NCBI RefSeq assembly: GCF_022828475.1
Contig: NZ_CP059557.1
Span: 5,565,470-5,629,469 of the forward strand
Source of the DNA: Saccharopolyspora gloriosae
GTDB taxonomy: Bacteria; Actinomycetota; Actinomycetes; Mycobacteriales; Pseudonocardiaceae
Reading direction: 5' to 3'
DNA length: 64,000 nt
Shown here: in pieces, positions 1 through 64,000 of the stretch
How the letters are laid out: every line of letters starts with the position of its first letter
How positions within the stretch are numbered: position 1 is the stretch's first letter
Translations under genes and position numbers: made by a program
Notes under the pieces: generated by a model
Database searches by the model: none
What the model was told of the DNA's origin: nothing
What the model saw: the letters and a program-made list of their open reading frames with translations, nothing else

Positions 1-1929
1 CCCCTGCCCCACAGGACTGATCGGCAACAAAACCCGCCCAGAAGGCCCAACCTCGATATCGGTCCCCATAGTCGGACACACCCCGCAGTCAAAGCACGGC
101 GTCCACCGGCAGTCATCCTGCTCCCGAGCCTCAAGAGCGTCCTGCCAATCGGCCCAGAGCCATTCCTTGTCGAGCCCGGAGTCCAGGTGGTCCCACGGCA
201 GGATTTCGTGCTCTTCGCGTTCGCGGGTGGTGTACCAGGCGACGTCGACGCCGAGCTTCGCGAGCTCGTCGGCGGCGCAGCTGGTCCAGCGTTCGTAGGA
301 GAAGTATTCGTTCCACCCGTCGAACCGGCCGCCTTCGCGCCACACCCGTTCGATGACTTTGCCGAGCCTGCGATCTCCTCGGGAGAGCAGTCCTTCCACG
401 AGGGAGGGTTTGCCGTCGTGGTAGCGCATGCCGATGTTGCGCCCGAGGCTGCGATCGGAGTTCACGGCGTGCCGCAGTTTGCGCAGGCGTTCGTCCACGG
501 TGTCCGGGTCGCATTGCGAGGCCCATTGGAACGGGGTGTGCGGTTTGGGCACGAATCCGCCGATGGAGATGGTGCAGCGGATGTCCTTGCGCCCGGTGAC
601 CTGCCGTCCGGCCCGGATGACTTCCTTGGCCATTTCGGCGATCTGCAGCACGTCGGCGTCTTCTTCGGTGGGCAGGCCGCACATGAAGTAGAGCTTCACC
701 TGCCGCCAGCCGTTCTCGAACGCGGCGGACACGGTCCGGATGAGGTCCTCTTCGGACACCATCTTGTTGATGACGCGGCGGATTCGTTCGCTGCCGCCTT
801 CCGGCGCGAAGGTGAGTCCGGAGCGGCGGCCGTTGCGGGACAGCTCGTTGGCGAGGTCCACGTTGAACGCGTCGACGCGGGTGGAGGGCAGCGACAGGCT
901 GGTGTTGGAGCCTTCGTAGCGGTCGGCGAGGCCTTTGGTGACGTCGGCGATCTCGGAGTGGTCGGCGGAGCTCAGCGACAGCAGCCCGACCTCTTCGAAA
1001 CCGGTGGCTTCCAGGCCTTTCTGCACCATTTCGCCGATGCCTTCGGGCGACCGTTCCCGCACCGGCCGGGTGATCATGCCAGCTTGGCAGAAGCGGCAGC
1101 CTCGGGTGCAGCCGCGGAAGATCTCGACGCTCATCCGCTCGTGGACGCTTTCGGCGAGCGGCACCAGCGGCTGCTTCGGGTACGGCCACTCGTCGAGTTC
1201 CATGGTGGTGCGCTTGAAGACCCGGTAGGGCACGCGTTCGTGGTTGGGCACGACTTCGGCGATGGTGCCGTCTTCGGCGTAGTTCACGTCGTAGAACTTC
1301 GGCACGTAGACGCCGCCGCTCTCGGCGAGCCGCAGCAGCAGTTCGTCGCGTCCGCCGGGCCTGCCTTCCTCTTTCCAGCGCCGGATGGCGGCGGTGATCT
1401 CCAGGACGGATTCCTCGCCGTCCCCGAGCACCGCTGCGTCGACGAAGTCGGCGATGGGTTCCGGGTTGAAGGCGGCGTGCCCGCCCGCGAGCACCACGGG
1501 GTTCTCGTCGGTGCGGTCGGCGGCGTGCAGCGGGATGCCCGCGAGGTCGAGGGCGCTGAGCAGGTTCGTGTAGCCGAGTTCGGTGGCGAAGCTGACGCCG
1601 AGCACGTCGAACGCGCCGACCGGGCGGTGCCCGTCCACGGTGAACTGGGGAATCCCGTTCTCCCGCATGAGTTCTTCGAGGTCCGGCCACACCGCGTAGG
1701 TGCGTTCGGCGAGCACGTCGGAGAGCTCGTTGAGGATCTCGTAGAGGATCATGACGCCCTGGTTGGGCAGACCGACCTCGTAGGCGTCGGGGTACATCAA
1801 CGCCCACCGCACGGAAGTGGCGTCCCACTCCTTGACGGTCGCGTTGAGCTCCCCGCCCACGTATTGCACGGGTTTGGAGACGCGCGGCAGCAGCGGCTCC
1901 AGGCGGTCGAACACGGACTCCACAGTCAC
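1..1929 (-). CDS. B12-binding-type radical SAM protein (TIGR03960-like), C-terminus beyond left edge
   Basis: The frame is open from a GTG at 1929 to the window edge (643 codons), so the end of the gene is missing. The protein starts VTVESVFDRLEPLL. A B12-binding-like N-terminal part comes first. It is followed near residue 270 by the radical SAM cluster motif RGCTRGCRFCQAG (CxxxCxxC) and further on by TFAPEGGSERIR. This layout matches the uncharacterised family often called TIGR03960. In actinomycetes a second gene (TIGR03936/DUF2344) usually follows and would lie off the window; a tRNA-modification-like role has been suggested for such proteins but is not established. A GTG two codons inside (1923) is an alternative start, and neither has a strong ribosome binding site. 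Long frames on the opposite strand here are shadows. Confidence 0.88.
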   Translation of the reverse strand, partial: MTVESVFDRLEPLLPRVSKPVQYVGGELNATVKEWDATSVRWALMYPDAYEVGLPNQGVMILYEILNELSDVLAERTYAVWPDLEELMRENGIPQFTVDGHRPVGAFDVLGVSFATELGYTNLLSALDLAGIPLHAADRTDENPVVLAGGHAAFNPEPIADFVDAAVLGDGEESVLEITAAIRRWKEEGRPGGRDELLLRLAESGGVYVPKFYDVNYAEDGTIAEVVPNHERVPYRVFKRTTMELDEWPYPKQPLVPLAESVHERMSVEIFRGCTRGCRFCQAGMITRPVRERSPEGIGEMVQKGLEATGFEEVGLLSLSSADHSEIADVTKGLADRYEGSNTSLSLPSTRVDAFNVDLANELSRNGRRSGLTFAPEGGSERIRRVINKMVSEEDLIRTVSAAFENGWRQVKLYFMCGLPTEEDADVLQIAEMAKEVIRAGRQVTGRKDIRCTISIGGFVPKPHTPFQWASQCDPDTVDERLRKLRHAVNSDRSLGRNIGMRYHDGKPSLVEGLLSRGDRRLGKVIERVWREGGRFDGWNEYFSYERWTSCAADELAKLGVDVAWYTTREREEHEILPWDHLDSGLDKEWLWADWQDALEAREQDDCRWTPCFDCGVCPTMGTDIEVGPSGRVLLPISPVGQG

Positions 1930-1963
1930 ACCGCCCAGGGTAGAGGTCCCGTCCGAAGCGGAT

Positions 1964-2004
1964 GCGGTGCGGCCTCGGCCCGCTGCGGGACCGGGCCGCA
2001 CCGC
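1964..2004 (-). terminator. Hairpin after ndk
   Basis: Perfect 11-bp inverted repeat (GCGGTGCGGCC / GGCCGCACCGC) with a 19-nt loop, starting 9 nt beyond the ndk stop codon. It has no T-tract, as is common for actinobacterial terminators. It separates ndk from the radical SAM gene. Confidence 0.6.
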
Positions 2005-2012
2005 TGGAGCGA

Positions 2013-2423
2013 TCAGACTTCCGGGAACCAGAGTTTGATCTCGCGCTCGGCGGACTCCGGGGAGTCGGAGCCGTGCACGAGGTTGTACTGGACTTCCAGG
2101 CCGAAGTCGCCGCGGATGCTGCCGGGAGCGGCCTTGTCGACGGGGTCGGTGCCACCGGCGAGCTGGCGGAACGCCGAGATGGCGCGGGGGCCTTCGACGA
2201 CGGCGGCCAGCACCTTGCCGGAGGTGATGAACTCCAGCAGCGAGCCGAAGAACGGCTTGCCGTCGTGTTCGGCGTAGTGCTGCTTGGCGAGTTCTTCGCC
2301 GACCTGGCGCAGCTCCAGCGCGACCAGCTTGAGCCCCTTGCGTTCGATCCGGCCGATGACCTCGCCGACCAGGCCGCGCTCGACCCCGTCGGGCTTGACC
2401 AGGACCAGGGTGCGCTCGCTCAC
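2013..2423 (-). CDS. ndk: Nucleoside diphosphate kinase
   Basis: 136 residues, the normal length for bacterial Ndk, which transfers the gamma phosphate of ATP to NDPs in the cytoplasm. The catalytic histidine is H117 in NLVHGSDS, and the N-terminal strand [12 protein letters not shown] is typical. The GTG start at 2423 is chosen because a GGAG sequence lies just upstream (GAAGGAGAAAATC). The frame continues further upstream without Ndk similarity. It sits close to folC-DUF4233 and valS, as in mycobacteria, but here a phosphatase and an alcohol dehydrogenase separate it from folC. Confidence 0.97.
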
Positions 2424-2547
2424 GATTTTCTCCTTCGGATGGGGGCGCGGGCCTGTCCTGAGTCGCCGCGCCCGTGTTGCGAAAAGGGTATCGATGCAGG
2501 TGAACCGATCGGGTCCGGGGCGCCCGAGCAAGCGCCGGGGGCCGGTG

Positions 2548-2579
2548 ACCTCGGCGGTGGTGATCACCGCCACCGAGGT
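2548..2579. terminator. Long stem-loop between phosphatase and ndk
   Basis: Two 16-bp arms meeting at a central GATC, with two internal mismatches. It lies 11 bp beyond the stop of the PhoD-type gene on the minus strand, so it probably terminates that transcript and insulates ndk. Confidence 0.5.
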
Positions 2580-2589
2580 GCACCGGGAG

Positions 2590-4134
2590 TCAGCGCTGCG
2601 GGTCCAGTTCCTTGGTCCACAGCGAAGCACCGGAGGCGTCGCGCAGGTCCACGGTGAGCCTGCCGCTGCTCCCGTCGATGTTGACCTCGCCGAAGTGCTG
2701 GAATCCTTCCAGCGGCGAACCTCCGGTGGCCGCGGGCGCGTTGACGAACACCATCTCCGGCCCGAACGTCGGGTCGAGCTCGTTCGGCGGTCCCGCGCCG
2801 GCGTGCAGCGGCCCGGAGACGAACTCCCAGAACGGGTCGAACTCGGTGAACGCCGCGCGTTCCGGCGAGTAGTGGTTCGCGGCGGTGTAGTGCACGTCCG
2901 CGGTCAACCACACCACGTTGCGCACCCGGCGACGGCTGATCTCCCGCAGCACCCGGGCGATTTCGGCCTCCCGTCCGTTGGGCGTTCCGGGCCTGCCGTT
3001 GGCGATGGCTTCGACGTCGGTGTCCCCGTCGGGGACGACGAGCCCGATGGGCATGTCGGCGGCGACGATCTTCCAGGTGGCGCGGGAGCGGGCGAGCTCG
3101 TCGACGAACCACCTGGCCTGCTGCTCGCCGAGGATGCGCTCGGGGCTGGTACCGGGCGAGTTCGCGTCCCGGTAGGTGCGCATGTCCAGCACGAACACGT
3201 CCAGCAGCGGCCCGTGCGAGACCTTCCGGTACACCCGTCCGTCGACGGCGTCGACGCGGCGAACGGGCTGCCACTCGTGGAACGCCTGGAACGCGCGTCC
3301 GGCGAGGACGTCGGCGCGCTTCTCGGTGTACTCCTCGGAGTCGAGGATCTCACCGGGATACCAGTTGTTGGTGACTTCGTGGTCGTCCCACTGGATCAGC
3401 TGCGGCACGGTGGCCGCGAAGCCGCGCACGTTCTCGTCGAGCAGGTTGTAGGCGAACTGCCCGCGGTATTCGGCGAGCGTTTCGGCGACCTTCGACTTCT
3501 CGGAGGTGACGAGGTTGCGCCACACTCGCCCGTCGGGCAGTGCCACGGTCTCTTCCAACGGGCCGTCGGCGTAGACGGTGTCACCGCTGTGCAGGAAGAA
3601 GTCGGGGTCGCGGCGGGCCATCGCGGAGTAGATGGTCATGCCGCCGACGTCGGGGTTGATGCCCCAGCCTTGGCCGACGACATCACCGGACCACAGGAAC
3701 CGCACGTCCTCGCGTCCCCGTGAAGGGGTGCGGAAGTGCCCGGTGAGCGGTTCGCCGGTGACCCGGCCGTCGAGGTCTTCGGCGCTGACGCGGTAGTGGA
3801 ATTCGCGTCCGGGGGCGAGGTGGTCGAGCAGCAGTTCCCCGGTGCCATCGGTCTCCGGGGTCAGCAGCGGTCCCCGGACTCGCCGCGCGCCGCGGAATCC
3901 CGCGTCCGGCGCGACCTCCACGATCATGCGGGCGGGCCGGTCCGCGCGGGTCCACACCACGACCCCGTCCGGTCGCGGGTCGCCGAGCTGCACACCGTGC
4001 GTCAGCACCGGCCTGCCTCCGCGCACGAACGCCGGTCCGGCACCGGCGGTCGACGGCAGCAGCATCCCGGCGCCGACCACACCGGTTCCCGTGATCGCGC
4101 GTCGCAGCAGGTCACGTCGATTCATTGCACTCAT
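2590..4134 (-). CDS. Secreted PhoD-type alkaline phosphatase
   Basis: 514 residues. A twin-arginine signal ([14 protein letters not shown], then a hydrophobic stretch ending around AGAGPA) indicates Tat export, as is usual for the metal-loaded PhoD family. An N-terminal beta-sandwich domain (about residues 40-130) precedes the metallophosphatase domain. Metal-site motifs seen include [20 protein letters not shown] and WLTADVHY. The likely role is phosphomonoesterase/phosphodiesterase scavenging of phosphate outside the cell. Either of two close ATGs (4134 or four codons in) could be the start, and no clear ribosome binding site was seen. No Pho box was recognised upstream. Confidence 0.9.
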
Positions 4135-4267
4135 GTGCCGGTTTTATCCGAGTCCGACGACCGGCAGGCTACGAGAAGTTGAACGTCCGGTCCCTGGTGT
4201 GCGTTGAACCGGCGGACTAGGTTCGGCTTCGGCCGTACCGACCGGCCGGTCCGACGAGGAGGTCCGG

Positions 4268-5368
4268 ATGCGAGCAGCCGTGCACACCGCCGTGAACGAG
4301 CCGATGACCATCGAGGAGATCGCCGATCCGCACCCGAAGGCCGGTGAGGTCGCCATCGACGTGCTCTCGTGCGGCGCCTGCCATTCGGATCTGCACGTGC
4401 TCAAGGGCGAGCTGCCGTTCCCGACTCCGGCGGTGCTCGGGCACGAGGTGGCGGGAGTGATCTCCGAGGTCGGGCCGGACGTGGCCGGGGTGCGCGTCGG
4501 CGACCGGGTGGTGACCAGCTTCATCATGCCGTGCGGACGTTGCGCCCAGTGCACGCGCGGGAATTCGGAGATCTGCTTGGAGTTCTTCGCGCACAACCGC
4601 GCGAAGGGCTTGCTCTACGACGGGCAGACCAGATTGTTCCGGCCGGGCGGCGAGCCGGTGTGGATGTATTCGATGGGCGGCCTCGCGGAGCGTTCGGTGA
4701 CTCCGGTGACTTCGGTGTACCAGGTGCCGGACGAGGTGGAGTTGGCCGATGTGGCTTCGGTGGGCTGTTCGACGATGACCGCGTACGGCGCGTTGCGGCA
4801 CGCCGCGGACGTGCGGGTCGGCGACGCGGTGGCGGTGGTCGCGGCGGGCGGCGTGGGCAGTTCGCTGATCCAGTTGGCCGCGCTGTTCGGCGCCTCGACG
4901 ATCGTCGCGGTGGACATCGCCGACGACAAGCTCGAAGCGGCCCGGAAACTGGGCGCCACGCACACCGTGAATTCGTCCGATGTGGACGCTCCGGAGGCGA
5001 TCCGCGAACTGACCGGTGGCCGAGGTGTCGACGTGGCGTTCGAGGCGCTGGGGAGCACGGCCACCTTCGGCGTGGCCCGCGATTCCGTGGTGGAGGGCGG
5101 CCAAGTGGTGGTCGTCGGCATCGCCCCGAAGGGCAGCATCGGCGAGTTCGACCTGGCCACCATCGCCCGCCGGAAACTGCAGATCAAGGGCTCGTACGGC
5201 GCGAAGCCGCAGCGGGACATGCCGGTCCTGCTGGATTTGGTGGCCCGCGGGCGGTTGCGGCCGCAGGACGCGGTGAGCCGTCGCTTCGGATTCGACGAGG
5301 TGCAGGACGCCTACGACGCGCTGAACCGCCGGGAGATCCAGGGCCGGGCGGTCATCGACATCGCGTGA
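4268..5368 (+). CDS. Zinc-dependent alcohol dehydrogenase (MDR superfamily)
   Basis: 366 residues with a strong GAGGAGG site 6 nt before the ATG. Catalytic-zinc motifs are CGACHSDLH and GHEVAG. The four-cysteine structural-zinc lobe is CGRCAQCTRGNSEIC, and the Rossmann nucleotide fold has AAGGVGSS. The expected reaction is NAD(P)-linked oxidation of an alcohol or reduction of an aldehyde; the substrate cannot be read from sequence. It is a single gene, divergent from the phosphatase and convergent with the small frame at 5369-5527, whose stop codon abuts its own. Confidence 0.93.
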   Translation: MRAAVHTAVNEPMTIEEIADPHPKAGEVAIDVLSCGACHSDLHVLKGELPFPTPAVLGHEVAGVISEVGPDVAGVRVGDRVVTSFIMPCGRCAQCTRGNSEICLEFFAHNRAKGLLYDGQTRLFRPGGEPVWMYSMGGLAERSVTPVTSVYQVPDEVELADVASVGCSTMTAYGALRHAADVRVGDAVAVVAAGGVGSSLIQLAALFGASTIVAVDIADDKLEAARKLGATHTVNSSDVDAPEAIRELTGGRGVDVAFEALGSTATFGVARDSVVEGGQVVVVGIAPKGSIGEFDLATIARRKLQIKGSYGAKPQRDMPVLLDLVARGRLRPQDAVSRRFGFDEVQDAYDALNRREIQGRAVIDIA

Positions 5369-5527
5369 TCAGCTCCACTGATCGGTGTCGAGGCATTCGA
5401 GCAGCGCGGCGTTGTCGTTGATGTCGATTCCGGCCAGCGGCTCGCCCAAGTCGAAGGTGGAGAGCTGGAATTTCCGAGCCACCAGTTGAGGAATCTGATT
5501 CGCCACCGCATCGTTGTTGATCTCCAT
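5369..5527 (-). CDS. Small 52-residue hypothetical protein
   Basis: A 52-codon frame beginning MEINNDAVANQIPQLVARKF and ending LECLDTDQWS. Third codon positions are mostly G/C, as in neighbouring genes, which supports coding. The stop codon touches the stop of the alcohol dehydrogenase on the other strand. No clear ribosome binding site precedes the ATG. I do not recognise the family. The short length, a central STFDLGEPLAG and a single late cysteine recall a precursor peptide, but no modification enzyme is nearby. It could also be a chance frame. Confidence 0.4.
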   Translation of the reverse strand: MEINNDAVANQIPQLVARKFQLSTFDLGEPLAGIDINDNAALLECLDTDQWS

Positions 5528-5720
5528 ACGCCATGGATACCGATGATCAACACGACTGCCAAGGACACGATCAGGTGCCGTCGCCGAACGACGATCCGCC
5601 CGGGGGTCGCCGCAGGCACGACGATGCGGCCCGTGGCTCGCCGCCGGAACCGGATGCGATGCCGCCGCGACGGTTCGCCGAGCTCTGGGGCCACCGGTCG
5701 AACCGCACCGGCGACCTCGA

Positions 5721-6170
5721 TCACTGCTCCGGCGGATAGCCCTCGGGGTGGCCGAGCTGGTCGTAGAGACGGCCTTCGCGCATGCGCTTCGCGACGTCGT
5801 GTCGCAGGTACAGCATGTAGCCCCACACCGCCGCGAACAGCAGTCCCATGATGCCCACGGCGGGGTGCACCAGGTAGCAGGCGATCATCGCGACCTGCAG
5901 CACCAGCGCGAACCCGAGCCCCCACGGCTTCCGCTGGGTGAACCCGGCGATCAGCATGAGCACGGTGAGCACGCCGACCACGGCGAACCCGATGCCGGTG
6001 ACGCCGCCGCCGAACTGCCACACGACGGGCAGCGCGAGTCCGAAGGTGATGAACTCCATCACCAGCGTGCCCGCCATGATGCCGCGCAGACCCTTCCACG
6101 GGTCGCGCACGCCTTCGGGCGCGGTGGGCAGCGACCAGAAGGACGCGTGGTCGGATCCGGACTCGGTCAC
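5721..6170 (-). CDS. DUF4233 membrane protein downstream of folC
   Basis: 149 residues with about four hydrophobic segments, matching the DUF4233 family that follows folC in many actinobacteria (Rv2446c-like). The ATG overlaps the folC stop by four bases (ATGA), so the two genes are translationally coupled. Function is unknown; the constant pairing suggests a link to folate or cell-envelope physiology, which is inference. The stretch 5528-5720 beyond its stop holds only a low-complexity hydrophilic frame that I do not call. Confidence 0.85.
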   Translation of the reverse strand: MTESGSDHASFWSLPTAPEGVRDPWKGLRGIMAGTLVMEFITFGLALPVVWQFGGGVTGIGFAVVGVLTVLMLIAGFTQRKPWGLGFALVLQVAMIACYLVHPAVGIMGLLFAAVWGYMLYLRHDVAKRMREGRLYDQLGHPEGYPPEQ

Positions 6171-7534
6171 AGTGGCTCCTTGCCGAACAGTGCTCGCCCC
6201 TCACCGGCGGTCACCACGGACCCGGTGATCACCACGCCACCACCGGAAACGGTGTCGGAGTCGCCGGTGGTCTCCTCCGCCATCTGGATGGCGGTTTCCA
6301 CGGCGTCGTCCAAGCGCTGTTCCACGACGATGCGGTCCGGGCCGAAGATGTCCTTGGCCAGGGCGGCGAGCTCGTCGGGGTCCATCGCCCGCGGCGAGGA
6401 ATTCTTGGTGAGCACGACTTCTTCCACGACGGGTTCGAGTTCCCGCAGCACTCCGCGCACGTCCTTGTCGGCCAGCACGCTGATCACCGCTACGAGGCGG
6501 CGGAAGGAGAACTCGGAGCTCAACGCGTCCGCGAGGGCGCGGGCGCCGTGCGGGTTGTGCGCGGCGTCGACGAGCACCGCCGGGGCGGCGCGGACCCGTT
6601 CCAGGCGACCGGGCGTGATCACGCCGGCGAACGCCTCCTGGACGGCTTCGACGTCGAGCTGCTGTTCGGCGCCCGCACCGAAGAACGCCTCGACGGTCGC
6701 GAGCGCCAGCGCGGCGTTGCGAGCTTGATGTTCTCCGTGCAGCGGCAGGAAGACCTCGTCGTAAACGCCGCCGAGACCCTGCAGCCGCAGCATCTGCCCG
6801 CCGACGGCGACGGTCCGCGAGAGCACGCCGAACTCGTTGCCTTCGCGGGCCACGGTCGCGTCGACCTCGGCGATCCGCTCCATGATCGGGGTCTGCACTT
6901 CGGCGGTCTGCGCGGCGAGCACCACCACCGAGTCCGGCTTGATGATCCCGGCCTTCTCCCGGGCGATGCCCGCGAGGTCGGTGCCGAGGTAGTCGGCGTG
7001 GTCCAGCGCGATCGGGCACAGCACCGCGATGTGCGCGTCGGCGACGTTCGTGGCGTCCCAGCCACCGCCGAGCCCGACTTCCAGCACGGCCGCCTCGACC
7101 GGGGCGTCGGCGAACGCGGCGAACGCCATCCCGGTCAGCACCTCGAACTTCGACATCTTCACGTCGTGGTTGGAGTCCACGATGGAGACGTACGGCGCGA
7201 TGTCGCGGTAGGCCTCGACGTAGGCCTCCGGGCTGATCGGCTTGCCGTCGACGCTGATGCGCTCGGTGGCCAGCTGCAGGTGCGGGCTCGTGTAGCGGCC
7301 GACGCGCAACCCGATGCGGGTGAGCAGCGCGTCCACCATCCGGGAGACGGACGACTTCCCGTTCGTGCCACCGATGTGCACGACCTGGTAGTTGCGCTGC
7401 GGATCGGCCAGCAGGTCGGTGAGCGCCCTGATCCGATCCAGCGACGGCTCGATCTTCGTCTCCGGCCAGCGCTCGTTGAGCTCGGCCTCCACCACGCGCA
7501 GCTCGTGCAGCGCACCGGACTCGGTGCCGGACAA
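6167..7534 (-). CDS. folC: Folylpolyglutamate synthase / dihydrofolate synthase
   Basis: About 455 residues. It adds glutamate to (dihydro)folate with ATP. The P-loop is HIGGTNGKSS and the Mur-ligase-type central domain carries AVLEVGLGGGWDATN and ALDHADYLG. A C-terminal domain starts near VLVDAAHNPHG. I prefer the TTG start at 7534 because GGGGAG lies 8 nt upstream; the GTG at 7543 overlaps that ribosome binding site. The frame is open well upstream but without similarity. It forms an operon with the DUF4233 gene. Confidence 0.95.
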   Translation of the reverse strand: MSGTESGALHELRVVEAELNERWPETKIEPSLDRIRALTDLLADPQRNYQVVHIGGTNGKSSVSRMVDALLTRIGLRVGRYTSPHLQLATERISVDGKPISPEAYVEAYRDIAPYVSIVDSNHDVKMSKFEVLTGMAFAAFADAPVEAAVLEVGLGGGWDATNVADAHIAVLCPIALDHADYLGTDLAGIAREKAGIIKPDSVVVLAAQTAEVQTPIMERIAEVDATVAREGNEFGVLSRTVAVGGQMLRLQGLGGVYDEVFLPLHGEHQARNAALALATVEAFFGAGAEQQLDVEAVQEAFAGVITPGRLERVRAAPAVLVDAAHNPHGARALADALSSEFSFRRLVAVISVLADKDVRGVLRELEPVVEEVVLTKNSSPRAMDPDELAALAKDIFGPDRIVVEQRLDDAVETAIQMAEETTGDSDTVSGGGVVITGSVVTAGEGRALFGKEPL

Positions 7535-7625
7535 CTGGCACACTCCCCTACCCCGACGACAAACGTCCAGCTCAAGTCTACGTCGGAGGGTGCACACTCC
7601 CGGCCCGCGCCCCGGGACGTTGTGA

Positions 7626-7672
7626 GTGAACGGCCTGTTCGCCCAATCCCGTTGGACGAACGGTCCGTTCAC
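7626..7672. repeat. 47-bp palindromic repeat, copy 1
   Basis: Imperfect inverted repeat with arms GTGAACGGCCTGTTCGCC and its near-complement ending GGTCCGTTCAC around a 3-nt centre. The same 47-bp element recurs at 7715 and 8633. It lies in the folC/DUF397 gap. It resembles dispersed intergenic palindromes (REP/BIME-like); function unknown. Confidence 0.8.
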
Positions 7673-7714
7673 CTCAACCCGGCCCGGTGCCGTCGCGCAG
7701 GTGAGCGAAGTGGA

Positions 7715-7761
7715 GTGAACGGACCGTTCGCCCAATCCCCTTGGACGAACGGTCCGCTCAC
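7715..7761. repeat. 47-bp palindromic repeat, copy 2
   Basis: Second copy of the element at 7626, in the same orientation and 89 bp further on. Arms begin GTGAACGGACCGTTCG and end CGGTCCGCTCAC. It lies 18 bp before the restored stop of the frameshifted DUF397 gene on the minus strand, so it may also act as that operon's terminator. Confidence 0.8.
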
Positions 7762-7778
7762 CTCAACCGCCCCGGGCG

Positions 7779-7972
7779 TCACAACGGGAGGTCGAAGCGT
7801 CCAACCTTGGCGTCGGCGAGGAACGCGCCCACGCCGGTCGGGCGAAGGCGACCACGGCGCCCGCGCGCTCTTTAGAGTCCCGGACACCGACCTCATCGGC
7901 CGTGATCCGCACTTCCACGCAGTTGTCGCTCGCAGCCGCACTCCTACTGCTCTGGAACCAGCCCGTATCCAC
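7779..7972 (-). pseudogene. DUF397 gene, copy 3, broken by a 1-nt deletion
   Basis: Begins with a GTG at 7972 (V-D-T-G-W-F-Q-S-S) and follows the DUF397 pattern with NCVEVRI and VGVRDSKER. After the conserved Trp (codon at 7829-7831) only two bases remain where a codon is expected. In the shifted frame the family ending reappears (AFLADAKVGRFDLPL, stop at 7779). The unshifted product instead runs to 7763 with an unrelated tail. Compared with the intact paralogues at 8003 and 8223, this is a single-base deletion near 7826-7828, either real or a sequencing error. Confidence 0.75.
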
Positions 7973-8002
7973 TAGGTCTTCTCACAGCGCCGCTCGCGCT
8001 GG

Positions 8003-8191
8003 TCAACGGTTGAAACGCCCCGCCTTGGCATCGGCGAGGAACGCGCTCCAGGACGCTAACGGGAACGCGAACGCCGGACCCGAACGCTCCTTGGAGTCCC
8101 GGACGCCGACTTCATCGGTCGTGATCCGGACCTCCACGCAGTTGTCGCTTCCGCCGGAACTCTTGCCGCTCTTGAACCAACCGGTGTCCAT
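8003..8191 (-). CDS. DUF397 protein, copy 2
   Basis: 62 residues: MDTGWFKSGKSSGGSDNC at the start, then VEVRIT, VGVRDSKERSG and AFLADAKAGRFNR at the end. This is the whole DUF397 domain. GGAGG stands 4 nt before the ATG. DUF397 proteins commonly accompany helix-turn-helix regulators (DUF5753/Scr1 type) in actinomycetes and are thought to act as small partners or antitoxin-like factors. No such regulator adjoins this cluster. It is 30 bp from each neighbouring copy and presumably co-transcribed with them. Confidence 0.85.
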   Translation of the reverse strand: MDTGWFKSGKSSGGSDNCVEVRITTDEVGVRDSKERSGPAFAFPLASWSAFLADAKAGRFNR

Positions 8192-8222
8192 CACGCCTCC
8201 TGCGAATGCCACCACGTGAAGA

Positions 8223-8429
8223 TCAGCGATCGAAGCGTCCCGCCTTCACATCAGCGAGGAACGCGTCCCATGCCGGTGGTGCGAACGTGAACACTGCACC
8301 CGAACGTTCTTTGGAATCACGGACACCGATCCAGCGACCCCAGATCCGAACCTCGATGCAGTTGTCGCTGACTCCCGAACTTCTGGTGCTCTTGGTCCAT
8401 CCGGCCTGAGTTCGTGACTGCGGCATCAC
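8223..8429 (-). CDS. DUF397 protein, copy 1 (promoter-proximal)
   Basis: 68 residues with WTKSTRSSGVSDNCIEVRI, IGVRDSKERSG and AFLADVKAGRFDR. The GTG at 8429 lies 7 nt after GGAGG and is preferred; the next codon is an ATG (8426) that could also serve. It is first of three tandem DUF397 genes transcribed leftward. The 261 bp upstream to valS hold a 47-bp palindrome and no other gene that I can see. Confidence 0.85.
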   Translation of the reverse strand: MMPQSRTQAGWTKSTRSSGVSDNCIEVRIWGRWIGVRDSKERSGAVFTFAPPAWDAFLADVKAGRFDR

Positions 8430-8632
8430 GGCCCTACCTCCGACTGGTTCAGATCAGATCCGTCGAGCCACGCCTCCGTCTGCTTCGGCTAGAAGCTTCA
8501 CCCGCGCGGAGTCAACGGTCCCAGCTTCGACTCGAGCCGCACACCGCCGACAGAGGAGCACGGGGATCCGTCTTGTGACCCAGTTGAGCGACTCGAACTA
8601 TGAGTCATTGGGTTCCGGCCCGGAGTTGGAGC

Positions 8633-8679
8633 CTGAACGGCCCGTTCGACCAATCTCGTTGGACGAACGGGCCGTTCAC
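8633..8679. repeat. 47-bp palindromic repeat, copy 3, at the valS 3' end
   Basis: Third copy of the 7626 element, with arms CTGAACGGCCCGTTCG and CGAACGGGCCGTTCAC. It begins 12 nt beyond the valS stop on the minus strand, so here the repeat is placed like a transcription terminator. Confidence 0.8.
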
Positions 8680-8690
8680 TCAGAACCGCC

Positions 8691-11351
8691 TCACGCCGAC
8701 GGCAGTGCCGCCAGGCGGGATTCGATGCGGGTGATGTCGGTCTGCGCCGTGTCGCGGCGGACCTTGATCTTCTCGACGACGTCAGCGGGGGCCTTGTCGG
8801 TGAAGGACGGGTTGCCGAGCTTCTTCTCGGTGCCCTCCAGCTCCTTGCGGGCCGCCGCGAGGTCCTTCTCCAGCCGCTTGCGCTCGGCGGCGATGTCGAC
8901 CGCGCCGGACAGGTCCAGCTCGACCGCCACGTTCCCGCCGGTCAAACCGATCTCCAGCGACGCGGAGGACGTGAAGTCCTCCCCCGGCTCGTTGAGCTTC
9001 GTCAGCGACCGCACCGCGGGCAGGTGCCCGGACAGCTCCAGCTCGTCGAGTCCACCGAGGCGCGCGGCCACCCGCTGACCAGGCTTCAAGCCCTGGTCGG
9101 AGCGGAATCGGCGGATCTCGGTGATCAGCTTCTGGGCGGCCACGATGCGCTGCGCGGCACCCTCGTCCGCGGGCGTGCCCGCGGACTTCGGCCAGTCGGC
9201 GATGACCACGGACTCACGGCCGGTCAGCGTCGTCCACAGCGTCTCCGTGACGAACGGGATCGTCGGGTGCAGCAGGCGCAGCAGCACGTCGAGGACATAG
9301 CCGAGGACCTCGCGGGTGCGCTCGGCGCGCTCGCCGCCGCCGTCCATCTGCACCTTCGACAGCTCCACGTACCAGTCGCAGAACTCGTCCCAGGTGAAGT
9401 GGTAGAGCGCCTCGGTGGACTTCGCGAACTGGAAGTCCTCCAGCAGTTCGTCCACATCGGACGTGAGCTGGTCGGTGCGGTCCAGGATCCAGCGGTCCGC
9501 GTCGGTGAGGTCCGCGCGGTCCGGCAGCGCCGCGGGCACCCGGGCACCGTTCATCAGCGCGAACTTGGTGGCGTTGAACAGCTTCGTGCAGAAGCTGCGC
9601 GAACCCGCGACCCACTCCTCGCTGATCGGCGCGTCCGCACCCGGATTCGCCCCGCGCGCCAACGTGAACCGCAGCGCGTCGGTGCCGTAGTTGTCCATCC
9701 ACTCCAGCGGATCGACCGTGTTGCCCGCCGACTTCGACATCTTCTTGCCGTGCGCGTCGCGGACCATGCCGTGCAACGCGATCACGTTGAACGGCGCCAC
9801 GCCGTCCATCGCGTACAAGCCGAACATCATCATCCGGGCGACCCAGAAGAACAAGATGTCGTAACCCGTGACGAGCACGCTCGTCGGGTAGAACTTCGCC
9901 AGGTCGGCGGTCTGCTCCGGCCAGCCCATCGTGGAGAACGGCCACAGGCCCGAGGAGAACCACGTGTCGAGCACGTCCTCGTCCTGGCGCCAGCCGCCGC
10001 TCGAGGGCGGCTGCTCGTCGGGGCCGACGCACACGACCTCGCCGTTCGGGCCGTACCAGATCGGAATCCGGTGGCCCCACCACAACTGCCGCGAAATGGC
10101 CCAGTCGTGCAAGTTGTCGACCCAGTCGAAATAGCGCTTCGCCATCTCCGGCGGGTGCACGGCGACGCGGCCGTCGCGCACGGCGTCCCCGGCGGCCTGC
10201 GCCAGCGGGCCGACCTTGACGAACCACTGCAGCGACAGCCGCGGCTCGATCGGCTCCTTCGAGCGGGAGCTGTGCCCGACGCTGTGGGTGTACGGGCGCT
10301 TCTCGGCGACGATGCGGTCCTGGGCGCGCAGCGCCTCCCGCACGGCGACGCGGGCTTCGAAGCGGTCCATGCCGTCGAACTCGGTGCCGGTGTGGGCGAT
10401 GCGGCCCTGCTCGTCCATGACGGTGAGCATCGGCAGGTCGTGGCGCTGCCCGATCTCGAAGTCGTTCGGGTCGTGCGCGGGCGTCACCTTCACCGCGCCG
10501 GTGCCGAACTCCGGGTCCACGTGCTCGTCGGCGACGACGAGGATGGTGCGGCCGGTCAGCGGCAGCTCGACCTGGGTGCCGACCAGGTTCCGGTAGCGCT
10601 CGTCGTCGGGATGCACCGCGATGGCGGTGTCGCCGAGCATCGTCTCCACCCGGGTCGTGGCCACGACGATCTCGGAGTCGCCGGAGCCGTAGCGCATCGA
10701 GACGAGTTCGCCCTCGACCTCGCGGTGCTCCACCTCGATGTCCGAGATCGCCGAGCGCATCGCGGGCGACCAGTTCACCAGGCGTTCCGCCCGGTAGATC
10801 AGGCCGTCGTCGAAGAGCTTCTTGAAGATCGTCTGAACCGCACGGGACAGTCCCGAGTCCATCGTGAAGCGCTCACGGCTCCAGTCGACGCTGTCCCCGA
10901 GGCGGCGCATCTGGGACAGGATCGAGCCGCCGTGCTGCTCCTTCCACTCCCACACCCGCTCCAGGAAATTCTCCCGGCCGAGCTCGCGGTGGTCGACGCC
11001 CTCCTCGCGGAGCTCGCGCTCCACGAGCGCCTGCACGGCGATGCTGGCGTGGTCCATGCCGGGCAGCCACAGCGCTTCGTAGCCCTGCATCCGGCGACGC
11101 CGCGTGAGCACGTCCATCAGGGTGTGCTCGAACGCGTGGCCGATGTGCAGGCTGCCGGTCACGTTCGGCGGCGGGATCACGATCGAGAACGGCGGCTTGT
11201 CGCTGGTCGCGTCGGCGGTGAAGTACTCGGCGGCTACCCAGCGCTGGTACAGCTCGGCCTCGACGTCGGCCGGGTTCCAGCTCGACGGAAGTTCACGGGG
11301 CTGTGCGGTCCCGGAGGAGGTCTCCGGGAGCGGGGCGCTGGTTTGTGTCAC
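8691..11351 (-). CDS. valS: Valyl-tRNA synthetase
   Basis: 886 residues, normal for the enzyme that charges tRNA-Val. Class I signatures are [15 protein letters not shown] (HIGH) and KKMSKSAGN (KMSKS). The editing (CP1) domain occupies roughly residues 210-350 and carries the [12 protein letters not shown] motif. An anticodon-binding domain and a C-terminal coiled-coil arm (residues about 820-880, charged and Leu-rich) follow. GTG start at 11351. It is divergent from the molybdoenzyme gene with a 117-bp gap, and I saw no T-box-like leader. Confidence 0.97.
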
Positions 11352-11468
11352 GCACCGATTCTACGAACCGCCTCCGGCGGACTTACCGGGCCTCACCTCC
11401 CGCGTTGGGCCACCCGTGTGAACCACGCCACTCGGGGAGTGCTGCCGTGACCGTGAAGGGGGACCCTG

Positions 11469-13811
<2,343 letters not shown>

Positions 13812-13827
13812 GCTCGTTGCGCGCGAC

Positions 13828-13847
13828 GGCACCGGTAGGCCGGTGCC
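13828..13847 (+). terminator. Hairpin after the molybdoenzyme gene
   Basis: Perfect 8-bp arms GGCACCGG / CCGGTGCC around a TAGG loop, 16 nt beyond the stop codon. Confidence 0.6.
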
Positions 13848-13871
13848 ACCGCACGAGCAGGCTCGGGAAGG

Positions 13872-13919
13872 GATCGGCACGGGCGGGGCGCGCGTTCGAG
13901 GTCACCGCCCGTGCCGATC
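13872..13919 (-). terminator. 15-bp-arm hairpin overlapping the end of the 13902 gene
   Basis: Perfect inverted repeat GATCGGCACGGGCGG / CCGCCCGTGCCGATC with an 18-nt loop. It contains the last five sense codons and stop of the leftward small gene. With the 13828 hairpin it forms a back-to-back termination zone between convergent genes. Confidence 0.6.
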
Positions 13920-14231
13920 TGGCCTGGTCCTCGTCCCGCGAGGGGACACTGTGCCGCGGCACGACGACCAGGCCGGAATCCGATGCCCCAGCAACTCGCT
14001 CAGGGCACCGGTCGTGCGGCGGGCGGGACGCGGAAGCGTCGCGACGCACCACGGGCATGGACGAGCGGGCGGCCGCGACATCTCCGCGATCAGCACGACC
14101 CGGCCGCACAGCGCCCGATACCGCCCCTGGCGCCCGGCCAAACCCTCGGCCATCTCGGCCTCGCCCACGAAGTGGTCGCGACCATCGTGGACGCTGGTCA
14201 TCCGGGTCGGCCGGTCACCTCGTCGCCACAT
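13902..14231 (-). CDS. Conserved small hypothetical protein with Cys motif
   Basis: 109 residues from the ATG at 14231 (MWRRGDRPTRMTSVHDG); an ATG ten codons in is equally possible. The segment GRYRALCGRVVLIAEM, followed by PCPWCVA, resembles small actinomycete proteins with a C..CxxC zinc-ribbon-like core that are found near DUF5753-type regulators. Function is unknown. It is divergent from the helix-turn-helix/TPR regulator, sharing a 200-bp intergenic region that contains a perfect palindrome, so the two may be co-regulated. No strong ribosome binding site was seen. Confidence 0.55.
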   Translation of the reverse strand: MWRRGDRPTRMTSVHDGRDHFVGEAEMAEGLAGRQGRYRALCGRVVLIAEMSRPPARPCPWCVATLPRPARRTTGALSELLGHRIPAWSSCRGTVSPRGTRTRPDRHGR

Positions 14232-14397
14232 GACCACAGCATCGGCGCGAGTTCGCCGGCACAACAGAGAACACTCCGGGGCAACCCGGGGAAGCTCGAA
14301 TCACAACAGAAACCCCTGGTGGATTCGGCGGTCGGCGTACCCGCCGGGGCCGTTCAGGGCAACTTAGGGCAAGATCGGCGACTGTACGGAATTGAGT

Positions 14398-14414
14398 GGA
14401 TACACTCTGTATCC
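14398..14414. promoter_or_regulatory. Perfect 7-3-7 palindrome upstream of the TPR regulator
   Basis: GGATACA-CTC-TGTATCC lies 18 bp before the regulator ATG and contains a possible -10 element (TACACT). Its position suggests an operator, plausibly autoregulatory. This is inference. Confidence 0.5.
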
Positions 14415-14432
14415 GTTGGGAGGCTGATCAAC

Positions 14433-15662
14433 ATGTCCCGCACCGCCCACGACCGGGTCCGCCCGGAACGCAATGAGCGGCTGCGCCGCGCCCGCGAGGC
14501 ACTTCCATCGCGCCTGGCTCCCGGAGAACCCCTCTCCCGCGCCGAGCTGGCCGATGCCGTCAACCGCTACCTGCTGGAAACGACCGGCAAGCGCTACGCC
14601 CTGAACGCGCACCACATCGCCAAGTGGGAACGCGGAGCGGTGCGCTGGCCGACCGCCGCCTACCGCGCCGCGTTGCGCGCGGTGCTGGGTGCGGCGGACG
14701 ACACCGTCCTCGGATTCCGGTCCAGAAACCGAAATCCGGCCCCGCCGGTGATTCCGAGCATCGGGATCCCCACCACCAGCGTCGATGCGATCCGGGTCGT
14801 GTCGGCCTCGTTCCAGTCCGCCGACCGCCGCGTCGGCGGCGGCAACCTCTACGAGACCGTCCGGCACTACTTCAACACCGTCGTCATGCCGCTGGTGAAA
14901 CTGAAGCAGGACGACGCGGAGGTGCTCTCGGCCGCGGCCTCGATGCTCGAACTGGCGGGCTGGATGGCCCACGACAGCGGCAACGACGTTCCCGCGCGGG
15001 AGCACTTCCTCACCGCCTACCGGCTCGCCGCCGCGGCGTCCAACCACGCCTTGGTCGCGAACGTGTGCGCGTCCCTGTCGCACCTGGCCACCGAGATGCG
15101 CCAGGCGAAGGCCGCCGCGGACTACGCGCTCAACGGGCTCACCCACACCATGAACACCGAAGGCACCGGCCGCCTCGTGACCCGGCTGCACGCGCTGCAC
15201 GCCAGGGCGCTGGCGCAGCAAGGCGACCGGACCGGCACCGAGCGCCACCTCGCCTACGCCCAGGAAGGCCTGGCCCGCGCCGACGCCGCCTGCCACTGGA
15301 TCGCCCCGTTCGACCGCGCGTCCCTGGCCAGCGAGACCACCGAATGCTGGCGCAGCCTCGGTGACCTGCGCCGCGGTGAACTGCACGCCCGCGAAGCCGT
15401 GCAGCTGCGGCCCCCGGATCGAGTGCGCAGCCGGGCGCTGAGCCTGCTTTCGCTGGCCCAGGTGCTGTCCGACACCGGCCGCTACGACGAGGCCGCGGAC
15501 ACCGGGAACACCGTGCTCGCCGAAGCGAGCGCGCTGTCCTCCGCGCGAGTGCACGGCAAGCTCGACGACCTGGCGAGCTCGCTGCTGCCGCACCACCGAG
15601 TTCCCGGCGTGGCCGAGTTCTTCGCGGCGCGCGCCGCGATCCCGCTCCGCGAGTCGGCCTGA
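14433..15662 (+). CDS. Helix-turn-helix transcriptional regulator with TPR-like C-terminal region
   Basis: 409 residues from the ATG at 14433, 9 nt after GGGAGG; the open frame extends further upstream without meaning. Residues about 25-85 hold an XRE-like DNA-binding region (SRAELADAVNRYL, HHIAKWERG). After a short linker, an all-helical Ala/Leu-rich region (about 130-400) reads like tetratricopeptide repeats (for example LSHLATEMRQAKAAADYALN and SLAQVLSDTGRYDEAADTGN). This layout is common in actinomycete regulators that sense peptides or metabolites. The stop is 7 bp before the Nudix gene, so the two form an operon. Confidence 0.82.
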   Translation: MSRTAHDRVRPERNERLRRAREALPSRLAPGEPLSRAELADAVNRYLLETTGKRYALNAHHIAKWERGAVRWPTAAYRAALRAVLGAADDTVLGFRSRNRNPAPPVIPSIGIPTTSVDAIRVVSASFQSADRRVGGGNLYETVRHYFNTVVMPLVKLKQDDAEVLSAAASMLELAGWMAHDSGNDVPAREHFLTAYRLAAAASNHALVANVCASLSHLATEMRQAKAAADYALNGLTHTMNTEGTGRLVTRLHALHARALAQQGDRTGTERHLAYAQEGLARADAACHWIAPFDRASLASETTECWRSLGDLRRGELHAREAVQLRPPDRVRSRALSLLSLAQVLSDTGRYDEAADTGNTVLAEASALSSARVHGKLDDLASSLLPHHRVPGVAEFFAARAAIPLRESA

Positions 15663-15669
15663 GGAGGTC

Positions 15670-16155
15670 TTGCTGCACCCGTCCGGCACGCACTACGCGC
15701 ACCTCGCGCAAGGAAACGCCCGGCAAGCTCGCAAGCGAGTCGCCGCCGACGTGCTGCTGCGCGACCGGCACGACCACGTGCTGCTGGTGGACCCGAGCTA
15801 CAAGGACCACTGGGACCTGCCCGGCGGGATGACCGAAGCCAATGAATCACCCCGTCGCGCCGCGGTGCGCGAAGTGAACGAGGAACTGGGCGTCCAGGTG
15901 TCGGTCGGCCGCCCACTGCTGATCGACTGGGTCCGCCCGCACGGCCCGTGGGACGACCACCTGCTGTTCATCTTCGACGGAGGACGGCTGCCGCCGGAGC
16001 GGGCCGAGGCACTGCGCGTCTCGGATCCGGAGATCACCCGGTTCCGGTTCGTCGCATCCGCACAGGCCAGAACGATGCTGCGCCCCGACATGTACGACCG
16101 CCTGCGACGAGCCCAAGACGCCCTCCACTCCGACGGCACGTCCTACGTCGAGTGA
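15670..16155 (+). CDS. Nudix hydrolase
   Basis: 161 residues with a textbook Nudix box (GGMTEANESPRRAAVREV then NEELGV, fitting GX5EX7REUXEEXGU) near residues 52-75. It hydrolyses a nucleoside-diphosphate-linked substrate that cannot be named. The start is uncertain: GAGGAGG is followed by TTG (15670) and CTG (15673), with no ATG or GTG nearby. TTG leaves only a 2-nt spacer and CTG a 5-nt spacer. It is tightly coupled to the upstream regulator, a pairing seen elsewhere in actinomycetes. Confidence 0.88.
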   Translation: MLHPSGTHYAHLAQGNARQARKRVAADVLLRDRHDHVLLVDPSYKDHWDLPGGMTEANESPRRAAVREVNEELGVQVSVGRPLLIDWVRPHGPWDDHLLFIFDGGRLPPERAEALRVSDPEITRFRFVASAQARTMLRPDMYDRLRRAQDALHSDGTSYVE

Positions 16156-16283
16156 CCCACCGGTCGGCCCCGCTCGCGCGCTGAGCGAACGACTGCGCCG
16201 GGTGCCGAGGCCGGAGAAGGGACCTCGGAGGTTCGGACTCGGCGCCGCGAACCGGCACCGGCGGACACCGCACGGGAGCGGCC

Positions 16284-17189
16284 CTACCCGGCCGACTCCG
16301 GGGGCCGGCCGAAGTCGGCGGGATGGTCGTGGAGGCAGGCCCAGGGATCGGCCTTCCTCGCCAACCGGCGCGGCAGGTTCGCCAATCCGTAGGAATGCGG
16401 AGTCATCCTGGACAACTCGGCGAAATCCAGCGGTGTCGCGGCAGGCGCCCCCTCACGTGCCCGCAGCGAATACGGGGCGATCATCGTCTGCCCGTAGGCG
16501 TTCCGGCCGACGTCGAGGAAAATGCGATCCCCGCGACGATCCTTGCGCTGCTCGGTGGTCAACCGGTCCGGGCTGTCCCGGGCCGCGTCCTGCGCCATTT
16601 CCCGCACCGCCGCGCGGACCTCGTCGAAACCGCGCCGCGCGGCCAGTGGTGCCACCACGTGGAAGCCCTTGCCCCCGGTGGCCTGCACGTGCGGATCCAG
16701 CCCGGCGTCGGTGAACCGGTCCCGGAATTCGCGCACCACGGCGCGGAGCCCGCCCACGTCCGAGCCGGGCGGCGGATCAAGATCGACCACGACCAGCACC
16801 GGCCGGTCCGGATCGTCCACCGGCGCCAATCCCACGTGGAACTCCAAGCACGCCTGCGTTGCCAGGTAGACCAAGGTGGGCGCGTCGTCGCAGACGACGT
16901 GGTGCACCGGCGCCGCCGAACCGCGCTGCGGGACGGACTCCCTGCGCACCCACTCCGGGAAGTGACGCGAAGCCTCCTTCTGGAAGAAGCCCTCCGAGGC
17001 CACTCCGTCCGGAAAACGTCGCAATGTCAACGGTTTCCCGCGCACGTGCGGGAGCATCCGGTCGGCGACCCGGCGGAAGTGGTCGGCGACCTCCCGCTTG
17101 CGGTGGCCTTCGCGGGGATACAGCACCTTGTCCGGGTGGGTGAGCTCGAAGCGACGACCCTCGACCTCCCGAAGCTCCGCGTCGGTCAC
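16284..17189 (-). CDS. LigD-type polymerase/primase domain protein (NHEJ)
   Basis: 301 residues forming a stand-alone LigD POL domain, an archaeo-eukaryotic-primase-fold polymerase that fills ends during bacterial non-homologous end joining. Visible motifs are KVLYPREG near the N-terminus, the catalytic VVVDLDPPPG and TGGKGFHVVAPL. GTG start at 17189. The phosphoesterase gene lies 5 bp upstream in the same operon, so two of the three LigD activities are encoded side by side as separate proteins. No Ku or ligase gene is visible in the window. Confidence 0.92.
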   Translation of the reverse strand: MTDAELREVEGRRFELTHPDKVLYPREGHRKREVADHFRRVADRMLPHVRGKPLTLRRFPDGVASEGFFQKEASRHFPEWVRRESVPQRGSAAPVHHVVCDDAPTLVYLATQACLEFHVGLAPVDDPDRPVLVVVDLDPPPGSDVGGLRAVVREFRDRFTDAGLDPHVQATGGKGFHVVAPLAARRGFDEVRAAVREMAQDAARDSPDRLTTEQRKDRRGDRIFLDVGRNAYGQTMIAPYSLRAREGAPAATPLDFAELSRMTPHSYGLANLPRRLARKADPWACLHDHPADFGRPPESAG

Positions 17190-17194
17190 CGCGT

Positions 17195-17785
17195 TCAGCG
17201 CTCCCGGTCCTCGTCGGCGGCCACGTCCGCGTTGGTGCGGCCGCTGAGCACCGACTCCGGTCGGCCGCGCGCCGGATCAGCGCGCCGATCGGCGTCCTCG
17301 TCGTCCACCTTCACCAGCAGCCACTGCTCACGACCGCGCATCGGAGTCCGGGTCAACGCGAAAGCACCCGTGAGCTTCGCGCCCTCCAGCCGCACCTTCA
17401 CGTGCCCGCGTTCGAGTGCCTCGTCCATGTCGATCGGCTCACCGCGATGCTCGGTCAAGTTCCGGTACGGCCCGGTGTCCCACACGACGACGGAGCCCGC
17501 CCCGTAACCCTCCGGGATGACACCTTCGAAGGACGCGTAGTCCAACGGATGGTCCTCGGTGGGCGTGGCGAGCCGCTTCTGTCCCGGGTCGGTCGACGGC
17601 CCCTTCGGCACTGCCCACGATTTGAGGACGTCACCGACCTCCAGCCGGAAGTCGAAGTGCGACGTCGACGCCTCGTGGCGCTGCACCACGAACCGCGAAC
17701 GCGCTCCGGCGGCCCCGCCTGAAGGTTCGCCTGACTTCGCCAGGTCCCGCTTGTCCCGGTACTCGCCGAGCCCGTCTCGCGCCAT
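17195..17785 (-). CDS. LigD-type 3'-phosphoesterase domain protein (NHEJ)
   Basis: 196 residues from the ATG at 17785. It matches the LigD PE domain, which trims 3' ends: SHFDFRLE, SWAVPKGPS, EDHPLDYASFEG and YGAGSVVVWDTG are its conserved blocks. The C-terminal 20 residues are charged and variable. The upstream frame is open for another 11 codons, and neither start has a clear ribosome binding site. It is first in a two-gene operon with the POL-domain gene. Confidence 0.9.
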   Translation of the reverse strand: MARDGLGEYRDKRDLAKSGEPSGGAAGARSRFVVQRHEASTSHFDFRLEVGDVLKSWAVPKGPSTDPGQKRLATPTEDHPLDYASFEGVIPEGYGAGSVVVWDTGPYRNLTEHRGEPIDMDEALERGHVKVRLEGAKLTGAFALTRTPMRGREQWLLVKVDDEDADRRADPARGRPESVLSGRTNADVAADEDRER

Positions 17786-17842
17786 GCCGCAGCCGTACCC
17801 GGCGAGCGCGCCGACCACACCCGCCGCACGGATCTCAGGTGA

Positions 17843-18442
17843 TCAGCTGCACTGCCAGAGGAAGCGACCTTGTCCGGTGGACTCGTCGAGGAAGGCGTAG
17901 CCGACTCCCGCGTCACCGAAGTTCACGTCGAACGGCAGGTCGCCCGTGCTGTCGAACTGTCCGATGAACCGGAACGGCTCGCCGGGCGATTCGTCGCCCT
18001 GCAACCACTGCGGCGAGCCGAACAACCTGGTGGCGAAGTCGTCCACGTCGACCTCGCCGTCGAACGGTTCCGTCTCCACCCGGTGGTCCGGGCCGAACGT
18101 CGGCCCCTTCGCGATGGTCGCGACCGGGTAGAAGTCGGCGGGCTCGCCGGGCTGCGCGAAGAACGCGTTCTCGCCGCTGTCCGGCTCGAACGTGTCCACC
18201 ACGTCCTCGTAGTCCTCCGGGTAGTCCTCCGTCAGGAACAGGTACGCCAGCCGCACCTGCTCACCCGGCAACCGGATCTGCCCGAGGAAGCGCATCGGCC
18301 TGCCGAGGGCCGCGGACATCGGCCACGCCGGGGACTCCAGCCACACCGGCTGGCCGCCGAACTTCGTGACGGGTTCCTGGATGGGCGCGTCCGACTCGAC
18401 GAAGCGGAGGCTCTGGCGTGAGGGTGCACTGCTGTCGGACAT
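17843..18442 (-). CDS. DUF1963 (YwqG-like) protein
   Basis: 199 residues, acidic and rich in aromatic residues. [26 protein letters not shown] and [15 protein letters not shown] are the duplicated blocks of DUF1963/YwqG proteins, whose function is unknown. AAGGAA precedes the ATG at 18442 (a TTG immediately before it is less likely). It stands alone, leftward, 57 bp from the LigD PE gene. Confidence 0.82.
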
Positions 18443-18769
18443 CAAGTTCCTTGCTGTTGCCGGCCGGGTTTCGCGGGCGCACCGTCCAGGACGCGCACAT
18501 CCGGGTTTCCGGGCGAGACCCTAGCGACCCGCACCGACCGAACCGGAACGTTCCGCACAGGCTCACCGACCTCGCACCCGAATGGAGCAGCCTCGCGCGA
18601 TCAACGGCGGCGAAGCCCGCTGCACCGATCCGACCACACCGGATCCCGACGGCCGCAACCACCCGGAAAACGGGGCCATCGAAGAAAACCACCGCGCTCA
18701 CCGGCGGGTTCGGCAGGCGGCGCATACTGGTCCACGGGCATCCGAGCAGCGCCGACCCAGGAGGCCACG
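18443..18769. other. Intergenic, 327 bp
   Basis: Gap between the divergent DUF1963 and fdhD genes. It should hold both promoters. I see no gene, strong palindrome or repeat in it, only the GGAGG site of fdhD at its right end. Confidence 0.5.
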
Positions 18770-19615
18770 ATGGGACGAGTCACCGTACGCCGACCAGTGC
18801 TCCGCGTGACCGAGAACGGTTCCCGCACCCGACCGGACACCCTCGCGGCCGAAGAGCCGCTGGAGATCCGCATCGACGGCCGGGCGTTGTCCGTCACGAT
18901 GCGCACGCCCGGCAACGACATCGAACTCGCCCACGGGTTCCTGCTCACCGAGAACGTCATCGCCGACAAGGAAGACCTGCGCGGCGCCCGCTACTGCGAC
19001 AGTCCCGGACCGGACGGGCGCAACACCTACAACGTGCTCGACGTGCTGCTCGCGCCTGGCGTCGAACCGCCCGACACGTCGATCGAGCGCAACTTCTACA
19101 CCACCTCGTCCTGCGGGGTGTGCGGGAAGGCCGCCTTGGACTCGGTGCGCCTGAGCACCCGGCACTCCCCCGCGCACGACCCGCTGCTGATCAGCCCCGA
19201 GACGCTCGCGGACCTGCCGGACCAGCTGCGCGCCGCGCAGAAGGTGTTCGACTCCACCGGCGGCCTGCACGGTGCCGCGCTGTTCGACGCCGCGGGAGGG
19301 CTGCTGGTGTGCCGGGAGGACGTGGGGCGGCACAACGCCGTCGACAAGGTGCTCGGCTGGGCCGTGCTGGAACGCCGAGTGCCGCTGGCCGGCTGCGTGC
19401 TGATGGTCTCCGGGCGTGCCTCGTTCGAGCTGGTGCAGAAGGCCGCCATGGCGGGAATCCCCGCGCTCGCCGCGGTCTCCGCACCATCCTCACTGGCGGT
19501 GGAGCTCGCCGACGAGCAGGGCATGACCCTGGTGGGATTCCTGCGCGGCCACTCCATGAACGTCTACTCCGGCGCGCACCGCATCACCGAACCCGCCGCG
19601 ACCCCCGTCTCCTGA
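18770..19615 (+). CDS. fdhD: Formate dehydrogenase accessory sulfurtransferase FdhD
   Basis: 281 residues. FdhD moves sulfur from a cysteine desulfurase to the bis-MGD cofactor of formate-dehydrogenase-type enzymes. The sulfur-carrying motif is SSCGVCGK (CxxC), and [16 protein letters not shown] is the conserved cofactor-binding block. GGAGG lies 5 nt before the ATG. The natural client in this window is the FdhF/YdeP-type enzyme at 11469. Confidence 0.95.
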
Positions 19616-19634
19616 ACCTCCGGCCGGTTCCCCG

Positions 19635-20531
19635 TCAGCCGTGGTCGGCGGGGTTCGGCGCGTAGCCGCCGACGAAATCCACCACCTCGGGCAGCGCCAA
19701 CCGGTAGTAACGGCTGTTGTGGCCGCCGGGAGTGCGCACCGAGGCCACCTCCGGGTCGGCTTTGCGCACGAACTGGCGGGTGCCCGTGATGAACCGGTCC
19801 CGGGTGCCGCACCACACGCCCAGCGGCACGTCCCCCAACTCGGCGATGTGCCGCATCGGGTCGATCGCGCTCCACTCGCTCTCGTCGACGAACGCGCGTC
19901 GCCGCGCCATCTCCGGCCAGCTGGTGATCAGTGCGGGAGACACCACCGCCGTCGCGCGAACCGGGCTGCTCAGCTCGTTGCGGCGCCGCGTGTAGAGCAG
20001 CGCACCGAACCCGCCCATCGAAATGCCCGCCACCGCGAACGGCTGGCCGTCGCTCCCGCCGATTCCCCGCTCCGCCAGCCAGCGCGGCACCTCGTCCAGC
20101 AACATCCACATCGGATCGTCACCGGAACGCTGGTGCCAATAGCTGTTGCCGCCCCCGTCGACGGCGAGGATCGCGAACGGCGGCACTTTGCCTGCCTTGA
20201 CGGACGCGGTGAGCCATGCGGGCACCCCGCCGGAGGATCGGCGGGCGTCACCGAACCGGCCGTGCAGCAGCAGGCACACCGGGATCCCGTCGCGGGGCAC
20301 TCCGCTCGGATACATCATGACCAGGTCGACTTCGCGGTTGCGCGCCTGCGAATGCACCGTCTCGACCGACACGTTGCTCTGCTTCGCCAGCGGAACGGGT
20401 TGTGGCTGCAGCAGTGCGCCGCCGGAGTCGCTGCTCAGCCCCAGCCCCAGCGCACCCGCTCCGACCAGGCCGGAAGTGAGCATGGTGCGCCTGTTCGGCA
20501 TCGGGACGTTTCGCGGTTCCCCGCGCTGCAT
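19635..20531 (-). CDS. Exported esterase of the Ag85/esterase D-like alpha/beta hydrolase group
   Basis: 298 residues with a signal region (NRRTMLTSGLVGAGALGLG, possibly Tat-type) followed by an alpha/beta hydrolase fold. The nucleophile elbow is AVAGISMGGFG (Ser171), and the late GGHNSRYYR offers the catalytic histidine. This resembles the actinobacterial antigen-85/esterase family acting on acyl esters at the envelope. The ATG at 20531 is preceded by GGAGG at 4 nt. It converges with fdhD (19-bp gap). Confidence 0.82.
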   Translation of the reverse strand: MQRGEPRNVPMPNRRTMLTSGLVGAGALGLGLSSDSGGALLQPQPVPLAKQSNVSVETVHSQARNREVDLVMMYPSGVPRDGIPVCLLLHGRFGDARRSSGGVPAWLTASVKAGKVPPFAILAVDGGGNSYWHQRSGDDPMWMLLDEVPRWLAERGIGGSDGQPFAVAGISMGGFGALLYTRRRNELSSPVRATAVVSPALITSWPEMARRRAFVDESEWSAIDPMRHIAELGDVPLGVWCGTRDRFITGTRQFVRKADPEVASVRTPGGHNSRYYRLALPEVVDFVGGYAPNPADHG

Positions 20532-20693
20532 GGCACCTCCGCTTCGTCTCCCCGACCGTTAATCGTGCCAACGCTCACCGGCGCTACCGGAAAGCCCCCC
20601 TGCACCACCGAGGAGCTCACCGAACCCGAACCGGGCGGCCGTGCGGTGACGGTCCGTGCCGCCCGCACGACGGTCACCACCCGGGACGGGCCG

Positions 20694-21342
20694 TCAACGC
20701 GCGCCCTCCGGCACCGGCGACCAGCCGGCCGTGTGCGGAGCCGAATCGAACCGGTCGGCCACCGGCACCGAGCCGTACAACGCCCAGCGCAGCAGCGCGG
20801 GCCACGGCCCGTAACCCGCCGCCGTGTCCAATCCCCGGCCGTCGGCGAGAACATCGAGCTCGACCCGCAACCGGTGCGCCAGCGCATGCGCCGCGCACAC
20901 CGACGACTCCGGGTCGTCCGCGCCCACGACGATCCGGGTCGGACCACCCGCCTCGCGCAGCGCGGGCGCGTCCGGAACCTCCGCCTCACAGTCCCGGCCG
21001 CTGATCGGCCGGTGCCACCAGCAGCACCCGATCCGCCCGGCGGGCTACGTCGGCCGCCGACCGCCGCTCCCCCGATGCAGCGGCGTACTCGTCCAGGGTA
21101 GCGGCATGTCGCAGCCACAGTCCCGCGCCGCAGCGGTGGGCGACGACCGCCAGCTCCGCTTCCGGAGGTATTCGGGCCAATCGCGCGCGCAGCGCGGCGA
21201 GCGGATCGGCTGAGTCCGCGGAACCGGGACAGCAGGTCACGACCGCATTCGAATCGGGCAACCGCGCGGCCAGCCACTGCTGCCAGTGCCACGGACCGGA
21301 ATCCGAGTCGCCCGGCACCAGCAGCACGTGCAGCTCGCTCAT
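20694..21342 (-). pseudogene. RBBP9/YdeN-like hydrolase, frameshifted and missing catalytic residues
   Basis: The first frame (start 21342) gives HVLLVPGDSDSGPWHWQQWL and ends prematurely after VLLVAPADQRPGL at 20986. The rest of the fold continues one base out of frame (VPDAPALREAGGPTRIVVGA, then AAGYGPWPALL) to 20694. RBBP9-like serine hydrolases have a Ser after the HS of the elbow; here it reads VVAHRCGAG. The usual GH before the GPWP block reads GRG, so both Ser and His appear lost. An indel near 21000 plus these changes indicate a decayed gene. Confidence 0.7.
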
Positions 21343-21518
21343 CGGTCCACTCCCTGGACATGCTCGAATCGGACGACTCTCCTACGAGCATGATCATGCA
21401 TGGGCGCGGATACCGCTGACGAAATCGTGGATCACCGCCGAAAGCTCACCCACCGGCGGGACGACCGGATGCTCCCCCGCAGCGTCACGCTCATCATTCC
21501 GCGCTCGGGCACCGGCCG

Positions 21519-21552
21519 AAAAAACCGCCGCCGCCCCGGAACGGGACGGCGG
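21519..21552 (-). terminator. Rho-independent terminator of clpX
   Basis: On the minus strand a GC hairpin (CCGCCGTCCC paired with GGGGCGGCGG, one G-T wobble) runs into TTTTTT, starting just after the clpX stop. It is one of the few T-tract terminators in the window. Confidence 0.8.
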
Positions 21553-21559
21553 CAGCTCA

Positions 21560-22840
21560 TCAGGCGGACTTCTCGCGGCGCTCCCGCCGAGTGTTCTGCC
21601 TGGCGACGATCGTGGGATTGACGTTCTCCCGGACCGTCTGCTCGGTGATGACGACCTTGGCGACGTCGGTGCGGCTGGGGATGTCGTACATCACCGGCAG
21701 CAGCACCTCCTCCAAGATCGCGCGCAGGCCACGGGCACCCGTGCCGCGCAGGATGGCCTGGTCGGCGACCGCCTCCAACGCCGTGCGGGTGAACTCCAGC
21801 TCGACGTTGTCCATCTCGAACAGCCGCTTGTACTGCTTGATCAGCGCGTTGCGCGGCTCGGTGAGGATCTGCACCAGCGACGGCTTGTCCAGGTTCGTCA
21901 CGCTGGCCACCGTGGGCAGCCGGCCGATGAACTCGGGAATCAGCCCGAACTTGATGAGGTCCTCGGGCAGCACCTCGGAGAACCGGTCCGCGGAGTTCGC
22001 CTCCTCCTTCGAGCGCAGCTGCGCGCCGAAACCGACGCTGGCCTTGCCCACCCGGTCCTCAACGATCTTCTCCAGCCCGGCGAACGCGCCGGCCACGATG
22101 AACAGCACGTTCGTCGTGTCGATCTGGATGAACTCCTGGTGGGGGTGCTTGCGGCCGCCCTGCGGGGGCACGCTCGCCGTGGTGCCTTCCAGGATCTTCA
22201 GCAGCGCCTGCTGCACGCCCTCACCGGAGACATCGCGGGTGATCGACGGGTTCTCGCTCTTGCGGGCGATCTTGTCGACCTCGTCGATGTAGATGATGCC
22301 CGTCTCGGCGCGCTTCACGTCGTAATCGGCGGCCTGGATGAGCTTCAGCAGGATGTTCTCGACATCCTCACCGACATAGCCCGCCTCGGTCAGCGCGGTG
22401 GCGTCGGCGATCGCGAACGGCACGTTGAGCATCTTCGCCAACGTCTGCGCCAGGTAGGTCTTCCCACAGCCAGTGGGGCCGAGCATCAGGATGTTCGACT
22501 TCGCGAGCTCGACGTTCTCCTCGCGGCTGTCCCGCGTGCGCTCGCCCATCTGGATGCGCTTGTAGTGGTTGTAGACCGCTACCGACAGGTTGCGCTTCGC
22601 CGGATCCTGCCCGATGACGTACTGGTCCAGGAACTCGTGGATCTCCGTCGGCTTCGGCAGCTCATCGAGCTTGACCTCACCGGCTTCGGCCAGTTCCTCT
22701 TCGATGATCTCGTTGCAGAGATCGATGCACTCATCGCAGATGTACACGCCGGGGCCGGCGATGAGTTTTTTCACCTGCTTCTGGCTCTTCCCGCAGAAGG
22801 AGCACTTCAGCAGGTCGCCGCCGTCACCGATACGTGCCAT
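21560..22840 (-). CDS. clpX: ATP-dependent Clp protease unfoldase subunit ClpX
   Basis: 426 residues. The N-terminal zinc-binding domain has CSFCGKSQ and CDECIDLC. Walker A is GPTGCGKT and Walker B region IIYIDEVDK; the GGRKHP loop and sensor-2 region follow. ClpX unfolds tagged substrates for the ClpP1P2 chamber encoded just upstream. The start [13 protein letters not shown] at 22840 matches the family; the frame extends nine codons further. The order tig-clpP1-clpP2-clpX is conserved in actinobacteria. A 459-bp gap separates it from clpP2, so it may have its own promoter. Confidence 0.97.
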
Positions 22841-23299
22841 GACCGCTGACCCCGTCCCCTCCGGCACGCCATCCGGTGACGTGCCTGACCGTATGTGCTC
22901 GTACCGACGGTACCTGCCGCTCCCCGGATTCGGGGAGACTCACAGACTCCGCTACCTGCCAGTCTCCGGCATGCACCGGGCGCGGTGGCCGTCGAGGCCA
23001 CTGCCCGGCGTGTCGCGAACACCCGGCGTGCCGCCCGCACAAGCATCCCATTTTTCGGGAATGCCTCCGCGACCGGCTTTCACCAGGCGCTTTTCAGATC
23101 AACAAGCTCTTCCGCGCAGCAGAGCCGCACCGCGGCGGCATTCGACCGCCGCGTCGTCCCGCGGACCGGTATCACCGCGGATTCCCCACGGCCCTCTCGC
23201 GAGGGACGCCACTTCGCCCGGCTTCACCACCGCTGCAGAAGTGGATCCCGCGACGAGAGGGCCGCTGAGGTCCGCATTCCGGCCCGCCACAAGGCGAGA
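22841..23299. other. Intergenic clpP2-clpX, 459 bp, with stem-loops
   Basis: No gene seen. Inverted repeats are GGCCCTCTCG / CGAGAGGGCC (23190-23263) with an inner CCACTTC / GAAGTGG stem; CGCGGCGG / CCGCCGCG (23131-23153); CTCCCCG / CGGGGAG (22920-22937); and GTACCG-A-CGGTAC (22901-22913). The first lies 37 nt past the clpP2 stop and could terminate or attenuate before clpX; the last two lie in the presumed clpX leader. Confidence 0.55.
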
Positions 23300-23929
23300 T
23301 CAGGACTGGGCGGAGAGCTTGCGGTAGGGAAGGACCTCGTCCACGATCCCGTACTCCTGGGCCTGCTGAGCGGTCAGGATCTTGTCGCGCTCGACGTCCT
23401 GGCGGACCTGGTCCTTGTCCTTGCCGGTGTGCGTGGCGAGGGTGGACTCCATCAGCTCCCGCATCCGCTGCACCTCGTTGGCCTGGATCTCCAAGTCGGA
23501 GACCTGGCCGTAGATGCCCTCGGTCGACGGCTGGTGGATGAGGATCCGCGAGTTCGGCAGCGCGAGCCGCTTGCCCTTCGTGCCCGCGGCCAGGATGACG
23601 GCCGCGGCCGAAGCGGCCTGGCCGAGGCAGATCGTGCGCACGTCCGGGCGGACGTACTGGATGGTGTCGTAGATCGCCATGAGGGCGGTGAACGAACCAC
23701 CCGGCGAGTTGATGTAGATCTGGATCTCACGATCCGGATCGTCGGACTCCAGGAACAGCAGCTGCGCCATCACGTCGTTGGCCGACGCGTCGTCGACCTG
23801 GACGCCGAGGAAGACGATGCGCTCCTCGAACAGCTTGTTGTACGGGTTCGACTCCTTCACCCCGTACGCGGTGCGCTCAACGAAGGAGGGCAGCACGTAC
23901 CGGGACTGCGGAAGCTGGAATGAGCTCAC
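23300..23929 (-). CDS. clpP2: ATP-dependent Clp protease proteolytic subunit ClpP2
   Basis: 209 residues. Catalytic Ser107 lies in GQAASAAA and His132 in ILIHQP; the handle-region YINSPGG is present. In actinobacteria ClpP1 and ClpP2 form a mixed tetradecamer, and both are needed for degradation. GTG start at 23929. clpP1 lies 37 bp upstream. Confidence 0.96.
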
Positions 23930-23966
23930 GACAGGTGACTCCTCGTTACTAGGTCCGGGCGCGCGG

Positions 23967-24584
23967 TCAGCTGGGCAGGTTGGCTGCGGTGGCGACGTGG
24001 TCCACGAAGCCGTACTCGCGGGCCTCCTCGGCGGTGAACCAGCGGTCCCGGTCGGAGTCGGCCGTGATCTTCTCCACCGTCTGGCCGGTCTGCTCCGCGA
24101 TCAGCTCCGCCATCTCCCGCTTGTGCTTGGAGAACACCTCGGCCTGAATCGCGATGTCGGAGGCCGTACCGCCGAGACCCGCCGACGGCTGGTGCATCAT
24201 GATCCGCGCGTGCGGCAGCGTGAAGCGCTTTCCGCGCGCACCCGCCGAGAGCAGGAACTGGCCCATCGACGCCGCGAAGCCCATCGCCACGGTGGCCACG
24301 TCCGGCTTGATCAGCTGCATGGTGTCGTAGATCGCCATGCCCGCGGTGACCGAACCGCCCGGCGAGTTGATGTAGAGCGAGATGTCCCGCTCCGAGTCCT
24401 CGGCCGCCAGCAGGATCAGCTGCGAGCAGATCTGGTTGGCGATGCCGTCCTCGACCTGGGAGCCGAGGACGATGATCCGCTCCCGCAGCAAGCGCTCGTA
24501 AACCGAGTCGTTGAGCGAGAGCCCGTTCGTCGACCGCATGTGCGGCGTCGTGTCCGACGCCGGAACAGTCAGGTGCTGCGTCAC
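23967..24584 (-). CDS. clpP1: ATP-dependent Clp protease proteolytic subunit ClpP1
   Basis: 205 residues from the GTG at 24584, preceded by AGGGGAG with a short spacer. An open frame reaches 24749 but has no ClpP similarity. Catalytic Ser106 is in GFAASMGQ and His131 in IMMHQP. It is followed closely by clpP2. Actinobacterial clpP1P2 operons are often activated by ClgR; I looked for a ClgR-like box upstream and found no convincing one. Confidence 0.95.
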
Positions 24585-24712
24585 GTCTCCCCTGCCTTCT
24601 TCCACGATGAGGGCTTCCACAATGGATTCGGCCACACCGATCGCCGGCCGCCGAACCGCTGGGGATGCCTTGGCTTTTCCGTTTCCGGTGATCCGCTTGC
24701 AACCGACCCTAA

Positions 24713-24754
24713 CGAACGTGGGCGGCACCAGCTTCCCGGTACCGCCCACGTTCG
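24713..24754 (-). terminator. 17-bp-arm hairpin after tig
   Basis: Arms CGAACGTGGGCGG-C-ACC and the matching complement, with one mismatch and an 8-nt loop, about 73 nt beyond the tig stop. It separates tig from clpP1, suggesting termination or partial read-through between them. Only two T residues follow. Confidence 0.6.
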
Positions 24755-24827
24755 CTCAGAGCTTGTGCATTGCTCCCGCCGCTCGCAGATTCCTTCCGCT
24801 CACAGCGAAATCACCGCGAAAGAATCG

Positions 24828-26249
24828 TCACTCGGACTTCGCGGCCGCGGTGGAACCCGCGGTGTCGTCGTCCGCCGACTCGGGCTGCTCGACCTCGCCC
24901 TGCACGACTTCCGGAGCACCTTCGTCGTCCTGCGAACCGAACAGCTCGTCCAAGTCGAGCTCGCTACCGGATCCGTCGACCACGGTGGCCTGCCGCACGA
25001 CCGAGAACAGCGCCTTGCTGCGCCGCACGTCGGCGTAGATCGCGCCGAGCTGGCCGGACTGCTGCGCCTGCTGGACGTACTGGTCCGGGCTCACTCCGAA
25101 GCGCTGGGCTTGGTAGATGATCCGCTCGGTCAGCTCGTTGTCGGAGACCGACACGTTCTCGGCGTCGGCGATCGTGTCCAGCACCAGCTGGGTGCGAACC
25201 GCCTTCTCCGCCTCCTCGCGAGTCTCCGCGTCGAACTGCTCGCGGGTCTGGTCCTGCGACTCCAGCCACTCCGCGAACTTGGCCTCGTCGTGGTCGAACG
25301 GGTGGATCGCGTCGTGCTCGCGCACGTCGATCTCGGACTTGACCACGTTCTCCGGCAGCGGGACCTCAACGGTCTCCAGCAGCGCCTCGAGGATCTTGTC
25401 CCGCGCCTGCATGCCCTGCTGCATCCGCTTGACGCGGGCCAGGCGCTCGCGCAGGTCGGCGAGCAGCTCCTCGGCCGTGTCGAACTCGCTGGCCATCTGG
25501 GCGAACTCGTCGTCCGCCTCCGGCAGGTGCCGTTCCTTGACGGTGTCCAGCGTGACGGTCACCTCGGCGTCGCGATCCGCGTACTCGCCGGCCACCAGCT
25601 TGGTGGTGAAGGTGTTGGTGTCACCCGCCGACGCGCCGATCAGCGCGTCGTCGATGCCCTCGATGAGCTGGCCGGAACCGATCTCGTAAGACAGGCCGCT
25701 GGTGCGCGCTTCCTCGACGTCCTCGCCGTCGACCGTGGCCGACAGGTCGATGCTGACGAAGTCGCCCTGCTGGGCCGGGCGCTCCACGCCGGTCAGCGTG
25801 CCGAAGCGGGCGCGCAGCTCGTCGAGCTGCTCCTGCACCTCGTCCTCGGACGTCTCGACGTCGTCCACCGACACGGACAGCTCACCGAACGCCGGAATGG
25901 TGATCTCCGGGCGCACATCGACCTCGGCGGTGAACTCGATCTGGTCCCCGTCCTCGATCTTGGTGACCTCGATCTCCGGACGGCCGAGGGTGCGGACCTC
26001 GGTGCCGTTGATGGCCTCCATGTACTTCGCCGGAACCGCCTCGTTGACGACCTCGTCGAGCACGGGACCGCGGCCGATGCGGCTCTCCAGCACGCGGGCG
26101 GGAACCTTGCCCGGCCGGAAGCCCGGAATGCGGACCTGGTTGGCGAGTGCCTTGTACGCGCGGTCGAAGTTCGGCTTGAGCTCGTCGAACGGCACCTCGA
26201 CGTTGATCCGTACGCGCGTCGGGCTCAGGTGCTCGACGGTGCTCTTCAC
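24828..26249 (-). CDS. tig: Trigger factor (ribosome-associated chaperone / PPIase)
   Basis: 473 residues from the GTG at 26249, with AGGAGACC just upstream; the frame opens 61 codons earlier without similarity. The ribosome-docking signature is IPGFRPGKVPARV near residue 45. A PPIase domain with the QQGDFVSIDLSATV block lies at about 150-240, and a helical C-terminal substrate domain follows. The acidic tail (residues about 430-473) is rich in Glu, Asp and Ala, as in other actinobacteria. It folds nascent chains and stands next to the clp genes, as in mycobacteria. Confidence 0.96.
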   Translation of the reverse strand: MKSTVEHLSPTRVRINVEVPFDELKPNFDRAYKALANQVRIPGFRPGKVPARVLESRIGRGPVLDEVVNEAVPAKYMEAINGTEVRTLGRPEIEVTKIEDGDQIEFTAEVDVRPEITIPAFGELSVSVDDVETSEDEVQEQLDELRARFGTLTGVERPAQQGDFVSIDLSATVDGEDVEEARTSGLSYEIGSGQLIEGIDDALIGASAGDTNTFTTKLVAGEYADRDAEVTVTLDTVKERHLPEADDEFAQMASEFDTAEELLADLRERLARVKRMQQGMQARDKILEALLETVEVPLPENVVKSEIDVREHDAIHPFDHDEAKFAEWLESQDQTREQFDAETREEAEKAVRTQLVLDTIADAENVSVSDNELTERIIYQAQRFGVSPDQYVQQAQQSGQLGAIYADVRRSKALFSVVRQATVVDGSGSELDLDELFGSQDDEGAPEVVQGEVEQPESADDDTAGSTAAAKSE

Positions 26250-26388
26250 GTGGTCTCCTAGTGCGAACGTGCTTCGGACCCCGGCGGTGCCGGCGGGAGC
26301 GCCACCCCACATCGGGTGCACTCCGGCGACGCCGGGCTGACCTCCGAGTCTATTGCCCAGGCGAGACCGAGGCCGGGCCGGGGTTGCC

Positions 26389-26637
26389 TCAGCGCGGCCC
26401 ACCCGCCGAGAACACCGCCTCACCGACCACATCGGCCGCGCCGCCCACGGCGGGCGCGGCCGCCGAGCCCAGCGGCGTCGGAATCACCGCCGTCCCGATC
26501 CCCACCGTCGGTGGAACGATCCTCGGACCGGGGCCGTCCACGAACAACGAGACCCCGATCAGCAGCACCACCGCGAACGTCAACAGCACCCCCACCAGCA
26601 AAGCGGGGAGCCGGACTCGTCGCGCGACCCGCGACAT
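26389..26637 (-). CDS. Small single-pass membrane protein
   Basis: 82 residues from the ATG at 26637 (MSRVARRVRLPALLVGVLL). One hydrophobic helix (about residues 10-32) is followed by a Pro/Gly/Ala-rich exterior segment. The arginine-rich start predicts the N-terminus inside the cell. I do not recognise the family. No good ribosome binding site is visible, and the open frame begins 24 codons earlier. It lies between tig and tRNA-Pro. Confidence 0.5.
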   Translation of the reverse strand: MSRVARRVRLPALLVGVLLTFAVVLLIGVSLFVDGPGPRIVPPTVGIGTAVIPTPLGSAAAPAVGGAADVVGEAVFSAGGPR

Positions 26638-26756
26638 AGCAACGTGAACGTGCACGACCGCGAAATCGACCGGCCACTGCTCACCGTTACCGAATGCGGA
26701 ACGAATCACCCGCGAGGATCACGTTGCGTGATCTCGAGGGGCGGCCCCTCGAACGC

Positions 26757-26788
26757 AAAAAGGAGGCGCGGCCGACGACCACGCCTCC
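26757..26788 (-). terminator. Terminator of tRNA-Pro
   Basis: On the minus strand GGAGGCG pairs with CGCCTCC and runs into TTTTT, 10 nt past the tRNA 3' end. Confidence 0.7.
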
Positions 26789-26798
26789 CGAAGGACCG

Positions 26799-26872
26799 TC
26801 GGGGTGGCGGGATTTGAACCCACGACCCCTCGCACCCAAAGCGAGTGCGCTACCAAACTGCGCCACACCCCG
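26799..26872 (-). tRNA. tRNA-Pro (anticodon TGG)
   Basis: 74 nt with a complete cloverleaf on the minus strand: acceptor CGGGGTG/CACCCCG, D arm GCGC/GCGC, anticodon stem CTCGC/GCGAG around TTTGGGT, T arm with GTTCAAAT, and discriminator A. The 3' CCA is not encoded. Confidence 0.95.
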
Positions 26873-26907
26873 TCCCACCTGCGACGCACCCAAACCACCC
26901 GGGTGCG

Positions 26908-26938
26908 TTGCGAAGAGCCTATCGCGACCCGTTAAGCT
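26908..26938 (+). promoter_or_regulatory. Possible promoter of tRNA-Gly
   Basis: TTGCGA followed about 18-19 nt later by TTAAGCT, some 60 nt upstream of the mature tRNA. It is a reasonable housekeeping-sigma match in an otherwise GC-rich context. Confidence 0.35.
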
Positions 26939-26999
26939 AGGGCACGCAAGGTCGGAAACACCCGCTGCGGCAACGTCGCGGAACGTTCTGATCAGGCAT

Positions 27000-27070
27000 G
27001 CGGGCGTAGCTCAATGGTAGAGCCCCAGTCTTCCAAACTGGCTACGCGGGTTCGATTCCCGTCGCCCGCT
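27000..27070 (+). tRNA. tRNA-Gly (anticodon TCC)
   Basis: 71 nt: acceptor GCGGGCG/CGCCCGC, D arm GCTC/GAGC, anticodon stem CCAGT/ACTGG around CTTCCAA, and T arm GCGGG-TTCGATT-CCCGT. Discriminator T; CCA is not encoded. Confidence 0.95.
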
Positions 27071-27077
27071 CCGTGTC

Positions 27078-27119
27078 GGGGAGAGCTGTGCCGGATCTTT
27101 GATCCTGGCCGCTCTCCCC
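27078..27119 (+). terminator. Terminator-like hairpin after tRNA-Gly
   Basis: Perfect 9-bp stem GGGGAGAGC / GCTCTCCCC enclosing a smaller GGATC-TTT-GATCC stem, 8 nt after the tRNA. Confidence 0.6.
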
Positions 27120-27134
27120 TTCGCATTTCCGTAC

Positions 27135-27719
27135 GGGGGCCGAGCCCCTGTGAACCCCACGGTGCGGTCGCGGCTGAAGTGGGGAGCGGTGAGTTTTCCT
27201 TGGTCCTGGCCTGGGCAACGGGTTGTTCTGTTCGGGCAGAGCTGGGGCGGAGCCGAGCCCCCATGAACCCCGTGAATCCCGTGGTGCCATCGCGCCTGAA
27301 GTGGGGGCGGTGAGTCTTCTTTGGTCCAGGCCTGGGCAACGGGTTGTTCTGTTCGGGCAGAGCTGGGGCGGAGCCGAGCCCCATGAACCCCGTGGTGCCA
27401 TCGCGCCTGAAATGGGGGCGGTGAGTCTTCCTTGGTCCCGGCCTGGGCAACGGGCCGTTCTGTTCGGGCAGAGCTGGGGCGGGACCGAGCCCCCATGAAC
27501 GGGGCCGAGCCCCGTAGACCTCGTGGTGCGGTCGCGTCTGAAGTAGGTGGTGGTGGGGCTTCCTTGTTCTCGGGATGGGCGACGGGCTGCTTGTTGGGGA
27601 GGGCTGGGGCGGGGGCTAGCCCATGAGGCCCGTGAGCGCGTGGGGCGGTCGCGGCTGAAGTGGGGCGATGGGGTCTTTTTGTTTTCGGGCTGGGTGTCGG
27701 GGTTTTGGGCTGGTTTTGG
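27135..27719. repeat. Degenerate tandem array of about five units of 110-130 bp
   Basis: Each unit holds, in order, a CCGAGCCCC block, CCCGTGGTGCCATCGCGCC or a variant, TGAAGTGGGGGCGGTGAGTC and GGCCTGGGCAACGGGTTG. CGAGCCC-type blocks fall near 27141, 27254, 27375, 27486 and 27615. Units two and three are nearly identical, while the outer units are worn. The plus strand becomes rich in G and T towards the right end. Frames across it give repetitive low-complexity peptides and are probably not genes. It begins just after tRNA-Gly and stops at the racemase gene. Confidence 0.8.
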
Positions 27720-28376
27720 TTATGGGGGTGTGGAGTGGGTGGGGGTGTTGAGGGCTGCGAGGACTCCTAGGGCTGTTTTGATCGGGTCGAGGAGCAGGGG
27801 GGTGTTTTGGGGCGGGGTGGTTGTTTCTACTGCTGAGCAGCCGTTTATCACTGCGGTTGCTCCGGCGGTTCGGGCCTTGTGCAGGGCTGGGCGCAATGCC
27901 TGCTCCCAGCGGGCCGGGTCGGTGATGTCGTGGACGTCGAGGTCGAGGACCGTCACCTCGTGGAACGAGTGCTGCCAGCCGTAATCGGTGATTCGGCGCT
28001 GGAGTTCGGTGGCGATCGCGGCATTGCGGGTGACCGCGCTGATCCGGTGGCCCGCGGCCACGGCGGCGCCGGCGGTCAGGCGGAGCAGGCCCAATGCGGG
28101 ACGTCCGCCGATCGTGCCGCCGTGGGGCGGGACCGCCGGATCCAGGACGCAGTCCGGGAGGACGGCGTCGCAGTCGGGTGCCGCGGCGAGCGCCTCCGCG
28201 ACGAGCTCCGTGGAACGCCGCACGTCCTGTTCGGTGTCGAGGGCGCGCGGACCGCCCGGAGGCAGATCGGACAGCACCACCCGCACTCCCGCGGGCGAGA
28301 GCGCGTCGTAGCGGGCCTGCCGCCGGGCGACCTCCTGGGCGCCGACGACGATCGGCGTGACGGCGTGCACGAGCAT
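27720..28376 (-). CDS. Hydantoin / Asp-Glu racemase family protein
   Basis: 218 residues from the ATG at 28376 (GGAGG 6 nt upstream). The two catalytic cysteines expected for proton exchange at the alpha carbon are Cys76 in LPDC and Cys180 in VINGCSAVE. Members racemise hydantoins, aspartate or glutamate; some are maleate isomerases. With a hydantoinase-type enzyme in the same island, a hydantoin racemase role is attractive but inferred. It is the last gene of the leftward operon, 11 bp after the MmgE/PrpD gene. Its 3' end is unusually rich in Thr/Pro codons and merges into the repeat array. Confidence 0.8.
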   Translation of the reverse strand: MLVHAVTPIVVGAQEVARRQARYDALSPAGVRVVLSDLPPGGPRALDTEQDVRRSTELVAEALAAAPDCDAVLPDCVLDPAVPPHGGTIGGRPALGLLRLTAGAAVAAGHRISAVTRNAAIATELQRRITDYGWQHSFHEVTVLDLDVHDITDPARWEQALRPALHKARTAGATAVINGCSAVETTTPPQNTPLLLDPIKTALGVLAALNTPTHSTPP

Positions 28377-28387
28377 GGCGTTCCTCC

Positions 28388-29737
28388 TCATGGGACCCGG
28401 GTCAAAGCGTTGAGCGCGCGCAGTTCGGGCACGACGTCCACCACGTCCGGCAGCGCCGCGCACCGCCGCCGGACGGCGGACACCACCTCGGGTGCGCCGA
28501 GCAGGTCGCCGAGGATGCGACCGCGATCGGCTGCGGTGAACGGGTGGTACGCCGCGTCGCCGACCGGATTCGGCCGCTCCGCCACGACATCGGCGTCCGC
28601 TGTGGTCACGACGAGCCGGACCGGTCGTTCACCGGGCAGCCGGGCGTCCAGGTCCGCCGTCGCCCGCACGGTGACGCGGCGGGCCAGCTCGATCGTGGCG
28701 GGATCGGTGAGCGCCTCGGCGGAGAACTCGGCGGGACCGACCCGGCCGCGCAGCAACGCGGTCGCCACGACGTACGGCAGGGAGAACCGCGCGGCCAGCG
28801 CCGTCGGCCAGCTGGTCCGGTCGAGCCCGGCGCCGAGCGAGTGGATCTCGACGAGGACTTCCCCGGGAACGCGGCCGACCCGCTCCCGCAGGGACAGTGC
28901 GGCGTCGATCGCGGCGTGCGTGAACGAGCACGAGGAGTGCTGCTTGAAATAGCCGTCGAGGATTTCCCAGCGCTCGCCCGGGTTTTCGCGCAGCACCACC
29001 GGATCGAGCGTGCCGAGCAGGTCGCCGAGCGCATCCGCGGCGACACCCGTGCGGTACCCGCTCCCGGAGGCGGCGAGCCGGGCCGCGACCAGCCCGGACT
29101 GGTTGGCCGCGCCGACCCAGGCGTCCCGGACCGGGTTGCCGTCCAGCGCCGCGGAGAACGGACCGGCGACGGGGAGGCCACCGCCCGCGTCGATCGCGAC
29201 AGCGGTCTCCTCGGGTCCCAGACCGAGCAGGCGCGCGCAACCGGCCGCGGCTCCGGTGACGCCCCAGTTGCCGTGCGGATGGGTGCCGGGCCGGAGCCGG
29301 GTGGCCCGGCCGAACCGGGCGGCGACCTCGTAGGCGGCGAGCAACGCGCAGCACAACTCGGCACCGCTCGCGCCTCGCCGCGCGGCCAGCGCCAGCACGG
29401 CGGGGAACCCGTGCGCGGCCGGATGTCCAGCGGCGAGCCGGTGGCCGTCGTCGAGTTCGAGGCGCACCGAAGCGATCGCGTTCAGCCAAGCGGCGGCGTC
29501 CACCGCGACGGTGCGGCCCGTCCCGAACAGCGGCGACGGCCCGTCCGGTGCGTCCCAGGCGGTGACCAGCGCGCGCTGCGCGGGTTCCCGCGAGCCGAGC
29601 GCGGTGACCGCGACGGCGTCGGTGAGCACGGTCAGCAGCCGTTCCCGGACCTCGGCCGGAACGTCCGGCCAGCGCAGCCCGGACGCCCACCGGCCGAGCT
29701 CGCCGACGGCCGCTCGGACGGCGTCGGCGCCGCTCAT
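28388..29737 (-). CDS. MmgE/PrpD family protein (copy A)
   Basis: 449 residues. Blocks of the MmgE/PrpD fold are LELDDGHRLAAGHPAAHGFP, EVAARFGRATR and FKQHSSCSFTHAAIDAAL. The family includes 2-methylcitrate dehydratase, cis-aconitate decarboxylase and iminodisuccinate epimerase, all acting on branched di- or tricarboxylates. The ATG overlaps the MFS stop by four bases, so it is coupled to the transporter. It is clearly diverged from copy B in the same operon, suggesting two different steps. Confidence 0.85.
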   Translation of the reverse strand: MSGADAVRAAVGELGRWASGLRWPDVPAEVRERLLTVLTDAVAVTALGSREPAQRALVTAWDAPDGPSPLFGTGRTVAVDAAAWLNAIASVRLELDDGHRLAAGHPAAHGFPAVLALAARRGASGAELCCALLAAYEVAARFGRATRLRPGTHPHGNWGVTGAAAGCARLLGLGPEETAVAIDAGGGLPVAGPFSAALDGNPVRDAWVGAANQSGLVAARLAASGSGYRTGVAADALGDLLGTLDPVVLRENPGERWEILDGYFKQHSSCSFTHAAIDAALSLRERVGRVPGEVLVEIHSLGAGLDRTSWPTALAARFSLPYVVATALLRGRVGPAEFSAEALTDPATIELARRVTVRATADLDARLPGERPVRLVVTTADADVVAERPNPVGDAAYHPFTAADRGRILGDLLGAPEVVSAVRRRCAALPDVVDVVPELRALNALTRVP

Positions 29738-31014
29738 GCCGGCTCGCTCACCGGAGAGCCCACCGCCGCCGGGGCCGGCTCGCGGGGAACGAGCAGCATC
29801 AGCAGCGCGCCCGCCACCGCCAGTCCGGCCATCACGACGAAACCGCTGGTGAAGCTGCCGGTGCCTGCCACGATGAAACCCATCACCGACGGGGCGACGA
29901 TGCCGGAGGACGCGAAAGCGGCGTCGGCGAAACCCGCGGCGCTCCCCGGCTGATCCGGGGCCGCGTCGATCGAGGCGACCCACCAGATCCCGCCGGTGAC
30001 GAACCCGAAGCCGACACCGAGCGAGATCGAGATCAGCGCGACGGTGAGCGTCGGTGCGATCGCGAGCGGAACGAGCGAGCAACCGGCCAGCAACAGCGCC
30101 ACGCCCATCACCGCGAACCGGGTGCGGATGCGCGGGCTGCGCCGGTACACCCGGTCGACGACGACTCCACCGACCAGCGCGCCGACGATGCCGCAGGCCC
30201 AAGGCGCGATCGAGAACGCGCCGGCCTGCTTGACGCTGAGCCCGTAGGCGGTCGACAGGAACGAGGGCAACCAGTACATGAAGCCCCAGAACATGAATCC
30301 CCAAGCGAAGTAGCCACCGGCGACCACCCACAAGTTCCGGTTGGTCAGCAGCGGCCGCCACCGGACCCGGGAACGGCCTTCGCCCGAATCGGGCTCCTGC
30401 CCCGCCGAGATCAGCGCCCGCTCGGCGTCGTTGACCCGCGAGGACTCCTCGGGCAGGTCGCGAAGCAACGCCGCGGCGAACAGCGCCCACACCACGCCGA
30501 ACAGCGCCAGCGTCCAGAACATCCCGCGCCAGCCGAGGAGATCGGTCAGCCAGGTCAGCAGCGGACCGGAGATCAGCAGGCTGCCGGAGACCGCGACCCC
30601 GCCGCACAGCGCCAGCGCGACACCGCGCTCACCGATCGGCAGCCACCGGCTCACCGTGCGGGTCGCGGCCGGGAACGCGGGCGCCTCACCGATTCCCAGC
30701 AGCAACCGGATGACCAGCAGGCCCGCGAACGAACCGGCTACCGGGATCAGGGCGGTGGTGACGGAGAACAGGGCGATCGCCGTGAGCAGCACCCGGCGCG
30801 TCCCGAACCGGTCCACCAGCGGTCCGGACAGGAACGCCGCGACCATGTATCCGATGGAGAAGACGGAACTGATGATCCCGTACTGCGCGGTGGTGATCCC
30901 GAAGGCCTCCTCCAGCGGCTCCACCGCGTAGGAGACCGCGCTGCGGTCGATGTAGTTGATGGCGATGAGGCTGATCACCAGCCCCAGCGTCACGAAGCGA
31001 AACCGTGTGCGCAT
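29734..31014 (-). CDS. MFS transporter of the anion/organic acid symporter type
   Basis: 426 residues with about 12 membrane segments. NYIDRSAVSYAVEPL near the first helix, the DRFGTRR loop and GIGEAPAFPAATRTVSRWLP are typical of the anion:cation symporter/hexuronate-type MFS (ACS) branch, which imports organic acids. The ATG at 31014 follows GAGGAA by 7 nt. It lies within the catabolic operon, between the two MmgE/PrpD genes, and is the likely substrate importer. Confidence 0.9.
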   Translation of the reverse strand: MRTRFRFVTLGLVISLIAINYIDRSAVSYAVEPLEEAFGITTAQYGIISSVFSIGYMVAAFLSGPLVDRFGTRRVLLTAIALFSVTTALIPVAGSFAGLLVIRLLLGIGEAPAFPAATRTVSRWLPIGERGVALALCGGVAVSGSLLISGPLLTWLTDLLGWRGMFWTLALFGVVWALFAAALLRDLPEESSRVNDAERALISAGQEPDSGEGRSRVRWRPLLTNRNLWVVAGGYFAWGFMFWGFMYWLPSFLSTAYGLSVKQAGAFSIAPWACGIVGALVGGVVVDRVYRRSPRIRTRFAVMGVALLLAGCSLVPLAIAPTLTVALISISLGVGFGFVTGGIWWVASIDAAPDQPGSAAGFADAAFASSGIVAPSVMGFIVAGTGSFTSGFVVMAGLAVAGALLMLLVPREPAPAAVGSPVSEPA

Positions 31015-31103
31015 GGTCGTTTTCCTCGATTCCGGTGGGGAATCGTTCGTTCCGTTCGAACGGAGCGGACGAGACGTCGTTGTCTGTCGGAGTTCGAGCC
31101 GCG

Positions 31104-32531
31104 TTATTTGTCCACTGTGGACGTTTCGAGTGCGGACTGGACGCCGGCCATCACGTCGGCGACCGCGCGGTCGTCGCGCAGGTCCCATACCGCGGTGACG
31201 ACGTCCGCCGCCCGGTCCGGTCCCATCGCGCGGGCGGCGTTGCCGGTGAACTTCGCCGCCAGTTCGTCGGCGGACAGCGGTCGCTGCGGGCCGCCGCGGT
31301 TCTCCGTGATCCGCTCGGTCACCGACTCTCCGCCGGCGAGTTCGGCGGTGAGGACTGCGGGGAATTGGCGGGGGAACCCGGCGGTGGCCTGCTCGTCGGC
31401 GACGACGCGGACTCGTCCGGCCAGCTCCAGCCGCCGGGGGTCGGCCGCGGCGGCGTCGGTGAAGTCCTCGTGGAACACGCCGAGCCCGCCGCCGCCCAGC
31501 AGCGCCGCGGCCACCGTGTAGGGGCCGGAGAACGCCGCGTGATACCCGGAGCGCGGCCGCCGCTTCTCCTCGGCGGGTTCGGCGATCGTGCGCAGCACCG
31601 GCGCGGGAACGCCGAGCACGAGCTCCCGGACCCGCTCGGCCGTCACGCCCCGTTCCCGCAGCCGCAGGGCGGCGTCGATGCCCGCGTGGGTGAAGTGGTT
31701 GCAGGGGTAGGGCTTGAAGAACACGCCGGGCGTTTCCCACTGCTCGCCGAGTCCGTCGGTGACCCGCTCCGGGTGGGTCCGCTCACCGCAGAACGCGCGC
31801 AGGAAGCCGAACCTGCCCTCGATCACCGTCGGCGGGCCGGTGAGGCCGTGCCGCGCCAGGTCGGCGGCGGACACTCCGGCGTGCGCGGCCCAGCCGCAGT
31901 GCACCCGCTTGATGGTGCCGCCGGTGCGGTTGGCCTCGATCACCCCGGCGCCCATGCTCGCGGCGATGCCGACCGCGGAGGCGAGCTCCGCCGCTCCGAG
32001 CCCTTCGACCATGCCCGAGGCGACGGCTGCGCCGATCGCCCCGCAGATCGCCGTGGCGTGCTGCCCGTGCTCGAAGAACACCGAGTTCCCGAGCTCCTCG
32101 TCGTAACCCGCCATCCCGAGGCGGCAGGTGACCTCGATCCCCATCGCGGTCGCGGCCAGCAGGCGACGGCCGCCCGCCCCGGTGCGTTCCGCCGTCGCGA
32201 GCGCCGCCGGGACGACCGCGGCCGACGGGTGCAGCACCGACGGCAGGTGGGTGTCGTCGAAGTCGAGGCTGTGCGCCAACGTTCCGTTGACCAGCGCGGC
32301 CGACGGCGCGGGCACCCGGTCCGGCAGCCCGATCGCGGTCGCCGCGGGATTCCCGCCCCACTCGGCTGCCACTGCTCCGGTGATCCGCGCGGGCTCCTCG
32401 CGGGTGGCCGCGAGCGAGTTCCCGAGCACGTCGACGATGCGGCGGACCACGTCGTCGGCCAGCCGGTCGTCGACGCCGTCGGCCGCCAGCCGGGCGCCGA
32501 CCTCCCCGATCCGCTGCGCGGGAGTGGTCAC
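31104..32531 (-). CDS. MmgE/PrpD family protein (copy B)
   Basis: 475 residues. The GTG at 32531 overlaps the cyclase-gene stop (GTGA). Family blocks are AHSLDFDDTHLPSVLHPSAA, GGTIKRVHCGWAAHAGV and FFKPYPCNHFTHAGIDAAL. The DDTH and KPYPCNH blocks are better kept than in copy A. The likely role is dehydration, hydration, epimerisation or decarboxylation of a carboxylic acid intermediate. An 89-bp gap follows before the MFS gene, the widest inside this operon. Confidence 0.87.
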   Translation of the reverse strand: MTTPAQRIGEVGARLAADGVDDRLADDVVRRIVDVLGNSLAATREEPARITGAVAAEWGGNPAATAIGLPDRVPAPSAALVNGTLAHSLDFDDTHLPSVLHPSAAVVPAALATAERTGAGGRRLLAATAMGIEVTCRLGMAGYDEELGNSVFFEHGQHATAICGAIGAAVASGMVEGLGAAELASAVGIAASMGAGVIEANRTGGTIKRVHCGWAAHAGVSAADLARHGLTGPPTVIEGRFGFLRAFCGERTHPERVTDGLGEQWETPGVFFKPYPCNHFTHAGIDAALRLRERGVTAERVRELVLGVPAPVLRTIAEPAEEKRRPRSGYHAAFSGPYTVAAALLGGGGLGVFHEDFTDAAAADPRRLELAGRVRVVADEQATAGFPRQFPAVLTAELAGGESVTERITENRGGPQRPLSADELAAKFTGNAARAMGPDRAADVVTAVWDLRDDRAVADVMAGVQSALETSTVDK

Positions 32532-33346
32532 GGCTGCACCACCGCCAGGGGGCGCACCGGGGCGCCGGTGCCACCGACGATCCGCAACGGGGCGAAGACC
32601 GCGAGGAACTCGCCCAGCCCGGCCTCGGCGGCGTCCTCCAAGGCGAGGTGTTCGACGATGTGAATGCCGTGCTCCACCAGCAGCACCCGGTGCACCGGCA
32701 GCACCCGGTGTCCGGCGCCCGCCGGGATCCGCTCGTAGGCGGTGGTGTCGGCGCCGGTGGCGACGATCCCCCGCTCGGCCAGCCACTGGGCGCCGTCGAC
32801 GGTCACGCCGGGCACGCCGGAGTCCTTGCCGACGTAGGCGGCCGGATCGCCGAACAGCATCCCCCAGCCGGTCCGCACGACGGCGATGTCGCCCGGTCCG
32901 GGCTCGGCGCCCGCCCGCCGCGCGGCTCGTGCCAGGTCGTCCGCGGTCACGCCGTGGCCGGGTTCCAGGACGTCGACGCCGTGCAGCGCGGCGATGTCGA
33001 GGAACACGCCGCGGGTCACCATCGGCGGGATCGTCTCCGCGCCGTGCACGGTGTGCTTGCCACCGCGCTGGGCTTCGGCGGCGTCGGCGCCGCCGTGCAG
33101 CCGACCCTCGTGGCTGACGTGGGCGAGCGCGTCGACGTGCGTGCCGGTGTGCCCGCCGGTGACGATCACCTCGTTGGACGCCGACCCGCCGTCCGGGCGG
33201 ACCGCGTCGCCGTGGCGGCGTTCCAGGGTCATCCGGAAACCGGGATGGTTCGGCGATCCCGCCATCCCCGTGTAGAGCGGGTGGCCGAGTTCGATGATCC
33301 GGCTCCCGGCCCGCACGGCGTCGAGCAGTCCGTTGGTGGCGCTCAC
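32528..33346 (-). CDS. Cyclase family protein (kynurenine formamidase-like metal hydrolase)
   Basis: 272 residues. The metal-binding signature HTGTHVDALAHVSHEG is that of the cyclase/KynB/isatin hydrolase superfamily, which hydrolyses amides, formamides or ring amides. The C-terminal HIVEHLALEDAAEAG block is also typical. GTG start at 33346 with GGAG upstream, overlapping the lyase gene by four bases. Within this island it may open a ring or remove an amide; the substrate is unknown. Confidence 0.88.
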   Translation of the reverse strand: MSATNGLLDAVRAGSRIIELGHPLYTGMAGSPNHPGFRMTLERRHGDAVRPDGGSASNEVIVTGGHTGTHVDALAHVSHEGRLHGGADAAEAQRGGKHTVHGAETIPPMVTRGVFLDIAALHGVDVLEPGHGVTADDLARAARRAGAEPGPGDIAVVRTGWGMLFGDPAAYVGKDSGVPGVTVDGAQWLAERGIVATGADTTAYERIPAGAGHRVLPVHRVLLVEHGIHIVEHLALEDAAEAGLGEFLAVFAPLRIVGGTGAPVRPLAVVQP

Positions 33347-34215
33347 GGATTCTCCTTCCCGGCCGTCGCACGGGCCGGTTCGTGGTGGTCTGGTGCGTGC
33401 CGGTCCAGCGCGTCGGCGAGCTCGACGATCCAGCGGGCGCCCGCGACCACGGCCGGATCGACGAAGCGCCCGGCGGCGTCGACCCAGGCGGCGTCGCCCG
33501 CGGTGTCCACCGAGGCGAGCAGGGTGCGCGCCCGCTCGACTTCGCCGGGATCCGGGGTGAAGGCCTCGTGCACCGGATCGAGCTGCCGGGGGTGGATCAC
33601 CGACCGGCCGAAGAAACCCGCGTCGCGCAGGGCGGCGCTGTCGGCGGCGAGCCCGGCGGTGTCGGACAGGTCGGTCCAGACGCTGGCGACCGGGCTGGGC
33701 AACCCGGCGGCCCGGTTCGCGGTGACGATCCGGGCTCGCGCCCAGCCGAGCTCGGTGCGGTCGCGGACCCGCAGGTCGGCGGCAAGGTCGGTCTCGCCGG
33801 GGGAGATTCCGGCGACCAGCGGGTGGCTCTCGGCGAGGTCGAAGGCCCGCCGCAGCCCCAGTGCGCTCTCCACGAGCAGGTGCAGCGGGAGCCCGGTCCG
33901 TTCCGCGAGGCCGGCGACCGCGGCCGGGTCCTCCGCCTTCGGCACCCGCAGCCCGGCGATGCCGGTCCCGGCGAGGGCCGCCGCGTCGTCGTCGGCCCAC
34001 GGGGTGCGGGCGCCGTTGATCCGCACCCAGATCCGGCCGGACCGGGCGGCCCAGGCCGCCGCGGCTTCGCGGGCGCGCTCCTTCTCCGCGGGCGGGACCG
34101 CGTCCTCCAGGTCCAGGACGACGGCGTCGGCCACCCCGCCGAGGGCCTTCGCGACCAGGTCTTCGCGGTGGGCGGGAACGTAGAGCCAGCTCCGCGCCCA
34201 CCCGAGCGCGCTCAC
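33343..34215 (-). CDS. CoA-ester lyase of the HpcH/HpaI (CitE-like) family
   Basis: 290 residues. RSWLYVPAHRED, VLDLEDAVPPAEKERAR, VESALGL and FGRSVIHPRQL are the CitE/malyl-CoA lyase blocks for Mg binding and CoA-ester cleavage. Relatives split malyl-CoA, citramalyl-CoA or methylmalyl-CoA into acetyl-/propionyl-CoA and an alpha-keto or glyoxylate product. GTG start at 34215 overlaps the CoA-transferase stop. It is directly downstream of the CoA-transferase, a pairing typical of activate-then-cleave degradation. Confidence 0.9.
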   Translation of the reverse strand: MSALGWARSWLYVPAHREDLVAKALGGVADAVVLDLEDAVPPAEKERAREAAAAWAARSGRIWVRINGARTPWADDDAAALAGTGIAGLRVPKAEDPAAVAGLAERTGLPLHLLVESALGLRRAFDLAESHPLVAGISPGETDLAADLRVRDRTELGWARARIVTANRAAGLPSPVASVWTDLSDTAGLAADSAALRDAGFFGRSVIHPRQLDPVHEAFTPDPGEVERARTLLASVDTAGDAAWVDAAGRFVDPAVVAGARWIVELADALDRHAPDHHEPARATAGKENP

Positions 34216-35408
34216 ACGACCCCCTGTTCGCGCAGCCGGTCCAGCTCGCCGGAGTCGATGCCGAGCGCGCCGAGGACCTCCGCGGTGTGCGCGCCGAGCC
34301 GCGGGCCGGTGGTGCGGACCGAGCCGGGCGTCTCCGACAGCCGGAACGGGGTGTTCTGGAAGCGGACCGGGCCGAGCTCCTCGTCGTCGATCGTCACGAT
34401 GCTGCCGAGGGCGTTGAAGTGCGGGTCGGCGAGCACGTCGGCCGCGGTGTAGATCGGGGCGACCGCCGCCTGCGCCTCCTCGAAGGCGGCGACGACCTCG
34501 TCCCGGTCGCGGGCGGCGATCCACGAGCCGACGGCCGCGTCCAGCTCCTCCACGTGCTCGGCCCGGCTGGCGCCGTTGGCGAACCACGGCTCGTCGATCA
34601 GCTCCGGTGCCCCGACCAGCCGCATCACCCGCTCGGCGATCGACTGGGCGCTGGTGGAGACCGCGACCCAACGCCCGTCGGCGCAGCGGTAGGTGTTGCG
34701 CGGGGCGTTGTTCGACGACCGGTTCCCGGTGCGCGGCTGCAGCACGCCGAGCTGGTCGTAGGCGATCAGGCCCGGGCCGAGCAGGTGCAGCAGCGGCTCG
34801 ATGATCGCGGTGTCGAGCACCTGGCCGCGCCCGGTGCTCTCCCGCGCCCGCAGCGCGGTGAGGATGCCGAACGCGGTGGTCAGCGCGGCGACGCCGTCGG
34901 CGAGACCGAACGGCGGCAGGGTCGGCGGGCCGTCGGGCTCACCGGTCATGGCGGCGAACCCGCTCATGGCCTCGGCGAGCGTGCCGAAACCCGGCCGGGA
35001 CGCGTACGGACCCTCCTGACCGAAGCCGGTCACCCGGGCCAGGACGAGTCGCGGGTTGCGCGCGGAGAGCTCCTCCCAGCCCAGCCCCCAGCGCTCCAGG
35101 GTGCCGGGGCGGAAGTTCTCGATCACCACGTCCGCGTCGGCCGCGAGGTCGAGGAACAGCTCCCGGCCGCGCGGCGTGGACAGCACCAGGGTGATCGCCC
35201 GCTTGTTGCGGGCCAGCATCTTCCACCAGAGCCCGACGCCGTCCTTCTGCGCGCCGTGCGTCCGCGCCGGATCGCCGCGCGGGTGCTCGATCTTGATGAC
35301 GTCGGCGCCGTGGTCGCCCAGCAGCGTGGCCGCCAGCGGACCGGCGAACAAGGTGGAGGCGTCGAGGACTTTCAAGCCGTCCAACGCCGCGAGGTGGTCC
35401 TGGGTCAT
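34212..35408 (-). CDS. Class III CoA-transferase (CaiB/BaiF family)
   Basis: 398 residues from the ATG at 35408, with GGAGGG 6 nt upstream. DASTLFAGPLAATLLGDHGA, KIEHPRGDPAR and IENFRPGTLERWGL are family III blocks. At the usual catalytic-Asp position (a Y/F-D pair before the xxxQAMSG stretch) it reads PGFGTLAEAMSG, with Gly142 in place of Asp. If the alignment holds, the mechanism may differ or the subfamily may use another residue. It is presumed to load CoA onto a carboxylate before the lyase acts. It overlaps the iclR-type gene by four bases. Confidence 0.9.
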   Translation of the reverse strand: MTQDHLAALDGLKVLDASTLFAGPLAATLLGDHGADVIKIEHPRGDPARTHGAQKDGVGLWWKMLARNKRAITLVLSTPRGRELFLDLAADADVVIENFRPGTLERWGLGWEELSARNPRLVLARVTGFGQEGPYASRPGFGTLAEAMSGFAAMTGEPDGPPTLPPFGLADGVAALTTAFGILTALRARESTGRGQVLDTAIIEPLLHLLGPGLIAYDQLGVLQPRTGNRSSNNAPRNTYRCADGRWVAVSTSAQSIAERVMRLVGAPELIDEPWFANGASRAEHVEELDAAVGSWIAARDRDEVVAAFEEAQAAVAPIYTAADVLADPHFNALGSIVTIDDEELGPVRFQNTPFRLSETPGSVRTTGPRLGAHTAEVLGALGIDSGELDRLREQGVV

Positions 35409-36202
35409 CGGGTCCCTCCGCTGGTGATGGGGCGGGCAGGCGCGACACCGCCGAGCCGGGCGGTGACCCGATCGGCGGTCTCGATCAGTTCGGGCGCCGT
35501 CGCCGCGACGAACTCGTCGGTGACCCGGAATCGGGGACCGCACACGGAGACCGCCCCGACGAGTCCGCCCGGACCGAACACCGGCACCGCGACCGATCCG
35601 GCGTCGCTCTGCCGTTCGCCTTCGGAGGCCGCGTAGCCGAGTTCGCGGATGCGGTCCAGTTCGAGCCGCAGCGCATCCGGGTCGGTGGGCGTGGACGGGG
35701 TGAGCGCGGCGAGCTCACCGGAGAGCAGCCGCTCCACCTCGTCAGGGCAGGAGTGGGCGAGCATGCACTTGCCGGACGATCCGGCGTGCAGCGGGAACCG
35801 GCGGCCGAGCTCGACCGACATGGTGATCTCGTGGGTGCCGACGACCTGGTCCAGGTAGACGCGGCCGCCGTGCACCTTCGCGCTGATCGTGACGGTCTCG
35901 TGCAACCGGTCGCGCAGTTCGGCGAGGAACGGCAGCGCGGCCGTGCGCAGATCGGACTCGCGCAGCGCGCGGCTGCCGAGCGCCGCCGCGGCAGGCCCCA
36001 GCCGGTACTCCCGGCTCGACGGGTCGTAGGCGATCAGCCCGCGCGCCGTGAGCGACTGCAGGATCCGGTGCACCACGGCCTTGGAGAGGTCGAGCTCCCG
36101 GGACACCCGGCTCACCCCGAGCGTGGGCGGGCCGTCGGTGAACAGCAGCAGCACGTCCGCCACCCGCTCGGTCGCTCCGGTGCCCCCGGTCATCTCCGCC
36201 AC
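35405..36202 (-). CDS. IclR family transcriptional regulator
   Basis: 265 residues. An N-terminal winged helix (about 10-75, with LDLSKAVVHRILQSL) precedes the IclR effector domain (about 85-250, with FPLHAGSSGKCMLAH and GYAASEGERQSDAGSVAVPV). The GTG at 36202 follows AAGGGGA. It is the first gene of the leftward catabolic operon and divergent from the flavoprotein-hydantoinase pair, so it probably controls both from the shared 188-bp region. Confidence 0.93.
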   Translation of the reverse strand: MAEMTGGTGATERVADVLLLFTDGPPTLGVSRVSRELDLSKAVVHRILQSLTARGLIAYDPSSREYRLGPAAAALGSRALRESDLRTAALPFLAELRDRLHETVTISAKVHGGRVYLDQVVGTHEITMSVELGRRFPLHAGSSGKCMLAHSCPDEVERLLSGELAALTPSTPTDPDALRLELDRIRELGYAASEGERQSDAGSVAVPVFGPGGLVGAVSVCGPRFRVTDEFVAATAPELIETADRVTARLGGVAPARPITSGGTR

Positions 36203-36269
36203 GTCGTCCCCTTCGATCCACCCCGTACCGCTTACCGGAACGACATTGAGCGGTCACGCCTCGGAATGT

Positions 36270-36293
36270 CAAGAAGTTTCGTACTGCTTCTTG
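36270..36293. promoter_or_regulatory. Candidate IclR operator
   Basis: CAAGAAG, 10-bp spacer, CTTCTTG: perfect 7-bp arms at a helical-turn spacing, midway between the divergent genes. A weaker palindrome (GTTTCGC-TCA-GCGGAAC, one mismatch) lies at 36345-36361, nearer the flavoprotein gene. Confidence 0.5.
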
Positions 36294-36390
36294 CATAGCT
36301 CCAGGCAAGGTGCTCTTATCGAAAAGTCAGCCGCGCCTGATCTTGTTTCGCTCAGCGGAACATTTGATGCGCTGGCAGTGAGGAGAAGCG

Positions 36391-37770
36391 ATGACGATCG
36401 ATGTTGATCTCGTGGTCGCCGGAGCGGGCGGCGGGCTGATCGCCGCGATCCGCGGGGCGCAGCTGGGGCTCGACGTGCTGGTGGTCGACTCCGACGCCGA
36501 CTTCCGCCGGGGCAACAACACCTCGATGTCCACCGCGATGATTCCGGCCCCCGGATCGCGCTTCCAGGCCGCGGCGGGCATCACCGACTCACCACGGCTG
36601 TTCCTGGGCGACGTCGCAAGCAAGACCGGCGGCACCGCCGACCCGCGCATCGCCTCGGCGCTGGCGCACGCGGGCGCGGAGCTCGTCGAGTGGCTGGCCG
36701 AGGACGTCGGGCTGCCGATCGAACTGCCGACCGACTTCACCTACCCCGGCCACTCCGTGCCGCGGGTGCACAGCCTCCCCGGACGGCACGGATCGGCGCT
36801 GCTGGACCGGCTTCTCGACGCCGTCGACCGCAGCGACCGCATCGACCTCCTGGTCCCGGCCAGGCTGATCGGCGTCGAACCGGGACGCGACGGACCGATC
36901 GCCGTGCTGGAGAACCCCGCCGGGGAACGCGAGGAGATCACCGCCCGCGCGGTGCTGCTGGCGACCAACGGCTACGGCGCCGACCCCGGGCTGGTCGCCG
37001 ACCACCTCCCCGAAATCGCGGGCGTGCACTACCACGGCGGCGAGCACTCGCGCGGCGACGCGCTGCGGATCGGCCGGGCGCTCGGTGCCGCCACCGGATT
37101 CCTCGACGCCTACCAGGGTCACGCCGCCCTGTCCGCGTCCGCCCGCACCCTGGTGACCTGGACGGCGGTGATGCACGGCGCCGCCGTCGTCGACCGCACC
37201 GGAACCCGGTTCGGCGACGAGACGGCCGGTTACTCCGAATACGCGGCGGTGCTCGCGGGCCGCCCGGGCGGGCACGGCTGGATGATCTTCGACGAGCGGA
37301 TCGACCGGGCGTGCCGCGCCTTCGGCGACTACCAGGACGTGCTCGCCGCGGGCGCCGTGCGGAGCGCGGACACCCTCGCGGAGCTCGCCGGGCGGCTCGG
37401 AATCCCGGTAGGGCCGCTGGAAGCGGAGATCAGCGAGCTGCACGCCGTCGCCGCCGGAACCCGGGCCGACCGATTCGGCCGCGACTCGGCCACCGAGCTG
37501 CACCCGCCGTTTCACGCCGTCGAGATCGTCCCTGCGCTGTTCCACACCCAGGGCGGGTTGCTCGTCGACGAGCACGCCCGCGTCCTCGACACCGCCGGGG
37601 AGCCGCTGCCCGGCCTGTACGCCGCCGGAGGCGCCGCCGCCGGAATCTCCGGCCACGGCGCGGCCGGCTACCTGGCGGGCAACGGCCTGCTGCCCGCGCT
37701 GGGACTCGCCTACCTGGCCGCCGGGCACCTCGCCCGGACCGCCCACGACCTCACCTCGGAAGGTGCCTGA
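36391..37770 (+). CDS. FAD-dependent dehydrogenase of the fumarate reductase/KstD group
   Basis: 459 residues. The N-terminal dinucleotide-binding motif reads VVAGAGGGLIAAIRGAQLG, and the C-terminal FAD block is GLYAAGGAAAGISGHGAAGYL. The capping domain in between resembles the FAD_binding_2 family (fumarate reductase, tricarballylate dehydrogenase, 3-ketosteroid dehydrogenase). A role inserting or reducing a C=C bond in a carboxylic acid fits the neighbours but is inference. GAGGAGAAGCG precedes the ATG. It overlaps the hydantoinase start (TGATG). Confidence 0.87.
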   Translation: MTIDVDLVVAGAGGGLIAAIRGAQLGLDVLVVDSDADFRRGNNTSMSTAMIPAPGSRFQAAAGITDSPRLFLGDVASKTGGTADPRIASALAHAGAELVEWLAEDVGLPIELPTDFTYPGHSVPRVHSLPGRHGSALLDRLLDAVDRSDRIDLLVPARLIGVEPGRDGPIAVLENPAGEREEITARAVLLATNGYGADPGLVADHLPEIAGVHYHGGEHSRGDALRIGRALGAATGFLDAYQGHAALSASARTLVTWTAVMHGAAVVDRTGTRFGDETAGYSEYAAVLAGRPGGHGWMIFDERIDRACRAFGDYQDVLAAGAVRSADTLAELAGRLGIPVGPLEAEISELHAVAAGTRADRFGRDSATELHPPFHAVEIVPALFHTQGGLLVDEHARVLDTAGEPLPGLYAAGGAAAGISGHGAAGYLAGNGLLPALGLAYLAAGHLARTAHDLTSEGA

Positions 37771-39236
37771 TGACCCCACCTGACCTGATCGTCCGCGACG
37801 TCCGCGTCGTCCGTCCCGGCGGCGGCGAGCCGTTCCGCGCCGACATCGCGGTCGCCGACGGCGTCGTCTCCGAGGTCGGCCCCGATCTGGCGGTGCCGGA
37901 GGGCACCGAGGTGCACGAAGGTCGCGGCCTGCTCGCCTTCCCCGGTGTCGTCGACGCCCACCAGCACTGGGGCATCTACAACCCGCTGTCGGACGACACC
38001 GCCAGCGAGAGCCGGGCGTGCGCCCAGGGCGGGGTGACGACCTCGCTCACCTACATGCGGACCGGCCAGTACTACCTCAACCGGGGCGGCCCGTACGCCG
38101 AGGTGTTCCCGGAGGTCCTCGCTTCCTCGGAAGGCCGCTCGTACGTGGACTACGCCTTCCACCTCGCGCCGATGCAGTCCTCGCACATCAACGAGATCCC
38201 GGCGCTGGTCCGGGAGCACGGCGTCACCTCGTTCAAGATCTTCATGTTCTACGGGAGCCACGGGCTGCACGGGCGCTCCACCGACCAGAGCGACTTCCTG
38301 ATGATCCCCGAGGGCGAGCGCTACGACATCGCGCACTTCGAGTTCGTCATGCGCGGCATCCAGGCCGCCCGCGAGGCCAACCCGGAGATCGCCGACCAGA
38401 TCTCGCTGTCGCTGCACTGCGAGACCGCGGAGATCATGACCGCCTACACCCGCCTCGTCGAAGAGGAGGGCGCGCTGTCCGGCCTGGAGGCCTACAGCGC
38501 CGCACGCCCGCCGCACTCGGAGGGGCTGGCGGTGACCATCGCCTCCTACCTCGCCCACGAGACGGGGCTGCCGACCATCAACCTGCTGCACCTGTCGTCG
38601 GCGAAGGCGATGGAGGCCGCGATGGTGATGGCGAAGGCGTTCCCGCACGTGGACTTCCGCCGGGAGGTGACGATCGGGCACCTGCTGGCCGACGTGACGA
38701 CCGCCGACGGCGTCGGCGGCAAGGTCAACCCGCCGCTGCGGCCCCGCGCCGACGTCGAAGCGCTCTGGGAGCACCTGCTCGCCGGGGACGTCAGCTGGGT
38801 CGTGTCCGATCACGCCTGTTGCAAGGAGGAGAAGAAGTTCGGCGACGACCCCGCCGACGTGTTCGCGGCGAAGTCCGGATTCGGCGGGACCGAATACCTC
38901 CTGCCCGGACTCGTCGGCGAGGGGCGCAAGCGCGGGTTGCCGATGTCCAGCGTCGCCGAACTCCTGTCGACGAACCCGGCCCGGCGCCTCGGCCTGCCGA
39001 CGAAGGGCGACATCGCGCCCGGGTTCGACGCCGACATCGCCCTGGTCGACCCCGGCCGGTCGTTCGTCGTGGACCCCGGCGCCTCGGAGTCCACCCAGCA
39101 GTACTCGCCCTTGCGCGGGATGGAGATCGGCTCCACCGTCGAGACCACGTTCCTGCGCGGCCGCCGGATCTTCGACGACGGTGCGGTCCGCGGCGAGCCA
39201 TCGGGGCGTTACCTGCACCGCCCGACCGGCCGCTGA
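37770..39236 (+). CDS. Hydantoinase/dihydropyrimidinase-type cyclic amidohydrolase
   Basis: 488 residues. Metal-site residues are all in place: His64 and His66 (DAHQHWG), the carboxylatable Lys156 (SFKIFMF), His216 (SLHCETAE), His274 (LLHLSSAK) and Asp347 (VVSDHAC). The C-terminal GDIAPGFDADIALVDP block is typical of the family. It should hydrolyse a cyclic amide such as a hydantoin, dihydropyrimidine or related ring. It is translationally coupled to the flavoprotein. No N-carbamoyl-amino-acid hydrolase is present in the window. Confidence 0.9.
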   Translation: MTPPDLIVRDVRVVRPGGGEPFRADIAVADGVVSEVGPDLAVPEGTEVHEGRGLLAFPGVVDAHQHWGIYNPLSDDTASESRACAQGGVTTSLTYMRTGQYYLNRGGPYAEVFPEVLASSEGRSYVDYAFHLAPMQSSHINEIPALVREHGVTSFKIFMFYGSHGLHGRSTDQSDFLMIPEGERYDIAHFEFVMRGIQAAREANPEIADQISLSLHCETAEIMTAYTRLVEEEGALSGLEAYSAARPPHSEGLAVTIASYLAHETGLPTINLLHLSSAKAMEAAMVMAKAFPHVDFRREVTIGHLLADVTTADGVGGKVNPPLRPRADVEALWEHLLAGDVSWVVSDHACCKEEKKFGDDPADVFAAKSGFGGTEYLLPGLVGEGRKRGLPMSSVAELLSTNPARRLGLPTKGDIAPGFDADIALVDPGRSFVVDPGASESTQQYSPLRGMEIGSTVETTFLRGRRIFDDGAVRGEPSGRYLHRPTGR

Positions 39237-39650
39237 GGAAGATCGGCACGGCGGCTTGCTCGCCTGCGGGATTTCTCCGATATCGCTCTGCGCAGCGAGA
39301 TCGTCGTCGCGGGGAAGCCGCCGGTGCCGCCTCAGTGGTCGCCGCTCAGCGCCGATGACACAGCGCACGAACCTCGCGACTCCCGGCGGCCGGTGGGAGC
39401 TCGTCCTGGTTTCGCTGTTCCGTTTCACGTGAACCCGATGGAAGCGACGTGTCGGACACGTCCGTTGGGGGCGGTTCGCCGGGGCGTGACGTACGGCACT
39501 TCTCGACATGTGCGCTGGTGGGCGTGACGTGATGCCGAAAATCCGTGGTTCGCCGTCGGTGGGGTGCCCCATGCTGGGTGCGGGGCGGAGACCGGTGGTG
39601 CGCGAGTAGTGCGCAGGGGGCACCACGGATGAGCAGAGTCGGAGACAGCG
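39237..39650. other. Intergenic, 414 bp
   Basis: Region between the hydantoinase and the efflux pump. I see no convincing gene, repeat or strong terminator. The last 200 bp are less GC-rich and probably carry the promoter of the pump. Confidence 0.45.
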
Positions 39651-41135
39651 TTGCGACGTCTTGAGTACAAGTGGCTGGTCGGGATCACGTTCGTGCTGGG
39701 TCTGATCATGCAGATCCTCGACATGACCGTGCTCAACGTGGCCCTCGCGACGCTCGGCAGGGAATTCCAGGTCGGCGAGGGCACCCTGCAGTGGGTCCTG
39801 ACCGGCTACATGATCAGCCTCGCGGTGTTCGTGCCCTCCTCCGGCTGGATCGCGGACCGCTTCGGCAGCAAACGCACCTTCCAGCTGGCCGTCGTCCTGT
39901 TCACGCTGGCCTCCGTGCTGTGCGGGCTCGCCACGGAGATGTGGATGCTCATCGGAGCCCGGATCCTGCAGGGCGTCGGCGGCGGCATGCTCGTGCCCGT
40001 CGGCCAGGCCATGTTGTTCCGCGCGTTCCCCGCGAACGAACGCGCGAAGGCCTCCGCGGTGCTGTCCATCCCGATCACCATCGCCCCCACGCTCGGACCG
40101 CTGCTCGGCGGAGTGCTGGTGGAATTCGCGAGCTGGCGGTGGATCTTCTTCATCAACGTGCCCGTCGGCGCCGTGGCGCTGCTGTTCACCGTGCTGTTCC
40201 TGAAGGAGGAGCAGCGGGAGCGCCCCGGCCGGTTCGACCTGCCCGGTTTTGTGCTCGCCGGAGCGGGGCTGGCGATGCTGCTGGTCTCGCTCGACCAGGG
40301 CGCGCAGCTCGGCTGGGGACGGCCGTCGGTGTGGGGCATGCTGATCGCCGCGGCGGTGCTCATCGGCGGGCTCGTCGTGCGCGAACTGCGGACGGCGGAA
40401 CCGATGCTCGACCTGCGGCTGCTCGGCGACCGGCTGTTCGGCACCGGCAACGCGCTGCTCGTGTGCTCCACCGGGGCGATCTTCGGGACGCTGTTCCTGC
40501 TGCCGTTGTTCCTGCAGAACCTGCACGGGTACTCGCCGTTCGAGTCCGGGCTGGTGCTGATGCCGCAGGCGCTGAGCATGCTCGCCGCGACCCAGGTCGT
40601 CAGCCGCATCTACGGCCGGATCGGGCCGCGGCCGTTGCTGCTGATCGGCTTCTCCGTGCTCATCTCGGTGGGCCTGGCGCTGCAGCTGCTGAGCACCACG
40701 ACGCCGCTGTGGTTCCTGGTCGCGCTGCTGATGTGGCTCGGGTTGGGCATGGGGTTGCTGATGACGCCGTTGCAGACAGCCGCGTTCGCCCGGATCTCGG
40801 GGCCTGCGATGGGGCAGGCGAGCTCCCTGTTCAACGCCAGCAGGCAGGTGGCGACCGCGCTCGGTACCGCGGTGTGCGCCACGATCCTGGTCGCGCTCAC
40901 CGAGATCTACTCGTCCACGGTGGACGTCACCGCCCCCGGAGCGGCCGACCAGGTGCAGATGGCCGCCTACCGAGGGGCGTTCCTCGCCTCGATCGGATTC
41001 GGCCTGCTCGGCCTGCTGCTGTCGCTGCGAGTGCGCAACGCGGATGCCGCCGCGACGCTGGACGACCGGCGGAAACCTCGTGTGCGGGCGGAGAAACGCG
41101 GCGGTGACCGCTCGGACACGACGACCGTGAGATAG
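39651..41135 (+). CDS. DHA2 (EmrB/QacA-type) multidrug efflux MFS transporter
   Basis: 494 residues with about 14 membrane segments. Motif A-like SGWIADRFGSKRTF, motif C-like SIPITIAPTLGPLLGGVLVE and LDMTVLNVALATLG are DHA2 signatures. It exports drugs or metabolites by proton antiport. Probable TTG start at 39651 after GGAGA. The charged C-terminal tail is cytoplasmic. It is a monocistronic-looking gene just right of the catabolic island, and no regulator of the TetR/MarR type adjoins it. Confidence 0.93.
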   Translation: MRRLEYKWLVGITFVLGLIMQILDMTVLNVALATLGREFQVGEGTLQWVLTGYMISLAVFVPSSGWIADRFGSKRTFQLAVVLFTLASVLCGLATEMWMLIGARILQGVGGGMLVPVGQAMLFRAFPANERAKASAVLSIPITIAPTLGPLLGGVLVEFASWRWIFFINVPVGAVALLFTVLFLKEEQRERPGRFDLPGFVLAGAGLAMLLVSLDQGAQLGWGRPSVWGMLIAAAVLIGGLVVRELRTAEPMLDLRLLGDRLFGTGNALLVCSTGAIFGTLFLLPLFLQNLHGYSPFESGLVLMPQALSMLAATQVVSRIYGRIGPRPLLLIGFSVLISVGLALQLLSTTTPLWFLVALLMWLGLGMGLLMTPLQTAAFARISGPAMGQASSLFNASRQVATALGTAVCATILVALTEIYSSTVDVTAPGAADQVQMAAYRGAFLASIGFGLLGLLLSLRVRNADAAATLDDRRKPRVRAEKRGGDRSDTTTVR

Positions 41136-41181
41136 GTCAAGGTATCCCCACAACGGTCCGAGCCGGTGCACTATTTGAAGG

Positions 41182-41814
41182 GTGACCGAATTGCCGCACG
41201 CCGACCAGGTCCGCAACCACGCCCGCTGGCGTCCGGGATGGCATTCCGGCCGCACCAGCTACGCATGGGTGTTGCCGTTCGCCGACCAGCCCGGACTACG
41301 CCAGCTGGTCAACCAGTACCAGTACGCACTGCGCGACCTGCCCGGGTTCGACCTGGTTCCGCTGGAATGGATGCACATCCTGGTGCAAGAAGTCGGGTTC
41401 ACCGACGAAGTCCCGCAGGACCGGATCGACTCGCTGGTCGACGCCGCCCGCAAACGCCTCGCCGGGATCAACCCGCTATCGCTGGCGTTCCACCGTGCCG
41501 TGGTGCTGCCCGAGTCGCTGTCGCTGCCCGCCGAACCGCAGACCACGCTGCTGGAACTGCGCGCCGGGCTGCGGGCCGCGACCGCCGACGCGCTCGGGGA
41601 GGACCAGGTGCCCGCGGAGCCGGAGGAGGTCGACCGGCACATCAGCCTCGCGTTCTCCACCACCGAGGGTCCCGCGATCTTCGCGGTGGCCACGCTCGGC
41701 GGCACCGACGTCGACCCGACGACGGCGAAGAAATCCGAGGTGTCGCTGGTCCGCCTGAACCGGGATCACTCCTGTTCAGAATGGGAGACGATCGCGCAGG
41801 TTCCGTTGGGCTGA
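41182..41814 (+). CDS. 2'-5' RNA ligase / phosphoesterase superfamily protein
   Basis: 210 residues, GTG start. The second catalytic motif is clear (DRHISLAFST, HxS). The first reads WMHILVQEV, with Leu where Thr/Ser is usual, so catalysis may be altered. The 2H phosphoesterase fold acts on cyclic phosphates or 2'-5' bonds in RNA; the biological target is unknown. It precedes the membrane protein gene at 41910 by 95 bp on the same strand. Confidence 0.75.
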   Translation: MTELPHADQVRNHARWRPGWHSGRTSYAWVLPFADQPGLRQLVNQYQYALRDLPGFDLVPLEWMHILVQEVGFTDEVPQDRIDSLVDAARKRLAGINPLSLAFHRAVVLPESLSLPAEPQTTLLELRAGLRAATADALGEDQVPAEPEEVDRHISLAFSTTEGPAIFAVATLGGTDVDPTTAKKSEVSLVRLNRDHSCSEWETIAQVPLG

Positions 41815-41909
41815 GCGTCTTCTCAGCTGAGCCGGTCCTCCGAACGGGTACCTTCGAAAGTGTGGACGCTGCCGCGGACACGCCGAGCCGGGATCTGTTC
41901 GGAGGGACC

Positions 41910-42668
41910 ATGTCGGGCGCACTCATCTTGATCATCGTCGCGGCCGTCGTCCTGGTGGGCGCGCTGTGGTGGTCCCGCCGCCAAACCCTGGACCGGGCGC
42001 GCAAGGAGCTCGACGACTCGCGGGCCGAGGCACGCCGCTGGGTGGAACGGCTCGGTGGCCAGGTGCTCAACATCGACGGCACCGACGAGGCGTCGAAGCA
42101 GGCCATGGCCGACGCCGCCGAGCGGCACAACGCGGCCGTCTCCCAGCTCGACCAGGCGACGTCCGCGGAGCAGTGCAAGCTGACCACGCAGACGGCGATG
42201 GAAGGCCTCTACTACGTGCGCGCCGCGCGCACCGCGATGGGCCTGGACCCGGGGCCGGAGCTGCCGGACCTCAGCCACGGTGCGGGCAAGGTCACCGAGC
42301 ACCGCGAGGTCGAGGTGGAGGGCAGGCAGCAGGTCGCCTCCCCGTCGCCGAGCGATCAGACGCCGCACTACTACCCCGGCGGGCGCGTCGCGGGCCGCCC
42401 GGTCCCCGAAGGCTGGTACAGCGAGCCGTGGTGGAAGCCCGCGCTGGTCGCCGGAGCCTGGGGCGCGGGTTCGTTCCTGCTGATGAGCGCCATGTTCAGT
42501 GGCATGCCCGGCGTTTCGGAAGCCGCCTACGCCGACGGCTTCCAAGACGGCCAAGGCGACTTCGGCGGCGGTGATCCCGGTGACCCGGGCGACGACTTCG
42601 GCGACCCCGGCGATTCCGGCGGCGACTTCGGCGACTTCGACTTCGACCTGGGCGACTTCGGCTTCTGA
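41910..42668 (+). CDS. Membrane protein with Gly/Asp-rich C-terminal tail
   Basis: 252 residues from the ATG at 41910 (GGAGGGACC just upstream). An N-terminal helix (LILIIVAAVVLVGALWW) leads into a charged coiled-coil-like stretch (about 22-90). A conserved patch follows (PHYYPGGRVAGRPVPEGWYS, then PWWKPALVAG), with a second hydrophobic segment. The last 35 residues repeat GDPGD, GDFGD and DLGDFGF, giving an acidic, aromatic low-complexity tail. It resembles uncharacterised actinomycete membrane proteins. Such tails may bind Ca2+ or mediate assembly; this is speculative. Confidence 0.7.
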   Translation: MSGALILIIVAAVVLVGALWWSRRQTLDRARKELDDSRAEARRWVERLGGQVLNIDGTDEASKQAMADAAERHNAAVSQLDQATSAEQCKLTTQTAMEGLYYVRAARTAMGLDPGPELPDLSHGAGKVTEHREVEVEGRQQVASPSPSDQTPHYYPGGRVAGRPVPEGWYSEPWWKPALVAGAWGAGSFLLMSAMFSGMPGVSEAAYADGFQDGQGDFGGGDPGDPGDDFGDPGDSGGDFGDFDFDLGDFGF

Positions 42669-42726
42669 CCCGCATCAGGTGAACGTCCCCTTCGACCAGT
42701 AGGACCGGTCCAAGAAGGCATCGACC

Positions 42727-43545
42727 TCAGCGGGACGCGGATGTGGCCTGGCAGGCCGGGCACCAGTAGAGGTTGCGGCCGGAGAGGTCGGCGATGGCGA
42801 TGGACGTGCCGCAGACGAGGCACGGGGCGCCGGCTCGGCGGTACACGTAAACCTCGCCGCCGTGCCGATCCTGTCGAGGCTCCCGCCCCATGGCCGCCGG
42901 TTCGTGTTCGGGGCGCACCGTGTCGATGCGGCCCACGCGGACGCCGTCGGCCATCAGCTCGACCAGGTCCTGCCAGATGAGCTTCCACTGCTCGCAGCTC
43001 AGCTCCCGGCCCGGCGTGCAGGGCGGAATGCCGTGCCGGAACAGGACTTCCGCGCGGTACACGTTGCCCGCTCCGGCGAGGATCTTCTGGTCCAGCAGCA
43101 GCGCGGCGATGGACGTGCGGGACCGCGAGATCCGCGCCCACGCCCGCTCCGGTTCGGCGTCCTCGCGCAGCGGATCCGGGCCGAGCCGCTCCCGCAACGC
43201 GGTGACCTCGTCGAGGGTGAGCAGTTCGCAGGCCGTCGGGCCGCGCAGGTCGGTGCCGCCGTCCGGGCCGATGAGGCGCATCCGAACCTGCCCGCGCGGT
43301 TCCTCGGGCGGCAGCGGAAATTCGGTGAACGTCCCGTACAGCCCGAGGTGCACGTGCACGACTTCGGGACCGTAGAAGTGAAAGAGGTGCTTGCCGTGCG
43401 CCTCGGCCCGCTCGAACCTGGCACCGTCCACACGGGACGCACCGGCGGCGAAACGCCCTTGCGGACTGGACACGCGGACGCGGCGTCCGCCGAAGCGGGA
43501 ATCGTGCACACCGGCCAGCCGATGCAGCGTATGACCTTCCGGCAT
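42727..43545 (-). CDS. nei: Fpg/Nei family DNA glycosylase (endonuclease VIII-like)
   Basis: 272 residues. The catalytic N-terminus is MPEGHTLHRLA, with Pro2 and Glu3 as nucleophile and acid. A helix-two-turns-helix (QKILAGAGNVYRAEVLFRHG) and a C-terminal zinc finger (CLVCGTSIA and WCPACQ) follow. It removes oxidised bases and nicks the abasic site. PEGH places it with Nei rather than Fpg. It is near rpiB, as in mycobacteria, and shares a leftward cluster with it. Confidence 0.93.
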   Translation of the reverse strand: MPEGHTLHRLAGVHDSRFGGRRVRVSSPQGRFAAGASRVDGARFERAEAHGKHLFHFYGPEVVHVHLGLYGTFTEFPLPPEEPRGQVRMRLIGPDGGTDLRGPTACELLTLDEVTALRERLGPDPLREDAEPERAWARISRSRTSIAALLLDQKILAGAGNVYRAEVLFRHGIPPCTPGRELSCEQWKLIWQDLVELMADGVRVGRIDTVRPEHEPAAMGREPRQDRHGGEVYVYRRAGAPCLVCGTSIAIADLSGRNLYWCPACQATSASR

Positions 43546-43548
43546 CGG

Positions 43549-43890
43549 TCAGAACAACACCCAGAGCACGATGGACTCGACGAGGTACGCGAGCACGCAG
43601 CACGCGCCCACGATCAGCCCGCGCCGCACCGCGCCGGGAGTCGCACGGCGCAGCAACGCCACGACGATCCCGATGACAAAAGCCAGGCACACGGCGAGGA
43701 AACCGCCGACGATCAGCCAAATCCCCACGCCGAGCGCGCAATCGGGCTGGGTGCAGACGGCGCCGGGGCCGCCCGCCAGGTAGCGCGCGAGCGCGCTCTG
43801 CCCGAAGAAGAGGACGAGCACGCCGGCCACCGCTGCGCCGAACGCGACCAGCGGCGTCAGCAGGGCGGTGGCCGGGCGTGCTTCGGTCAT
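43549..43890 (-). CDS. Small three-helix membrane protein
   Basis: 113 residues from the ATG at 43890. Three hydrophobic segments (about 10-32, 55-80 and 90-112), with CTQPDCALG in the first external loop as a possible disulfide or metal site. Family not recognised. It is sandwiched between rpiB (7 bp upstream) and nei (3 bp downstream), so the three genes form one operon. Confidence 0.65.
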   Translation of the reverse strand: MTEARPATALLTPLVAFGAAVAGVLVLFFGQSALARYLAGGPGAVCTQPDCALGVGIWLIVGGFLAVCLAFVIGIVVALLRRATPGAVRRGLIVGACCVLAYLVESIVLWVLF

Positions 43891-43897
43891 GTCGTGG

Positions 43898-44368
43898 TCA
43901 CTCCGCGGGCAGTGCCGGCGGTTCGCCGGTCCGCTCGTAGTCGGAGAGCAGATCGATGCGGCGCTGGTGCCTGCCGCCCTCGAACTCGGTGCCGAGGAAC
44001 GCTTCGACGATCGCCTCGATCTCCTCAACGGAGTGCATCCGCGCGCCGATGCCGGCGAGCAGTGCGTTGTTGTGCTGACGAGCGAGCTTCGCGGTGTCGA
44101 CGTTCCAGGCCAGGGCCGCACGGGCACCCGGGACCTTGTTGGCCGCGATCTGCTCGCCGTTGCCGGAGCCACCGATGACCAGCCCGAGGCTGCCTTCGTC
44201 GGCCACGACCTGGCGAGCGGCTTCAACGCAGAACGGCGGGTAGTCGTCCTGAGCGTCGTAGGCCGCGGGCCCCACGTCGGTCACCTCGTGACCGCGCTCG
44301 GTCAGCCACTCGACCAGGTGATTCTTGAGTTCGAACCCTGCGTGATCAGATCCTAGGTAGACGCGCAC
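43898..44368 (-). CDS. rpiB: Ribose-5-phosphate isomerase B
   Basis: 156 residues, GTG start. It interconverts ribose-5-phosphate and ribulose-5-phosphate in the pentose phosphate pathway. YLGSDHAGFELK and GGSGNGEQIAANKVPGARAA are the actinobacterial RpiB signatures; as in the mycobacterial enzyme, the loop lacks the cysteine used by E. coli RpiB. It is first in an operon with a small membrane protein and nei. Confidence 0.95.
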   Translation of the reverse strand: MRVYLGSDHAGFELKNHLVEWLTERGHEVTDVGPAAYDAQDDYPPFCVEAARQVVADEGSLGLVIGGSGNGEQIAANKVPGARAALAWNVDTAKLARQHNNALLAGIGARMHSVEEIEAIVEAFLGTEFEGGRHQRRIDLLSDYERTGEPPALPAE

Positions 44369-44424
44369 GGTGGCAGTGTGTCAAACGCCCCACCGCCGCC
44401 ACGCACCCTGGTTAGGGTTGCCCC

Positions 44425-45243
44425 GTGACCGACGGCGACGCAGGACCGGCGAGCCGGTGGCTCGAAGTGGCCGACGGCGTGTGGGCGCGGCGCCACGCGG
44501 AGCTCGACCTCACCACCGGCCTGGTGCTGGGAGCGGACCGGGCGCTGGTCATCGACACCCGAGGTGATCACCGGCAGGGCGCGGAGCTGGCCGCGGCGGT
44601 GCGGGCCAGGACTTCACTGCCGTGCGAAGTGGTGCTGACCCACGGGCATTTCGACCACTGCTTCGGCACCGCCGCGTTCCGGCCTGCCCCAGTGCGGGCA
44701 CACCGAGGATGCACCGCCTACCTGCACGAACACGCCGAGCGGCAGCGAACCGAGTGGAGCGCGCACTACCGCGCACAGGGAGATCCCGACACCGCCGCGG
44801 CGCTCGCCGACACCGACTTGACCCTGCCGGATCACCCGGTCACCGACTCCGCCGAAGTGGACCTCGGCGGCCGTGCCGTTCAGCTGCTGCACTTCGGTCC
44901 CGCGCACACCGATCACGACCTGGTGGTGTCGGTGCCGGACGCGGCGGTGGTCTTCGCCGGTGACCTCGTCGAGCAGGGTGCGCCACCGGACTTCGAGGAT
45001 GCCGACCCGCGGAACTGGCCGACGGCACTGCGCGAGCTGCTCGCACTGCGCCCCGAGATCGTCGTGCCCGGCCACGGCGAGCCGGTCGACGCCGACTTCG
45101 TGCGCGGGCAGCGCGAAGAGCTCCTGCACCTGGCCGCCCTGTGCGCGCAGCACGCACGGGGCGAGCTCACCACCGATGAGGCACTGCGTCACTGCCCGTA
45201 TCCCGCCGACACCACGCGGCGAGCCCTCCGGAACTTCCGCTAG
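44425..45243 (+). CDS. MBL-fold metallohydrolase
   Basis: 272 residues, GTG start. The dinuclear metal motif THGHFDHCFG (HxHxDH), the later FGPAHTDHDL, GDLVEQG and VPGHGEPVD complete the metallo-beta-lactamase fold. The family covers many hydrolases (glyoxalase II-like, lactonases and others); substrate unknown. It is divergent from rpiB with a 56-bp gap. Confidence 0.9.
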   Translation: MTDGDAGPASRWLEVADGVWARRHAELDLTTGLVLGADRALVIDTRGDHRQGAELAAAVRARTSLPCEVVLTHGHFDHCFGTAAFRPAPVRAHRGCTAYLHEHAERQRTEWSAHYRAQGDPDTAAALADTDLTLPDHPVTDSAEVDLGGRAVQLLHFGPAHTDHDLVVSVPDAAVVFAGDLVEQGAPPDFEDADPRNWPTALRELLALRPEIVVPGHGEPVDADFVRGQREELLHLAALCAQHARGELTTDEALRHCPYPADTTRRALRNFR

Positions 45244-45432
45244 GCCATTCAGCCGTACCCATACGGCCGATCAGTGTCATTTCGCATTCGGAGGGCACCG
45301 ATCGCCGACGGGGAACGTCATGCTCTCCAACAGCCGGAAACCACCCGGCCGAGATACCCGCACAACGGCACTACGCTGGGGCGATCTTGAACATCGCCGT
45401 GGTGCGGCGAACGACTACATGGGGAGGCGACG

Positions 45433-45990
45433 GTGACCGATCCGGACCCGACCGGCGCGGCCAGGCGACAGGAACTGCGCACGAGCAACGACGCACTGCG
45501 CGGCCAAATCGACGGCATGCTCGCGGATCTGCGCCGCCGCACGGCGGAAATCCAGGAGAAGCAGACCGAGGCCGCGGCCAAGACCCACGAGGTGATCTCC
45601 GAGGACGGCGTGATCACCGCGCGGGTCGACGCGACGGGCACGCTGGACCAGCTCCTGCTGTCGCCGAAGGCATTCGAACGCACCACTCCGGAACAGCTGG
45701 CGCGCAACATCACCAGCGTCGTGCGGGAGGCCACCGGCAGCGCCCAGCAGTCCCTGCAGTCCGAGTTCGCCGCGCTCGCCGAAACCCCCGACCTGCCGGA
45801 CGTGTTCGCCGGAGCCCCGTCGCTGACGGACTTCCTGCCCAGCAGCGGCCCGCTGGTCGCGCCGCCCGACCCGGCCGCCGAACGCGCCGCCCGCACCGGC
45901 AAGCAGCCGCCCGCGCAGCAGCCGGCCGCCCGGCGCGGCGACGAGGACGACGAGCCGCCGCAGTCGTTCATGACGGAGGGACGCTGGTGA
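45433..45990 (+). CDS. YbaB/EbfC-like protein of a type VII toxin module
   Basis: 185 residues; GTG start after GGGGAGG. Residues about 10-110 fit the YbaB/EbfC fold: a helical start (LRGQIDGMLADLRRRTAEIQ), a short sheet (ISEDGVITARVDATGTLDQL) and a helix. The rest is a Pro/Ala/Asp-rich tail. In actinomycetes YbaB-like genes often start ESX-linked toxin operons, perhaps as chaperones or escort proteins. The stop overlaps the WXG100-like start (GTGA). Confidence 0.8.
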   Translation: MTDPDPTGAARRQELRTSNDALRGQIDGMLADLRRRTAEIQEKQTEAAAKTHEVISEDGVITARVDATGTLDQLLLSPKAFERTTPEQLARNITSVVREATGSAQQSLQSEFAALAETPDLPDVFAGAPSLTDFLPSSGPLVAPPDPAAERAARTGKQPPAQQPAARRGDEDDEPPQSFMTEGRW

Positions 45991-46307
45991 GCGGCCAGAT
46001 GGAGATGCGCCCGGAGGAGATCCGGGCGGGCGGCAAGCGGGTCGGCGCCGCCGGGGACCAGCTGGGGAACGTGCTCAAGCAGCTCAAGTCCGGCTTGCAA
46101 GCCGAAGGCGAATGCTGGGGCGACGACGAGGCCGGGCAGAAGTTCGCCGAGAGCTACGTCAGCAACAGCACCGACGTCACCGACGGCATGCAGAAACTCG
46201 CCGAAGCCCTCGGCAACATCATGGACAACTTGACGGCCACCGCCGACGACACCGAGGGCCGCGACGAGCAGTCGGCCTCCGACATCGGCAACGTGCCGCA
46301 GAGCTGA
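45987..46307 (+). CDS. WXG100/ESX-like small helical protein
   Basis: 106 residues of mostly helical sequence with a central turn CWGDDEAGQKFAESYV. The position matches WXG100 proteins, although the motif reads WGD rather than W-x-G. Such proteins form helical hairpins exported by type VII secretion, often paired with a larger substrate. It is coupled to the YbaB-like gene and lies 41 bp before the large toxin gene, so it probably assists its secretion. Confidence 0.8.
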   Translation: MSGQMEMRPEEIRAGGKRVGAAGDQLGNVLKQLKSGLQAEGECWGDDEAGQKFAESYVSNSTDVTDGMQKLAEALGNIMDNLTATADDTEGRDEQSASDIGNVPQS

Positions 46308-46348
46308 ACACCGGCTTGGCCGAACACTGACTGGGGAGTCGTACCGCC

Positions 46349-49300
46349 ATGAGCATCGAGATGCCCGACGAGGTCAAGTGGCTGCTGCCGATCGTCGTCG
46401 GTCAGTCCTGGCCGGAGGGTGACGAGGACGCGCTGCGCAGGCTTGCCGACGCGTGGCGTGCCGCCGAGGACGGCATCGAAGGCGTCACCGGGGACGCGAA
46501 CGGCGGTGCGAGCCAGTCGCTCGGCGGCATGGAAGGCCAGACGCACGACGCGTTCGAGAAGCTCTGGAAGGACATCGGCGACGGCGGTGAGGCCGCACTG
46601 CCGAAGCTCCAGGAGGCGTGCGCCCAGCTCGGACAGGGCTGCGACGACGCGGCGCTGGACGTGGAGCACACCAAGCTGACCATCATCGCCTCGCTGATCG
46701 CGCTCGCGATCCAGATCGCCGCGATGATCGCCAGCGCCGCGTTCAGCTTCGGCGCCTCCACGGCGGGCATCCCCATCGCCCAAGGCATCACCCGCACCGT
46801 GGTGATGCAGATCTTCAAGCAACTGGTGCTGAGCATCGCCAAGAACGTGGCCATCGAGGTCGCCACGTCCATGGCGATCGAGGCCGCCGTGCAGGGCATC
46901 CAGATCGCCTCCGGTGAGCGCAAGGGCCTCGACGGCGGCAAGTTCAAGGACGCGGCGATCAGCGGGGCCATCGGCGGTGCCGTCGGCGGCGTGTTCGAGG
47001 GCGTCGGGAACGTGGCGGCGCGCAAGGCCGCCGGGGCCGTCGGCGACGCGGCGGGTGACGCCGTGGGCGACGCCGCGGGCAACGCGGCGAGTTCGGCGGG
47101 CCGGGCGGCCGGGGACGCGGCGGGCAGTGCCGCCGGGTCCGCGGGCCGGGCCGCCGGGGACGCTGCGGGAGACGCCGCAGCGGCGGCCGGTGAGAGCGCG
47201 GCCCAGAACGTCGGTGCGACCGCGCTCAAGGAAGGCGCCAGCGGTGCCGCCCAAGGCGCCATCGGCAGCGTCGCCGAGCAGCTCATCACCGAGGGCGAGG
47301 TCGACTGGAGCGAGGTCGGCACCGGCGCGATGTCCGGCGGCGCCACCGGCGCGGGAATGGGCGCGGGCGGCGCGGCGCTCTCGAACCACTTCAACGCCCC
47401 CGACGTGGGCGACGTGGGCGGATCCGGGGAGGGGAGCTCCTCGCCGGGCTCATCCGGCGAGAGCGGGGCGTCCGGGAGCGAGAGCAGGGCGTCCGGGAGC
47501 GACGCCGGCGACGGGAGTTCGTCCGGGAGTTCGTCCGCGCAGAGCGATACCGGCGGTTCCTCCGGCGAGGCCGGTGACGCGTCGAGCTCGACGTCCTCCG
47601 GCAGCACGGCGTCCGCCACCACGGACGGCGGATCGTCCGGCGATTCGTCCGGCACGAGCAGCGAGACCGATTCCGGTTCGGACAGCGGATCGTCGGCGTC
47701 TCGACCGTCCATTGAGGACATGCTTTCCGGTGACTCGTCCACGGCGGGCGCCGATTCGAGCGCGGGCTCCGGTTCGTCCGGTACCGACGGATCCGCGTCC
47801 GACGGCGGCTCGTCCGCCGCCGACGGCGGCCGTTCATCGAGCGACGGCGGCTCGACCTCCTCCGACGGTGCTTCCGGTTCGCCCGACAGCGGTTCGAGGT
47901 CGTCCGCCGAAGATTCGGGTTCAGCAAGCGACCCCGGGTCCCGCTCCGGCGACAGCGACTCCGCGTCCCGCTCTTCCGGCGACGGCGACTCCGGGTCCCG
48001 CTCTTCCGGCGACAGCGACTCCGCGTCCCGCTCTTCCAGTGACGGCGATGCCAGCGGGTCCCGCTCGTCCAGCGACGGAGCGTCGTCCTCCGGCACCCCC
48101 GATGGCCAGAGCACTCGCTCTGCTGCCACCGACTCCCCTGCCGCGTCCGACGGCGGTTCACCACGAACGTCGGATTCCACGCCTTCGGCCGATTCCGGGC
48201 CGGATTCCAGGTCGTCCGCCGACGGCGGCGGTCCGTCGACCACGTCCACCGACGGCGGCTCCCGCGCCGACACCGCCGCGACCGGCTCCTCCGGCGACGG
48301 CGGCCCGTCCTCCACGTCGGACGGTGGATCATCCGCAGCGGGCAGGCCGGATTCGAGCGGATCCGGCCAGTCCGGCACACCGAGCCCGGACACCGGCGGT
48401 TCTGCGGAACCTCGAGGTTCCGATGCTTCCGGTGGTTCCACTCCCGGCAACTCGGACGCGCCCGGAACCTCCGGTGGCCCCGAGCACACGAGCGGGTCCG
48501 AGAGTTCCGAGAGTTCCGGCAACTCCGAGACCCCCGGGTCCGCGAACTCCGGGAACTCCGGCGGTTCCGGGACCACTCCGAGCGAATCGGGCTCGGGCTC
48601 CGGCGGATCCGCAGGTGGCACGGGATCGATGCCGCACGGTGGCGGCGATTCCACCCGCACCCAGCCCTCCGGCCCCGCGAGCACCACGTCAGCCTCCAAT
48701 GTGGACGCTCCGGCACGTCCGGCGGAGCCCGCGGTCGCCCCCGCGCCCGCGGCGCAAGCCGGTGCGGGCCGCGGCGATCAGGGCACGACCGCAGGTGGCG
48801 GCGGCGCGATGGGCGCCCCGCCCGCAGGCGGCGCACCCGGCGGCGCCGGTACGCCCGGTGCGGGAGGCAACCGGCCCGGCTCCGGCGGAAGCTGGACCGG
48901 CACCTCGGGCACTCCCGGTGCCGCCGGCCGTCCCGCCGGTGGTGACGGCCCCCGCACCGACGGCCCGCGCCCCGGCGGTCCGCGTTCCGACCGCCCGCTC
49001 GCCCCCTCCGCACGAGGCGCGGACGCCCCCGCACGCCCCGACGGCAGTCGCACCTCCCCGCCCCAGCACTCCCCCGGCGGCCACCAACAGCCCGGCGGAC
49101 GCCACACCGACATCCCCGGCCAGCGCCCCGCTGGAGCGCACCCCGACGGCCCGCCCACCCGGCACCCGAACAGCCCGAACCATCCCGGGACGTCCGGCCG
49201 CCCGGAAGGAGCAGGGCAGCGGCCCGGCCCGACCCAGCCGCAGCCGCGCCCGGACGGCGCCGGACGGCCGCAGCAACCGGCCCCGGACACGCGATCTCCC

Positions 49301-51388
49301 AGCGACCGGCCTCCGGGCAACCGCACACCCGACGCCGGAACTCCCGGCCCCCGCCCGGATTCCGCGCCCACGCCGGAGAGCTCCCCGCGCCACCAGTCGC
49401 CCGACGCCCGCACCGGAACGCGCCAGGACGGAGCTGACCCCGCTCCCGCACGCCCTCGCGAAACGACGCAGCCGGACACGCGGAACTCACCGACGTCGGA
49501 TTCCCCGGCCACCCGCCCGGATTCCACTCACTCCGACGGCGCACGAGCCGACGGGCCGGCGCACTCCGACGGCCGCCACTCCACCGACGCGCGTCCCGAC
49601 CGACCGAACGACGGTCCGGAACAGCGGCCGCACGGCGGTGCGGAGCAACCGGACCAGCGCCCGCACGACGGCGACCGGCAGCACCAGGACGCCGAACCCG
49701 GCACGCCCGAACGCCGGCACCAGCTCGACCAGGCCGAGGCCACCCGCGACCAAACTCCGAGCGGCTCGTCGTACCACAACGACCCGAACATGCGGGATCT
49801 CGCGCAACGCGTCCCTGACGACGGCGTGCACCACACCGTCGACGTGCACGCCTTGCCCGACGGCCGAGTCCGCGTCGGCGACAACACCTTCAGCGCCAAG
49901 GAATTCGCGGACATGCTGCGCCGCGACCCCGCCTACGACGGCAAACCGATCCGCCTCCTGTCCTGCGACGCGGGAACCAGCGGCCTCGCCCGCGACCTCT
50001 CCCGCGAACTCGGCGTCCCCGTCACCGCACCCCGCGGACTGGCGTGGACCGACGGCAACGGCCGAGTCTTCGCCTCCGACATGGGACCCGACGGCCGCCC
50101 GGGCTGGCCCCCGAACGGCGACTGGGACACCCACCACCCCGACGGCACCGACACCCCGGCCGGCAACGACACCCCGGCCGGCAACGACGGCTTCCACCCG
50201 CCCCAGGACGGCGAAGACCCGGGCACCGCCCCGGACGACGCGGAGGCGCGGGCAGCGCAGGCCGGCTGGGAAGAGAGCGAAGCAGAACGGCGCGGGGCTG
50301 CTGATCCGTACAACGAGCCGTACATCCCGAAGGACGCGGAACACGGGTTCCAGGTCGAAGAGATCGCGGAAGAACGCGTAACCCGCGATGCCGACGGTTT
50401 GATCGACACCGTCGACGGGAAGCCCGTTCACGCCTATGTTCGCGATTCGATCGAGAGCCGCCGGAAGAGCATCGTCGACGCCACGGACGAGAACAAGCAG
50501 GTCAAAAATCCCAAAAAGGCACCGTTCGCGCCGAATGACGACCGACGTGCCCCCTACAGCGCCAAGTCCCTGGGAACGAAGGCCGGCGCGGTCAACGCCC
50601 TGGTCCTCGATCGTCGAACCGGACTCGTATTCGAAGGAATCAACGGCCGGCAGGGCAATGCGGTACCGACATCGCTCACCGACGATGGTGGACGACCTGC
50701 GACTCGCCAGGACGCGGCGGGGAATCAGTTCCCCCTGACCCCGCACGACCTGTTGCACCCCGCGCTTCGAGAACAGATCTCCCGGATGGCGGAAAATCCG
50801 GGCAGAGATCTCGCCGACATCAAACCTGGAGAATTTCCGCATCGCGACATTCCCCACCGGCACGGCGAGGTCAAGGCCATCGACAGCCTGCTCAAGCAAC
50901 GCGAGGAAAGCGCCGCGGCTGAGGCACGACGAAGCGGGGTCGGCACCGACAAGATCGAGGTGATCACAAGGGACGACCGGCAGGTGGAAATCATTCCGAT
51001 CTCGCCGGGTGAACTTCAGGGCGTGCTCAACGATCTCTCGGTGGATGCACGGTTCACCTTCAAGACTCCCCCGGAGGATGTGGCCCCGTGCTGCGCGAAC
51101 TGCGCCAGGATCGTCAGCGGCCCCGAATCCCTTCCTGAGAATGTGCGGGACGCGGCAAACCTGTCTCACGGAGCGAAGATGGGGGCCGGCGGCTTCACCG
51201 CCGGGGTGCACTCAGACAGCACGAACTTGGACCCCGACGCGACCAACCCCAACCGCTCGCACACCGACGTGTCCAACCCGGATTACCATGGTGTCTTCAA
51301 AGAGCAAGATTCGATACGAGCGCGAAGGGCCGCGGAGCAAGCGGAGTCCGCCCGGCAGCAAGCAGCACGATCAGGAGACGCAAGTTGA
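46349..51388 (+). CDS. Polymorphic toxin: CpnT-like N-terminus, long low-complexity linker, YwqJ-type deaminase C-terminus
   Basis: 1679 residues. Residues 1-110 (DEVKWLLPIVVGQSWPEGDE) match the WXG100-like N-terminal domain of CpnT-type type VII substrates. A hydrophobic, Gly/Ala-rich segment (about 110-350) may insert in membranes. Then follow a Ser/Asp/Gly linker (about 350-780) and a Pro/Arg/Thr-rich linker (about 780-1140). A conserved pre-toxin-like domain is at 1150-1250 (IRLLSCDAGTSGLARDL). The C-terminal deaminase domain has His1505-Gly-Glu1507 and Cys1582-x-x-Cys1585 in the PCCANC stretch, as in YwqJ-related nucleic-acid/nucleotide deaminases. The immunity gene overlaps its stop. 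Confidence 0.88.
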   Translation: MSIEMPDEVKWLLPIVVGQSWPEGDEDALRRLADAWRAAEDGIEGVTGDANGGASQSLGGMEGQTHDAFEKLWKDIGDGGEAALPKLQEACAQLGQGCDDAALDVEHTKLTIIASLIALAIQIAAMIASAAFSFGASTAGIPIAQGITRTVVMQIFKQLVLSIAKNVAIEVATSMAIEAAVQGIQIASGERKGLDGGKFKDAAISGAIGGAVGGVFEGVGNVAARKAAGAVGDAAGDAVGDAAGNAASSAGRAAGDAAGSAAGSAGRAAGDAAGDAAAAAGESAAQNVGATALKEGASGAAQGAIGSVAEQLITEGEVDWSEVGTGAMSGGATGAGMGAGGAALSNHFNAPDVGDVGGSGEGSSSPGSSGESGASGSESRASGSDAGDGSSSGSSSAQSDTGGSSGEAGDASSSTSSGSTASATTDGGSSGDSSGTSSETDSGSDSGSSASRPSIEDMLSGDSSTAGADSSAGSGSSGTDGSASDGGSSAADGGRSSSDGGSTSSDGASGSPDSGSRSSAEDSGSASDPGSRSGDSDSASRSSGDGDSGSRSSGDSDSASRSSSDGDASGSRSSSDGASSSGTPDGQSTRSAATDSPAASDGGSPRTSDSTPSADSGPDSRSSADGGGPSTTSTDGGSRADTAATGSSGDGGPSSTSDGGSSAAGRPDSSGSGQSGTPSPDTGGSAEPRGSDASGGSTPGNSDAPGTSGGPEHTSGSESSESSGNSETPGSANSGNSGGSGTTPSESGSGSGGSAGGTGSMPHGGGDSTRTQPSGPASTTSASNVDAPARPAEPAVAPAPAAQAGAGRGDQGTTAGGGGAMGAPPAGGAPGGAGTPGAGGNRPGSGGSWTGTSGTPGAAGRPAGGDGPRTDGPRPGGPRSDRPLAPSARGADAPARPDGSRTSPPQHSPGGHQQPGGRHTDIPGQRPAGAHPDGPPTRHPNSPNHPGTSGRPEGAGQRPGPTQPQPRPDGAGRPQQPAPDTRSPSDRPPGNRTPDAGTPGPRPDSAPTPESSPRHQSPDARTGTRQDGADPAPARPRETTQPDTRNSPTSDSPATRPDSTHSDGARADGPAHSDGRHSTDARPDRPNDGPEQRPHGGAEQPDQRPHDGDRQHQDAEPGTPERRHQLDQAEATRDQTPSGSSYHNDPNMRDLAQRVPDDGVHHTVDVHALPDGRVRVGDNTFSAKEFADMLRRDPAYDGKPIRLLSCDAGTSGLARDLSRELGVPVTAPRGLAWTDGNGRVFASDMGPDGRPGWPPNGDWDTHHPDGTDTPAGNDTPAGNDGFHPPQDGEDPGTAPDDAEARAAQAGWEESEAERRGAADPYNEPYIPKDAEHGFQVEEIAEERVTRDADGLIDTVDGKPVHAYVRDSIESRRKSIVDATDENKQVKNPKKAPFAPNDDRRAPYSAKSLGTKAGAVNALVLDRRTGLVFEGINGRQGNAVPTSLTDDGGRPATRQDAAGNQFPLTPHDLLHPALREQISRMAENPGRDLADIKPGEFPHRDIPHRHGEVKAIDSLLKQREESAAAEARRSGVGTDKIEVITRDDRQVEIIPISPGELQGVLNDLSVDARFTFKTPPEDVAPCCANCARIVSGPESLPENVRDAANLSHGAKMGAGGFTAGVHSDSTNLDPDATNPNRSHTDVSNPDYHGVFKEQDSIRARRAAEQAESARQQAARSGDAS

Positions 51389-51732
51389 CTCGGATAAACG
51401 AGGACGAGCTGGAAAGCGAACCGTACGGGGCCGTGCTCTACGCGGGGGTTCGTTTCACCGGAGAAGCGGAAGACCGGTACGCGGATGGCACGTTGCTGTC
51501 GAGCATCAGCTACGTCAACGGGCTGCAAGACGGGCCGGAACGGGAGTGGTACCACGACGGAACCCTCAAGGAAGAGGGCAACTTTCATCAAGGAATGCCG
51601 ATCGGCCTGCACCAGATGTGGGATTCGGACGGCAAGCTGATGCGGCAAACCGAATTCACCGACGACGGCCGCGTGATCAGCCGTCGTGGTTTCGATGCCG
51701 AGGGCCAGGTGACCTGGCAGGATGCCGGATAG
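51385..51732 (+). CDS. YwqK-type (MORN-repeat) immunity protein
   Basis: 115 residues. Repeats of about 22 residues (YADGTLLSSISYVNG, YHDGTLKEEGNFHQG, DSDGKLMRQTEFTDDG) are the MORN_2-like units of YwqK antitoxins. The TTG start at 51385 overlaps the toxin stop (TTGA) and follows AGGAGA. YwqK-type proteins are the predicted immunity partners of YwqJ deaminases, so this should neutralise the domain encoded just upstream. Confidence 0.85.
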   Translation: MTRINEDELESEPYGAVLYAGVRFTGEAEDRYADGTLLSSISYVNGLQDGPEREWYHDGTLKEEGNFHQGMPIGLHQMWDSDGKLMRQTEFTDDGRVISRRGFDAEGQVTWQDAG

Positions 51733-51788
51733 CTCAACGATCCGGAGTGCCCCGACACAGGACCGAGCCACCCGAGGAGAGCTGCCAC

Positions 51789-52247
51789 ATGAGCGGGAAG
51801 CAAACCGCGGCGGCGCCTAACTTGAAAACACACTACTTCTCCTACTACAACAAGACCTTCTTCATCGATATCGACCACGAACACCGGGAGAAGGGGTACC
51901 TGCTCAACCTCCACGACGGCGACTTCGACGAGCGAAGCGATCTGATCGCAGAAGTGGTGTTCGCGACGACCGAAGACATACATCCCAGAAGTCATGAAGC
52001 ATTCATCGTGAACACCGAAGAATGTCGCGCCGACCACCTTCGCGGCGATGGCCCGATCTTCGCCTTGTACGAGACCATCGAGGGCTTGTACGAGCAGCGC
52101 AAAGCGGAGAACCGCAGGTTCCCCGAACAGGAGCGCGCCCTGATCAACACCCTTCGCCCTCGCACGTTCCACATGTGGGACGAGGAGTTCGAACGGCGAG
52201 CCGCGGGCGACGACGCCACCTTCCAGTACCGCTGGGTACTCCCCTGA
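51789..52247 (+). CDS. Hypothetical protein, last gene of the toxin module
   Basis: 152 residues from the ATG at 51789 (GAGGAG about 9 nt upstream), starting MSGKQTAAAPNLKTHYFSYY. It is acidic and aromatic, with no signal or membrane segment. Family not recognised. It follows the YwqK-type gene by 56 bp and stands alone before the convergent endonuclease V gene, so a second immunity or accessory role is the simplest guess. Confidence 0.6.
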   Translation: MSGKQTAAAPNLKTHYFSYYNKTFFIDIDHEHREKGYLLNLHDGDFDERSDLIAEVVFATTEDIHPRSHEAFIVNTEECRADHLRGDGPIFALYETIEGLYEQRKAENRRFPEQERALINTLRPRTFHMWDEEFERRAAGDDATFQYRWVLP

Positions 52248-52367
52248 AACGCACCGCGAGCAGACGTGCACCGAGACCCAAGCCTTCACTCAGAGGATGC
52301 GCAGCTCACCCGGCCGAGAACCGGCGAAGGCGAAATCCGGCTCCGCTCCGCACGGAAACCCGCCGCG

Positions 52368-53039
52368 TCAGCTTCGGGATTCGGCTCGGCCCAGTTGGTC
52401 TGCCGTTCTCGTCGTCTCCGGCAGGCGGTAGCGGGGAGCGAGGCGGAGCACCAGTTCGCAGGCGGCATCGAGGGTGTAGCGGTGGCCGATCGAGACGAAG
52501 ATCGGCTTGACACCGGGCTGCGTGCGCAGCGTGCTTCCCACCGGTTCGCCGTCGAGCAGCAGCGGTGATCGGTCGCCGCGTTCCGGTCCTGGCGGGTCGT
52601 ACTTCCCCAGCGAGGTCTTGCCGACCCCGATGCTGGGCAGGTCCGTGAGCACCCCGAGGTGGCAGGCCAAGCCGAAACGCCTCGGATGAGCCAGCCCTTG
52701 CCCGTCGCAGACCAGCACGTCCGGCTCGACGTCGAGCCGCGCCAGCGCCTCCAGCAGTGACGGCGCCTCTCGGAAGGCGAACAGCCCCGGCACGTAAGGG
52801 AAATCTGTCCGCGCCCGAACCACCGAACTGTCCACAACGGACAGATCGGCCCGGTTCAACACCGTGACCGCGGCGATCACATCGTCGGAGCCTTCGGCGT
52901 AGGCGACGTCCAGCCCCGCGACGGTCCGCACGGCCTCGGGAACGCCGTCGAACCGCACCATCGACCTGAACCGCTCCTGGACGGCGACGGCCTCAGCCTC
53001 GACGGACGGCCACTCGTGCAACTCCCGAACCTGAACCAC
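52368..53039 (-). CDS. nfi: Endonuclease V (deoxyinosine 3' endonuclease)
   Basis: 223 residues, GTG start. It nicks DNA or RNA 3' to inosine during repair of deaminated bases. The metal ligands fall in AGLDVAYAEG (Asp44) and VCDGQGLAHPRRFG (Asp112). PYVPGLFAFRE is the conserved wedge motif, and GVGKTSLGKY follows. It sits beside a deaminase-toxin locus, though a functional link is only a suggestion. Confidence 0.93.
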   Translation of the reverse strand: MVQVRELHEWPSVEAEAVAVQERFRSMVRFDGVPEAVRTVAGLDVAYAEGSDDVIAAVTVLNRADLSVVDSSVVRARTDFPYVPGLFAFREAPSLLEALARLDVEPDVLVCDGQGLAHPRRFGLACHLGVLTDLPSIGVGKTSLGKYDPPGPERGDRSPLLLDGEPVGSTLRTQPGVKPIFVSIGHRYTLDAACELVLRLAPRYRLPETTRTADQLGRAESRS

Positions 53040-53104
53040 GCCACCACCCTAGGCCCACCAACGAAGGCGCCAGCGACCGTTCCGGTTGTGGACGCGCATG
53101 CCAC

Positions 53105-53134
53105 GGGCCGCCCAGAACCGCTCCCGAGCGGCCC
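53105..53134 (-). terminator. Hairpin after the aldehyde dehydrogenase
   Basis: GGGCCGC / GCGGCCC arms enclosing a 16-nt loop, about 70 nt beyond the dehydrogenase stop on the minus strand. Confidence 0.45.
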
Positions 53135-53205
53135 GCGGACACCTCACTCCACCGACTCCGCCAGCCACGCGCGCAATTGCGCGTCATCGCCGAATTCGGC
53201 AGTCG

Positions 53206-54633
53206 TCACCGCTGGATCGACTTGATCTCCAGGAACTCCTCCAGGCCGTGCCTGCCGAATTCGCGGCCGTTGCCGGATTGCTTGTAGCCGCCGAACGGGG
53301 CGTTCGGGTTGAAGGCGCCGCCGTTGACGGCGATCTGGCCGGTCCGGATGCGCCGGGCCACCGCGAGCGCGCGGTCGTCGGAACCGAACACCGCGCCGGA
53401 CAGGCCGTACTCGGAGTCGTTGGCGATCGCGACCGCCTCGTCCTCATCGCGGTACGACAGGATCGACAGCACCGGGCCGAAGATCTCCTCGCGGGCGATG
53501 GTCATGTCGGTCGTGACGCCGGTGAACACGGTCGGGCGCACGTAATAGCCGGTGGTCAGGCCCTCCGGTGCTTCCGGACCGCCGACGGCGACCGTGGCGC
53601 CCTCGGCGACGCCCTTGCGGATGTAGTCGGCGACGCGGTCGCGCTGCACGTCGGAGACCATCGGGCCGACGCGGGTCGTCTCGTCGGTGGGGTCTCCGAC
53701 GGTGTACTTGGCGACCGCACCCACGGCGAGCTCCACCGCCTCGTCGTAGCGCGACTCGGGGACGAGCATCCTGGTCAGCGCGTTGCAGCTCTGGCCACCG
53801 TTGGGGAAGCATCCCGCGACGCCCAGTTTCACGGCCTTGGCGAGGTCGGCGTCCTCCAGCACCACGTTGGCGGACTTGCCGCCGAGTTCCAGCGCGACCC
53901 GCTTCACCGTCTGCGCGGCGACTTCCGAGACGCGGCGGCCGGCGCGGGTGGAGCCGGTGAACGACACCATGTCCACGTCGCGGTGCGCGGCCAGCGCCTC
54001 CCCGACGATGGGGCCGGTGCCGTGCACGAGGTTGAACACCCCGGCGGGCACGCCCGCCTCGGCGACGATCTCGGCGAAGATCGCCGCGGTGAGCGGGGCG
54101 ACCTCGCTCGGCTTCAGCACCACGGTGCAGCCCGCGCCCAACGCGGCGGCGACCTTCGCGACGATCTGGTGCAGCGGGTAGTTCCACGGCGTGATCGCCG
54201 CGACGACACCGACGGGTTCGCGGACGATCAGCGAGTTGCCGGACTCCTCGGTCCACGCGTAGCCCGCGTCGAGCACGTCGGCGATGCCGCGCGAGGTGGC
54301 GACGGGAACGCTCGCGTGCACCTGGGTCGCGAAGCCGATCGGTGAGCCCATCTCGGCCGTGACCGTGGCCGCGATCTCGTCCCGGCGCTTCGCGATGCCC
54401 TCGGAGATCCGGCGCACCGCGGCCGAGCGCTCCGCCACCGGGCGGGACGCCCAGCCGTCGAAGGCGGCGCGTGCCGCGGCGACCGCCGCGTCCACTTCAG
54501 CCGTGGTTCCGGCCGGAACGGACCCGATCACCTGCTCGGTGGCCGGGTTGACCACCTCGATCCTCGCCCCGGAACCGGCGACGTAGTCGCCCCCGATGAC
54601 GTGGTCGGTTCGGCTGGTCGTGGGCGCCGCCAT
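53206..54633 (-). CDS. NAD(P)-dependent aldehyde dehydrogenase
   Basis: 475 residues. The catalytic cysteine lies in [13 protein letters not shown], the general-base glutamate in [13 protein letters not shown], and [11 protein letters not shown] begins the cofactor site. It oxidises an aldehyde to the acid; the substrate is not evident. GGGAGGAAC precedes the ATG. The stop overlaps a tiny 21-codon frame (53144-53209). It is followed by a hairpin. Confidence 0.94.
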
Positions 54634-54724
54634 GCGTTCCTCCCGAGGGTGGCCGATCGATACGACATCGACCCTGTCACAACGGGAGCCCCGAGCACAC
54701 CGCCCGAAGCACCGGGAAGGCCGT

Positions 54725-55498
54725 TCATCCCGCGCCGGGCAGCCGAGCCAGGAACCGCATCAGCTCCGCGGCGAACCGCTCCGGAAGCTCCACCGGCGGG
54801 GTGTGCCCGGACTCCAGCACGACCAGCTCCGAGCCCTCCAACAGCCCGGCCAACTCGCGCGCGTGCCCGAGGGTGCGCGCCCGGTCGAACCTGCCGTGCA
54901 CGACGAGCGCCGGAAGCCTCCCCAGCTCGGCCAGCCGCGGAGCCAGATCCGTGTCGCGCTGGCTGCTCAACGCCGCCAGCACGGCGTCCCGCTCCAGCCC
55001 CGCCGGGTAGGCGTCGAGCCGCTCGGCGACCTTCGCCGGAACCGGCACGTGCACCGATCGCCGGGCGACCGCCCGCCACAACTCCGGACCCCACTGCGCA
55101 CGCACCCGGTCGATGATGGCGTCCACATCGCCGTGCCCGTGCATGTTCGCGCCGCTGTCGCACACGACCACTCCGCGCACCCGGCGGGAACGCAGCGCCG
55201 CGGACAACGCGATCACGCCCCCGGTGGAATGGCCGAGCAGCACGACGGGTCCGTACCGCTCGGCCAGCACCGCGACTTCCGCGCCCAGGGAGGCCATGTC
55301 ATGCGGCCCCGGCCACTCCAGCCAAGGGGCCACCACAACATCCGTCCCGGTGGCCGCCGCGAGTCCCTCGAAGATCACCGGGTCGGACATCGTGCCCGGC
55401 AAGCACAGCAACACCGGCAGTCCCGACCGCCGCCCCGGCGCACGATCGATCAACACCTCGCGTTCCCGCACCCGACCTCCAGCCCCCGAAATCACCAC
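54725..55498 (-). CDS. Alpha/beta hydrolase
   Basis: 257 residues, GTG start. The oxyanion region is [10 protein letters not shown], the nucleophile elbow [11 protein letters not shown], a late VVHGRFDRA offers the acid and ESGHTPPVE the histidine. It is an esterase, lipase or epoxide-hydrolase-like enzyme of unknown substrate. It lies upstream of the aldehyde dehydrogenase by 91 bp on the same strand and might be co-transcribed. Confidence 0.85.
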
Positions 55499-55599
55499 CG
55501 CCCGGAGGCTACTGAGATCCGATCCGGCAGCGGTCCCGCCCTTGTCCTGTCAGCGGCGACGCCACGAAGTCACCGGGCACCGCGCAGAACGAGACCGCG

Positions 55600-56211
55600 T
55601 CAGTCGAACTGCGGGGACTCCGTCCGCGTCCGCTTCAGTTCGAAGAAGTACGGGTAGCCCGCCAGCGTGCGCGCCGCGTCGAAAAGCTCACCGGCCTGCT
55701 CGCCGCGCGGGATGCGGGTGGTGATCGGGCCGAAGAACGCGACGCCGTCGACGTGGATGGTCGGCGTGCCGACGTCCTCGCCGACCGGGTCCATCCCGGC
55801 GTGGTGGCTGGCGTGTAGCTCCTCGTCGTAGTCCGTGCTGGTCGCGGCGTCCGCCAGCGAGGCGGGCAGCTCGATCTCCGCCAGCGCGTCGATGATCACC
55901 TGCTCGTAGTCCTTGCGGCCCTCGTTGTGGATTCGGCTGCCGAGCGCGGTGTAGAGGGGGCCGAGCACGTCGTCGCCGTGGTGCTTGGCGGCGGCGATCG
56001 CGACCCGGACCGGCCCCAACGCCCGCGCCAGCAAGTCCTGGTACTCCTGGTCCAGGTCCCGGCCCGAGTTCAGCACGGCCAGGCTCATCACGCGGAAGTT
56101 CAAGTCGATGTCGCGCACCTGGGCGACTTCCAAGATCCAGCGCGACGAGACCCACGCGAAGGGGCAGACCGGGTCGAAGTAGAAGTCGACCTTCGGGCGC
56201 TCGGTGCTCAT
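55600..56211 (-). CDS. DsbA-like mycothiol-dependent nitroreductase family protein (Rv2466c-like)
   Basis: 203 residues from the ATG at 56211, with GGAGGG upstream. The thioredoxin-fold active site reads [13 protein letters not shown]: the first cysteine is kept but the second of the CxxC pair is Ala, in contrast to the CPWC of Rv2466c. An all-helical insert and the cis-Pro block GTPTIHVDG follow. The neighbourhood with pepN matches mycobacteria. It probably works as a mycothiol-linked mono-cysteine oxidoreductase. Confidence 0.88.
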
Positions 56212-56536
56212 GGACAACCCTCCACAGTGTTCCGCGCTCAGGCCGGTGCCCGGCACGGACGTCGATTGGCGCGGGCGGACACCCGCAACGGGTACAACTC
56301 CGCCGCACCCCGAACTTCTTCCCAGTCCGCCCGACCGAATGTGGAATGTGCCGGTATTCCCGGATGAACGGCCATCACACCCCGGTCTCCCAGGGATTCG
56401 TCCGCGTCGCCGACACGCCCGGCGGCGGTGATCAGGCGTCGGGGGGCAGTGCACCGCCCCGGCGTGATTGGATTTCCAGCGCCCCGCACCGACGCGGAAC
56501 GCCGGTGCGCAAATCCTACGAACAACGAGGTGATCC
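56212..56536. other. Intergenic, 325 bp
   Basis: Gap between the divergent Rv2466c-like and pepN genes. It should contain both promoters. I see no gene or strong inverted repeat. Confidence 0.45.
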
Positions 56537-59116
<2,580 letters not shown>

Positions 59117-59125
59117 GCACTGACG

Positions 59126-59166
59126 AACGGGGCCGGACCGATCTGATCGATCGGTCCGGCCCCGTT
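59126..59166. terminator. Bidirectional terminator between pepN and DUF5130
   Basis: Perfect 18-bp arms (AACGGGGCCGGACCGATC and its complement) with a 5-nt loop, 9 nt beyond the pepN stop and serving convergent genes. Confidence 0.8.
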
Positions 59167-59244
59167 GTCGGTTTCAGGACCCGTTGCGCATCGGTCGGGC
59201 GCCGTCTTGTCGACGACGGAGCCGCGCAGTGGTCGCGGCTCTGA

Positions 59245-59727
59245 TCAGCGTTGCGTACCCGCCGTGTCGGAGAGCATGCGCAGTGCGCTGATCAGGCCGT
59301 CGATCAGTTCGCCCTCCCGGAAGGAGGCGACCATGGTCATCAGTGCCAGCTGGCAGCTGCGGTCGGGCACGCGGCGCTTCGACTCCGCGCCGGTGACGAT
59401 CTCGACGGCGCGTTGCTGCGGGGACACCGCCAGCAGCACGCCCTCTTCCGCGCGGGGGCCGAGGTTGGCGTGCAGCGCGGCGGCGGACTCGCGGGTCTCC
59501 TCGCCGAGGTCGCCGAGGTAGATGGCGAACTCCAGGCCGGTGCTGCGGCTGGAGAGGGTCAGCGCCTCGTCGAGCCGGGCGAGCTGGCCGGTGCTGAACG
59601 GCAGGTGCCGTCCCTCCGGCTTGACCCGGCGCGCGATGGACAGCCGACCGGTGGCCGTCACGGCCTCGCCCGCCGCCAGTTCCTGTTCACCGGATCGGTT
59701 CGCGCCGGTGATCTCACCAGTTCCCAC
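59245..59727 (-). CDS. DUF5130 family protein
   Basis: 160 residues from the GTG at 59727, 5 nt after GGGGAGG. Blocks such as LPFSTGQLARLDEAL and EFAIYLGDLGEETRESAAAL resemble DUF5130/TPM-like domains of unknown function found beside pepN in actinobacteria. It overlaps the upstream small membrane gene by 14 bp, so the two are coupled. Confidence 0.82.
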   Translation of the reverse strand: MGTGEITGANRSGEQELAAGEAVTATGRLSIARRVKPEGRHLPFSTGQLARLDEALTLSSRSTGLEFAIYLGDLGEETRESAAALHANLGPRAEEGVLLAVSPQQRAVEIVTGAESKRRVPDRSCQLALMTMVASFREGELIDGLISALRMLSDTAGTQR

Positions 59728-59989
59728 GTGCGCCTCCCCGGTCGGTGCTGTGCGTGTGCTCAACGGCGTCGGAGGCCGTCTCGGCCGAGTCCAGGTCACC
59801 CGGCGGAGCCGTGCTCACACCTGCCGGATTGGCAACCCAGAACACGGGAGCGAACTCCCAGTCCTGGCCTGCGCGATAACGGGTACGGGTCAGACTCGAC
59901 CGGAAGGCGATCACCGTGACCAGGAGGTACACGGTCGCTGGGATCACCGCCAGCACGAGGAAGGTCTCCACCACAGTCACGCTCAGCAC
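59714..59989 (-). CDS. Small single-pass membrane protein upstream of DUF5130
   Basis: 91 residues, GTG start at 59989. One N-terminal helix (VVETFLVLAVIPATVYLLVTVIAF split over residues 5-28), then RYRAGQDWEFAPVFWVANP, a block seen in uncharacterised actinobacterial membrane proteins, and a charged tail. Function unknown. Its 3' end overlaps the DUF5130 start. Confidence 0.72.
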   Translation of the reverse strand: MLSVTVVETFLVLAVIPATVYLLVTVIAFRSSLTRTRYRAGQDWEFAPVFWVANPAGVSTAPPGDLDSAETASDAVEHTHSTDRGGARGNW

Positions 59990-60831
59990 GGTAGCCGATC
60001 ACGCCGCCGCATGGGATGACACCACCTCGGCCGGTCGTGTTCGCGCGCGATCCGCGGCCGGGTGGATCTCGCGGGGAGACTCGAGCTCGGCGAAACCCGG
60101 CCCTGTGGACGAACCCAGGGTAGTCGTCGCGCGATTGCCGACGGGAAAGCGGAGGATTCCCTCCGCTGAATCTTCACTACCTGCGAAAATGCGTGAATCA
60201 GCTGGTTCGGCAAAACGGCCCGGCCCGAAATCCGGTATGCCGCATACGTGGTGAATCGCCGCCGCGAACCTCGCGAAGCCGTGCGAACAACCGCTCAATT
60301 CCTAGTAAAAATCCCATACCGCCGAACGAGTGAACGAGCACCGTTCTTGACACGAACGCGGATTCATGCGAGGAAGCTCCCATTGAGCCCACCGGCCGCT
60401 CCAGGTCGTCACCGCAGCCCAGAAACCGCCACTGCGCTGCGAATTCACTTCGCACTTCCGCCCCGCCCGCACCTCTCGGACACCGACGGCGACCCTTTCG
60501 CCCGCCGATCCCGACGCCGACGGCCGGAATGCGACACCTGGCTACGACAGGTAGGCAGCACGCATCAGTTCAGTGACTGAAAGTGACCACTCCGGCCCTG
60601 AGCAGGACAGGGGCTACCGAAAGTCACTAGTCAAGCGTGTTGCGCCTCACGTAATGTAACTCTTTTAGAGTAATCAGCGCCGCCGAATGGAGCCCATCCA
60701 GAAGGTCGCAGCAGGCGGCAAGTTGGCGGCTTGTTTGAAAGCTCCCGCGCTTCTAGTTTTTCACCTGTATGGGTCTTGCATATTTGATCACTAGGCCCAT
60801 AACTCGTCTATTAGCCTGCGGGAGGCACACC
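59990..60831. other. Long intergenic region (842 bp), AT-richer at its right end
   Basis: No convincing gene: short frames on both strands lack family features. From about 60570 the DNA becomes clearly less GC-rich. It holds inverted repeats AGTGACT (60572) / AGTCACT (60622) and ACTCT-TTT-AGAGT (60659-60671), and long T and A runs. It ends in the GGGAGG site of the repeat-protein gene and probably contains a long regulated leader for it. Confidence 0.5.
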
Positions 60832-61761
60832 ATGTCGATCATCGAAACCGCCGCTCGGCGTAATGTTGGCACTAATTCCTTCAATGCGCAGCCCCTTGTT
60901 GAACACGGTGCGCACACAGCCACTGGCGTCCGCATCAGCGGCACCGAACGCGGCGTCCGCATCAGCTCAGTCGACCGCGGCGTCCGCATCAGCTCACAAG
61001 CCGGCGTGCGGATCAGCGGTTCCGGGCGCGGCGTGCGCATCAGTTCCCTCGGTGTCCGCATCAGCGGTGAACAGCGCGGGGTCCGGATCAGCTCACAGGC
61101 AGGCGTGCGGATCAGCGGTATCGACCGCGGCATGCGCATCAGCGGAGACCACGGATCGAGGCGTCCCGCTGCGCGGCATGGCGTCCGCATCAGCGGACAG
61201 GACCGTGGCGTGCGGATCAGCCGGGCCGAGCGAGGCGTCCGCATCAGCGGAGCCGACCGTGGCGTGCGGATCAGCGGCGAACAGCGAGGCGTGCGCATCA
61301 GCGGTGAACAGCGCGGGGTCCGGATCAGCGGTGAACAGCACGGGGTCCGAATCAGCGGCGAACAGCGCGGGGTCCGGATCAGCTCACAGGCAGGCGTGCG
61401 CATCAGCGGAGACCACGGATCGAGGCGTCCCGCTGCGTGGCATGGCGTCCGCATCAGCGGACAGGACCGTGGCGTGCGGATCAGCGGCGCGGATCGCGGA
61501 GTGCGAATCAGCGCACGGCACGGAGTGCGGATCAGCGGCCAAGACCGTGGCGTGCGGATCAGCGGGGCCGTGCGAGGTGTCCGCATCAGCGGCGAACAGC
61601 GTGGCGTCCGCATCAGCGGAGCCGACCGCGGCGTCCGCATCAGCGGCGAACAGCGAGGCGTCCGCATCAGCGGAGCCGACCGCGGCGTCCGCATCAGCGG
61701 CCAAGACCGCGGCGTGCGGATCAGCGGACGGAGCGCCGATCAGCTCGCCGCGGTGGCCTGA
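60832..61761 (+). CDS. GVRIS-repeat protein (29 tandem repeats), unknown family
   Basis: 309 residues from the ATG at 60832 (GGAGG 6 nt upstream). About 31 unique N-terminal residues (MSIIETAARRNVGTNSF...) are followed by 29 GVRIS/GMRIS units. Most have a nine-residue period such as GVRISGADR or GVRISGEQR, with shorter (GVRISSQA) and longer (DHGSRRPAARH) variants. The end is RSADQLAAVA. There is no signal peptide, membrane helix or cysteine. Codons for Gly, Val and Arg vary synonymously between repeats while the peptide is kept, so it is translated and selected. Alternating V-R-I-S strands with polar turns suggest a beta-solenoid or a multi-core precursor. Function unknown. Confidence 0.8.
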   Translation: MSIIETAARRNVGTNSFNAQPLVEHGAHTATGVRISGTERGVRISSVDRGVRISSQAGVRISGSGRGVRISSLGVRISGEQRGVRISSQAGVRISGIDRGMRISGDHGSRRPAARHGVRISGQDRGVRISRAERGVRISGADRGVRISGEQRGVRISGEQRGVRISGEQHGVRISGEQRGVRISSQAGVRISGDHGSRRPAAWHGVRISGQDRGVRISGADRGVRISARHGVRISGQDRGVRISGAVRGVRISGEQRGVRISGADRGVRISGEQRGVRISGADRGVRISGQDRGVRISGRSADQLAAVA

Positions 61762-61777
61762 AGTGCTCCCAGCATGG

Positions 61778-62455
61778 TCACGCCGCGGATTCGCCCAGGT
61801 AAGGCAGCCACAGCGGGTCCGTCTCGGACAGCCCCGCGATCAGCCGCCAGTGCCTGCCGCGCGGTGCGTGCGGGGCCACCGGCAGTTGCCAGCCGAGTTC
61901 GCTGAGCGTCTTGTCGGCCTTGCGGTGGTTGCACTTGGTGCAGCAGGCCACGCAGTTCTCCCACTCGTGCGGCCCGCCTCGGCTGCGCGGCACCACGTGA
62001 TCGATCGTCTCGGCTCGAACGCCGCAGTACACGCAGCGATGCCCGTCGCGGTGCATTAATGCGGAGCGGGTGAGCGGAACCCGGCCTCGATAAGGCACCC
62101 GTACGAAGTTGCTCAGCCGGATCACCGACGGCACCGCATGGCTGCTCGTCGCCGAGTGCAGCGTCATGCCCGCCGAGTCACCGTGGACGACCTCCGCCTT
62201 ACCGCAGACCAGCAGCACGATCGCCCTGCGCAGCGGAAGCGCGGTCAGCGGTTCGAAGGTCGTGTTGAGCAACAGCACCCGCCGCTTGCGCCACGGGGGT
62301 ACCGGATTGCCCGACTGCACGCTGGGCTGGACCGGTGCTTGGCACAGCCCTGCCCGAGACGCGAGCCCTGTGGCCGCGCCTGTCGGAGTCGGTATTCGGT
62401 CGTGCACGCGACCACCTCCACCGGTTGGCAAGAACCAGTCGACCACAATCGACAC
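61778..62455 (-). CDS. HNH endonuclease
   Basis: 225 residues, GTG start at 62455. After a variable N-terminus comes VLLLNTTFEPLTALPLRRA, typical of actinobacterial HNH proteins. The nuclease core is CVYCGVRAETIDHVVPRSRG followed by CTKCNHRK: two CxxC zinc pairs around the HNH beta-beta-alpha motif. The biological role is unknown; an orthologous HNH gene lies near pepN in mycobacteria. It converges with the GVRIS-repeat gene, leaving only 16 bp. Confidence 0.9.
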   Translation of the reverse strand: MSIVVDWFLPTGGGGRVHDRIPTPTGAATGLASRAGLCQAPVQPSVQSGNPVPPWRKRRVLLLNTTFEPLTALPLRRAIVLLVCGKAEVVHGDSAGMTLHSATSSHAVPSVIRLSNFVRVPYRGRVPLTRSALMHRDGHRCVYCGVRAETIDHVVPRSRGGPHEWENCVACCTKCNHRKADKTLSELGWQLPVAPHAPRGRHWRLIAGLSETDPLWLPYLGESAA

Positions 62456-62661
62456 CCCGAACGCACGTGTGATTCACCACGTGCTAGCCAGTCGCGCTCG
62501 CGGTACGAGCCCGCTGTCGCGACGGTCCGGAAGATCGATGAGCCGACCGGCACCACTGCCGTCGATCGTATGGGCTCCGGTGTTGATCGTTCAGGGTGAA
62601 TTCGGTGAACGCCGCCGCCGAACCGTCACCACCGGCGCGCGCACCCGTATCGTCGGCGAAC

Positions 62662-64000
62662 GTGACGAAGGTTCAGCCGCCCCTGTCTTATCCGCACGCC
62701 GAACGCGCCGACACGGTCGATGACCTGCACGGCAGACTGGTCCCCGATCCGTATCGCGGTCTTGAGGACCCGGCCGACCCGCGTACCGAATCCTGGTCGG
62801 CAGCGCAGGACGAGTTCGCGCGGGCGCGGCTCGACGGACTTCCCGGACGCGCGGAGATCGCGCGACGCCTGACGTCCCTGCTCGCGGCGGGGTCGGTGTC
62901 GGCCCCGGTATGGCGGGCCGGGCGGGCGTTCTTCACCCGGCGTGCACCGGGCCAGGAGTTCCCGGTGCTGTACCTGCTCGACGAAGACGGTTCCGAGCGG
63001 CCGTTGATCGATGTCACCGAGCTGGACCCGTCCGGCCTGACGACGCTGGACCGCTGGTCGCCGAGCTTGGAGGGCGACCGGCTCGCCTACCAGGTCTCGG
63101 TCGGCGGCGACGAGGAGTCGCTGCTGTACGTGCTGGACGTGGCCACCGGTGAGCTCGTCGAAGGGCCGATCGACCGCTGCCGCTACTCGTCGATCTCCTG
63201 GATGCCGGGCGGCGCGGAGTTCTTCTACGTGCGACGGCTGCCCCCGGAGGCGGTGCCCGCCGGCGAGGAGCAGTTCCACCGCCGGGTGTGGCGCCACCAG
63301 GTCGGCAACCACCCGGACGACGATCTGCTGATCCACGGCGACGGCCTGGAGCACACCTTCTACTACGACGCCCGGGTCTCCCGGGACGGCCGTTGGCTGC
63401 TGATCCACGGCAGTCCGGGCACCGCGCGGCGGGACTCGATGTGGATCGCGGACCTGTCCGCGGGCGGCGAGCTCCGCCAGGTCGTGGACACCTCGGAGGG
63501 CATCCGGGCCTCGGCGTGGGTGGAGCGCGACGGCAGGCTGTACGTGCAGACCACGCTCGACGCCCCGCGCTGGCGGCTGTGCGTCGCCGACCCGGAGGCC
63601 CCGGAACCGGCGAACTGGCAGGAGCTGATCCCCGAAGAGCCCGATTCGGTGCTGGAGGCGGTGCGCTGGTTCGACGACGGCACCGACGATCCGAAGCTCG
63701 CGGTGCTGCGCACCAGGCACGCGGTCTCCGAACTCGCCCTGCACGATCCCGTCACGGGAGAGCGCACCGACGAGGTGCCGCTGCCCGGAACGGGGCAGAT
63801 CACGGCGCTGACCGCCGTCGACGAGGACACCGAGGGCGACTGGGATCGGCTGTGGATCGGCTGGACCGACTTCGCCACGCCGCCGTGCGTGCAGCTCTAC
63901 ACCCGGGCCTCCGGTACGACCCGGCAGGCGCGGCGCGCTCCCGGTGCGGCCGAGCTGCCCGAAGTGCACACCTCGCAGGTCGAGTACACCTCCGAGGACG
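62662..64000 (+). CDS. S9 family prolyl oligopeptidase-like peptidase, N-terminal part
   Basis: The GTG at 62662 opens a frame that runs off the right edge (446 codons). VTKVQPPLSYPHAERADTVD and DPYRGLEDPADPRTESW are the S9 prolyl-oligopeptidase N-terminal signature. The remainder is the seven-bladed propeller domain (SWMPGGAEFFYVRR, SRDGRWLLIHGS). The catalytic Ser-Asp-His domain lies beyond the window. Another upstream GTG start cannot be excluded, as the ribosome binding site is weak. Confidence 0.9.
   Translation, partial: MTKVQPPLSYPHAERADTVDDLHGRLVPDPYRGLEDPADPRTESWSAAQDEFARARLDGLPGRAEIARRLTSLLAAGSVSAPVWRAGRAFFTRRAPGQEFPVLYLLDEDGSERPLIDVTELDPSGLTTLDRWSPSLEGDRLAYQVSVGGDEESLLYVLDVATGELVEGPIDRCRYSSISWMPGGAEFFYVRRLPPEAVPAGEEQFHRRVWRHQVGNHPDDDLLIHGDGLEHTFYYDARVSRDGRWLLIHGSPGTARRDSMWIADLSAGGELRQVVDTSEGIRASAWVERDGRLYVQTTLDAPRWRLCVADPEAPEPANWQELIPEEPDSVLEAVRWFDDGTDDPKLAVLRTRHAVSELALHDPVTGERTDEVPLPGTGQITALTAVDEDTEGDWDRLWIGWTDFATPPCVQLYTRASGTTRQARRAPGAAELPEVHTSQVEYTSED

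Follow-up and report, generated by a model that had tools for sequence, protein, structure and literature searches.

Three hexapeptides, 18 residues in all, form each coil of the left-handed parallel beta-helix found in LpxD, LpxA, NeuD and DapD. Curli CsgA is a functional amyloid of tandem beta-strand repeats, and the yeast alpha-factor is a multi-core peptide precursor. Bacterial amyloid signalling motifs (BASS) have been described (PMC7889193, available part of the text), and for the thiovarsolins the available part of the report on them (PMC6511847) gives as source a Streptomyces precursor whose core is repeated.

The gene analysed here, from Saccharopolyspora gloriosae, lies in a window of 64,000 nucleotides (the whole stretch of DNA studied) and codes for an array of short units that are named below by their spelling (GVRIS in the window; GTRVT, SVRIT and others elsewhere). 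GTRVT arrays resemble the left-handed beta-helix in their six-residue units and three-unit phase, but scores were far below the curated cut-offs, the enzyme part is absent, Arg is present in every unit, and GVRIS and SVRIT units are not six residues long. With CsgA and BASS the arrays share short beta-prone segments, polar or glycine turns and near-identical copies suited to homotypic stacking; however, BASS proteins carry one motif each whereas array proteins hold many units in one chain, and the BASS partners NLR and BELL were not among the five classified neighbours in the window (PepN, DUF5130, CtaJ, HNH and S9). The thiovarsolin precursor, as far as the available text describes it (PMC6511847), is similar in combining a leader with a repeated short Arg-containing core and in coming from actinomycetes, but it has at most five repeats and is linked to YcaO, TfuA and other enzymes, whereas the arrays reach 51 units and no maturation gene was present among the same five neighbours. 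A literature search on the units and on repeat families returned nothing on the array gene in the parts of the sources that were available.

The array gene and selection on its unit

The array gene occupies positions 60832..61761 of the forward strand (309 codons plus stop). Sequence comparison delimited a leader of residues 1-31 (60832..60924, +), followed by the repeat array of residues 32-298 (60925..61725, +; unit calls and Tandem Repeats Finder) and by an 11-residue C-terminal tail, GRSADQLAAVA (61726..61758, +), recognised from the translation and from comparison with other genera. Tandem Repeats Finder independently called 60925-61736 as a tandem repeat. The frame contains 28 GVRIS units and one GMRIS, the first beginning at residue 32, and the spacing between unit starts was nine residues in 21 of 28 cases, eight in four, 17 in two and seven in one. 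Translation and unit count thus confirmed what a sequence-only reading of this DNA had described, a 309-residue product with a leader of about 31 residues and 29 units mostly nine residues long. Codons varied at Gly (GGC, GGG, GGT and GGA in 21, 4, 2 and 2 units), Val (GTC in 16 and GTG in 12, plus one ATG) and Arg (CGC, CGG and CGA in 16, 11 and 2), and those for Ile (ATC in 29 of 29) and Ser (AGC in 28 of 29) were almost fixed.

The antisense frame (313 amino acids) and frame +3 (398 amino acids) are likewise open across most of the window array, so that openness alone proves little. The sense frame was singled out by the variation at third codon positions, by the frame and leader kept in relatives, and by a ribosome-binding site, GGGAGG (60820..60825, +), read in the sequence before the start and accompanied by similar sites in relatives. 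The leader was partly conserved among 11 Saccharopolyspora proteins and, by eye, loosely alike between genera; also by eye, the leaders appeared unlike signal peptides. In the window's genome the gene is single-copy, the protein query matching its own place only at E <= 10. The sequence-only reading had hinged on homologues that keep the frame, and relatives were found to keep both frame and leader. Judged from these comparisons, the array gene is a genuine protein-coding gene of Pseudonocardiaceae.

In unit-like stretches found by DNA similarity, differences from the local consensus per codon were considerably more frequent at position 3 (0.326) than at positions 1 and 2 (0.057 and 0.054, respectively). 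Single-base codon changes in the units comprised 3154 synonymous and 402 non-synonymous ones, corresponding to a rough omega of 0.06; this figure is based on 2063 in-frame stretches out of 2271, the 208 out of frame having been set aside. Within the 2063, position 2 was V, T or I in 95%, position 3 was R in 93% and position 4 was I or V in 93%. The codon comparison showed strong purifying selection on the unit, and the dN/dS comparison between repeats that had been proposed earlier therefore supports the claim that selection acts on the peptide.

Locus, distribution and unit types

A convergent HNH endonuclease gene (61778..62455, -), identified from the list of open reading frames, Pfam and the comparison of loci, flanks the array gene, the two stop codons being separated by 16 bp. 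On the opposite flank lies a ctaJ-type gene (59714..59989, -; NCBIfam-type classification and neighbour comparison), a housekeeping gene that serves as a marker of the locus. The window protein matched 17 of the 60 genomes of a first set, its own included, and all 10 loci obtained by scanning genome contigs belonged to Saccharopolyspora, with leader, frame and unit kept. Matches in other genera lay in the same place beside the HNH gene, some with different units, and for this reason the HNH protein was chosen as search anchor. We do not count the HNH gene itself as a component of the array system, since it is widespread without the array.

Of 150 Pseudonocardiaceae genomes, 148 had the HNH protein, and the examined set comprised 147 loci; one genome was left out, its HNH gene being located at the edge of a contig, and its array was met separately. 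An array accompanied the convergent HNH gene in 122 of the 147 loci, representing 39 of 46 genera. This count comprises 119 loci with at least two units by motif pattern and three GVRIH loci recognised on reading, and it includes, with two units, a locus (L178) truncated where its contig stops (802 bases); no such array was seen beside HNH in the remaining 25 loci. Most examined genera of this family, rich in antibiotic producers, thus keep the array gene at one place and with its own 5' element.

Outside Pseudonocardiaceae the HNH gene was found in 115 genomes, and the array was absent from all 29 HNH loci inspected there. At E <= 0.001, the GTRVT query matched 31 and the SVRIT query nine of 118 class genomes, the window's genome being in both groups. 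Four of the matched loci were looked at in the search for relatives outside the family, and three could be read: two proved to be other repeats without the unit (L248 and L250) and the third a different repeat (L257). L250 (G000:C1:5176981-5177184) is an unrelated short-period minisatellite of the window's own genome, with several frames open and the unit absent. In phages the window protein had no match by BLAST with the low-complexity filter on. The S9 peptidase was considered as a partner and rejected: it lay beside HNH in two of 12 array-free and four of eight array-bearing genomes fetched, and it adjoined HNH in 14 of 29 array-free loci of other families, and is therefore not specific.

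The 122 array loci have 11 dominant spellings, all of which fit the pattern [GS][VTI]R[IV][STNHE]. GTRVT was dominant in 54 loci, GVRIS in 30 and SVRIT in 17, followed by GIRVN and GVRVT (four each), GTRIT and GVRIH (three each), GVRVN, GVRIN and GIRVT (two each) and GVRIE (one). In the 114 loci with at least five units, the dominant unit accounted for 1832 of 1878 recognised units, a purity flattered by the motif-pattern search. As judged from these spellings, the unit is near-uniform inside a genome and different between genera. When the 12 labels ("none" being one of them) were mapped on a tree of 81 HNH proteins, for which each combination of genus and unit supplied no more than two loci, 16 changes were needed as compared to 49.3 for shuffled labels, which indicated that units are inherited, yet switching occurs. 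Thus, two genomes of one genus carry 12 GVRVT and 13 GTRVT units, respectively (L132 and L149), and within the window's genus two near-identical arrays (L002 and L003) are one extra 8-residue unit apart.

Copy number ranged from two to 51 units and spacer length was variable, the usual unit length being six residues in GTRVT genera and eight to nine in SVRIT genera, with longer spacers breaking up arrays. Among complete members the smallest is 31 residues long and holds four units; seen at two loci (L161 and L169), it consists almost solely of four six-residue GVRIN-type units, the leader being nearly absent. Mean net charge per 100 residues spanned from -1.0 in SVRIT to +16.5 in GTRVT and +25.8 in GVRIN arrays; charge is therefore not conserved, and plain charge-based binding is unlikely. 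The collection offers a natural series, with one chemical pattern in eleven spellings, that would make the evolution of self-matching beta-repeats directly testable.

Repeat phase, predicted fold and competing readings

Phase was analysed in runs of at least five GTRVT hexamers, one run per genus, in 15 of the 16 GTRVT genera. The sixth residue of these units is either Arg or a small or neutral residue, and its class tended to recur every third unit. At lag 3 the class agreed in 101 of 147 pairs against 69.7 expected, a value reached by none of 5000 shuffles, and at lag 2 in 46 of 162 against 76.7 in shuffles. Lag 3 exceeded lags 1 and 2 in 13 of the 15 genera; g31 and g62 were the exceptions, and phase slips were present in others. 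Third-position identity of the units was near flat across lags (0.43-0.48). In synonymously diverged pairs (at most one of five third positions identical) agreement was 66 of 87 at lag 3 as compared to 65 of 151 and 28 of 111 at lags 1 and 2, respectively; these counts draw on all loci and thus include related species more than once. Since lag-3 agreement survives in such pairs, the phase is held at the protein level and is no mere echo of recent duplication. The 18-residue phase of GTRVT is the best evidence obtained for three-strand rungs, which it favours. GVRIS arrays, the type of the window, showed no phase in spacer length, and their first spacer residue presented a mild lag-3 excess (74 of 124 against 61.9; four of 1000 shuffles as high; one locus per genus). 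A two-unit phase of SVRIT was discarded as recent duplication, its lag-2 excess being gone in diverged pairs.

AlphaFold2, given the window protein with 11 sequences, placed strands at most units, with a mean pLDDT of 64 and a pTM of 0.61 in the best model and mean pLDDT of 44-54 in the remaining four. The antisense product, proline-rich and run alone, yielded no strands (pLDDT 37, pTM 0.17). AlphaFold2 is reported (PMC11795689, available part of the text) to yield beta-solenoids for repeats judged disordered by other methods, and the beta model, of moderate confidence, is taken as weak evidence. Foldseek found no PDB match to it at E <= 0.001 (best 0.076; a CsgA chain ranked 25th with E 1.2), and the window protein had no match at E <= 10 among solved sequences. 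The structure prediction proposed by the sequence-only reading hence gave the strands, at modest confidence and with no fold matched in the PDB. The beta-solenoid suggested there finds its strongest support in the 18-residue phase of GTRVT, but the nine-residue geometry is not conserved and GVRIS arrays have no clear phase; its comparison with bactofilin-like or RTX-like scaffolds gained no support, as neither was among the families that the window protein matched in Pfam or NCBIfam, nor was a PDB fold matched at that threshold.

The window protein passed the Pfam whole-protein cut-offs of DNA_pol3_beta (30.4 vs. 24.4 bits) and DUF3060 (28.7 vs. 23.1 bits), with no single stretch at E <= 0.001 for either. 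DUF2345, which we take to be the VgrG spike beta-helix domain, was passed by an SVRIT protein (79.4 bits vs. a cut-off of 30.7) and scored 22.9 bits, below cut-off, with the window protein; the SVRIT protein passed the cut-offs of the unrelated DUF3540 and ChapFlgA too. These Pfam matches are read as repeat artefacts, not as kinship. No family reached its cut-off for the array proteins in NCBIfam or PADLOC-DB, the anti-phage families of the latter giving none for three array proteins even at E <= 1. In PHROGs the window protein had no match at E <= 0.1, and the GTRVT and SVRIT proteins had three and 11 weak matches of unknown function, respectively. The earlier statement that no named family has this unit consequently stands for NCBIfam and PADLOC-DB and, for Pfam, needs the qualification that two cut-offs are passed by what we regard as artefact.

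GTRVT arrays displayed weak NCBIfam similarity to the left-handed beta-helix enzymes LpxD, NeuD and DapD (best score 27.4 bits vs. a cut-off of 207), and Pfam Hexapep was not listed for the GTRVT protein. These matches disappeared in two unit-permuted controls; three reversed controls also matched a guanylyltransferase and NeuD, the latter at times more strongly than the natural sequence did, and natural GTRVT arrays also matched collagen-like adhesins, so that composition contributes to the similarity. The profile matches may thus lend the beta fold weak support. The array gene is not described convincingly by any profile library searched.

Our first choice among the readings, held tentatively, is a self-matching or self-assembling beta-repeat protein. 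Each unit would form one short amphipathic beta-strand after a Gly or Ser turn, with beta-branched residues at positions 2 and 4 and Arg at position 3, and the strands of one chain, perhaps of several, would pile up as a solenoid or a cross-beta fibre. For most GTRVT genera this would mean rungs of 18 residues, each built from three six-residue units, in which Arg occupies two corners and the small or neutral residue the third. Unequal exchange could let a whole array drift from one unit to another, as under this reading units must match each other and not a fixed outside partner. At the level of the cell the candidate roles are a scaffold, a sequestering body or a filament. A rigid solenoid is hard to reconcile with a unit length that changes from genus to genus and with arrays interrupted by longer spacers, and the member of 31 residues and four units lacks the length to form a solenoid by itself. 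A more specific version, in which we place little confidence, would be a cytosolic beta-polymer whose genus-specific unit acts as a "barcode", stacking with matching units only and making assembly private to a lineage, with concerted unit switching and a pool set by transcription from the locus-specific element and by ClpXP, acting on the ssrA mimic that the genome encodes; if true, this would add a new class to the repeat proteins of bacteria, one that is family-wide yet rebuilt between genera.

Somewhat less probable than the self-matching protein is a disordered multivalent scaffold in which the units would act as short linear motifs, each binding the pocket of a co-evolving partner, with the spacers as flexible linkers. 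The range of two to 51 copies, the variable spacers and charge around a uniform core, the lack of clear phase in GVRIS and SVRIT arrays and the small four-unit member would all suit it. However, independent motifs have no use for the 18-residue phase of GTRVT, the partner would need to track every unit switch, and no linked partner was found, the HNH and S9 neighbours occurring without the array too.

We consider unlikely the multi-core peptide precursor that the sequence-only reading had offered as its alternative, in which many short cores behind a leader would be excised, and possibly modified, as peptides with a signalling or antibiotic role. The layout of leader, repeats and short tail and the Arg in every unit are consistent with it, as are uniform genus-specific units, which would be expected of a pheromone. 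It is disfavoured by the absence of a maturation gene among the five classified neighbours (S9 also adjoins HNH in other families and in some genomes that lack the array), by the near absence of a leader in the smallest member (L161 and L169), by variable spacers that leave no fixed residue for cutting, and by the GTRVT phase, which would be pointless in a precursor.

Possible turnover signals, the 5' region and other features

The tmRNA tag of the window's genome is ADKSQREFALAA, and in each of ten further genomes the tag has either FALAA or YALAA as its last residues. Array proteins ended in [AST]LA[AGV] at 33 of 122 loci (13 genera) and in the stricter [YFL][AST]LA[AG] at 24 loci (nine genera), as compared to an LA[AGV] ending in none of 44 members of a crude set of window genes. 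At one locus (L088) the tail reads GARGDFALAA, the tag of the same genome being ANKSRADFALAA. The window protein ends in QLAAVA, not ALAA, and is thus ssrA-like loosely at most, in a position that matches the ssrA-like tails elsewhere. We infer that array proteins with such a tail may be kept short-lived in many genera, ClpXP reading the tail; natural proteins with a built-in likeness to the ssrA signal are thereby suggested in 13 genera.

The same tails allow a quite improbable reading, that of a Clp protease adaptor, competitor or sensor, whose sticky chain would load or titrate ClpXP by its ssrA-like end. It would account for the tails in the 13 genera and for their likeness to the tmRNA tags of the window's genome and the ten others, all ending in ALAA, but 89 of the 122 loci, the window's included, lack even the looser ending, and a degron may mean a short-lived protein and nothing more.

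A conserved 5' element, TTTTCACCTGTATGGGTCTTGC (60758..60779, +), was recognised by comparison of upstream regions. Its near-invariant 21-nt form, TTTCACCTGTACGGGYCTTGC, was present with at most six substitutions in the 160 nt that precede the chosen start at 114 of the 122 loci; with one locus per genus, it lay 70-75 nt before the ATG in 35 of 37 genera, and at 53 and 130 nt in the other two. The best match at L161, 130 nt before the ATG, was poor at its 3' end. In the window the element is preceded by TTGTTT (60731..60736, +) and, after 17 nt, TAGTTT (60754..60759, +), a possible -35 and -10 proposed from position and conservation only; the pair could be the promoter of the window array gene and was not reported by a consensus promoter scan of the window. 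A shared regulon was rejected, since a search of the window's genome that allowed up to three mismatches gave the 22-nt element at its own place alone. At up to two mismatches it occurred in three of 296 class genomes, namely the window's, another Pseudonocardiaceae and one of another family, and the reversed pattern in none; the copy in the other family, near a gene read by eye as RtcB-like, is taken as chance. A 9-nt inverted repeat in the 5' UTR (60768-60801) is kept, by eye, in near relatives only. Ms1 RNA was discarded as the identity of the region, its synteny differing in the available part of its description.

That the DNA or RNA repeat itself matters and not the protein, as a binding-site array, minisatellite or recombination site, is very improbable: the repeat is tandem at the DNA level and other frames are open, but changes concentrate at third codon positions, 2063 of the 2271 unit-like stretches are in frame, relatives retain the ribosome-binding site and the start, Rfam had no match in the array-gene region, and the 5' UTR gave no consensus fold across 35 genera (mean z 0.23 against plain shuffles).

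Two further features of the window were recorded. A direct repeat of about 111 bp is present in three copies at 27146-27500, just downstream of a tRNA gene (27000-27070), and an open reading frame of 1679 residues (46349-51388, +) has a long serine/glycine- and proline-rich middle, its layout resembling, by eye, that of large secreted multi-domain proteins.
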